DNA of 30,890 nucleotides from a virus. The notes under the pieces are model-generated. The model did no database searches and had not been told where the DNA came from. It was given only the letters and a program-made list of their open reading frames with translations. The stretch lies in the IMG/VR virus record IMGVR_UViG_3300031669_000162, positions 1-30,890 of that record, one strand, 5' to 3'. This document shows, in pieces, positions 1 to 30,890 of this stretch (positions are counted from its first letter, which is position 1; the number at the start of each line of letters is the position of its first letter). Position numbers and translations under genes: made by a program.

Positions 1-179
1 GTGTCCAGGGGCTGCCACTCACCACCCTCGTCCTGGAAGTGACACGGCGCCCCCGTGAACAAGCCCAAAGTCACGCCATCAGGACGACGCAGGTGCAGGC
101 TGCGACGCGCCCGCTTCACGACGGGCCACGCCGCTAGGTCAGGATTCGCTTCGAGGATTTGCTGAACCCAACTAGCCAT
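1..179 (-). CDS. Partial tail/structural protein, N-terminus only
   Basis: An open frame starts at ATG 179 and runs off the left edge of the window with no stop; 59 residues are visible. The start lies inside the last codons of the upstream glycosyltransferase gene (8-nt overlap), a coupling used by other genes here. The visible part starts MASWVQQILEANPDLAAW, passes a basic stretch (VVKRARRSLHLRR) and reaches CHFQDEGGEWQPLDT. The last phrase resembles a short beta-hairpin motif (HYxDxxGxWxPIDT) that I associate with large phage tail and RHS-like surface proteins. It follows the fibre genes, so another tail or fibre component is the best inference. Function is not proven, and length and C-terminal domains are unknown. 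Confidence 0.6.
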   Translation of the reverse strand, partial: MASWVQQILEANPDLAAWPVVKRARRSLHLRRPDGVTLGLFTGAPCHFQDEGGEWQPLD

Positions 180-831
180 CGACTATGCCATACCCTGGGC
201 CACGCTCTGCCCTCTTTAGCAGTTCGTTCATCTCCAACAAGTCCACTTCCTTGTAGTGCGAGCATGGGCATTGCATCGCTCCCCACACTCGAAAGCCTGC
301 CCCCCGCACCCTATCGCAAAAGTCCAGATCATGCCCTCTCTTCCGTTCTCCCCACTCGTTCATCCTGTCAATGAACGGACACGCCAAGTCGGGATGCTCC
401 AGGACCCGTCGCGCTATCAGGATGCAGCCCGTGCCGCCTCGCTCCAGTTCTATCAACCGGGGTGTCGCGTCTATTCTTGCGCCAACCTGCCCTCCACCCA
501 GCGGGGTAATGTTCCAGACAACTCCTGGCTCCCCCTCCTTGAAACCCAACCACAAAGGGCAGGGGAACACCACCACGTCCAGATCGTCCTCCACATAGTC
601 CAGCGGGTTGCCCATCGGCACCACGTCGGTGTCCAGCATCAGCAGCAACTTGTGGTCGGGGGGACTTTGCCTGAATCGCCTCACGATGCCATTGCGGTTC
701 ATGGCTATGGACCTGGCCTTGCTGCGTCCCACAATGACCTGATACCGCTCCTCACGCGCCAGCATCAGCAAGAAGCCGCGCTGCTCCACTCGCGCCCAGC
801 CCTGGTCCGGCGTGACTACGTGGACATACAC
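172..831 (-). CDS. GT-A-fold glycosyltransferase-like protein
   Basis: A 219-residue protein from a GTG start preceded by GGAGAG at suitable spacing, a few bases after the TAG of the previous gene. It shows the layout of small phage-type glycosyltransferase-2-like proteins: an N-terminal strand (YVHVVTPDQGWARVEQRGF), the segment GRSKARSIAMNRNGIV near residues 35-50, and LLLMLDTDVVP at 63-72, where Asp-Thr-Asp (67-69) would be the DxD metal/sugar-nucleotide motif. The C-terminal phrase HDLDFCDRVRGAGFRVW is typical of the acceptor side of this fold. It probably transfers a sugar to a virion protein or a cell-envelope glycan in the cytoplasm. Donor and acceptor cannot be told. It lies among tail genes, and a second glycosyltransferase is at 6929-8209. 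Confidence 0.7.
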   Translation of the reverse strand: MYVHVVTPDQGWARVEQRGFLLMLAREERYQVIVGRSKARSIAMNRNGIVRRFRQSPPDHKLLLMLDTDVVPMGNPLDYVEDDLDVVVFPCPLWLGFKEGEPGVVWNITPLGGGQVGARIDATPRLIELERGGTGCILIARRVLEHPDLACPFIDRMNEWGERKRGHDLDFCDRVRGAGFRVWGAMQCPCSHYKEVDLLEMNELLKRAERGPGYGIVDG

Positions 832-834
832 GAT

Positions 835-1293
835 CTAGCTCTCCGTGCCCTGAAGCTCAAGGTCTGCCAGTGTCAACGTCTGTGTGTCCGATACGGTTCG
901 GGCACTGGACAAGTCCCAGTAGCAGTACACCTCTCTGCTGGCCGTCACTGCATTCGCATCCGTGAGCAGAGCATACCGCGCCCCATCACCAGATGCAGGG
1001 ATATTGCCGCCACTGGCTGTCCAGACCACATCCTTGATCTCGATACTCCCCAGGTCCGAGGTATCGTTCTCGCTCGTGGTGTCAAAGTCCGTGGTGTTCT
1101 TGGACAGCCCATAGCCACCATCTGTATACCCATTCCCTGGCGTAATGCCGTGCAACAGCCCGAAGGTGTTGGTATCGGCGTCTGGCGCGGTGGCGTCCGT
1201 TACCAGCATCACGTAGAAAGTGGCGGGTATCCCTAGCCCCAGAAAGTACCCCTCCAGAAGCGACATCTTGCCCTTGTTGGTCCAGCCAGCCAT
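835..1293 (-). CDS. Small beta-rich tail/virion protein
   Basis: A 152-residue protein from ATG 1293, preceded by a strong AAGGAG with about 8 nt spacing. It begins with a short helical stretch (MAGWTNKGKMSLLEGYF). A beta-rich body follows with FYVMLVTDATAPDADT, LGSIEIKDVVWTAS, GARYALLTDAN and TQTLTLADLELQ. This strand order resembles small phage structural proteins in which a value-with-time strand (YVALxT) is followed by a TVxxVGIYDA-like strand and a final TLxxxDLxL strand. I infer a tail or fibre-associated component from that resemblance and from its position between fibre-region genes. It has no signal peptide, no membrane segment and only one cysteine. A precise role is not visible. 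Confidence 0.6.
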   Translation of the reverse strand: MAGWTNKGKMSLLEGYFLGLGIPATFYVMLVTDATAPDADTNTFGLLHGITPGNGYTDGGYGLSKNTTDFDTTSENDTSDLGSIEIKDVVWTASGGNIPASGDGARYALLTDANAVTASREVYCYWDLSSARTVSDTQTLTLADLELQGTES

Positions 1294-1308
1294 GTTCTTT
1301 TCTCCTTC

Positions 1309-1653
1309 CTATACCCTGTATTCTTCTGTCCTACTCAGTGTGAAACTCACTTCCGCTGCGTTGGTCGCATATCCCCGCAGCTTGTCTCCCTCGTTCATGG
1401 CTATCGGCGGCAGCACAAACTCCTTGCCCGCCGCCAACGTCTGCTTCAGGATGCGTCTCGATGTGCCATCTCTGGGCTGCATATAAAGGTAGGCCACGTT
1501 GCTGTTCGAGGCGTGGGTGTTGTGCAGCATCAGCGCTGTCACCCTAGCCTGCCGCATCTCGGGCACGGTGTAGATGTCGCTCTCCATGTGCCCCAGCAGC
1601 CCGTTCAGGGGCAGGCACTCTACAATCGCCATCTGCCCCCTTACCTGCGTCAT
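1309..1653 (-). CDS. Hypothetical virion-associated protein, 114 aa
   Basis: A 114-residue protein from ATG 1653 with GGAG about 8 nt upstream; ATG 1632 (residue 8) is a weaker alternative start. The text is beta-rich in the second half (VTALMLHNTHASNSNVAYLY, then LAAGKEFVLPPIAMNEGDK and AAEVSFTLSRTEEYRV). The ordered pattern of strand, NxxxxxxxVxLY, KEFVLPPIAMNEGDKL, and a closing strand resembles small phage proteins in fibre or adhesin clusters, which often form jelly-roll-like modules. I recognise no enzymatic motif. Neighbours on both sides are tail genes in the same direction with gaps of 15 bp or less, so it should be co-expressed with them. Virion association is inference from position and composition. 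Confidence 0.6.
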   Translation of the reverse strand: MTQVRGQMAIVECLPLNGLLGHMESDIYTVPEMRQARVTALMLHNTHASNSNVAYLYMQPRDGTSRRILKQTLAAGKEFVLPPIAMNEGDKLRGYATNAAEVSFTLSRTEEYRV

Positions 1654-1656
1654 GGC

Positions 1657-1752
1657 TTACTCCGGGCCAAGCCCCAGCGTCGCCGTGGTTGCCACCAACC
1701 CGTTCAGGGTGAAGAACTCTCGTATGGCTGAGCCTTCTGGGATTCGTGTCAT
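1657..1752 (-). CDS. Small ORF of 31 aa between fibre and tail protein
   Basis: A short frame starts at ATG 1752, a few bases after the fibre stop (1757-1759), with GGAG 8 nt upstream formed by the last fibre codons, and stops with TAA three bases before the next ATG. It encodes 31 residues: MTRIPEGSAIREFF, then TLNGLVATTATLGLGPE. It fills the only gap (103 bp) in this stretch exactly and uses the spacing seen between real genes here, which is the main argument for it. The sequence is mildly hydrophobic with no clear membrane helix. The phrase LNGL also occurs early in the next gene product, so a shared ancestry or chance similarity is possible. Function unknown. Confidence 0.45.
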   Translation of the reverse strand: MTRIPEGSAIREFFTLNGLVATTATLGLGPE

Positions 1753-1756
1753 GTCA

Positions 1757-3391
1757 TCACTCCGAGCCTATGGCGAGCCAGTTTACATTAAAACCTCTGT
1801 CCCCAGTTGTGCCGCTCACGTGAACGTCTATCCTCACAGTGCTGGCACCGACGCCCTGGTAACCCGCGTAAATCAGATTGGCGTCGTTCGCAAGTAGAGT
1901 GACAAATACTAAAGGCTTCGCCGAAAACGCGACGGGGAAGGTGATTGTTGTGTTTCCTGTGGTTGCACCATTAGGAACAATTACTTGTATGGCTCCCGCC
2001 TGCATTCTCACGCTAGTAGGTGTATAATCAGTAGTACCTACAGTATCCCAGTAGGTAGCCGATCCTCCTTGTCTCCGGTAGAACTGCGGCACGCGGTTGC
2101 CCACCTTGGTGTCATCCACGATGTTGTTGGCCAGCCTCGCGGTGGTGTCTACGGCACCGTCAGCAAGTCCGCCTGCTGCGATCGCTGCCCCATCGCCGCC
2201 TACATGGTTGTGGGCGTCCCCGTTCGTCACGCCCTTTGCAATGGGCGCATAGGTCGCGTCAGCCGTAGTTTTGCCTACCACCACACCGCTGCTACCGTGT
2301 GCCGTAGTAAGTGCCGCGTGGGTATCGACCGTATCCTTCCGGGCGATGTCATCAGCAGCGGCGGGCGCAGCCACGGCCGCGCGACCGCTAGCGTCTCGGA
2401 CTATCAGTCTACTAGCCGTCGGATCTGGCGTTGCGCTGTGGGGCGATGTGAGTGCTTGGTGAGTAGCAATGTCAGCCGTAACGGTGCTCTTCAGCGCGAT
2501 GTCGGTGGCGGCGGAGGGTGCCGCCACTGCCGCGCGGCCACTCGCGTCGCGGACTACCAGCCTACTAGCCGTCGGATCTGGCGTTGCGCTGTGGGGCGAT
2601 GTGAGTGCTTGGTGAGTAGCAATGTCAGTTGTGACGGTGCTCTTCAGCGCGATGTCAGTAGGGCCGGCTGGTGCTACCACCCCGAAGCGGCCCGCAGCGT
2701 CTCGGACGGGCAATCTATTGGGGGTCGCGGCTGCTGTCGCGCTGTGGGGCGACGTCAGTGCCTGGTGAGTCGCAATGTCAGCAGTAACAGTGCTTTGGAG
2801 CGCAATGTCAGAGGCCACAGCGGGGGCCACCACCTTCGCACGGCCCGCAGCGTCTCGGATGAGCAGCTTGTTGGCTGTTGCAGCACTCACCGCACCGTGT
2901 ATCCCCGTCGTGGCCTCAGTATGAGTGTCAAGCTCGGCCTGTGTAGCCACATCAGCAGCCACCTTTGCCGCCGTCACGAACCCACCCGCCATCTTCGCGC
3001 GGCCCGCCTCGCTCGCAGCAAGAAAGCCGTCTTCCATCATGGCAAGGCCAGTGGCATCTGCCGAGAGGAAGTCGTCGGGCATAGTTACGGTGTCCCTAAA
3101 TGTCACCGTGCCGCTGAAGGTGCAGGGCTTCCCTATGCGCACGGCCTCCTTGACCAAGGCTAGTAGCTCCTCGCCCGCCGCATTCCGATAACGGGCCACG
3201 AGTGAAGAAGTGGCCTCCTTGTTCCGCACATCGAGCGCGTACTTGGTCGCGTGCTCCACTTCGGTCAGGTCGAGGGGCACACCACGATCATCGTCCCCCT
3301 CCCAGGCAGCCATGAGCTGATTGGTCTCCTCAGCCGCGCCCTCTTCACCTGTTACTGATCTGGTAAACCCTGTGCTTCCACCTGATGCCAT
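1757..3391 (-). CDS. Tail fibre with tandem repeats and receptor-binding-like tip
   Basis: A 544-residue protein from ATG 3391 with GAGGTGA 5-6 nt upstream. Residues 1-110 form an N-terminal part that would attach to the tail. Residues about 147-348 hold four 48-51-residue repeats, each containing a DIAxxSTVTxDIATHQALTS-type helix followed by LxVRDAxGRxxVxAP. A HNHVGGDGAAI motif follows near residue 395, of a type common in phage fibre shafts. The last ~115 residues are beta-rich and finish FNVNWLAIGSE, which resembles H-type-lectin or pyocin-like tips that bind cell-surface glycans. A trimeric fibre binding the host surface is the natural reading. The repeats are near-identical in DNA, so copy number could change by recombination. 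Tip specificity cannot be read. Confidence 0.82.
   Translation of the reverse strand: MASGGSTGFTRSVTGEEGAAEETNQLMAAWEGDDDRGVPLDLTEVEHATKYALDVRNKEATSSLVARYRNAAGEELLALVKEAVRIGKPCTFSGTVTFRDTVTMPDDFLSADATGLAMMEDGFLAASEAGRAKMAGGFVTAAKVAADVATQAELDTHTEATTGIHGAVSAATANKLLIRDAAGRAKVVAPAVASDIALQSTVTADIATHQALTSPHSATAAATPNRLPVRDAAGRFGVVAPAGPTDIALKSTVTTDIATHQALTSPHSATPDPTASRLVVRDASGRAAVAAPSAATDIALKSTVTADIATHQALTSPHSATPDPTASRLIVRDASGRAAVAAPAAADDIARKDTVDTHAALTTAHGSSGVVVGKTTADATYAPIAKGVTNGDAHNHVGGDGAAIAAGGLADGAVDTTARLANNIVDDTKVGNRVPQFYRRQGGSATYWDTVGTTDYTPTSVRMQAGAIQVIVPNGATTGNTTITFPVAFSAKPLVFVTLLANDANLIYAGYQGVGASTVRIDVHVSGTTGDRGFNVNWLAIGSE
2350..2811. repeat. 153-bp in-frame tandem repeats inside the fibre gene
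   Basis: Three full units start at fibre residues 195, 246 and 297, with a fourth partial unit at 348 and a diverged 48-residue unit before them (up to about 2953). The period is 51 codons. The two central units are almost identical in DNA, sharing a stretch of more than 60 bp starting near 2411 and again near 2564. The spacing is exactly in frame, so gain or loss of a unit would change fibre length without breaking the protein. Confidence 0.9.
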
Positions 3392-3410
3392 TGTCTCACC
3401 TCACTCTATC

Positions 3411-5333
3411 CTAGCGCCACACATCCCCGTCGCCCCATTTGGATGTGCCCCAGACCCAATAGCCAGGGGCCGACAAGGTTTGCTCCTCTACCTCAAACTC
3501 TGCCATTCTCACTATCGCCAGCTTCTCAGGGTTCAAGTCTCCCTCTTGCTCCACTTCCTGCTCTCCAATGCCTGGCTGCACTATCACCCAACGCTCATAT
3601 CCGATGGTGTCCTTCAGCTTCACGGCCTTGTCAGCCACGCTCAACGCCTTGAGTTCGGCCATGATCTCCGCCCCAGTGCGGTTGCACTTGAAGCCGCCTC
3701 TCCGCGTTGGCAAGTCGTCTGCGCACCGCACCATCGCCGTGATGAGTTCTACCGTCTGGGGCCGCTCGGCTCCCCGCAACACCACTGCGCGAATGAGCAA
3801 TGGGGATGCCGTGTTGGGGATGGTATAGTCTAGCCGTATCTCTATCTTCTTGCCGGCCACACCCTCCTGAGCGAGAGGCAGAACCTGACTTGTAGAGAAG
3901 GTCGCCGTCCCTGCCAACTGCCACGGCCCGCCATCCACCCGATAGTAGACCTCGACATAGCGGGCGCTGGTAATCTTGTCGCCCTGTATCTCGATGGACT
4001 TCCACAGCTTGCTCGTGGTTGGGCTGGCCCAGGAGTGCGAGGGGAAGTAGATGCTTCCCGTCAGGTTGTACCTGCAATTTGAGTCGTTGATGGGGTTATC
4101 CCCGGCCCTGGGCAGTATGATGTAGCCCACGTCATCCCCCAGGCCAAAGTACAGCCTCGGGTTGGTGTATAGCCCAGAGATGTGCATGGCCTCGCACTTC
4201 ACGCTGGCGATCTTGGCCAGCGGATGCCAGATCAGAGGCCCTTCGCTGAACTCGCCTTCCTGCGCCTCTCGCCCAGCCACGATATATGTATCGCCGTCGG
4301 GGGTGTAGAGAGCTACGTACAGCCAGCGGTTGTCACCCGCCATAGCCGTGACGTATCCGTGCACAGGGTTGCCTTCGTCAACCGGCCCGCCAGGGGTTGC
4401 GGGCGTCACTAGGAATCCCTGTGCCGCCAGATTGCGGTAGTTCAGCAGCCCCCGGATGTGCGGGACCCACAGAGAGCCATGCCAGGCCCTCATGTTCTCG
4501 CAGTTGTCCGCATGGGCGTAGGCCCCAACCTCCGGCGTCAGCCGTTGGCCGATGCCAGTCATGTCCAGGACGTACAGCCCGTCCTCTTTGCCCACATACA
4601 GCAGACTGCCCAACTCAGCCAACGAGGTGATGGCTTTGCCAGGATCGCCGATGGCCCCTTTCCAGCTCCAGTTGGAGGCCAGGGTAGGCGTGGTGGCAAA
4701 CTTGGATACCTGATACTGGCTGACGCTCGCCCAGGTGCAATCCTGAAACACCACGGCCTTGCCCATGTACAGGCTGGTGGCCTGCGACCAGGAGGGCACA
4801 GTGATGCGCTGCCAAAAGCCCTCAGAGTAGCCCATGCCCACGTAGGCCACGTCGTTGTAGACCGCCGCTCCGGTCGCGGCCTTGCCAGAACCAAAATCCT
4901 TCTCGGTGGTGATAGCGTCATCGGCGAGAGCTATGTTCTTGCAGTACCGTCCCCCCACACAGAACAACTTCCCATCATGCTCGAAGAAGGCCACCACGTT
5001 TGAGCCGCAGTTGGTTTGCAGGGTCGTCACCAGCGGCCCGGGCAGTATCTGCTCGGGGAATCGCGCATCTACGTTCACCGCATAGCGGTAGCGCCCCTCT
5101 ACCCTTTGCTGCTCGTCGCCATATCCCAGGTGCGCTGTGCGCCACACCATGGGAATGTCTATTGTCGGGGCCTGAGTTCCATACCGCTGCTCGCTTGGAC
5201 TAACTTGGGCAATGCTCGCCCCCACCGTCTCTACAGACCAGGCGCGGGCGCCTGCGCCAAGTTGGTCTCTCCTGGCTAAGATGTACCCAAGGTCATTGAG
5301 CACGATGTCATAGGTCGGATCGCTTCTCGCCAC
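3411..5333 (-). CDS. Beta-propeller-like tail protein (tail nozzle/hub candidate)
   Basis: A 640-residue protein from a GTG start with GGAG 9 nt upstream. The body from about residue 110 to 420 is a series of short blade-like units: FFEHDGKLFCVGGRY, AAVYNDVAYVGMGY, SLAELGSLLYVGKEDGLYVL, AWHGSLWVPHIRGLL, GDNRWLYVALYTPDGDTYI and SGLYTNPRLYFGLGD. This fits a beta-propeller. A second beta region (residues about 430-530) contains SARYVEVYYRVDGGPWQLAG and KKIEIRLDYTI. Nozzle or hub proteins of short-tailed phages are known to carry a propeller (T7 gp12, P22 gp10), and this gene lies between an adaptor candidate and the fibre as theirs do. The assignment rests on fold pattern and position, not on sequence identity. 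A propeller-bearing fibre-base protein is the alternative. Confidence 0.65.
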   Translation of the reverse strand: MARSDPTYDIVLNDLGYILARRDQLGAGARAWSVETVGASIAQVSPSEQRYGTQAPTIDIPMVWRTAHLGYGDEQQRVEGRYRYAVNVDARFPEQILPGPLVTTLQTNCGSNVVAFFEHDGKLFCVGGRYCKNIALADDAITTEKDFGSGKAATGAAVYNDVAYVGMGYSEGFWQRITVPSWSQATSLYMGKAVVFQDCTWASVSQYQVSKFATTPTLASNWSWKGAIGDPGKAITSLAELGSLLYVGKEDGLYVLDMTGIGQRLTPEVGAYAHADNCENMRAWHGSLWVPHIRGLLNYRNLAAQGFLVTPATPGGPVDEGNPVHGYVTAMAGDNRWLYVALYTPDGDTYIVAGREAQEGEFSEGPLIWHPLAKIASVKCEAMHISGLYTNPRLYFGLGDDVGYIILPRAGDNPINDSNCRYNLTGSIYFPSHSWASPTTSKLWKSIEIQGDKITSARYVEVYYRVDGGPWQLAGTATFSTSQVLPLAQEGVAGKKIEIRLDYTIPNTASPLLIRAVVLRGAERPQTVELITAMVRCADDLPTRRGGFKCNRTGAEIMAELKALSVADKAVKLKDTIGYERWVIVQPGIGEQEVEQEGDLNPEKLAIVRMAEFEVEEQTLSAPGYWVWGTSKWGDGDVWR

Positions 5334-5382
5334 AACTACGCTCCGTTGCTCCAGCGTGCGCTGACGAGGCCGTCGGCCATGC

Positions 5383-6084
5383 TCATTGCTTCACCATGTC
5401 AGCACACCAGACAAACTCCTGATACTCACCCAGGTCGCTGAATCTCTCCACATGGGCGCCATAATGTCCCCCATCTGTCGGGTTGATCCACAGTTCGCAT
5501 TCTGGGGCAAACTCTGACAACATGGCCTCTACCTCAGCCTTTGTGAAGACTCTGTGCGCGTTGAAGGCGACAGACCCCTTCGGACTCATCGGGATGCTCA
5601 GCACAAAGTGACCCCCTGGTTTTACTACCCGCGTCACCTCTGCGAAGGCTTTGATGCTACCCAGTGGATCTAGCGTGTCCCCATACCGGCCCAGTCCTAT
5701 GTGTTCGATGACAGATAGACAGTTCAGCAACTCCACCGACTCGTCGGCAAATGGCAACGCAGTGATTGAACCCTGTACGCGAGTCAGATTTGGTATAGTC
5801 ACTGGAAGCGGCCTTATCTCTATGCTGACGGTGGGCATCAGACTCGACAAGATTCCCAAGAGCAGAGGCCTCGCGCCCACGTCCACCATGCACTTTGGGC
5901 GATGCGAGAAGATTCGCGCAAATGCCCAGCTATCCTGGAAGAAGTACACTTGATCCATGGGGTGCTTCTTGGTGTCCTCCCCGAAGCAAGGCCGCATCGC
6001 AAACTTGCTCTCGGCCCCAGGAAGGCTCCGGTAGGTCAAGAACTGCTCTATGTAGTGCTGCACCTGGACGCCTGGCCCTCTCAT
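5383..6084 (-). CDS. SAM-dependent methyltransferase, DUF268-type
   Basis: A 233-residue class I methyltransferase, with its ATG overlapping the previous TGA. The pattern is characteristic of the DUF268 family: QDSWAFARIFSHRPKCMVDVG (residues about 50-70, SAM motif I), SIEIRPLPVTIPNL (87-100), GSITALPFADESVELLNCL (105-123), VIEHIGLGRYGDTLDPLG (125-142), VVKPGGHFVLSIPM (153-166) and FNAHRVF. Family members often sit in polysaccharide and surface-glycan clusters and are presumed to methylate sugars or their carriers. Here it lies two genes after a glycosyltransferase within the head-tail cassette, so O-methylation of a virion or host-surface glycan is the likely job. Substrate and product are inference. 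The fold assignment is firm. Confidence 0.85.
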   Translation of the reverse strand: MRGPGVQVQHYIEQFLTYRSLPGAESKFAMRPCFGEDTKKHPMDQVYFFQDSWAFARIFSHRPKCMVDVGARPLLLGILSSLMPTVSIEIRPLPVTIPNLTRVQGSITALPFADESVELLNCLSVIEHIGLGRYGDTLDPLGSIKAFAEVTRVVKPGGHFVLSIPMSPKGSVAFNAHRVFTKAEVEAMLSEFAPECELWINPTDGGHYGAHVERFSDLGEYQEFVWCADMVKQ

Positions 6085-6932
6085 GTCACCACGCTTGAGT
6101 CAGGCAGCCCGCTACCCGTATCCGGAAGCTGCACCACGAAGGTTGGACGTGGCGCATACCGCCTGCATTTCTCGTACCACACCTCAGCCGCCTCATCGCG
6201 GGCCGCTTTGTATCGTTCCACATCCTGCGCCGGCCCATTGCGCATCAGCCATTGATAGACCTCCAGAACGGACGCGGCCCGCACCCAGTCCTCAGGACAG
6301 GCCGTCGCGGTGGCATCGCTGGCTAAGACGGCATAGGGCCGTATCCCTATCAGTAACATCGTCTCGCCCGACGAGGTGCTGATGGGCTCGACGTGCAAGG
6401 TCAATACGCCAGCGTCCTCCTCGACACTCCACCACATAGGAAGCTGCCGCTGCTTGAGGGCTGTCGTGCCTTGAATCATCAGCACCTTGGCCACCTGGCT
6501 CCTGCGGCTTAGCCAGGTGATAGAGGACAGATCGTACTCTCGCTGGCCACTGACTACGGTGATCTCTTCTTCCTCGAGATAGTAGCACCGCTTCAGCCCC
6601 CGGTTGATGAGTGTGTCCAGATCATCGGGGTGCATGAGGGTGTGTATCTCGTATTCCTGTGCCGCAGCGGGTGTGCTAGACATGGCTCGGCCCCAGGCCA
6701 GGGTCCCCGTGTCCGGCGCGTAGCCGTCGGTCTCCCGCACTCTGCGCGTCTCTGCGCCCGCCGTGAGGTGTACCTTCACCCAGTTGCGGGCATACTTGGT
6801 TTCCGACTCGTCAGCATCCAGCAGTTCCGCGTCGGTGATTGACGTCGTCGTAGCGCTGTCCACCGCACCCACGATGCACGCACCGAGATCAAAACCTATG
6901 TCCTGCCGGAGTGTCTTGAGCGTTGTGGTCAC
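6081..6932 (-). CDS. Head-tail adaptor/connector candidate
   Basis: A 283-residue protein starting at GTG 6932, overlapping the upstream stop by 2 nt (GTGA). It starts MTTTLKTLRQDIGFDLG. It then shows a small beta section (YARNWVKVHLTAGAETRRVRE), and helix-strand segments such as DDLDTLINRGLKRCYYLEEEEITV, where a helix just before a hydrophobic strand is typical of connector proteins. Near the C-terminus are DWVRAASVLEVYQWLMRNG and a charged helix (DVERYKAARDEAAEVWYEKCRRY) of the sort seen in gp4/gp6/gp11-type adaptors. Position after the capsid and decoration genes and before the nozzle candidate supports a role joining portal and tail. No single motif is diagnostic, so this is inference. 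Confidence 0.55.
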   Translation of the reverse strand: MTTTLKTLRQDIGFDLGACIVGAVDSATTTSITDAELLDADESETKYARNWVKVHLTAGAETRRVRETDGYAPDTGTLAWGRAMSSTPAAAQEYEIHTLMHPDDLDTLINRGLKRCYYLEEEEITVVSGQREYDLSSITWLSRRSQVAKVLMIQGTTALKQRQLPMWWSVEEDAGVLTLHVEPISTSSGETMLLIGIRPYAVLASDATATACPEDWVRAASVLEVYQWLMRNGPAQDVERYKAARDEAAEVWYEKCRRYAPRPTFVVQLPDTGSGLPDSSVVT

Positions 6933-8209
6933 ATCGCCTCCCTAATAGGCTCTTTGGCCAGTTCTTCTCTCCATTGGGCTAAAAGAGCTGCCGCAACCGG
7001 CTCTTTGCCGAAAGTGTCGTTGAACATGGCATTGACCTCCGGGCCTTGCTGTTGCTCCCGCGCCTTTGTCTTGAGAAAATCCTCAAGGTCGCCAATGGCT
7101 TTGGCCGTCTGCCCACTTTCCTTATGGAGCCACGCCAACAGCCACAGGTTATCTGCGTTGCCAGGATGCTCAGTTATCGCCTGGTAGGCAACAGATATGC
7201 CTTTCTCAGGTTCCTTCGTTTCCAGATAGGCCACCATCAAATCGCCCATGGTCGTGTGCCGATTGCCAGCGGTAGCCGTAGGGTTCTCCAGCACTCGGTA
7301 GGCGTTGGCGATCACAAACTCCGGCTTGTGCTGATTCCGATGGCTGTGTATCAGATTCACCCAGGCAAAGGCGTTCATCGGATCCGCCTCTAGTTGTTTC
7401 CGCAGTAACCCCTCCGTTCGCGCAATCTTCTTCTGCATCTCTGCGTCGGGCAGATTGTAACCGTGATGAACAATGCGCACGGGCAGGTTCGCTATGCTAC
7501 CGCCCGATCCGATGAGCTGATTGTGAACTATGCCCTCGTAGTGACACCCATCACGCCGGAACAGTCGCGGAAAGAAGCTGCGCGACACGTTTCCGCCTCT
7601 CACCTCGCTCAAAAGCGCTACCATCACTCGGTCTATCTCTGGGCGATCTGCCAACCGACGAAGCCCCTCTTGGAGTATGGGAATGTCCCTTTCTACCAGT
7701 TCCTCGTCTGCATCTATCTGTAGAATCCAGTCGCCCGTGCAGTAGGAGAGCGACTGGTTTCGCGCCTTGCTAAAGTCGTCCTCCCACTCGTGAAAGTACA
7801 CCTTGTCGGTGTAGCACCTGGCAATTTTGACAGTCTCATCGATCGAGCCTGTGTCCACAATGACTATCTCATCCGCTACCCCTTTGATGCTATCCAAACA
7901 CTCGGCCAGGCACTTCTCCTCGTCCTTTACTATCATGGCTACGGAGAGCGTAGGCCCAAACACCGGCGTCGCCATAGCAGCAAGGGTGTACTCCCCCTCA
8001 ATCCCAGGGTAATCTTCGGTTGGCAGTCTCCAGTGTAAGCCATACTCTGGGAACAGCCGCGCCACATTGCCCAAGATGTCCGAGGGCTGAAGCGCTATCT
8101 CTATGTGCTGACTGTCGGCACCGATTCGGAGAATGAGTACACTGTCCTGCCGATCAAACGCGGCCATAGCCTCGCCGGCCGCAGGCCCGAAGGCCTCGGC
8201 ATTGCTCAT
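6929..8209 (-). CDS. Glycosyltransferase family 2 with TPR-like C-terminus
   Basis: A 426-residue protein from ATG 8209 with AAGGAAGG upstream. Residues 1-85 are a separate N-terminal segment. Residues 87-250 are a GT-A domain: TLSVAMIVKDEEKCLAECLD (87-106), DEIVIVDTGSIDETVKIA (113-130), the DxD motif in QIDADEEL (Asp166, Asp168), and RLFRRDGCHYEGIVHNQL as the acceptor segment. The rest is helical pairs resembling tetratricopeptide repeats (AWVNLIHSHRNQ, MGDLMVAYLETKEPEKGISV, NLWLLAWLHKESGQTAKAIGD). This GT2-plus-TPR layout is known from bacterial enzymes that glycosylate peptides or proteins (SunS-type) and from lipopolysaccharide enzymes. It follows the decoration-protein gene directly, so modification of a virion protein is a reasonable inference. 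The sugar donor is not visible. Confidence 0.85.
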   Translation of the reverse strand: MSNAEAFGPAAGEAMAAFDRQDSVLILRIGADSQHIEIALQPSDILGNVARLFPEYGLHWRLPTEDYPGIEGEYTLAAMATPVFGPTLSVAMIVKDEEKCLAECLDSIKGVADEIVIVDTGSIDETVKIARCYTDKVYFHEWEDDFSKARNQSLSYCTGDWILQIDADEELVERDIPILQEGLRRLADRPEIDRVMVALLSEVRGGNVSRSFFPRLFRRDGCHYEGIVHNQLIGSGGSIANLPVRIVHHGYNLPDAEMQKKIARTEGLLRKQLEADPMNAFAWVNLIHSHRNQHKPEFVIANAYRVLENPTATAGNRHTTMGDLMVAYLETKEPEKGISVAYQAITEHPGNADNLWLLAWLHKESGQTAKAIGDLEDFLKTKAREQQQGPEVNAMFNDTFGKEPVAAALLAQWREELAKEPIREAM

Positions 8210-8230
8210 GCGCCCTTCCTTTCAGTGCTG

Positions 8231-8263
8231 TGGCAGGGGGGAACTGGCGTTCTCCCCCTGCCA
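8231..8263 (-). other. Strong intergenic hairpin before glycosyltransferase RBS
   Basis: Outer arms TGGCAGGGGG and CCCCCTGCCA pair perfectly over 10 bp, and GAAC/GTTC adds 4 bp past one bulged base, closing on the 4-nt loop TGGC. It lies between the stop of the decoration gene and the AAGGAAGG site of the glycosyltransferase. There is no T-run on either side, so a Rho-independent terminator is unlikely. mRNA processing or stabilisation, or control of the downstream start, is more plausible. Confidence 0.8.
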
Positions 8264-8274
8264 TGTCCCAGTCC

Positions 8275-9009
8275 CTATGCCTGTAGAATCTCGATGATGA
8301 CGCCCTGCTCTTGAGTGCCCGCGCCACCCCCGAAATGCCAGGTCAAGGTGCTACCCGCAGCCAAGAGGCTGTAGGTTTTAGTGGTCACCGCGACCCGCTT
8401 GGCCTCTCCATCAGCCAGGGTGCCGGACACCGCTACCGCCGTACTGTAGCCCTTGCACATGATGTCCGCCGAGGTGGTGAAGGCCGCTGCGCACTCGTTG
8501 ATGAACTGCACCGCCTGAACCGTGCCCGCCACTGGGGAGTAAACTGCGATGTTGGCCGGAGCGCCCGCCGCGCCACACAGGGCGACGTGCAAAGCTATGC
8601 AAACCACCCGTGGGACCTCTGGGTGAACCACGATCTCGGTACGGCTCTGAATCCAGCCTACCTTCTGCATATTGAGGCCAGGTGTGGTGCCCATGTCCCC
8701 CGGAGTATCCGAGAGATAGAGCGGGTCTCCATACTCGGTGGTAGCTATGGCAAACCCCACCCCTGCCGTGGTCGGTGGCTCAGTCCCGTCCTTCATCAGC
8801 GCGCCACGATAGGCGGTGATGGTGTCACCACTGGCTCCGTCCTCGCCAGCGACGTACAGGGCGTACCGGTCAGCATCGCTGTCTGCAAGTACAACGGTAT
8901 CGCTTACCATCGCCAGCAGGTCGCCACAGCTGGCCGCGGCGGCCAGCAACACTCTCACTTTCCCCCAGCCCTCAACGATGGTCCGGGGTGTCGTATCTGT
9001 AAACGCCAT
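8275..9009 (-). CDS. Capsid decoration/head protein candidate (DUF2190-like)
   Basis: 244 residues from ATG 9009, chosen because AAGGAG stands 8 nt upstream; an in-frame start 39 nt further upstream lacks one. The gene follows the major capsid gene. The text contains SDTVVLADSDADRYALYVAGE, then GVGFAIATTEYGDPLYLSDT and GDMGTTPGLNMQKVGWIQ. That order (initial value, ALYVA, GDPLYLSDTPG, TTPG, VG) resembles DUF2190-type proteins found next to capsid genes as head decoration or stabilising proteins. The C-terminal ~100 residues (VVCIALHVALCG to WHFGGGAGTQEQGVIIEIL) look like an additional beta-rich domain that could be surface exposed. The fused tail domain is longer than the short members of that family I remember. 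Decoration is inferred, not demonstrated. Confidence 0.65.
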   Translation of the reverse strand: MAFTDTTPRTIVEGWGKVRVLLAAAASCGDLLAMVSDTVVLADSDADRYALYVAGEDGASGDTITAYRGALMKDGTEPPTTAGVGFAIATTEYGDPLYLSDTPGDMGTTPGLNMQKVGWIQSRTEIVVHPEVPRVVCIALHVALCGAAGAPANIAVYSPVAGTVQAVQFINECAAAFTTSADIMCKGYSTAVAVSGTLADGEAKRVAVTTKTYSLLAAGSTLTWHFGGGAGTQEQGVIIEILQA

Positions 9010-9024
9010 GTTTTTTCTCCTTGT

Positions 9025-9046
9025 GCCCCGGCCAGATGGCCGGGGC
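9025..9046 (-). other. GC hairpin between capsid and decoration genes
   Basis: GCCCCGGCC pairs perfectly with GGCCGGGGC around the loop AGAT (9 bp, all G-C). It sits between the capsid stop and the AAGGAG of the decoration gene. On the transcribed strand it is followed by ACAAGGAG and an A-run rather than a T-run, so it does not fit an intrinsic terminator. Confidence 0.8.
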
Positions 9047-9083
9047 AATGTTGGATTCCGTCAGGTGTTCCCTGAAGTTCTAG

Positions 9084-10037
9084 CTACGCTGACACAGTGT
9101 CGTTGGCGATCCCATCGATTTGGGCAAGCGCATCTGGCTGATACGTCATCAGTCCCACGTACCACCCAAACCGCGTTCGCATAGCATTCTTGCCTTCAAG
9201 CTCGGGCCAGTGGCGCTTCCACATCTCGCCACCTTGCAGACCGCAGACACCGTCGCCGTCACCGAAGCGGATGGCAAAGATGCTCGTCCCCGTGCCGCCC
9301 GTCTTCGCGTTGTAGACCGTGGCGGATATGGCCTCCGTCTGAAGCAGAAAGTCCGAGGTGACGATTGGCACTTCAGCATTGCCCCAGCAAGGCCACGTGT
9401 GCCCGAACAGCTCCCGCGAGCTCATGTAGGAGCCGACCCCACGCAGATACCTAGTGAGCTTGCCCCTGATCGACTTGCGCATCAGGAGGATGTCCGCATT
9501 GGGAACCAAATCGACCAGATCATCCAGTAGGGTTGTAGTGAGACTACCATCCGTCGAGCCGGTGCCTGCGTGCAGACATTTACTGTCTGTCGCCCCAAAA
9601 CCAGCACTGGTGCCATACGTGCTCGCCAGGTAGTGAAGCCCGTTGAACTCCTTGCTCCCACTGGCTACGCCGTAGATGAAAGTGTCCTCGAACTCGTGAG
9701 CCATGGCTTTCGCCTTCATCTCAACGTCCACTTCGTGCTGATCGTTGATGTTCGAGCGGGTTCTGGCCGCGAAGCAGTCAGTATCCACGTCGCCGATCAG
9801 GATCTTCAGGATGAAGGACATATCCACGGTTTCTCCACTGCTCTCGGTGATTGCCTCACCTACGTTGCGCCATGCAACGGTGGGCAAGGTCTTCTCCCAG
9901 TTCTGAACGATAGAGTTCCCCACCAACTCCCGAAACGGCAGGAAGTTCAGTACAGGGGACTCCTTGATGATGGTCTCCATAACGCCCTTGAGCATGAAGT
10001 CCGTGCACAAGGACGCATAAGCGCTCAGTGTTCGCAT
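9084..10037 (-). CDS. Major capsid protein
   Basis: 317 residues from ATG 10037. Another ATG lies 6 nt upstream, but GGAGG ends only 1 nt before that one and gives proper spacing only to 10037, so the second was chosen. The product has an N-terminal helical part (LKGVMETIIKESPVLNFLPF), a loop with EITESSGETVDM-like content, then a FILKILIGDVDTDCFAARTR segment with a helix carrying VDVEMKAKAMAHEFEDTFIYG and EFNGLHYL. Next come LDDLVDLVPNADILLMRKSI and a late strand FAIRFGDGDGVCGLQ. This order of E-loop-like segment, long spine helix region, NADILLM strand and GDGVCGLQGG segment fits HK97-fold major capsid proteins of this size class. The scaffold gene directly upstream supports it. The fold is known to self-assemble into the head shell. 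Confidence 0.85.
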   Translation of the reverse strand: MRTLSAYASLCTDFMLKGVMETIIKESPVLNFLPFRELVGNSIVQNWEKTLPTVAWRNVGEAITESSGETVDMSFILKILIGDVDTDCFAARTRSNINDQHEVDVEMKAKAMAHEFEDTFIYGVASGSKEFNGLHYLASTYGTSAGFGATDSKCLHAGTGSTDGSLTTTLLDDLVDLVPNADILLMRKSIRGKLTRYLRGVGSYMSSRELFGHTWPCWGNAEVPIVTSDFLLQTEAISATVYNAKTGGTGTSIFAIRFGDGDGVCGLQGGEMWKRHWPELEGKNAMRTRFGWYVGLMTYQPDALAQIDGIANDTVSA

Positions 10038-10050
10038 GTTCATTCCTCCA

Positions 10051-10065
10051 GGCGGTGTTGCCGCC
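10051..10065 (-). other. Short hairpin before capsid RBS
   Basis: GGCGG and CCGCC pair around the loop TGTTG, overlapping the last base of the scaffold stop codon and ending 3 nt before the GGAGG of the capsid gene. Five G-C pairs in a 27-nt gap. It could hinder re-initiation, mark an mRNA processing site, or expose the ribosome site. The role is not shown by the sequence. Confidence 0.7.
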
Positions 10066-10802
10066 TATTTCGCTTCGTGTTCGCGCTGGGCCATCTCAAG
10101 ACCCAGGCGTATCTTTTGCCTCGGTGTCAGACTGCTGAGGTTTGGCATAGACTGACCGCTGCCCAACTGCGGCATCCCGCCCGAAAGCTCGGCCCGCGCC
10201 TGCTTCTGAGCAGCAACACGTTCCGCCTCTTGTATGGCCGTACGTTGCTTCGTTTCCTTGGCAGCCACTTTTAGCTCCACAGCCGCCTCAGCAAACGCCT
10301 TGAGATCAGGGAACTCATTGGCCGCCGCCCGCACGCGCAAGGATTCTCGCCCTTTCTCGTCTGGCACAATCGAGAGAATCGTATTGGCCAGTTCAACAAA
10401 GTCTCCCTGCCGCATGGTTTGGACTTGCTCCTGTAGGGCCTGCTGAACCGCTTCGGCCTGGCCTTTCTGCTGCATGGCCATCCGGTACTCACGGTCAGAC
10501 ATACCCTTGAGCCTCGCTTGCTCAGCCTGATTCGCTCTCTGCGTCTCGATCTCCCGCAGCTTCTGCGCCACGATGGTGTCCGAACGGCTTTGTATCTCTC
10601 GCCTCATCCGTTCATCATCGCTGATCGCAGGTGGCATTGGGGCCAGTCCTGCCTCTGGCTTGGGTTGCTCCTGTGCCGCCGTACCGCCCTCGGAAGGTGG
10701 CGTGGAAGACGCGGGCGCTGCTACGCGGCCCGGTTGCTCCTCTGTGCCACTTACTCCTGTGGCTGGTACTTGGGTCTCGGAAGTCCCGTCGCTGTCTGGC
10801 AT
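10065..10802 (-). CDS. Scaffolding protein
   Basis: 245 residues from ATG 10802, with GGAGG 7 nt upstream. The protein has a disordered acidic/Pro-Ser N-terminus (residues 1-60, with PATGVSGTEEQPGRVAAPAS), then a long charged coiled coil (DDERMRREIQSRSDTIVAQK, EIETQRANQAEQARLKG, EAVQQALQEQVQTMRQGDF). A shorter helical part follows (SLRVRAAANEFPDLKAFAEA), ending with a basic tip containing LTPRQKIRLGLEMAQ. Coiled-coil centre plus basic helix-turn C-terminus immediately upstream of the major capsid gene is the classic layout of a phage scaffold, which guides prohead assembly and then leaves. The start lies 18 nt after a Rho-independent terminator. Confidence comes from position and composition together. 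Confidence 0.8.
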   Translation of the reverse strand: MPDSDGTSETQVPATGVSGTEEQPGRVAAPASSTPPSEGGTAAQEQPKPEAGLAPMPPAISDDERMRREIQSRSDTIVAQKLREIETQRANQAEQARLKGMSDREYRMAMQQKGQAEAVQQALQEQVQTMRQGDFVELANTILSIVPDEKGRESLRVRAAANEFPDLKAFAEAAVELKVAAKETKQRTAIQEAERVAAQKQARAELSGGMPQLGSGQSMPNLSSLTPRQKIRLGLEMAQREHEAK

Positions 10803-10820
10803 TGCCAAACCTCCGTTGTA

Positions 10821-10851
10821 AAGAAAAAGCCCCGCCTTGACAGCGGGGCTT
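10821..10851 (-). terminator. Rho-independent terminator
   Basis: On the minus strand AAGCCCCGC and GCGGGGCTT form a 9-bp stem around the 7-nt loop TGTCAAG, followed by TTTTTCTTT. This is a textbook intrinsic terminator for transcripts coming from the packaging/ejection genes. Its T-run ends 18 nt before the scaffold ATG, in the same direction, so the scaffold-capsid genes lie immediately downstream of it. Confidence 0.88.
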
Positions 10852-10889
10852 ATGCACAGCCGTGGAAAGCGGGGCAGGACACCCTTATG

Positions 10890-10918
10890 GGTATACGGCC
10901 AACCTATCTAGTTTTCAG
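10890..10918 (-). promoter_or_regulatory. Weak candidate promoter upstream of scaffold terminator
   Basis: CTGAAA at -35, a 17-bp spacer and TATACC at -10 read toward the scaffold gene. The -35 is the same hexamer as in the much better packaging promoter at 23952-23980. TATACC matches TATAAT at only four positions. Transcripts from here would have to pass the terminator at 10821-10851 to reach the capsid genes. Confidence 0.3.
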
Positions 10919-11017
10919 TCCGTATCTCGTTTCGATCCACCTCACTATCATCAAGAGAGCAGTGCGGAACATCTCCATGAAAGGCCGCCATTGCTCCCAG
11001 AACTCGCGGTCGGTCAC
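10904..11017 (-). CDS. Small 37-aa protein after polyvalent gene
   Basis: A GTG start at 11017 overlaps the TGA of the polyvalent gene (GTGA), the same coupling used by several neighbours, and the frame runs 37 codons to TAG. The product begins MTDREFWEQWRPFMEMF and continues RTALLMIVRWIETRYGLKTR: an aromatic, charged N-terminus, a short hydrophobic stretch and a basic end. It looks like a single amphipathic or membrane-associated helix. There is no Shine-Dalgarno of its own, so translation would rest on coupling. It fills most of an otherwise empty 211-bp gap. Function unknown. A small membrane-active or assembly cofactor would fit its shape, but nothing proves it. Confidence 0.55.
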   Translation of the reverse strand: MTDREFWEQWRPFMEMFRTALLMIVRWIETRYGLKTR

Positions 11018-14000
11018 GCCACCGCCGCCATTGCCCAACTGGGCAACTGCGCCGACTGCTGCGGCATGGCCATCGGCGCTATCATCTCCACCTCTTCCTC
11101 GGTCAGGTCAGAGTAGAACACCGACAAGAGGGGATGTAATGCCCAGAACATCCGTCGCGCTGGATTCCGCCTGCTGTAGGCCATCTCCATCAGCACGGCC
11201 CCGCGAGGGTCTTGCTGGCGGTAGATAGCCTTCGTGGTCTCTGTTGGCAGCATCGGGTTCGCCCGCCGCATGGCGGTATACTTCGCCATCGCCTCGTTCG
11301 CCGCCTGCGCCTGCTCCTCACTCAGCCCGATGTACTGAGGGATGCGCATGTACTCGTAGTACAGGTCCCTGGCCTCCACGTATTGCGGGTCCAGGTTGCG
11401 GTTGATGTACTCCATAGCCTCGCGCACCATGGCCGCATCCATCCCCTGTTTCAGTTCCTCTCTCTGCCTCACTATCTCACGCGCGTCAGCCATCCCCGTC
11501 AGCGGGTCACGCGCCTGGTCAGCTATCTGGTAGTAGGCATCTATGAACTGGTCTATGGGCGTCTCGGCTGCTGCCTTGCTGAAGTCGATGTCCTTATAGT
11601 CCTTCGTGTTGCGCAACATATCAGGAATGCGAGCCATTATCATCTGCCGCTCTTGCACCGCTTCCCGATACTGGTTGCCCGTCAACTGGTTGCTCCGAAA
11701 CTGCTGGGTGAGTTGCGCTATCTCGGTTCTATACGGCTCTCGCTGGCTATCCACGTCGGCCCAGAACAGCGCCCAAGGTTGCTCCCGCTTCCTGCCCATC
11801 GCCTGAGCCGCCTCGGTTGCAGCCTTCAGGTCTGGCGATTGCTCCAGTCTGGACTTCTGTGGGCGATTCAGTTCTGCCCACGGCTTCTGGAATAGCCCCT
11901 GGGCCAGTTCATCCCTCAGCGCATCCCGCTTTCTGGCAGGTGAGACGGGGAAGGTGCGCAGGCCCGCAAGCTCCGCCGAGCCAACAGCCACGTAATTCTG
12001 CCAGTCTGTCGCGCCCGATTCAATCACGCCCTGCACCCAGAACGGCGTTAGGTTGTCTGCCACAATCCGCTTGGTCAATTGCAGCGGTGTGTCAATCGGC
12101 ATACCGATGAAATCTCGGCGGTTGTACACGTCGATAGACGTGCTTACCACTGGCGAGAACCGACCCCTGATGTAACCCTGGGCTAACTCAGCGGCATCCT
12201 CTGGACTTCGCCCGATCTGCGCCAGTGTGCGCAGGGTCATAAAGAGGGCCCCGCGAATGCCCAGATACTGGTCGCCTACCTGGATGGTAAGCCAGCGACT
12301 TCCCTCTTTCGGGTCAACACGTGCCTTCTGCTTCAGCAGCCCACACAAACCAACGTAGCCCAGCAATGTGACCGCCGCCATCTGGCCCAATGAGCGCCGG
12401 GCCATTTTGCCCCGCAAGTCACCGTGCGCTATGTCCAAGAGCAAACTGGCTGTGGCCCGGTAGAGCCTGGGGGCAAATAGGGTCGCCGATTCTAGTTTCT
12501 GTTGTCTCCGGCTTATGCCCTGTGCGCCTGTCTCCACGACTCCGGTAAACTTGTTCCAGAAAGCCACCAGGTCAGATACGTCATCGGCCTTCTTGATCTG
12601 ATACTCTGTAGCCTCCAGGCCCATGATGCGTGCCGCCATCATCATATTGTCAAAGATTCGCGCTCCTGTCTTGACCGCCTTGCCCACGAGCGGAATCTTG
12701 CCCAAAAAGCCCTGAGCCCCGACAGTCAGCTCCGAGCCGCTGGCAACGAGACCATAGGGCGCGTAGCGATTTACCGTCGCCGCATGATCGGACTGCGCCA
12801 GAAACTTGCCCATGTTCTCTGGCGTGAAGGCCGACTTGAAGCCAACTCCGACGGCCTGCGCCCACTGCTTAGGCCAGTTCGTCAGCATCCCATACAACTG
12901 AGCGAACATCGGGCCAAGATCAAGCGTCGTCGTTAGGGTTCGGGGAACATTGTTGACTGCACCCACCACATCGGCAAATTCCTCCGGCCAAGTAAGCGGC
13001 GAGTCCTGTAACAGGTTCTTGATGCCCAGAATGTCCTCTGTAGGGGCAAAGTATCGGCCCCGTATTCCTGGCAAGCTCACCTCGCCATAGCGGGCCTTCT
13101 TGCCCACTCGCTGCGGTATATTCGCCAGAACATAGTCCAGGACTCTCTGGTTGGCGATTCGCCGATAGATTGCCCTCCCTGAAATCTCGGCGGCATCTGT
13201 CAAGTCCAGGTATCGAAAGCCTTCCGCCAAAGCCTCCGCCATCGTGTCGAACTCTCGGGGCTTCTCGAATCCCGCCAGCGCGGTCAGCCAACGTCCGCCA
13301 GGCGCTCCCCTGATCGTAGCCGCCTCCATCGTCCCATCCGGCATCATCCGCCCCATGACGGTTCTAGCCCAGTAGTGCTCCCCAGCCCCATACTCGGCCT
13401 TGGGTATGTCGATGCCCTCGGCAGCAGCCAGCCTATCCAGATCGTCGAAGTAGGCCCAACCCTCATCTATGAAGGCCTGCTGGTCTGCCGTCAGGGTAGC
13501 TTTCACCTTGCCTTCGGCGAGATCACCTATGGGCAACTTCTTGCCGCCGATTGAAGCGATGTTGTCCTTCACGTTGAAGAGCTTGTCCGGGTCCCCGAAA
13601 GAGCGCAGGTTGGCAACCGCGCCCATGACTGCCGTGTTGCCGTCGGCCCTGATGGTGCCCATCAACAGTCTGGCTTCCGATGCAGGGTCAGTGCCAGAGA
13701 CGCCGATGTGCTGAAGGATGTACTTCACCGGATTGCCTGGCGTGCCCTCAGCCCAATCCATCAGCTTGCGCACATTGTCTGGCCTCTCGGACAGCCGCAG
13801 AATCTCATCCGTTGGCAGCATCGTCGCAAAACGCGAGGGGCCTGCGGGTCCAGCGGCTGGTGCTGCCAGGGCGATGCCCGGCCCTTGTGGGGGCGCTGCT
13901 ACTGGTGGTATCGGGCCCGCCACCCGCGCACCCGCTGGCGGGCCTCCTGGCGTTATCTGCACCCCTGCCCCGGCAAGTGGTGGCTGCACCGGCTGGCCTG

Positions 14001-16887
14001 CGGGCCACGGTTGGCCCGCTGCTGGCGGCACGCCAGTAAGCGCCGCCGCTTCCCCCGTAGGCGGAACCAGGGGTTGGCCTGGAATCCCCCCAGCCCCACC
14101 TACGGGTTGAGCGGGTCGAGGTGCAACCACTGGGCCAGGGCCAGGAGGTGGAGCCGCTGGCCCAGCGGGGGTAATTGGCTGTGTCACGGGGGCTTCTGCC
14201 TCTAGGCCAGTAATCTCATCAATGAACCTCTCGTCGCCAACCACGAAGTCTACGCCGCGCCGCAAGGTACGGCGAGTCGAGAGCAAAATCCAACTGTCTG
14301 CTTTCTCTGTCATTCCTTCAGTTGGCATAGCGTACTGGGGGTCTTCTACAAGCAAATCTCCTGGCCCAGCGCGAAGCGTCACAATCTGAGCATCTTCAGG
14401 ATTTCTAGCGTAGTCCTCTGCAAGCGTGCGAATCCAGTATTCAGGGTCAGTAGTTACGTGCAAACCCCGCACGTAGGGCGATGAGTGGGAAGCCCCAATT
14501 ACTCCCAGCTCGTTCATTTCTATGATGTCGCCCAACGGAAAGTTGGGATCGTCCCAAACTACGCGGCCGAAGGTATCCCCCTCCATGGGCTGTATATCCT
14601 CAACTGCGGGCACAAAGCCACTGGCCTCGGCCACTTTATCTACAATACCTTCGGGCACCGGCCCCACTGGCGCCGCCTCTTCCGCAAACCACGCCCACGC
14701 CTTACGTGCATTAGCGTCTGAATAATCCATGCCCACCAATCTCTTGAAAGAGGCCTTGCTTGGTACATCCCATGCAATCGCCGATGGATTCTCGCTCGTT
14801 CCATGAGCCGCAAGTAGAGGCTTTATGCCGCCCGCTACCCTGGCAGCTTCCAGCCTCCTCTGCCCCGCCGCTTCCTGCTGTGCGCGCTCTAGCCGCGCCG
14901 CTTCCTCTGGCGACACTTCCATTGGCCTCATCGCCTCTGGTGCTGCTTCTGGCACACGTCTGGGCAGACCCTCAGCGCCGAACACTGGACGGGCCTCGGC
15001 GCCCGTGAACATGCCTGGTTCTACCTCGCGGGCCGTGGGGCGGGCTTCTTGCGCCCTCATCTCCAACGGCGGCCTGGCCTGGGCCATCACCCTGTCCAAC
15101 TGCCCCTGCTCAATCTGCCGGATCGCCGCGTCCGCAGCCTCTATGTCCTGCCCCAGTAGCGCAGCGGCTTCTTCCAAGCGAGGGGATACAGCCTTCCCCA
15201 CCCGCCTGTCCTTGGCCATCTCGCGCTCCACTCCACTCAGTCGTGTCTTGCGGAGCTTGAGTTCCTTGACCTGGCTCTTCATCTCCCGCATGGCGGCAAA
15301 GAAGCTGTCCCGTTGCCCCTCCTTCCCCGGAAGCTCTTCGCCGAACATCCCCATTTGCTTCTCAATCGCCTGTGCTCGCGGTGCTATCCGCTCCAGTAGC
15401 GTACGCACATCCGTTGCCGTCCACTCCTTGGGGCTGGCCTTGATCTCCCTCAACCACAACTGTTGCAGGAACTCAGGCCCAACGCCGTAATTCTGTGCAC
15501 CCTCGCCAAGGGCGATGGCTACCCGCCGAGGCAAAGCCCCAATGTCCACCGCCTGCAAGAGGCTATCGGGCAGGTAGGACAAGCTGAGGTACTGTTCTGC
15601 GATGGACGGTCTCTTGATGCCAAACTCGTCTGCTATCTCGGCCACCGAGCGCCCGGCATCCGCTCTACCCCGCACTATGGCTGCCCACTCGGAATCCTCG
15701 TATCCCTCCGATAGCATGTTGTCTATTCCTGCGATATGCTGCGCTTCGAGCATGTCCACGTCGAATACCTGTGCTTGCGTGGTGCTTATGCCCTTACGTT
15801 TCAGAACCTCCATGCGGTGGTGGCCACCCAGCAGGTCGAACGTCCCATCTGGCAGCCGCCTGACCTTGACTGGGGTGAGCAAGTCCGGGTCCCAATGCTC
15901 CTCTATCCACTTCACGCGCTCTTCCCGAAACCCTATCCCCTCCTTCCCGATGGCCCGTTTCTGGTACTTGCGGGGATCAATGTTAATCTGGTCAAGGCTG
16001 AGTTCCTGCACCTCGGTCGCCAGTGCGCGCTTCGCGCCTTCCGGCATCTTCCCCACCGGCATCTCCACCGCACCCACTTCGCCCGCCAGCAGCTTACGCA
16101 ATTTGGGGATGCCCTCCGCCGCGCCTCGTATCACCACTGGCGCGAGTTTGGCTGCACCGGCCATCAACGCAGTCCCGGCAAGCTCCTCTGGCGTGGCTGA
16201 AGCCAGATATGCCGCCATGTCTGTGATGTCCGCTACCTGGTAGGCCTTCCCCAATGCTCCTGCTATCCCTCCTGCCCCAGCGAACGGCGCCGCTATCATC
16301 GCTCCACCAATGCCCAGCGGATCAGCAAGCGTGGTCGTGGCCGCTCGCTCAATGCCAGACATGGGCGTCTGCAAAAAGGCTTGCCTATTAGCCGCCATCG
16401 TTTCCGCCGTAGCGCTGCCCCACGTTTGCTTTCCCGCAAGAATGTCGGCCCAGTTGGTGGCAAGCCTCTGTTTCTCTTCTGGGTCGAACATGGCTTGAAG
16501 AGGCCCGCCCTGGCCCAGATAGCCTGCCAATGGTTCAGCCACCTTCTCACGACTCAACGAGGAAAGCCACCGCTGCCAGGCCATCGGGACTTCCGCCCTC
16601 GCAGCTACTGCTGGACCAGCTATCTGTCCAACCAAAGTTTGGAACAAGGGCGTTTCCAGGCCGCCTGCATCAGCCGGAATCCCCGTGGTTGTAGGCCATG
16701 TCGAGGGCCTGAGCAGATTGGGCCTCGGCTGCTGTGGCTGCACCGGCACCTGTGCCGGCGCAGGCATCGGCTGCCGTGGGGCTTGCTGGGGCGGCGGCGT
16801 AGGCTCAGGATAGTTCTTGAGAATCTCCCCTGCCTTCTGCCGATTGTATTCGTCTTTGTCTTGATATCTCCAAAAACGGCTAACCAT
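11014..16887 (-). CDS. Giant polyvalent virion protein with ParB-like domain
   Basis: 1957 residues from ATG 16887, just after the upstream TAG; a TTG 12 nt upstream is possible. Pro/Gln-rich residues about 30-65 are followed by a helical/hydrophobic segment to ~290. Residues ~295-395 match the ParB/Srx fold: LSLDQINIDPRKYQKRA, TPVKVRRLPDGTFDLLGGHH and RMEVLKRKG. A helix-turn-helix follows (RSVAEIADEFGIKRPSIAEQ, ~415-435). Coiled coil occupies ~500-690 and a Pro/Gly/Ala linker ~905-1020. A long helical C-terminal half resembles the domains called large-polyvalent-protein-associated. Such phage proteins are thought to enter the host with the DNA and to protect or manipulate it. Placement between portal and scaffold suits an ejected internal protein. 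ParB-type nuclease activity is inferred only. Confidence 0.75.
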   Translation of the reverse strand: MVSRFWRYQDKDEYNRQKAGEILKNYPEPTPPPQQAPRQPMPAPAQVPVQPQQPRPNLLRPSTWPTTTGIPADAGGLETPLFQTLVGQIAGPAVAARAEVPMAWQRWLSSLSREKVAEPLAGYLGQGGPLQAMFDPEEKQRLATNWADILAGKQTWGSATAETMAANRQAFLQTPMSGIERAATTTLADPLGIGGAMIAAPFAGAGGIAGALGKAYQVADITDMAAYLASATPEELAGTALMAGAAKLAPVVIRGAAEGIPKLRKLLAGEVGAVEMPVGKMPEGAKRALATEVQELSLDQINIDPRKYQKRAIGKEGIGFREERVKWIEEHWDPDLLTPVKVRRLPDGTFDLLGGHHRMEVLKRKGISTTQAQVFDVDMLEAQHIAGIDNMLSEGYEDSEWAAIVRGRADAGRSVAEIADEFGIKRPSIAEQYLSLSYLPDSLLQAVDIGALPRRVAIALGEGAQNYGVGPEFLQQLWLREIKASPKEWTATDVRTLLERIAPRAQAIEKQMGMFGEELPGKEGQRDSFFAAMREMKSQVKELKLRKTRLSGVEREMAKDRRVGKAVSPRLEEAAALLGQDIEAADAAIRQIEQGQLDRVMAQARPPLEMRAQEARPTAREVEPGMFTGAEARPVFGAEGLPRRVPEAAPEAMRPMEVSPEEAARLERAQQEAAGQRRLEAARVAGGIKPLLAAHGTSENPSAIAWDVPSKASFKRLVGMDYSDANARKAWAWFAEEAAPVGPVPEGIVDKVAEASGFVPAVEDIQPMEGDTFGRVVWDDPNFPLGDIIEMNELGVIGASHSSPYVRGLHVTTDPEYWIRTLAEDYARNPEDAQIVTLRAGPGDLLVEDPQYAMPTEGMTEKADSWILLSTRRTLRRGVDFVVGDERFIDEITGLEAEAPVTQPITPAGPAAPPPGPGPVVAPRPAQPVGGAGGIPGQPLVPPTGEAAALTGVPPAAGQPWPAGQPVQPPLAGAGVQITPGGPPAGARVAGPIPPVAAPPQGPGIALAAPAAGPAGPSRFATMLPTDEILRLSERPDNVRKLMDWAEGTPGNPVKYILQHIGVSGTDPASEARLLMGTIRADGNTAVMGAVANLRSFGDPDKLFNVKDNIASIGGKKLPIGDLAEGKVKATLTADQQAFIDEGWAYFDDLDRLAAAEGIDIPKAEYGAGEHYWARTVMGRMMPDGTMEAATIRGAPGGRWLTALAGFEKPREFDTMAEALAEGFRYLDLTDAAEISGRAIYRRIANQRVLDYVLANIPQRVGKKARYGEVSLPGIRGRYFAPTEDILGIKNLLQDSPLTWPEEFADVVGAVNNVPRTLTTTLDLGPMFAQLYGMLTNWPKQWAQAVGVGFKSAFTPENMGKFLAQSDHAATVNRYAPYGLVASGSELTVGAQGFLGKIPLVGKAVKTGARIFDNMMMAARIMGLEATEYQIKKADDVSDLVAFWNKFTGVVETGAQGISRRQQKLESATLFAPRLYRATASLLLDIAHGDLRGKMARRSLGQMAAVTLLGYVGLCGLLKQKARVDPKEGSRWLTIQVGDQYLGIRGALFMTLRTLAQIGRSPEDAAELAQGYIRGRFSPVVSTSIDVYNRRDFIGMPIDTPLQLTKRIVADNLTPFWVQGVIESGATDWQNYVAVGSAELAGLRTFPVSPARKRDALRDELAQGLFQKPWAELNRPQKSRLEQSPDLKAATEAAQAMGRKREQPWALFWADVDSQREPYRTEIAQLTQQFRSNQLTGNQYREAVQERQMIMARIPDMLRNTKDYKDIDFSKAAAETPIDQFIDAYYQIADQARDPLTGMADAREIVRQREELKQGMDAAMVREAMEYINRNLDPQYVEARDLYYEYMRIPQYIGLSEEQAQAANEAMAKYTAMRRANPMLPTETTKAIYRQQDPRGAVLMEMAYSRRNPARRMFWALHPLLSVFYSDLTEEEVEMIAPMAMPQQSAQLPSWAMAAVA

Positions 16888-16888
16888 T

Positions 16889-18286
16889 CTATGCCCCAAA
16901 GTAGCTTATCGGTGTCGCCTGGCCCTTCGGCCAGCCTGCCTGCATCGCTTTCATCCAGTCTGGCATATATCCCCCGCCCGTCTGCACCTGCCCGGACAAG
17001 CCCTGTATCTCGCTCGGACTCAGGCCAGCCCACTGCTCCGGCGATACCTGCCACGGCGTGATGCCCCCATAGATGCCCTGGGGTACTTGCCCCGCTGCGC
17101 CGAAACCGGGATATGTCCCTCCCTCTCCCAATGTCTGTGCCCACGCCGGAACCGGCTCGCCTTCCGGCCCCCAAGCCTGGGGCATCGCTCGGCTTGCCGC
17201 CCAGTATTGAGGCCAATTTGCAGGCCCCGTGAAACCGAGTAGTGTCTGCAATTGCTGTAGGGCCAACTCTTGCTCGGACAGACCGAAGTACTGTTGCTCT
17301 AGCTCAAACCCCTTCTCCCACTGTTGAGTCTCTACGTTGAACCGCTCTTGCTCTAGCCCAAACGTGGCCCACCACTGGTCGTTGCCCGCCTCGAACTGTG
17401 CTACCGCCAGGTCGTGCGTCTGCTGGAACTCGTAAGCCGCCTGGTCATCCAGCCCTATCGCCCTCAACTGGTCCCACTCTATGTTCGCCTGTTGCTGCTC
17501 AGCCTGTGACCGGGCAAAGTCGTGCTCGGCGTTGAACTGCCGTATGGCCTCTGCGTTCACCCCCTCCTGTTGCAGGAACGCTCGATTGGCCTCCCTGATA
17601 GCTTCTGCGTCCAGCGCCTCTATCCGATCTTGCTCTCTGTCCCAGCGTCTTATGCTCTCTTCGTCCAATCCCAGTTGTCGGAGGTAGTTTCTGTCTGCCT
17701 CGCGCACGTCTTGATCGAACTGGTCGCGGTAGAGGTCCATGGTATCATTGAATTCCCGGATAGCCTCCTCATCGAGACCAAGTAATCTAAGCTGTGTTTC
17801 GTTGAACTCTCTCGTTGCTTCCTCGAACCTCTCCCTGTCTAGAGTGGCCTGCCCCTCCTCGGAGCTATAGTCCACGATGTAGCCCTGCTCGATGGCAAAC
17901 TCAATGGGGTCATACCGTCTAGTAATGGTCTCCTTGGCCTTCTCGCCTGTGGTCGGGTCAATCTCTCCCTGGTTTATGGTATAGGCAAGTTCAGGTGTCT
18001 CCTCTAGCCATTTCTCCATCGCGTCTTCAGGTCGCCACCAGTTGCCGGGGCCAGACTCGCCCCAGTTCTCCAGGTAGAAGCCCCGAATGTCTTCCCGATT
18101 CTCCCAGATAGCCATGAGTGCATCAGCACGTGTCGGGGCCTGCGGCTCGTACATGCTCGGATAGCCATAGCCCATCAACTGCGACCAGTTTATCCGCTGC
18201 ATGGCTGCCTGAACCGCCTGGTTGACCAGGTTCGTAATCCATGCCTCACCGCCGTATGGTGTTCCGCCGTTATCGCCGTTAGCCAT
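16889..18286 (-). CDS. Alpha-helical repeat protein, candidate internal/ejection protein
   Basis: 465 residues from ATG 18286 with GGAGGG 7 nt upstream and only 3 bp after the previous stop. Residues ~1-120 include a Trp-rich section (WENREDIRGFYLENWGESG, WWRPEDAMEKWL). Residues ~150-340 are a long charged helix made of degenerate 30-35-residue repeats around the phrase LGLDEEAIREFN (also LGLDEESIRRWD, EGVNAEAIRQFN, IGLDDQAAYEFQ). The last ~120 residues are Gly/Pro/Trp-rich. There is no enzymatic motif and no membrane segment. Extended helical proteins made beside the portal and before scaffold are typical of ejection or internal core proteins of short-tailed phages (P22 gp7/gp16/gp20 type by position, not by identity). 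That role is inferred. Confidence 0.6.
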   Translation of the reverse strand: MANGDNGGTPYGGEAWITNLVNQAVQAAMQRINWSQLMGYGYPSMYEPQAPTRADALMAIWENREDIRGFYLENWGESGPGNWWRPEDAMEKWLEETPELAYTINQGEIDPTTGEKAKETITRRYDPIEFAIEQGYIVDYSSEEGQATLDRERFEEATREFNETQLRLLGLDEEAIREFNDTMDLYRDQFDQDVREADRNYLRQLGLDEESIRRWDREQDRIEALDAEAIREANRAFLQQEGVNAEAIRQFNAEHDFARSQAEQQQANIEWDQLRAIGLDDQAAYEFQQTHDLAVAQFEAGNDQWWATFGLEQERFNVETQQWEKGFELEQQYFGLSEQELALQQLQTLLGFTGPANWPQYWAASRAMPQAWGPEGEPVPAWAQTLGEGGTYPGFGAAGQVPQGIYGGITPWQVSPEQWAGLSPSEIQGLSGQVQTGGGYMPDWMKAMQAGWPKGQATPISYFGA

Positions 18287-18289
18287 CGC

Positions 18290-19423
18290 CTACCCTCCGT
18301 ACTTCCCCATCGCCTGCTGCACCCACCCCATAATGTCGCTCATCGACGGTGCGGGCGAGGGGGCTATCTTCCCCGTCGTCCCTGGGTTGAACTGCGATCC
18401 GCTCATGCGGTACAGTTGGCTAGCCGGCCCACCTCGCTCGAATCCAGGGGCCACCGTTGTGCCCCTGGGTAGCTCGTGTGGCAGCCCCTGTGCCCATGAC
18501 TGAGACTGAATCTGCGCCGACTGCGTGCCGATGCTCGCAGCCATCACGTTCTGCGCGTGCGCAAGCTCCTGCTGCGCGATGGCCCACGCCTGCTGAAGCT
18601 GTGCTTGCTGGTGTGCCTGTTGAGCGGCTGCTTGTGCTTGCTGCTGCGCAAGACTGGCCTGCTGATACTCGGTCATCCGATTGGCCTGCTGCCGCTGATA
18701 ATCCTCGTAGGCCAAGAAGTCGTTTGTCGTCCACTGATCCATAGGCTTGTCGCGCCAAGTCAGCCTGGCCCCCGTAGTCTTGGACGCCGTGCCCAGATTG
18801 CCACCCAGCATCGCGCCAGGAACGTTGCCTTGAGGGGGCTGTACTCCCATTGACGACGGCTGGCCACCGCCAAAGAGATTCTCTATCCATCCTGCAAACC
18901 CACCGATTTGCGGCTTAGCTTGCAGTGCGCCGGCAATGGTTTGAGGCGTTGGTTTACCCGTGGCCATGACGCCGGCGCCTGCACCTGGTCTTCCGGCCAA
19001 GCCTCGCAGCACGTCGCTTATCCCGCCGCCCGCTGGTACGCCACCGAATGGAGAGACGCCACCGCCAGGAGATGGTCCATACGTTCCCCCTGCCGCAGCC
19101 CGTGCTCCCGGCGGTGCGCGGTTGATCTGCCCTGGGGCCCCTACCCCCGGCCCATAGGTCGTCAGTCCCCCAGCGGTAGGGCCTTTCGGCGCAACTCCTA
19201 CCTGTGCCGCTTGCGCCGTCCGTATCTCTTCCTGCGCCTTGGCCAGGTCTGCCTCCAAACGGCGCAACTCGGCCCGGTTCGCTTCCTTGCGCCCCGCTCG
19301 GATGGCCTCCAACTCGGCCTTCAGCAACTCGTACCGTCGCCTGGCCTGCGCCAGGTCGCTGGCGTTGCCCCCGTTGCCTGAGAAGAGATTGGTCGCCCAC
19401 TGGGTGTCAGGTCCAGCCATCAT
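18290..19423 (-). CDS. Low-complexity Gly/Gln/Ala-rich coiled-coil protein
   Basis: 377 residues; ATG 19423 lies beside the ATG at 19420 and overlaps the previous TGA. A coiled coil comes first (RRRYELLKAELEAIRAGRKE, residues ~28-70). A Gly/Pro/Ala-rich region follows (~75-215, e.g. GARAAAGGTYGPSPGGGVSP). Then comes a Gln/Ala helix of striking composition (QQQAQAAAQQAHQQAQLQQA, ~260-285) and a Gly/Pro tail ending DIMGWVQQAMGKYGG. No recognised domain. Together with its two downstream neighbours it forms a set of three helical, low-complexity proteins between portal and scaffold, which I read as internal or ejection proteins. Because low-complexity similarity is uninformative, this remains an inference from context. 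Confidence 0.5.
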   Translation of the reverse strand: MMAGPDTQWATNLFSGNGGNASDLAQARRRYELLKAELEAIRAGRKEANRAELRRLEADLAKAQEEIRTAQAAQVGVAPKGPTAGGLTTYGPGVGAPGQINRAPPGARAAAGGTYGPSPGGGVSPFGGVPAGGGISDVLRGLAGRPGAGAGVMATGKPTPQTIAGALQAKPQIGGFAGWIENLFGGGQPSSMGVQPPQGNVPGAMLGGNLGTASKTTGARLTWRDKPMDQWTTNDFLAYEDYQRQQANRMTEYQQASLAQQQAQAAAQQAHQQAQLQQAWAIAQQELAHAQNVMAASIGTQSAQIQSQSWAQGLPHELPRGTTVAPGFERGGPASQLYRMSGSQFNPGTTGKIAPSPAPSMSDIMGWVQQAMGKYGG

Positions 19424-19683
19424 GCTTCCCTCGTCAGCTTGGTGATCTTGGCTTCCATCGCCACCACGTAGTCAACTGCCGCCCTCATGCCCTGCTCCTC
19501 AATGATCTCCACGAACGCCTGCGGGTCCTCCCGCATGGCCAGGTACTGGTCTATCTGCTCCTCGGCGGTCAACTCGACGCTGCCAAAGGGCTTATCCTCT
19601 TCGGGCATACCCTCGACCGTAGAGACCAACTTGTCGGCGAACTTCTCGACCGCGACCTCAAGCGGGTTCTCGGCTCTGGCCAT
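19420..19683 (-). CDS. Small acidic protein, 87 aa
   Basis: 87 residues from ATG 19683 with TAGGAAG at suitable spacing. The product is acidic and helical: residues 1-30 (ENPLEVAVEKFADKLVSTVE), then KPFGSVELTAEEQIDQYLAM and a basic end (AVDYVVAMEAKITKLTREA). Its stop overlaps the next start. No family recognised. Small acidic proteins at this position can be head-assembly cofactors, but nothing in the sequence singles out such a role. It directly follows the small membrane protein gene and shares its transcript. Confidence 0.55.
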   Translation of the reverse strand: MARAENPLEVAVEKFADKLVSTVEGMPEEDKPFGSVELTAEEQIDQYLAMREDPQAFVEIIEEQGMRAAVDYVVAMEAKITKLTREA

Positions 19684-19794
19684 CTATCGCTTCCTATCTT
19701 GATAAGCACGGTAGATGAGGCTTGCGACGAGGAAAAGACAGTAAGCCAACCCGAAGGGCCAAAGGGAGAAAAGGCTGTTCTTGTAATCCATCAT
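19684..19794 (-). CDS. Small single-span membrane protein, 36 aa
   Basis: ATG 19794 overlaps the stop of the upstream basic-protein gene (ATGA); the TAG at 19684 abuts the next ATG. The product starts MMDYKNSLFSLWPFGLAY and continues CLFLVASLIYRAYQDRKR. Residues ~8-28 form one hydrophobic, aromatic-rich segment long enough to cross a membrane, with a short N-terminus and a basic tail (RAYQDRKR), which by the positive-inside rule predicts a cytoplasmic C-terminus. It fills the 107-bp gap exactly with shared stop/start bases on both sides, strong evidence that it is a gene. A lysis-related or DNA-injection-related helper is possible. It lies far from any lysis gene, so the role is open. Confidence 0.7.
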   Translation of the reverse strand: MMDYKNSLFSLWPFGLAYCLFLVASLIYRAYQDRKR

Positions 19795-19988
19795 TTCTTC
19801 CGACTCCCCTTCTTTCGCGCCTTGGCCGCGATCCGGGTGCTGCGGCCAGGATGCCCAACATTGATGCCGAGCGCTTGCACGTGCGCCCTGGCCTCGGCCA
19901 CGGTCTTGTGGGTGTGCTTGTGCACCCAGCCCGACGCTCGCTTCACCTGCACTTCACGCCGGTTCGCTGGATTCAATCGGTAGGGCAT
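19791..19988 (-). CDS. Small basic protein, 65 aa
   Basis: 65 residues from ATG 19988, chosen because AGAGG lies about 8 nt upstream and the sequence turns protein-like from there; an in-frame ATG 69 nt further upstream is less likely. The product is strongly basic: MPYRLNPANRREVQVKRASG, then GWVHKHTHKTVAEARAHVQA and a Lys/Arg-rich tail (GRSTRIAAKARKKGSRKK). The helix with KTVAEARAHVQALG fits small phage proteins of unknown function found near portal genes. The basic tail suggests nucleic acid contact. Its stop is shared with the start of the next gene. Confidence 0.6.
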   Translation of the reverse strand: MPYRLNPANRREVQVKRASGWVHKHTHKTVAEARAHVQALGINVGHPGRSTRIAAKARKKGSRKK

Positions 19989-20094
19989 GATACACCTCTT
20001 TCGGATATTGCGGGTTCGGCCTTTGCACCATGGGCGCCCGAGATGGATTACGCCCACAGGGTGGGACGACTTCCCTCATTCACCGGCTGCTGTT

Positions 20095-20131
20095 CCTCAA
20101 CTCGGGAGAAAAGTCATCCTTCCCGTTGAGG
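20095..20131 (-). other. Bulged hairpin in the portal 3' intergenic region
   Basis: CCTCAA/TTGAGG (6 bp) continues, past a 2-nt bulge, into CGGGA/TCCCG (5 bp) and a 13-nt loop. It stands in a 208-bp gap (19989-20196) in which I see no convincing gene. No T-run follows on the minus strand. The 9-bp word CACCGGCTG occurs at 20081-20089 and again at 20136-20144, on either side of the hairpin. Function unknown; a structured mRNA element is the simplest reading. Confidence 0.6.
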
Positions 20132-20196
20132 GCTACACCGGCTGTGCTATTTACGTCCCTGGCCGGTCTCTCCACTTTCCTTATCCCCCGCAAGCA

Positions 20197-22188
20197 TCAT
20201 TGGGCCCCTCTGGGTCTGCTTTGGGTCATCGGAGCAGCCCCTTGGCGGATCCCCGCTGGCCTCACCTGCCTACCCACCATAGCCGCCGAACTCGGTGCCC
20301 CTGGCTGCGGTGCGGCTTGCACCCCAGGCGCCGCCATCACACCCACCGGCGGGGGCCTCATGCCAGGTGCTCCCATGCCAGGCATCCCGCCCGGCCCACC
20401 ACCCGCCTGCTGACCTCCGCCCTGCAAGACCATCATCACCGCCTGCTGGAACGCTGGCGGTAGCGAGGGCAGCAACTGTATCAACTCCCCGATCGCTACC
20501 TCTTTGTTCTTCGCCAGCTTGAGCTTCATGCGCTTGACCGCTTCCTCAATCAGAGCCGCCTTCACTCGTGGGTCGCGCTTCCATTCATCCGCAAGCATGG
20601 CGTCCATGATCTCCTCTGGCTGCTCCCGCCCCAGCTCTTCCAACGCGGAGCGCACATCCAGCAGGCCATGAGTAACCTGATTGATAATCATAGAACTCTT
20701 GGCGTAGGCGTCTGTGGGCATGACCGGACTCAGATTCGCCTCGACTTGCCGGTATCCGCTCAGATCATCCGGGCCAAGGCCAATCCAGCCCATGTTCTCC
20801 TTGCCCTTGCTGTAGAGGTACAACGTCTCCTGGACCTGGAACTCCACGATGTCGAGGAATGCATGCACCAACTGCTCCAAGGCCCGTTCCGTGTGAGTGA
20901 TGATCGGCTTGAACTTCATCTTGGCCGCTGCGACCAACTGGTTCAGCCGATAGCCACTCTCCCCCGACTGTCCAATGCCATACAGGGCAGGCGACAACCC
21001 CGCCTGTTCGCAGAATGTAGTGAGCATGCCGATCAGCTCGTCGATGTCCGGCGTGCTACCTTTCCATTCTAGGAACCCCATGTCCTCATCGGGCCAGAGC
21101 GTCATGGCCTCACCAGGTATCAGATCGGCACGTAGCTCCTGTAGATTTCCATCTCTGCCTATTCCCCGCTTCTCGCCGATTTTCCAGATCGGCGTCGGCC
21201 AGCCGTAGATGCTACACGCGGTCAACTTCTGACTGAGCACCTCGTCCCGCTTGGGCAGAATGTACCGCAGGGGATAGAGCACCGAGAGACCCGCCTTGCC
21301 AGCCTCCCTTGATGTGCTGTTGATGCCCGTGGCGTAGATGTAGGGGGGGGCGCCGTATTGATGCTTCTGACGGTCAACAATGTGGCCATTCACCGCGTAG
21401 ATGCGCGAGTTGGGATACCAGACCTGGGTAAACTCTACCTGGCCCTGCGCCGAGGGCTCGCCCCGAATCAACTCCCAGATCGCGGGGCTCTTCTTGGTCA
21501 GGTCCCATTGATCGGGCCGCAGAGTGGCGATGTCGCGATGGTCTGTCTCTAGCACACAGACCAGGCCCATCTCCGAGAACATGGGAAAGACATTGATTGG
21601 GTCAACTACACTCCAGGAGATAGGCAACGGTCTGCCTTTCTTCCACTGCTCCGTCCTCGCGTCGTAATCCTCGCCCTTCTCGCCCTTCTCACGCTTCGGA
21701 TACCAGCTACGTGCACGCCGCTCAAATGCTGCATCAGATTCGTTCTTCCTGTGCTGAGGATAGTTACCCTGTCCTTCCCAGTAGTTTCGCGCATACAGTA
21801 TCCGCCAGCAAGCGTGACCGTCGGTCAGCAGATGCTCTACAAATCGCTCTACCAGGTCCTCGCCGCTTTGCTTCTGCAACTGCTCCAAGGCCAGCATGGT
21901 CCACTTCTCTATCAGGGAGGACGATTCCTGCGCCTTGGCCGTGTTCGCAGAGGGAGGCACCGTCAGCGTGAACGGGTTGGTGGTCAGCGTCCCGGTCATG
22001 CGCTCGATGATCTGGTGAGCGGTGGGGGTGCGAACCGTGTACGCCCTGTAGGCGGCAGGCACATGTGGCACGATCTCCATGAACCGCATCCGGCGGAAGA
22101 AGTCGATCTCGCTGTTGCGGTCTGCCCAGCGCTCTTCGAGCCGTCTCCGTAGAGACAGAAGCTCCTCGTCCGATCGAATCTCTTCCAT
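20197..22188 (-). CDS. Portal protein
   Basis: 663 residues from ATG 22188, one base overlapping the terminase stop (TGATG); a GTG 15 nt upstream is possible. The N-terminus (SDEELLSLRRRLEERWADRN) precedes a wing-like region with AYRAYTVRTPTAHQIIERMT and ERFVEHLLTDGHACWRILY. The middle carries SWSVVDPINVFPMFSE, which suits the beta part of the portal. A long helical segment follows (ELIGMLTTFCEQAGLSPALY, GYRLNQLVAAAKMKFKPIIT), where the phrase GLSPALYGIGQSGESGYRLN is typical of portal stem/clip junctions. The C-terminus is Gly/Pro/Met-rich (~600-663) and likely disordered. A dodecameric ring at the unique vertex that docks terminase is the known role. The terminase-portal gene order fits. Confidence 0.85.
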   Translation of the reverse strand: MEEIRSDEELLSLRRRLEERWADRNSEIDFFRRMRFMEIVPHVPAAYRAYTVRTPTAHQIIERMTGTLTTNPFTLTVPPSANTAKAQESSSLIEKWTMLALEQLQKQSGEDLVERFVEHLLTDGHACWRILYARNYWEGQGNYPQHRKNESDAAFERRARSWYPKREKGEKGEDYDARTEQWKKGRPLPISWSVVDPINVFPMFSEMGLVCVLETDHRDIATLRPDQWDLTKKSPAIWELIRGEPSAQGQVEFTQVWYPNSRIYAVNGHIVDRQKHQYGAPPYIYATGINSTSREAGKAGLSVLYPLRYILPKRDEVLSQKLTACSIYGWPTPIWKIGEKRGIGRDGNLQELRADLIPGEAMTLWPDEDMGFLEWKGSTPDIDELIGMLTTFCEQAGLSPALYGIGQSGESGYRLNQLVAAAKMKFKPIITHTERALEQLVHAFLDIVEFQVQETLYLYSKGKENMGWIGLGPDDLSGYRQVEANLSPVMPTDAYAKSSMIINQVTHGLLDVRSALEELGREQPEEIMDAMLADEWKRDPRVKAALIEEAVKRMKLKLAKNKEVAIGELIQLLPSLPPAFQQAVMMVLQGGGQQAGGGPGGMPGMGAPGMRPPPVGVMAAPGVQAAPQPGAPSSAAMVGRQVRPAGIRQGAAPMTQSRPRGAQ

Positions 22189-23570
22189 CAGTGCCCGCCC
22201 CACCCTTCCCGAGACTGTTCCATCTCTCGGTCGCCCCGCTGTACATTGAACGTCACCCGTGCTTTGGGGGGATCACGCCGCTTGCCCACGAACCCAAAAT
22301 TATGCACCAGCCCGTAAGCAGTGGCCTTCAGTGCGTCGTTGTCCCGATCTATAGGCACCTCCCGAACCGGCCTGGCCTCTACGATCTCATGGTACTTGTA
22401 TTGGCCATACTCCCAGATGCTGCCCTTGCACTTCGGGTCGTAGAACATCCTCGGTTCGCCGGTGGCAGGGTTGATGAGGTAGGTGCGATGGCGCTCGATG
22501 CCGTCAGGGATAGGCACGGGCTGGGCAAACACGGGGATGCCCGCCTTGGCCTGCCAGACCTCGGCTGGTGACTCCATCGCCTGGTGCTGCCGGCCTCCCA
22601 TGCACATGACCGCGAAAGACACCATTGGCCACCATTCGCGCCGCTTGGCTATCGTTATCATCTCATCGGTCACGAGACCGCTGCGCCAGATCTCGTCGAT
22701 GTGCAAGACGTTCTTGTAGTTGTCTATCTGCACCGCCAGCACCGCATACTTGTGAGCATAGCCAGGGTCGATCCACAACTGCACTGGCAGTTTGTTGTTG
22801 AACGGGCAGGGCTTGACATGCGTGATGTACTCGAACTCCTTGAACACAAGGGTTGCGGGCGGGCAGGGGACTGCGCCGAACCGCTCCTGGAACACGTCGG
22901 CGGGGAACGTGGCTTCGAGAGCCAGTATCTCCGGGTCCTGACGGCCAAGCGGGTAGATGGTGCGATTGGCCCACGAGGGGATACTGAATGACCGGCCCCC
23001 ATCCATGTTGTCTGACTGCCATGCCTTCCACAACTCCGGATACCAGCCCAGACTTCCCTCGAACGTACCAGATAGAATCAGCGGCCCCCGTGTCTCGGCC
23101 ACGCGACCGCGCAACCGCAGAAACGATTCGTAGGTCTGCTGTGCGGCCTCAACCATTGCAATGCCATCAGGAGCCTGACCAGCAAGCGTCTCTACATCCC
23201 GGCTCGTGCGCGTCTCGATCTGCACCCCCAGCCGCGTCCGCATCCGACACGGGCCTTGGAGCGGCATAGAGATAGCATCGCTCTTGAGCAGGCTCAGATT
23301 GAGGAGCGCAGGCGCGAGGTGCACAAACTCAGGTCGGGCCAGCTCGTAGGAAGGACCGACGATCCAGAACAGGCCTCCCCTACCTGGCCAAGCACACCAG
23401 GTTGCCATCTCCTCAGCAGTCCAGCGACTCTTGCCAGCCCTCTCTCCCCCAACGACCAGCTTCATTCGGGCAAGGTCAAAATGCGCAACGGACTGCTCTG
23501 GCCACGGCGCATAGTCAGTCTGCTGCCACAGCCAGTTGCGTCGCGCCTCGGTATGCCGCCAGAGCCGCAC
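22188..23570 (-). CDS. terL: Terminase large subunit (packaging ATPase-nuclease)
   Basis: About 460 residues from GTG 23570, 11 nt after the small-subunit stop. The frame is open to TTG 23657, which has AAGGAA, but its first codons read as a shadow of the acidic small-subunit end, so the start is uncertain. Walker A-like GGERAGKS lies at residues 41-48, a Walker B-like PDGIAMVEAAQ at ~134-144, and LILSGTFEGSLGWYPELW at ~164-181 as the coupling motif. The C-terminal RNase H-fold nuclease begins PVQLWIDPGYAHKY (Asp268) and ends with DRDNDALKATAYGL (Asp409, Asp412). The expected middle acidic position (SFAVMCMGG) has no Asp or Glu that I can place. The enzyme drives DNA into the prohead and cuts it. 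Confidence 0.88.
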   Translation of the reverse strand: MRLWRHTEARRNWLWQQTDYAPWPEQSVAHFDLARMKLVVGGERAGKSRWTAEEMATWCAWPGRGGLFWIVGPSYELARPEFVHLAPALLNLSLLKSDAISMPLQGPCRMRTRLGVQIETRTSRDVETLAGQAPDGIAMVEAAQQTYESFLRLRGRVAETRGPLILSGTFEGSLGWYPELWKAWQSDNMDGGRSFSIPSWANRTIYPLGRQDPEILALEATFPADVFQERFGAVPCPPATLVFKEFEYITHVKPCPFNNKLPVQLWIDPGYAHKYAVLAVQIDNYKNVLHIDEIWRSGLVTDEMITIAKRREWWPMVSFAVMCMGGRQHQAMESPAEVWQAKAGIPVFAQPVPIPDGIERHRTYLINPATGEPRMFYDPKCKGSIWEYGQYKYHEIVEARPVREVPIDRDNDALKATAYGLVHNFGFVGKRRDPPKARVTFNVQRGDREMEQSREGWGGH

Positions 23571-23580
23571 CTCAGCGTGG

Positions 23581-23895
23581 CTACTCGCTCGTGGCGTCGC
23601 TACTGCTGTCACCACTGTCATCATCAGCATCAACAAGCTGAGTAAAAAAGCGTTCAAGATCAGCTTCCTTGGCTTCTGCGGTCAGCACACGCTCGATAGG
23701 CTTGCCTACTATACGATCTGAGAAGAACAACATGGCCCACCTGTCTCCTCGTTCTGCCTTGGCAGCATAGGCTTCCAGGCATTTCATCCATCGCTGAGTG
23801 GGCATAACCTGATAGAACGCTCGTAGGTAGGCTTCCTCGACAGCTTTTGGTTTTCGGCCTGCCCCAGCACGACGCCCACCATGTCCATTAGCCAC
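23581..23895 (-). CDS. terS: Terminase small subunit
   Basis: 104 residues from GTG 23895 with AGAGGA 6 nt upstream, followed at once by the large subunit. The opening MANGHGGRRAGAGRKPKAVE is the Gly/Arg-rich lead common in small terminase subunits, before a helical DNA-binding part (EEAYLRAFYQVMPTQRWMKC, then AYAAKAERGDRWAMLFFSDR, IVGKPIERVLT). The end is acidic (VDADDDSGDSSSD). These proteins recognise the packaging site and recruit the large subunit. Length is short but within the range of the family. The gene is the first of the late block, behind a promoter, a leader ORF and a pair of direct repeats. Confidence 0.75.
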   Translation of the reverse strand: MANGHGGRRAGAGRKPKAVEEAYLRAFYQVMPTQRWMKCLEAYAAKAERGDRWAMLFFSDRIVGKPIERVLTAEAKEADLERFFTQLVDADDDSGDSSSDATSE

Positions 23896-23935
23896 TTGAA
23901 TCCTCTTGTTTGTCCCAGCGAATCAAGGCGCGCAT
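23888..23935 (-). CDS. Candidate 15-aa leader ORF overlapping terS start
   Basis: ATG 23935, with AGAGGTGA upstream, opens MRALIRWDKQEDSSG and stops at TAA 23888-23890. The terS GTG (23893-23895) lies within its last three codons, in another frame. Translation of the leader would bring ribosomes to the terS start, a usual arrangement for coupling. Whether the peptide itself matters is unknown. Confidence 0.4.
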   Translation of the reverse strand: MRALIRWDKQEDSSG

Positions 23936-23951
23936 CCTCTCACCTCTCCCC

Positions 23952-23980
23952 ATCATAGCACACGACCCTGCGCATTTCAG
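23952..23980 (-). promoter_or_regulatory. Sigma-70-type promoter for packaging genes
   Basis: On the minus strand CTGAAA (-35), a 17-bp spacer and TATGAT (-10, one mismatch to TATAAT), the latter preceded by TGC, giving an extended -10. The start point would fall near 23945, giving about 50 nt of leader before the terS GTG. The weak -35 suggests help from an activator. Confidence 0.6.
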
Positions 23981-23987
23981 CAAAGAA

Positions 23988-24021
23988 CACGTAACATTTA
24001 GGTAAAAAGCACGTGATATTT
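23988..24021 (-). promoter_or_regulatory. Paired direct repeats, candidate activator site
   Basis: CACGTAACATTT (23988-23999) and CACGTGATATTT (24010-24021) match at 10 of 12 positions and start 22 bp apart, about two helical turns. They lie 7 bp upstream of the -35 of the packaging promoter and overlap the end of the nuclease-winged-helix gene. OmpR/PhoB proteins are known to bind direct repeats on such a helical phase. The link to that protein is inference. Confidence 0.5.
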
Positions 24022-24677
24022 CACTCCGGTTCTCGCGGCATGTAGTAGCCGAAGCCCCTGCGAGCCAATGGATAGGGTGACCGGCTTTTCTCACGGATAT
24101 TCCCTACGTGCATTCGCACGAGAGAATCACAGCCCTGCTCTCCTGGCGGGTATTCCCAAACAGCACCGAGCAGGACCGTGCACGAGAATGGGGTGCCGGC
24201 ATTAGCCACCAGGAACGCCATGAGGTCAGTCTGCACTGGCGAGAGTAGGCTCACCCTATCACCTATCACCAACTCGCCGGTGGTGGGGTCCAACGTAAGC
24301 CTCAAACCAGGAATCGTCAACACCTCCCTGGTGGGCCTGCGCAAATCGCGCACTGTAGTAGGCTTGCCCCCCGACTGGACGACGATGCTGACTCCCAATG
24401 TCGCAAACAATTCGTCTTGCGTGGAAACCACCGCCCATTGGCCCTGCCACCAATCGCGGAAGTCTTTCTGGGTCTTGCGCAACCCCTTGCCGCTCCCGGG
24501 CGTTTTATACTCGATGAGGAAGCAGCGCCCATGGTAGCCCATGAGTCGATCGTTAACGCCTCCGCCGATACCATCAAAGGCAACGATCGTAGCTCCGACC
24601 GCTTCAGCAGCCTCGTCTAGCTCCTGAGCTACGGCATCCTGGTGATAGCGCTTGCGAGGCCAGACACGCTTGACCAT
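24021..24677 (-). CDS. VRR-NUC-like nuclease fused to PhoB-type winged helix
   Basis: 218 residues from ATG 24677, directly after the previous TAG. Residues 10-100 resemble the VRR-NUC/PD-(D/E)XK family: FDGIGGGVNDRLMGYHGR (Asp43 as the first acid), FLIEYKTPGSGKGLRKTQKD (Glu56, Lys58 and Gln70, i.e. ExK with the trailing Gln), then WAVVSTQDEL. Residues 124-214 match the OmpR/PhoB effector domain: LRLTLDPTTGELVIGDR, LLSPVQTDLMAFLVANAG, TVLLGAVWEYPPG, SLVRMHVGNIREKS and PLARRGFGYYM. The nuclease would cut branched or damaged DNA. The winged helix is normally the output half of two-component regulators, yet no receiver domain is present. A protein that both regulates and cuts, or a DNA-guided nuclease, is possible. 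Confidence 0.8.
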   Translation of the reverse strand: MVKRVWPRKRYHQDAVAQELDEAAEAVGATIVAFDGIGGGVNDRLMGYHGRCFLIEYKTPGSGKGLRKTQKDFRDWWQGQWAVVSTQDELFATLGVSIVVQSGGKPTTVRDLRRPTREVLTIPGLRLTLDPTTGELVIGDRVSLLSPVQTDLMAFLVANAGTPFSCTVLLGAVWEYPPGEQGCDSLVRMHVGNIREKSRSPYPLARRGFGYYMPREPE

Positions 24678-25538
24678 CTAGGGTCCCCTTGGTTGCTTGA
24701 GACATTGGATCCAGTATCCGACAGCGTTCTCTTTCGGCTTACCATTGTCAGTACGCTGGGCCATCTCCAGGGTCAGGGCTGGGCGCTCTTTTAGCATGGT
24801 TCGATGGATCGTATTGAGCTGGTCGTCGTCCAGCGGTCGTTGCTGGGCATTGGCCAGATGGCGGACGACCAGCTCTTCTTGCTTGGCTTGGGTGAAGGTA
24901 GTGAAGCCGGGTGGAGGTGGTGGCGCCCGGTTGTTGTGGTCAGTCTGGTCAGATTGATCAGAAGGAATTGATCGAAGATCAGAATCAGATGGGGGTGTGT
25001 ACAGGTAGCGGCGGATGTGCTGGAGGCCTGGGGAGGTGGGGGTGTCACGTTCTGCGTCTGAATCTGATTCTGATTCTGTATCTGTATCTGAATCTGAATC
25101 TGACTCTGTATCTGACTCTGAGGGCGTTACGGGTTGTGACGCCCTCGTTACATCCTCGTTACGCTTGCGTGCCCGATGGTTAGCTACTCGTTGCCTCACC
25201 GCCTCCCGTTGCTGTGATGGTGGCCGGGCCTGCCGCCTGGCATAGTTGGTGATGAACAGCACACCATCTTGCTCGTACAGCATTGCCTTTTCATTCTCGC
25301 CAATCGGACGCGAGAAGAGAGCCACTGCCTCGGTGAACTCCCCTAGATCGCAACGTATGGCCCAGGCAGTATCCTCAATCGAGTAGAGCTCCCCCGTCTC
25401 GCTGCCGTCGCCACTGCGGATGTCATTCTTCCCAGCCAGTATGAGAAGCGCAGACCAGATCCCCTTCTGCGCCCAGGTGAAGGGCCGCATCTTGGGGTCG
25501 TCATTGAGCTCGGTGTAGAGCTTGACCCACGTCTTCAC
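24678..25538 (-). CDS. Replisome-organizer-like replication protein with Ser-Asp tract
   Basis: 286 residues from a GTG overlapping the previous stop (GTGA). Residues 1-105 carry MKTWVKLYTELNDDPKMRPF, QKGIWSALLILAGKND, YSIEDTAWAIRCDLGEF and LFITNYARRQARPP, the layout of phage replisome-organizer N-terminal winged helices that bind origin DNA or load helicase. A basic run follows (REAVRQRVANHRARKR, 111-126), then a Ser/Asp/Glu/Thr stretch at ~140-163, a Pro-rich linker and a C-terminal helical module (TLEMAQRTDNGKPKENAVGY) like DnaD-type ends. The linker could be a flexible tether. Helicase loading is inferred from the family. No DnaB-like helicase is in this window. Confidence 0.65.
   Translation of the reverse strand: MKTWVKLYTELNDDPKMRPFTWAQKGIWSALLILAGKNDIRSGDGSETGELYSIEDTAWAIRCDLGEFTEAVALFSRPIGENEKAMLYEQDGVLFITNYARRQARPPSQQREAVRQRVANHRARKRNEDVTRASQPVTPSESDTESDSDSDTDTESESDSDAERDTPTSPGLQHIRRYLYTPPSDSDLRSIPSDQSDQTDHNNRAPPPPPGFTTFTQAKQEELVVRHLANAQQRPLDDDQLNTIHRTMLKERPALTLEMAQRTDNGKPKENAVGYWIQCLKQPRGP
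25056..25121. repeat. TCTGNN hexanucleotide repeat in the replication gene
   Basis: About eleven hexamer units of the form TCTGAA/TCTGAT/TCTGTA/TCTGAC encode the alternating Ser-Asp/Glu/Thr stretch of the replication protein. Length changes by whole units keep the frame. Confidence 0.85.
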
Positions 25539-25789
25539 TCTGCCAGCCTCTTCGCTATCTCGGCCAGCGCCTTCCTGACCGCCAGCTCCTTGCCCCTCTC
25601 GGCATCATACACATCTGGCCAGCATACTTTGGAGAAGCCTATGTCCTCGGCCATAGGATATTTGAGCATCCGCACAGTCACCTTTACCGCCGTGCTAGGC
25701 CGCTTTTGCAGCATGTCCACATGGATGTCGGGGCTTCCCGCTTGGTATGCTTGCCACAACTCCTCCAGTATCTCTGCCTTCTTGGTCAC
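25535..25789 (-). CDS. Small conserved-looking phage protein, 84 aa
   Basis: 84 residues from a GTG overlapping the previous TGA, behind GGAGGCAAC. The sequence starts MTKKAEILEELWQAYQAGSP and continues with a beta-like TAVKVTVRMLKYPMAEDIGF, then WPDVYDAERGKELAVRKALA. The balance of strand, a PMAED loop and a C-terminal helix gives a compact soluble domain. I do not recognise the family. It lies between the zinc-ribbon gene and the replication gene and shares their transcript, so an accessory replication or takeover role is possible. Confidence 0.6.
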   Translation of the reverse strand: MTKKAEILEELWQAYQAGSPDIHVDMLQKRPSTAVKVTVRMLKYPMAEDIGFSKVCWPDVYDAERGKELAVRKALAEIAKRLAE

Positions 25790-26028
25790 GTTGCCTCCTC
25801 TGATCCGCTCCCTCTTGCGCCCCTCAGCAAAGCTTCCCCCAACCGAGCAAGCTCCTTTGCATTCGAGGCGTCTTCAGGGCTGATCCCTGTCTCCTCTTGC
25901 AGATCGACAACGTGCCCGCACTTGGGGCACTTCCACTCCACAAACCCGCACGTCGGCGCATAGTACACGTCGTCGTCCACAAAGCCGCACTCAGGACACG
26001 TCACGCGCAGGATCCATCGGTTTCCCAC
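25786..26028 (-). CDS. Zinc-ribbon protein, 80 aa
   Basis: 80 residues from GTG 26028 behind GAGGAGG. CPECGFVDDD (Cys11, Cys14) and KCPKCGHVVDLQEETG (Cys34, Cys37) form a CxxC...CxxC zinc ribbon, with a further Cys27 (APTCGF) between them. The rest is a short acidic helix (SPEDASNAKELARLGEALLR). Such domains bind nucleic acid or proteins. The gene shares a 32-bp 5' cassette with the gene upstream of it. No further function can be read. Confidence 0.7.
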   Translation of the reverse strand: MGNRWILRVTCPECGFVDDDVYYAPTCGFVEWKCPKCGHVVDLQEETGISPEDASNAKELARLGEALLRGARGSGSEEAT

Positions 26029-26275
26029 GATTGCCTCCTCTAGCCCTTTCGGGTGCGGGCCTTTCCTTCACATACTGCTCCTCATAGCACACCTCATTCC
26101 ACGCGACCCAGAGACGTTCCGCGTCTGGTGCACTGATCGCACCGGCAAGACTAGCTTCGAGAATCGGCCCCACGGCTTCTTTCAGTCTCTCCAATTGTAC
26201 ACGGAGAACATTGATCTCGTGATTCATCTTCCTGTATTCCGCCTTCCAGGTTGGCGGCATTTCCTTCTCGCCCAC
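25991..26275 (-). CDS. Helical hypothetical protein, 94 aa
   Basis: 94 residues from GTG 26275, preceded by GAGGAGGCAATC. A long helix (WKAEYRKMNHEINVLRVQLE, then RLKEAVGPILEASLAG) is followed by ISAPDAERLWVAWNEVCYEE and a basic, Pro/Arg-rich tail. It overlaps the next gene by 38 nt. The overlapped piece contains the second copy of the 32-bp repeat, so the C-terminal residues (ARGGNRGKPMDPARDVS) may be a by-product of copying the upstream cassette. No family recognised. Confidence 0.6.
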   Translation of the reverse strand: MGEKEMPPTWKAEYRKMNHEINVLRVQLERLKEAVGPILEASLAGAISAPDAERLWVAWNEVCYEEQYVKERPAPERARGGNRGKPMDPARDVS

Positions 26276-26302
26276 GATTGCCTCCTCTAGCCCTTTCGGG
26301 TG
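26024..26302. repeat. Perfect 32-bp direct repeat at two gene starts
   Basis: Positions 26024-26055 and 26271-26302 are identical over 32 bp (247 bp apart). Each copy holds the hairpin-like word CCCGAAAGGG, the GAGGAGG ribosome site and the GTG of the gene it precedes. Sequence on either side diverges at once. Confidence 0.95.
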
Positions 26303-26305
26303 ATA

Positions 26306-26326
26306 CTATGTGCACAACGCACATAG
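26306..26326 (-). other. Perfect 8-bp inverted repeat after dcm
   Basis: CTATGTGC and GCACATAG flank a 5-nt spacer in the 59-bp gap between the dcm stop and the next gene. No T-run follows. It could be an operator-type dyad or an mRNA hairpin. Confidence 0.7.
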
Positions 26327-26334
26327 CTCGGCGG

Positions 26335-27165
26335 TCACAGCGCCATCTCCCCTTGCTCCACCGCCAGGATGCGCCGCCCGATCCACTCAGCCACTTGCGG
26401 CACTACAGCGTTTCCGAGGCACCTAAGTCTGTCCACCCTGGAGGGAATCCCATCAGCCACTCGACCCACATCGGGTTCAGCTGCCCACCAAGTGGTTTCT
26501 CTTCCCCCGTTGCTATCTGCGCCAGGGTTGGTCGGAATCCCTTGCTGGAATATCCCTCGACTTTTGTGCCCCGTGGTGTGGGCCACAATCCCGTCTTGGC
26601 CATTGCATGAAGTCTCTTGGCTGGCCCCCATTTCTTGATGTTCGCGTTCTTGTTCGGGCCTGGATGTGCGGACGGAGTGGGCAACGATGAAAACCCTGTA
26701 ACGGAGGTGCGGGGCACCGAAGGCTGCTGCTGGTATGCAATCCCATTCCGCATCATACCCGCTCTCGGCCAGGTCTCGGAGTACCGTTCCCATTCCCCCT
26801 CCAGAGTCAATTGATAGCAACCCTGGTACGTTTTCAGCCAGCACCCATTTGGGTCTAAGCTCGCGAATGATCCGCGCGAACTCGTACCATAGCCCCGTCC
26901 GCGTGTCCTTCTTGAGACCCTTGCGCTTGCCCGCGTAACTGACATCCTGGCAGGGGAATCCTCCGCAAATAAGGTCAACTGGCTCAAGGTTGTGCAGTCC
27001 GCATTCTCTGACATCTCCGTACCTCGCCACGTTCGGCCAGTGCTTCCCCAGCACCTTCAGGCAGTAGTCATTTATCTCCACCTGCCATTCACAGGTCATC
27101 CCCGCGCATTCCAGGCCAAGGTCGATGCCGCCGATGCCCACGAAGAGCGAGCCGAAGGTCAACAT
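26335..27165 (-). CDS. dcm: DNA (cytosine-5-)-methyltransferase
   Basis: 276 residues from ATG 27165, with GAGGGA upstream. Motif I is FGSLFVGIGGIDLGLECAG (residues 4-22). Motif IV is GGFPCQDVSYAG, with catalytic Cys72. Motif VI is LAENVPGLL (Glu111-Asn-Val), motif VIII is PHLRYRVFIVAHS, and motif X is LGNAVVPQVAEWIGRR near residue 250. The order and length fit small phage orphan C5-methylases, which modify cytosine in a short DNA site and protect against restriction. The region between motifs VIII and X is variable and low in conserved residues; its specificity cannot be read. No restriction partner lies in the window. Residues 51-254 share their DNA with a second open frame. Confidence 0.92.
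   Translation of the reverse strand: MLTFGSLFVGIGGIDLGLECAGMTCEWQVEINDYCLKVLGKHWPNVARYGDVRECGLHNLEPVDLICGGFPCQDVSYAGKRKGLKKDTRTGLWYEFARIIRELRPKWVLAENVPGLLSIDSGGGMGTVLRDLAESGYDAEWDCIPAAAFGAPHLRYRVFIVAHSVRTSRPEQEREHQEMGASQETSCNGQDGIVAHTTGHKSRGIFQQGIPTNPGADSNGGRETTWWAAEPDVGRVADGIPSRVDRLRCLGNAVVPQVAEWIGRRILAVEQGEMAL
26403..27014 (-). CDS. Overlapping alternate-frame ORF inside dcm (candidate gene)
   Basis: A 203-residue frame on the same strand, shifted +1 from dcm, lies wholly inside it. ATG 27014 has GAGG 7 nt upstream. It does not read like random shadow: residues 79-94 are SETWPRAGMMRNGIAY, there are LPTPS (111-115) and GLWPTPRGT (142-150), and it ends LNPMWVEWLMGFPPGWT (179-195) before ETL and stop. 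From memory these phrases occur in uncharacterised phage proteins encoded next to or within methylase genes. The dcm motif-X region GIPSRVDRL reads GFPPGWTDL in this frame. Function unknown; a methylase partner or anti-restriction helper is possible. No ribosome-level proof exists in the sequence. Confidence 0.5.
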   Translation of the reverse strand: MSENADCTTLSQLTLFAEDSPARMSVTRASARVSRRTRGRGYGTSSRGSFASLDPNGCWLKTYQGCYQLTLEGEWERYSETWPRAGMMRNGIAYQQQPSVPRTSVTGFSSLPTPSAHPGPNKNANIKKWGPAKRLHAMAKTGLWPTPRGTKVEGYSSKGFRPTLAQIATGEEKPLGGQLNPMWVEWLMGFPPGWTDLGASETL

Positions 27166-27178
27166 TCCTCGCGTTCCC

Positions 27179-27244
27179 TCACAGCCCCATCTCCCCTTGC
27201 TCCACCGCCCACCGCCGCCCGCCGGGGAGCGCGTCAGGCGTCAT
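27179..27244 (-). CDS. 21-aa mini-ORF matching the dcm C-terminus (relic or leader)
   Basis: ATG 27244, preceded by GGGGAGG, encodes MTPDALPGGRRWAVEQGEMGL and stops 14 nt before the dcm start. The last residues (GRRWAVEQGEMGL) mirror the dcm end (GRRILAVEQGEMAL), and 31 nt of DNA match with one difference. It is either the remnant of a second, deleted methylase gene or a small leader. Its start overlaps the end of the 60-aa upstream gene. Confidence 0.5.
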   Translation of the reverse strand: MTPDALPGGRRWAVEQGEMGL

Positions 27245-27416
27245 CGGCCTCCCCTCGCAGGGCGCCTTTCCCTTTCTCTGTCAGTACATAGTCCACGGAG
27301 CCGTTAGGTGCTCCCTGTATGACAGCTAGTAATTCCCGCTGTCTCAGGGCACGGATTTGCTCCATGTGAGCAGGCACTTGCTGGGTCTGGTGCCCAGGGA
27401 AAAACAGAACGCTCAT
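27234..27416 (-). CDS. Small winged-helix-like protein, 60 aa
   Basis: 60 residues from ATG 27416, overlapping the previous TGA (ATGA); an in-frame ATG 27 nt upstream is inside the other gene. The text MEQIRALRQRELLAVIQGAP then NGSVDYVLTEKGKGALRGEA reads as helix, helix and a strand-turn-strand ending TEKGKGAL, typical of the wing of MarR/PadR-like DNA-binding domains, though shortened. The N-terminal piece (SVLFFPGHQTQQVPAH) is unlike the rest. A DNA-binding regulator next to dcm is plausible. The small size makes it tentative. Confidence 0.5.
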   Translation of the reverse strand: MSVLFFPGHQTQQVPAHMEQIRALRQRELLAVIQGAPNGSVDYVLTEKGKGALRGEADDA

Positions 27417-27772
27417 ATATCCCGATCGCAGTGGTGCTTGCATGTCTTACAGCGTTGATTCCGTAGTCGCAGCAACTCCTTGAGCAGGAGTGGATAGCCC
27501 TGATGGGCCTCACAAATAAACCAGGCAATATCCCAGCCATCATCGTGAGACATCACAGGCACATAGGCAATTAGACTTCTTGGGTCAGACTCATCCCACC
27601 AATCAGGATATTCTCCTATTGGTGTCTCTCCTCGGCAGCGGTAGATGACCTGATCGTTTGGACAATCTACATCCGCCATCTTTATGCACCAAGGAACTCT
27701 TGATGCTCGCTGGCAACGCTCCAATTGCTCCTTGATCCAGGCGTCGGTTAGCTTTGCACCTTCGATCTCCAC
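27413..27772 (-). CDS. Hypothetical protein, 119 aa, Cys/His-rich C-terminus
   Basis: 119 residues from GTG 27772 with AAGGAGG upstream. The start MEIEGAKLTDAWIKEQLERC leads to a mixed part rich in Trp and Asp (WWDESDPRSLIAYVPVMSHD, DDGWDIAWFICEAHQG). The C-terminus is basic and cysteine-rich (RLRNQRCKTCKHHCDRD). The closing CxxCxxxC could bind zinc, possibly with Cys/His in the middle part. I do not recognise a family. It lies next to the tRNA and shares the small-gene block. Confidence 0.6.
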   Translation of the reverse strand: MEIEGAKLTDAWIKEQLERCQRASRVPWCIKMADVDCPNDQVIYRCRGETPIGEYPDWWDESDPRSLIAYVPVMSHDDGWDIAWFICEAHQGYPLLLKELLRLRNQRCKTCKHHCDRDI

Positions 27773-27797
27773 GTCATCCTCCTTTCCTCAATAAATG

Positions 27798-27870
27798 AGC
27801 TGGTGAAAGGAATCGAACCCTCAACTTGCGGTTTACAAAACCGCTGCTCTGCCAATTGAGCTACACCAGC
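27798..27870 (-). tRNA. tRNA-Thr (anticodon TGT)
   Basis: The 73-nt cloverleaf reads GCTGGTG (acceptor), D stem GCTC/GAGC, anticodon stem GCGGT/ACCGC with the loop TTTGTAA, so the anticodon is TGT (reads ACA, Thr). T stem GAGGG/CCTTT closes on TTCGATT with wobble pairs, and CACCAGC completes the acceptor stem with T as discriminator. The 3' CCA is not encoded, so host CCA-adding enzyme is needed. The ~140 bp to the right (27871-28010) has no convincing gene. Confidence 0.93.
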
Positions 27871-28010
27871 TTGATTGGCGCGGGTGTGGTGAGGCCGGCA
27901 TAACCTCGCGGGCATTGCTGACACCGCCACCCACGCCTCGTCGCCAAGCTGCCGGCCAGATCGGTCATCTCAGCTCTTTCCGTCCGTCTCTGCATGGCTT
28001 CCAGTCAGAC

Positions 28011-28451
28011 TCAGGATTCTGCATCGGCGGCATCCTTGGTGGCCAGGGGTTCGAGTGCCCAAACAGCCTGGCGTAGCGTAATGTTCGAGACAGACGTTCT
28101 ACTAACTTCTACCACCGCGTCTATCGCCGCCTGCAACTTCGCGTTACGCTCGCGCAGATCCTCTATCTCTGCCTCGGCCTCGGCAAGCCGCGACTCGGCG
28201 ACCTCGGCACGCCGTATCCAGGCATTACGCTGATTCCGCACCCTAATTACGTTTGCCTCTGTCCGACCAAGCCACAACTCAGCGTCCGCGGCACGTTGCT
28301 TCTGCCGCACGGCATCTTCGGCGTCCGCGTCACCGGCTGGTGGGCGCAGGGGCTCCAGCACGTTCACGATGGCCGCCAACAACTTGCGCATGTAGTAGTC
28401 TCCCAATCTATGATCCTCTATCTCGTTCAGCAATCTCCTCAGCTCTGTCAC
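28011..28451 (-). CDS. Coiled-coil hypothetical protein, 146 aa
   Basis: 146 residues from GTG 28451, with AAGGAGG upstream. It opens with MTELRRLLNEIEDHRLGDYY and a short hydrophobic part (LLAAIVNVLEPLRPPAGDA). A long charged helix follows (VIRVRNQRNAWIRRAEVAES, RLAEAEAEIEDLRERNAKLQ) with leucine/alanine heptads, a probable coiled coil from ~80 to 125. The tail (TLRQAVWALEPLATKDAADA) is helical. No catalytic pattern. Its place after the recombination ATPase suggests an accessory replication or recombination role, by neighbourhood only. Confidence 0.6.
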   Translation of the reverse strand: MTELRRLLNEIEDHRLGDYYMRKLLAAIVNVLEPLRPPAGDADAEDAVRQKQRAADAELWLGRTEANVIRVRNQRNAWIRRAEVAESRLAEAEAEIEDLRERNAKLQAAIDAVVEVSRTSVSNITLRQAVWALEPLATKDAADAES

Positions 28452-28470
28452 GTTGCCTCCTTTGTGGTGC

Positions 28471-28525
28471 CCACTCGCCCGCCGCCAAGCCTGTCCCCAG
28501 GCAAAGTCGCGAACGGGCGAGTAGG
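28471..28525 (-). other. Nested hairpins between recombination and coiled-coil genes
   Basis: ACTCGCCCG (28473-28481) pairs with CGGGCGAGT (28514-28522), continuing for 2 bp past a 1-nt bulge. Inside the loop GCCTG/CAGGC forms a second stem around TCCC. The structure lies just before the AAGGAGG of the next gene, without a T-run, so it is probably an mRNA structure rather than a terminator. Confidence 0.65.
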
Positions 28526-28532
28526 CATGATA

Positions 28533-29699
28533 CTAGAACAGAAGCTCTGGCGCCTTCTCTATCTCTTCGTCGGTAGGCTTTTCGGCTTCTGGCGATGCCG
28601 CCGAAGGTTCGGCCTGTTCTGCGGCTTGCGCGTTCATCCACGCTGAAGCTCTTCGCATCCCGTCCTCAACCGAAAGCGTGTATTCGTGCCAGAGGCCAAT
28701 GCCCAGGCTATCCTTCAGTTGGTCATCCTTCAGGCCCTTATCATGTGCCCATTCGAGGAGATCCAGGATGGGCTGATAGCGGTCTATGGTGCTACCATTC
28801 GTGGGGCTGTAGAGTTCCTTCATACTCTTACATGCGAACTCTCGATGCGCTATCTCGCCGTTCTTGTCGGCAGGATAGAGCTTCTTCCAACGGATATAGA
28901 AGAACTGAGTCCATGCGTTCAGGGCGCGAATCTCGGCGTCCTTCTCTTCCTGGGTAAGTTCACGCGCTGGTTCTATGTTCTTAGCCCTTGCTGGTTCCTC
29001 GCTACCATCACTCAGCCAGTCTATGATAGGTTGAAACCATGCGCCGTCGGGTTTGAGTTGGCTTGCACCGTCTACGGCAGGGCAGCGCGTGTCGCCTATC
29101 ACGCATCTGTGGTCATGTCGCATCTCGGCCAAAATGTCAAACTCATATTCCATGCCCTGTCGTTGCACTGGGGCCAGGCCGACCTTCTTGATTTCGGTCT
29201 TCCCCTTGTCATCTTTGGTCTGAATGTACGCCATCTTGGAACGCATGGTAGCGATAATGTGAGCATTGGCCCGCAGAATCTTGTCCATCAAACCTTGGTG
29301 TAGTGGAGTGATTCTGCGCCAGGCGGCCCAGGAGTTGTCTGACCGACTAGTCTTTGTCGCATCATCATGTAGTTCCAGCACGCCCCGCTTCCCCTCCCAT
29401 TCGTGGCTTAGGGAATCGAGGATGATTACGGCGTGTCCAGCGGTCTCAAACACTTCAATCGCTGCTATGTAGGTGTTTGGGTGAAACTCCTCAAGTTCTA
29501 TGATGTCAAAATCAAAGATGTCCGCATACTTCCTAGAGCTACCCCGCTCTGTATCGACCAGGCCTATGCGTCCTCCATTTGCCAGAGCAGTCGCTAACAC
29601 GAGGGCGGTATAGGTCTTACCGCTCTTGGCGGGGCCTGTGAAGGCCATCCGCAGCTTCGCCTTCGTCTTGGTCGCCTTCTCGAATGTGAGTTTCGTCAC
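28533..29699 (-). CDS. RecA-core recombination ATPase (Sak4-like)
   Basis: 388 residues from GTG 29699, chosen because AGGAGG stands 6 nt upstream and the frame before it lies in the neighbouring gene. Walker A is GPAKSGKT (residues 22-29) in LRMAFTGPAKSGKTYTALVL, followed by IGLVDTERGSSRKYAD. Walker B is AVIILDSLSHEWEG (~90-103). A conserved-looking stretch with MRSKMAYIQTKDDKGK and VGLAPVQRQGMEYEFDI follows. This layout fits the single-domain RecA-fold annealing proteins of phages (Sak4 type), which pair single strands in phage recombination. A C-terminal extension of ~150 residues ends in an acidic helix and ELLF, resembling the SSB C-terminal tip that docks replication partners. Confidence 0.75.
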   Translation of the reverse strand: MTKLTFEKATKTKAKLRMAFTGPAKSGKTYTALVLATALANGGRIGLVDTERGSSRKYADIFDFDIIELEEFHPNTYIAAIEVFETAGHAVIILDSLSHEWEGKRGVLELHDDATKTSRSDNSWAAWRRITPLHQGLMDKILRANAHIIATMRSKMAYIQTKDDKGKTEIKKVGLAPVQRQGMEYEFDILAEMRHDHRCVIGDTRCPAVDGASQLKPDGAWFQPIIDWLSDGSEEPARAKNIEPARELTQEEKDAEIRALNAWTQFFYIRWKKLYPADKNGEIAHREFACKSMKELYSPTNGSTIDRYQPILDLLEWAHDKGLKDDQLKDSLGIGLWHEYTLSVEDGMRRASAWMNAQAAEQAEPSAASPEAEKPTDEEIEKAPELLF

Positions 29700-29700
29700 C

Positions 29701-30012
29701 TTAGTCCTCCTCTTCTGCTTGTGTCCACTCGTGTTCTCGCCGTGCTCTTTGGTATTCTCGCCACGCTGCCTTAGCCTTGGCTTCGCGCTCGACCTCAGCC
29801 CTCTCTCTTTTCTCAAAGGCGATCAGACATACTGGGCATGTCGCGGATCGTCCTCTCCTTCCGTAGCCACCCCAGCCTGCCTGTTTTAGTATTACGTAGA
29901 TGGGTAGCATTCTTGGATTCTCAAAGTGATGTGTCGAGCCACATTTTCCGCACTTCACTGTGTAGGAACTAGAGATAATGTCGTGGTCGCCCAACTCTAG
30001 GATACTAGTCAC
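29701..30012 (-). CDS. Zinc-ribbon protein, 103 aa
   Basis: 103 residues from GTG 30012, preceded by AGGAGG at ~10 nt. KCGKCGSTHHF (Cys21, Cys24) and TCPVCLIAFEK (Cys59, Cys62) bracket a loop of about 35 residues, a zinc-ribbon pattern. The C-terminal half is a charged helix (REAKAKAAWREYQRARREHE). A DNA- or RNA-binding small protein is likely, but no specific family is recognised. Its stop lies 1 nt before the ATPase start. Confidence 0.6.
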   Translation of the reverse strand: MTSILELGDHDIISSSYTVKCGKCGSTHHFENPRMLPIYVILKQAGWGGYGRRGRSATCPVCLIAFEKRERAEVEREAKAKAAWREYQRARREHEWTQAEEED

Positions 30013-30220
30013 AGGACTCTTCCCTCCTCTCGTGTTCCGCCCAGGTTGCATCCTTCTCGGCTGGCATTCGCTTCTCATATCCGATGTTGCCCGTGCCGTG
30101 GCAGCGGGAGCACATCGCCGTTGTAAGCAGGTGCTCGCTCTTCTTGCGCGGATGCAGGATGGTAACTCCACTTCCTTTGCAATCGGGGCACGTGATCGGG
30201 ACACGAATGCGCTTACTCAT
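30005..30220 (-). CDS. DnaJ-type zinc-finger protein, 71 aa
   Basis: 71 residues from ATG 30220, overlapping the previous TGA (ATGA), which marks the start. Two CxxCxGxG motifs are present: CPDCKGSG (Cys11, Cys14) and CSRCHGTG (Cys37, Cys40), as in the zinc-finger domain of DnaJ chaperones, but without a J-domain. Standalone proteins of this kind are common in phages and may bind nucleic acid or unfolded protein. The remaining residues are charged (EKRMPAEKDATWAEHERREE). Confidence 0.65.
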   Translation of the reverse strand: MSKRIRVPITCPDCKGSGVTILHPRKKSEHLLTTAMCSRCHGTGNIGYEKRMPAEKDATWAEHERREESCD

Positions 30221-30492
30221 GCAGCCACCATCCTTGTCCCGTGTGCTTGTGCCGCCTCGTATTCCACCCACATCTGGTCAACCTGGGCCTCGATCTCGGC
30301 CTCTGCCGCCGCATCGTGCAGATCGGCTACGGCGTCGGGCATGTCCTGGCTTGGCCGCCAGTTGCATAGGGGACACGGCTCTTCGTCTCTGCCATCAGGA
30401 CTATGGTACTCGCCAAGACCGGGCAAGAGTTCCATGTCGATATAGCCTACATCGTTACAGGTTTTGCAGGGCATCCAAGTTTTGTCAGACAT
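30217..30492 (-). CDS. Zinc-finger-like small protein, 91 aa
   Basis: 91 residues from ATG 30492 with AAGGA about 10 nt upstream; ATG 30474 is possible. CKTC (Cys9, Cys12) and CPLC (Cys40, Cys43) form a split zinc knuckle, with the loop VGYIDMELLPGLGEYHSPDG between. The C-terminal half is an acidic helix (AVADLHDAAAEAEIEAQVDQ). It overlaps the previous gene by 46 nt. A regulatory or takeover protein is possible; no function is read. Confidence 0.6.
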   Translation of the reverse strand: MSDKTWMPCKTCNDVGYIDMELLPGLGEYHSPDGRDEEPCPLCNWRPSQDMPDAVADLHDAAAEAEIEAQVDQMWVEYEAAQAHGTRMVAA

Positions 30493-30668
30493 ACTTGCTT
30501 TGTCCTTATGTAGAGGTTGAGGGTCCAGATGTGACGTGCGAAACGGAGGGTAAGCTCGTACTGCCGGTCACGGTTGTCGGGGCGTGCGGCACGCAGTACG
30601 ATGCCAAAAGAGAGATCCTTAAGCAGCCGGTAGTGGTAGCCCCAGGCTTTCCAAGCCTTGTCTTTCAT
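30447..30668 (-). CDS. Small basic protein, 73 aa
   Basis: 73 residues from ATG 30668, chosen because AGGAGG stands 6 nt upstream; an in-frame ATG at 30683 overlaps the previous stop (ATGA) but lacks such a site. The sequence opens MKDKAWKAWGYHYRLLKDLS and contains RAARPDNRDRQYELTLRFAR with strand-like IWTLNLYIRTKQVCL. The end is basic. Its 46-nt overlap with the following gene is longer than usual here. No family recognised. Confidence 0.5.
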   Translation of the reverse strand: MKDKAWKAWGYHYRLLKDLSFGIVLRAARPDNRDRQYELTLRFARHIWTLNLYIRTKQVCLTKLGCPAKPVTM

Positions 30669-30679
30669 CGCTGTCCTCC

Positions 30680-30886
30680 TCATGCTGGTACTGGTTCCCC
30701 TACCTGCTCCTCGATCCACGCAGGACAGGTCGGGGACTTGTCGTCCAATCGTATGAGTCTTGTTAAATTGGCTGAATGCCAACCATGACTAGCATAGTAC
30801 CTGTAGACTCGACACCTTGGACACCATTCATCGCACGACCCGGGCCATAGGTTGCGCTCCAACTTGGCCCCACAAGTGTGACACAT
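30680..30886 (-). CDS. Zinc-ribbon-like small protein, possibly 5'-partial
   Basis: 68 residues from ATG 30886, four bases from the window edge, so the true start could lie outside. CHTC (Cys2, Cys5) and CDEWCPRC (Cys18, Cys22, Cys25) give a treble-clef or ribbon-like zinc site, followed by VYRYYASHGWHSANLTRLIR. No function recognised. It continues the series of small cysteine-rich proteins. Confidence 0.55.
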   Translation of the reverse strand: MCHTCGAKLERNLWPGSCDEWCPRCRVYRYYASHGWHSANLTRLIRLDDKSPTCPAWIEEQVGEPVPA

Positions 30887-30890
30887 GCCA

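Follow-up and report, generated by a model that had tools for sequence, protein, structure and literature searches.

The window analyzed here, which is the whole stretch of DNA under study, is a virus record of 30.9 kb (IMGVR_UViG_3300031669_000162, positions 1-30,890) that also encodes a major head protein, a terminase, and a DnaD-like replication protein. The DnaD-like protein (24678-25538, minus strand) contains an acidic Ser-Asp-Glu repeat, ESDTESDSDSDTDTESESDSDAE, at 25015-25138, and the ATPase encoded at 28533-29816 matches phrog_1366, a family of unknown function (E 1e-79), and weakly resembles a UvsX-like recombinase. The locus of interest consists of a dcm reading frame, encoding a chain termed alpha, and a second open reading frame that is offset by +1, lies entirely within the first, and encodes a chain termed beta. 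The features of the locus, with the evidence for each, are as follows.

26335-27165, minus strand: alpha, the dcm frame, 276 codons; PF00145 match (E 2e-51) and an AlphaFold model resembling the M.HhaI catalytic domain. Motifs I-VIII occupy residues 1 to about 165, a readable linker, disordered in the model, about 170-245, and motif X 246-268.
26403-27014, minus strand: beta, the +1 frame, 203 codons from an ATG; phrog_1008 match (E 3e-33), with stop depletion and a codon-phase switch in relatives. It is composed of a conserved core, two WPTP-type cassettes, and a putative motif IX.
27022-27025, minus strand: GAGG, probable Shine-Dalgarno sequence of beta; read from the sequence, with Shine-Dalgarno-preceded starts enriched in the family.
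26944-26964, minus strand: alpha motif IV, GGFPCQD, with the catalytic Cys; read from the sequence, invariant in the alignment of relatives.
26680-26718, minus strand: alpha motif VIII region, GAPHLRYRVFIVA; read from the sequence, conserved in the alignment of relatives.
26691-26876, minus strand: conserved core of beta, residues 47-108, including SETWPRAGMMRNGIAY; profile score of 93.8 bits versus 39.2 for alpha-synonymous shuffles, 31 of 31 loci.
26586-26684, minus strand: beta cassette 1, LPTPSAHPG..., residues 111-143; alignment position and cassette families.
26487-26585, minus strand: beta cassette 2, WPTPRGTKV..., residues 144-176; alignment position and cassette families.
26430-26486, minus strand: motif IX equivalent in beta, GQLNPMWVEWLMGFPPGWT, residues 177-195; near-invariant columns, absence from the alpha frame, and beta codon phase.
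26362-26430, minus strand: alpha motif X, RLRCLGNAVVPQVAEWIGRRI; conserved, alpha codon phase resumes, folded in the model.

The landmarks from which a sequence-only reading had proposed overprinting at this locus are all present: motifs IV, VI, VIII, and X in the dcm frame (motif I is found as well), a 203-codon +1 frame without a stop, a plausible ribosome site in the form of the GAGG that ends 7 nt upstream of the beta ATG, the quoted phrases including GLWPTPRGT, and dcm VAHS/VAHT segments that read LPTP and WPTP in the second frame. One assignment has to be moved, as GFPPGWTDL, formerly placed in the motif-X region, stands at the place of motif IX just upstream of motif X, and this position is the key to the identity of beta.

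Alpha carries motifs I, IV (GGFPCQD), VI (ENV), VIII, and X (GNAVVPQ), the last near its end, and its matches to PF00145 and TIGR00675 cover only residues 3-178. In the AlphaFold prediction, made from a 66-sequence alignment, the top PDB match is 2uz4 (1.8 A over 163 columns), which corresponds to the M.HhaI catalytic domain; motif X is also folded, and residues from about 170 to 245 are of low confidence and mostly unstructured. In the model, this disordered stretch sits where a recognition domain would be expected. The motif IX pattern has no occurrence in the alpha frame across the loci of the relatives. The layout of a monomeric Dcm, with motifs I-X and the recognition domain in one chain, is thus not found in alpha, given the missing motif IX and the restricted PF00145 match.

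The end of beta, LNPMWVEWLMGFPPGW, is a motif-IX-like element missing from alpha. It has the form and place of an m5C motif IX (that of M.HhaI is LTPRECARVMGYP), and motif X in the alpha frame comes directly after it. The C-terminal part of beta, GQLNPMWVEWLMGFPPGWTDL, is near-invariant in the alignment of relatives, as is LNPxWVEWLMGFPxGW at the motif IX position, and the motif IX pattern occurs in the beta frame of most loci. By pattern and position, therefore, beta appears to carry motif IX. Comparison of the beta profile with those of four monomeric methyltransferases gave no significant match, and searches of Pfam, NCBIfam, and PDB sequences with beta gave none; beta does match phrog_1008 and 122 phage records. 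Its structural model is weak (mean pLDDT 61) and places a helix at the motif IX position. In a complex with alpha, beta is predicted to sit at the site of the M.HhaI small domain, and NPMWVEWLMGFP would form its motif IX helix.

Relatives were gathered twice, 80 viral loci by similarity to beta and 80 by similarity to alpha. Nearly all of them have an uninterrupted +1 frame of 150-350 codons across dcm and a closed +2 frame. The strict stop test was restricted to loci picked by alpha only, and synonymous codons were shuffled within the alpha protein. Over 74 such viral loci, 5 stops were seen in the +1 frame versus 210.9 expected, a depletion of about 40-fold, and 555 versus 561 expected in the +2 frame. 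The depletion holds over motifs IV-VIII (4 versus 94.8 expected) and from motif VIII to IX (1 versus 67.7), and in the window alone no stop lies between motif IV and motif IX versus 3.9 expected from dcm-synonymous shuffles (P = 0.007). Five single-chain phage enzymes show no +1 stop depletion past motif VIII. In two loci with a single-frame or divergent Dcm (L170:1504-2742 and L176:1489-2526), the +1 frame is unusually open over motifs IV-VIII (0 stops in each versus 2.7 and 2.0; P 0.012 and 0.038), with no excess openness after motif VIII; this may be the relic of a nested ancestor or chance.

A codon-phase test used 29 disjoint pairs of relatives and sorted the differences within them by position in the alpha codon. 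At the gene start, the rates at positions 1, 2, and 3 follow the usual alpha-frame pattern (0.11, 0.07, 0.38). They are 0.16, 0.09, and 0.26 in the final part of motifs IV-VIII, 0.30, 0.15, and 0.14 in the variable region, 0.18, 0.06, and 0.10 over motif IX, and 0.08, 0.03, and 0.33 from motif X to the gene end. Since alpha position 1 is beta position 3, beta takes over from alpha as the selected frame in the variable region and at motif IX, and from motif X onward selection is on alpha again. Among the individual pairs, 26 of 26 show the alpha pattern for motifs I-VIII, and 27 of 29 show the beta pattern for the variable region plus motif IX. Profile scores agree with this division: beta residues 109-198 score 77.9 bits versus 6.9 for alpha-synonymous shuffles, and both the core and the variable region of the real beta score above every shuffle in each of 31 held-out loci.

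These results bear on the possibility that beta is an echo, looking protein-like only because the conserved dcm frame keeps its shifted reading conserved and open. An echo of some strength does exist, as alpha-synonymous shuffles still give 39 bits for beta residues 47-108 and 34 bits for residues 15-46, and the +1 frame of some monomeric phage enzymes is open over motifs IV-VIII. It does not account for the stop depletion against shuffles that preserve the alpha protein, the beta-type codon phase of the variable region and motif IX, the advantage of the real beta over all shuffles in 31 of 31 loci, or the beta homologs that lie outside any overlap. The echo explanation is rejected for the core, cassettes, and motif IX by the shuffles and the codon phase, and its probability is close to negligible; the exception is beta residues 15-46, which barely exceed the echo. 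The second frame is a real, selected gene. The original proposal of two coding, overprinted frames is borne out by the near absence of +1 stops in close dcm relatives and by the codon-phase switches, as is its expectation of suppressed third-position change in the dcm frame. That proposal, however, had extended selection in two frames over about 610 bp, and although both frames are selected, strong simultaneous selection is confined to motifs V-VIII, on which the beta core (residues 47-108) is overprinted. In the variable region and at motif IX, it is the beta frame that dominates, the alpha frame being mainly kept open.

An in-frame ATG is present 5' of the beta core in 88% of 111 loci versus 47% of synonymous shuffles, and an ATG with a Shine-Dalgarno sequence in 52% versus 19%. 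This enrichment favors independent initiation of beta over programmed frameshifting, and beta is presumably translated separately. A programmed +1 frameshift near motif VIII would instead yield one long chain with motifs I-VIII, the variable region, and motif IX, and beta would not be translated alone. The frame offset and the order of the parts are compatible with such an event, and methyltransferase genes are among the frameshift-bearing genes of other phages (PMC10885494). The product, however, would be devoid of motif X, and the open, selected part of beta begins well before motif VIII, which a shift would not require; beta is, moreover, a separate gene in split relatives. Frameshifting is accordingly considered quite improbable as an explanation of the locus.

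In the split relatives the two parts are encoded by separate genes, which do not overlap in Inventum (gp68/gp69) and Abidatro (gp40/gp41) and overlap by 23 nt in Taquarus (gp78/77), 101 nt in DarthPhader (gp80/79), and 209 nt in Firecracker (gp6/gp5). The second gene of these pairs encodes cassettes, motif IX, and motif X, and the partner methylase has motifs I-VIII only. The profile of the nested beta recognizes all five split betas (E 4e-26 to 5e-6; profile-profile E 1.4e-11), so beta has homologs outside any overlap, including genes that do not overlap dcm at all. The locus L127:2453-3515, in which alpha ends early and the beta frame runs on past motif IX into a tail of alpha type that includes motif X, looks like a duplication of motifs IX-X and may show how a nested gene pair can turn into a split one. 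Every frame of L136:2207-3578 switches past a C-rich run (PPPPG), which is probably a one-base length change or an assembly error.

The split genes also bear on another reading, in which alpha would be active by itself and beta would have an accessory role of its own, such as anti-restriction or regulation. A beta without a family match, and an alpha that by itself holds the catalytic motifs and motif X, could be read in this way. Against it, no locus has a motif IX in alpha, which is disordered at the place of the recognition domain, and the betas of Firecracker, Taquarus, Inventum, and Abidatro also bear motif X, which makes beta part of the enzyme. Moreover, no beta without alpha was found among 160 viral and 80 genome loci. 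We regard the accessory role as highly improbable, and the free-standing anti-restriction protein suggested by the sequence-only reading is not supported; its other suggestion, a methylase partner, fits a beta that would supply the variable region and motif IX and that is homologous to split methyltransferase genes.

Beta lies at +1 of alpha in 160 of 160 viral loci and 79 of 80 loci of prokaryotic genomes; as the loci were picked by similarity to alpha or beta, these counts are not a survey of all Dcm genes. The one exception (L213), an apparent alpha-beta fusion, was rejected as a frameshifted metagenome contig. A scan of prokaryotic genomes with a single pattern found 403 relatives. The records inspected usually annotate one frame, mostly alpha, and the beta frame is annotated in Virus Rctr197k and Microcystis phage Mwe-JY08. 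In two cases (L006:1743-2423 and L002:392-652), public records call the beta frame a hypothetical protein and omit the catalytic alpha frame. No description of a phage family of nested alpha/beta genes was found in the literature searched.

The stretch of beta that leads from the conserved core to motif IX holds cassette units that start with [LWF]xTP and are spaced by about 35 residues; their number is mostly 1-5, with a maximum of 8. Thirty-six cassette families recur in at least four loci, several of them at differing positions and beside differing partners. The longest beta (L155:588-2438) has up to ten WPTP-like cassettes by eye and eight by pattern, followed by motif IX, and the alpha frame of that locus is open throughout the cassettes, with 617 codons. 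The cassettes are interchangeable and are predicted to be target-recognizing units because of their analogy with the multispecific enzymes of B. subtilis phages (cited in PMC8936443). A more specific proposal, which we make tentatively and judge to fall a little short of an even chance, is that each unit of about 35 residues is one target-recognizing module, and that phages swap and multiply these modules in the second frame as the alpha frame stays open throughout so that motif X is reached. If this were true, it would constitute a widespread two-frame modular specificity system, and the recognition domain of M.EcoHK31I-type enzymes would seem to have been assigned to the wrong chain.

Very probably, the locus encodes a DNA (cytosine-5) methyltransferase of the M.EcoHK31I type whose two polypeptides are nested in one gene, which would make it a variant of an enzyme class that is known but seldom noticed. 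Alpha would provide the catalytic domain (motifs I-VIII), then a readable and mostly unselected linker, and then motif X; beta, starting inside alpha at +1, would provide a variable target-recognizing part and motif IX. We infer that the two chains form a heterodimer in which beta recognizes the target, and that they would associate into one active enzyme whose predicted role is most likely to shield phage DNA from host restriction. Rather than adding a further protein to an already complete Dcm, the second frame would supply what the enzyme otherwise lacks, namely its variable region and motif IX. Long same-strand overlaps with selection demonstrated in both frames are rarely proven, and the nested arrangement would explain the many phage Dcm genes without a recognition domain and motif IX. 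The annotated frame, when cloned alone, should yield an inactive enzyme, and the evolution of split and nested methyltransferases, together with changes of specificity by cassette exchange, becomes directly testable.

Several known systems share parts of this arrangement. In M.EcoHK31I the small chain is likewise encoded within the large one, in a different frame. M.EcoHK31I, a two-polypeptide m5C methyltransferase of YGGCCR, has motifs I-VIII and X in its large polypeptide, and its small polypeptide bears motif IX (PMC3404938); the window has the same split, the likeness being one of motif layout. The same source assigns the recognition domain of M.EcoHK31I to the large chain; in contrast, the variable region of the window changes as part of the beta frame and is built of arrayed cassettes, and its counterpart in alpha is disordered in the model. 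The monomeric phage m5C methyltransferases (IPP53, Javan374, SPR, Roth22) share the catalytic domain; they differ in having motifs I-X in one frame, with +1 stops past motif VIII at the expected number. In the multispecific methyltransferases of B. subtilis phages (SPR, phi3T, SPbeta), several short recognition units stand in tandem between motifs VIII and IX (cited in PMC8936443). These units, of about 40 residues, are the suggested analogy for the beta cassettes, although they belong to a single chain and a single frame. The ShiLan element, an out-of-frame HNH homing endonuclease inserted in a phage methylase (PMC11855218), also places an alternative frame within a phage methylase gene; the window contains no such insertion, and its second frame would encode part of the enzyme. 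An insertion of the ShiLan type was rejected, as the beta-frame protein matches no nuclease family and the +1 arrangement is universal among relatives and not patchy.

M.AquI (CYCGRG) and the split phage methylases of Firecracker, Taquarus, Inventum, and Abidatro likewise consist of two chains, with motifs I-VIII in one and the recognition part and motif IX in the other, and the split phage betas are homologous to that of the window. In M.AquI, one chain has motifs I-VIII and the other IX-X (PMC3404938), and motif X is in the second chain of the split phage methylases as well. Some of the split gene pairs are free of overlap and the others share no more than 209 nt; in the window, by contrast, beta is fully nested and ends after motif IX, and motif X belongs to alpha. 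By this comparison, the window would operate in the manner of M.EcoHK31I, and the split phage genes in that of M.AquI.
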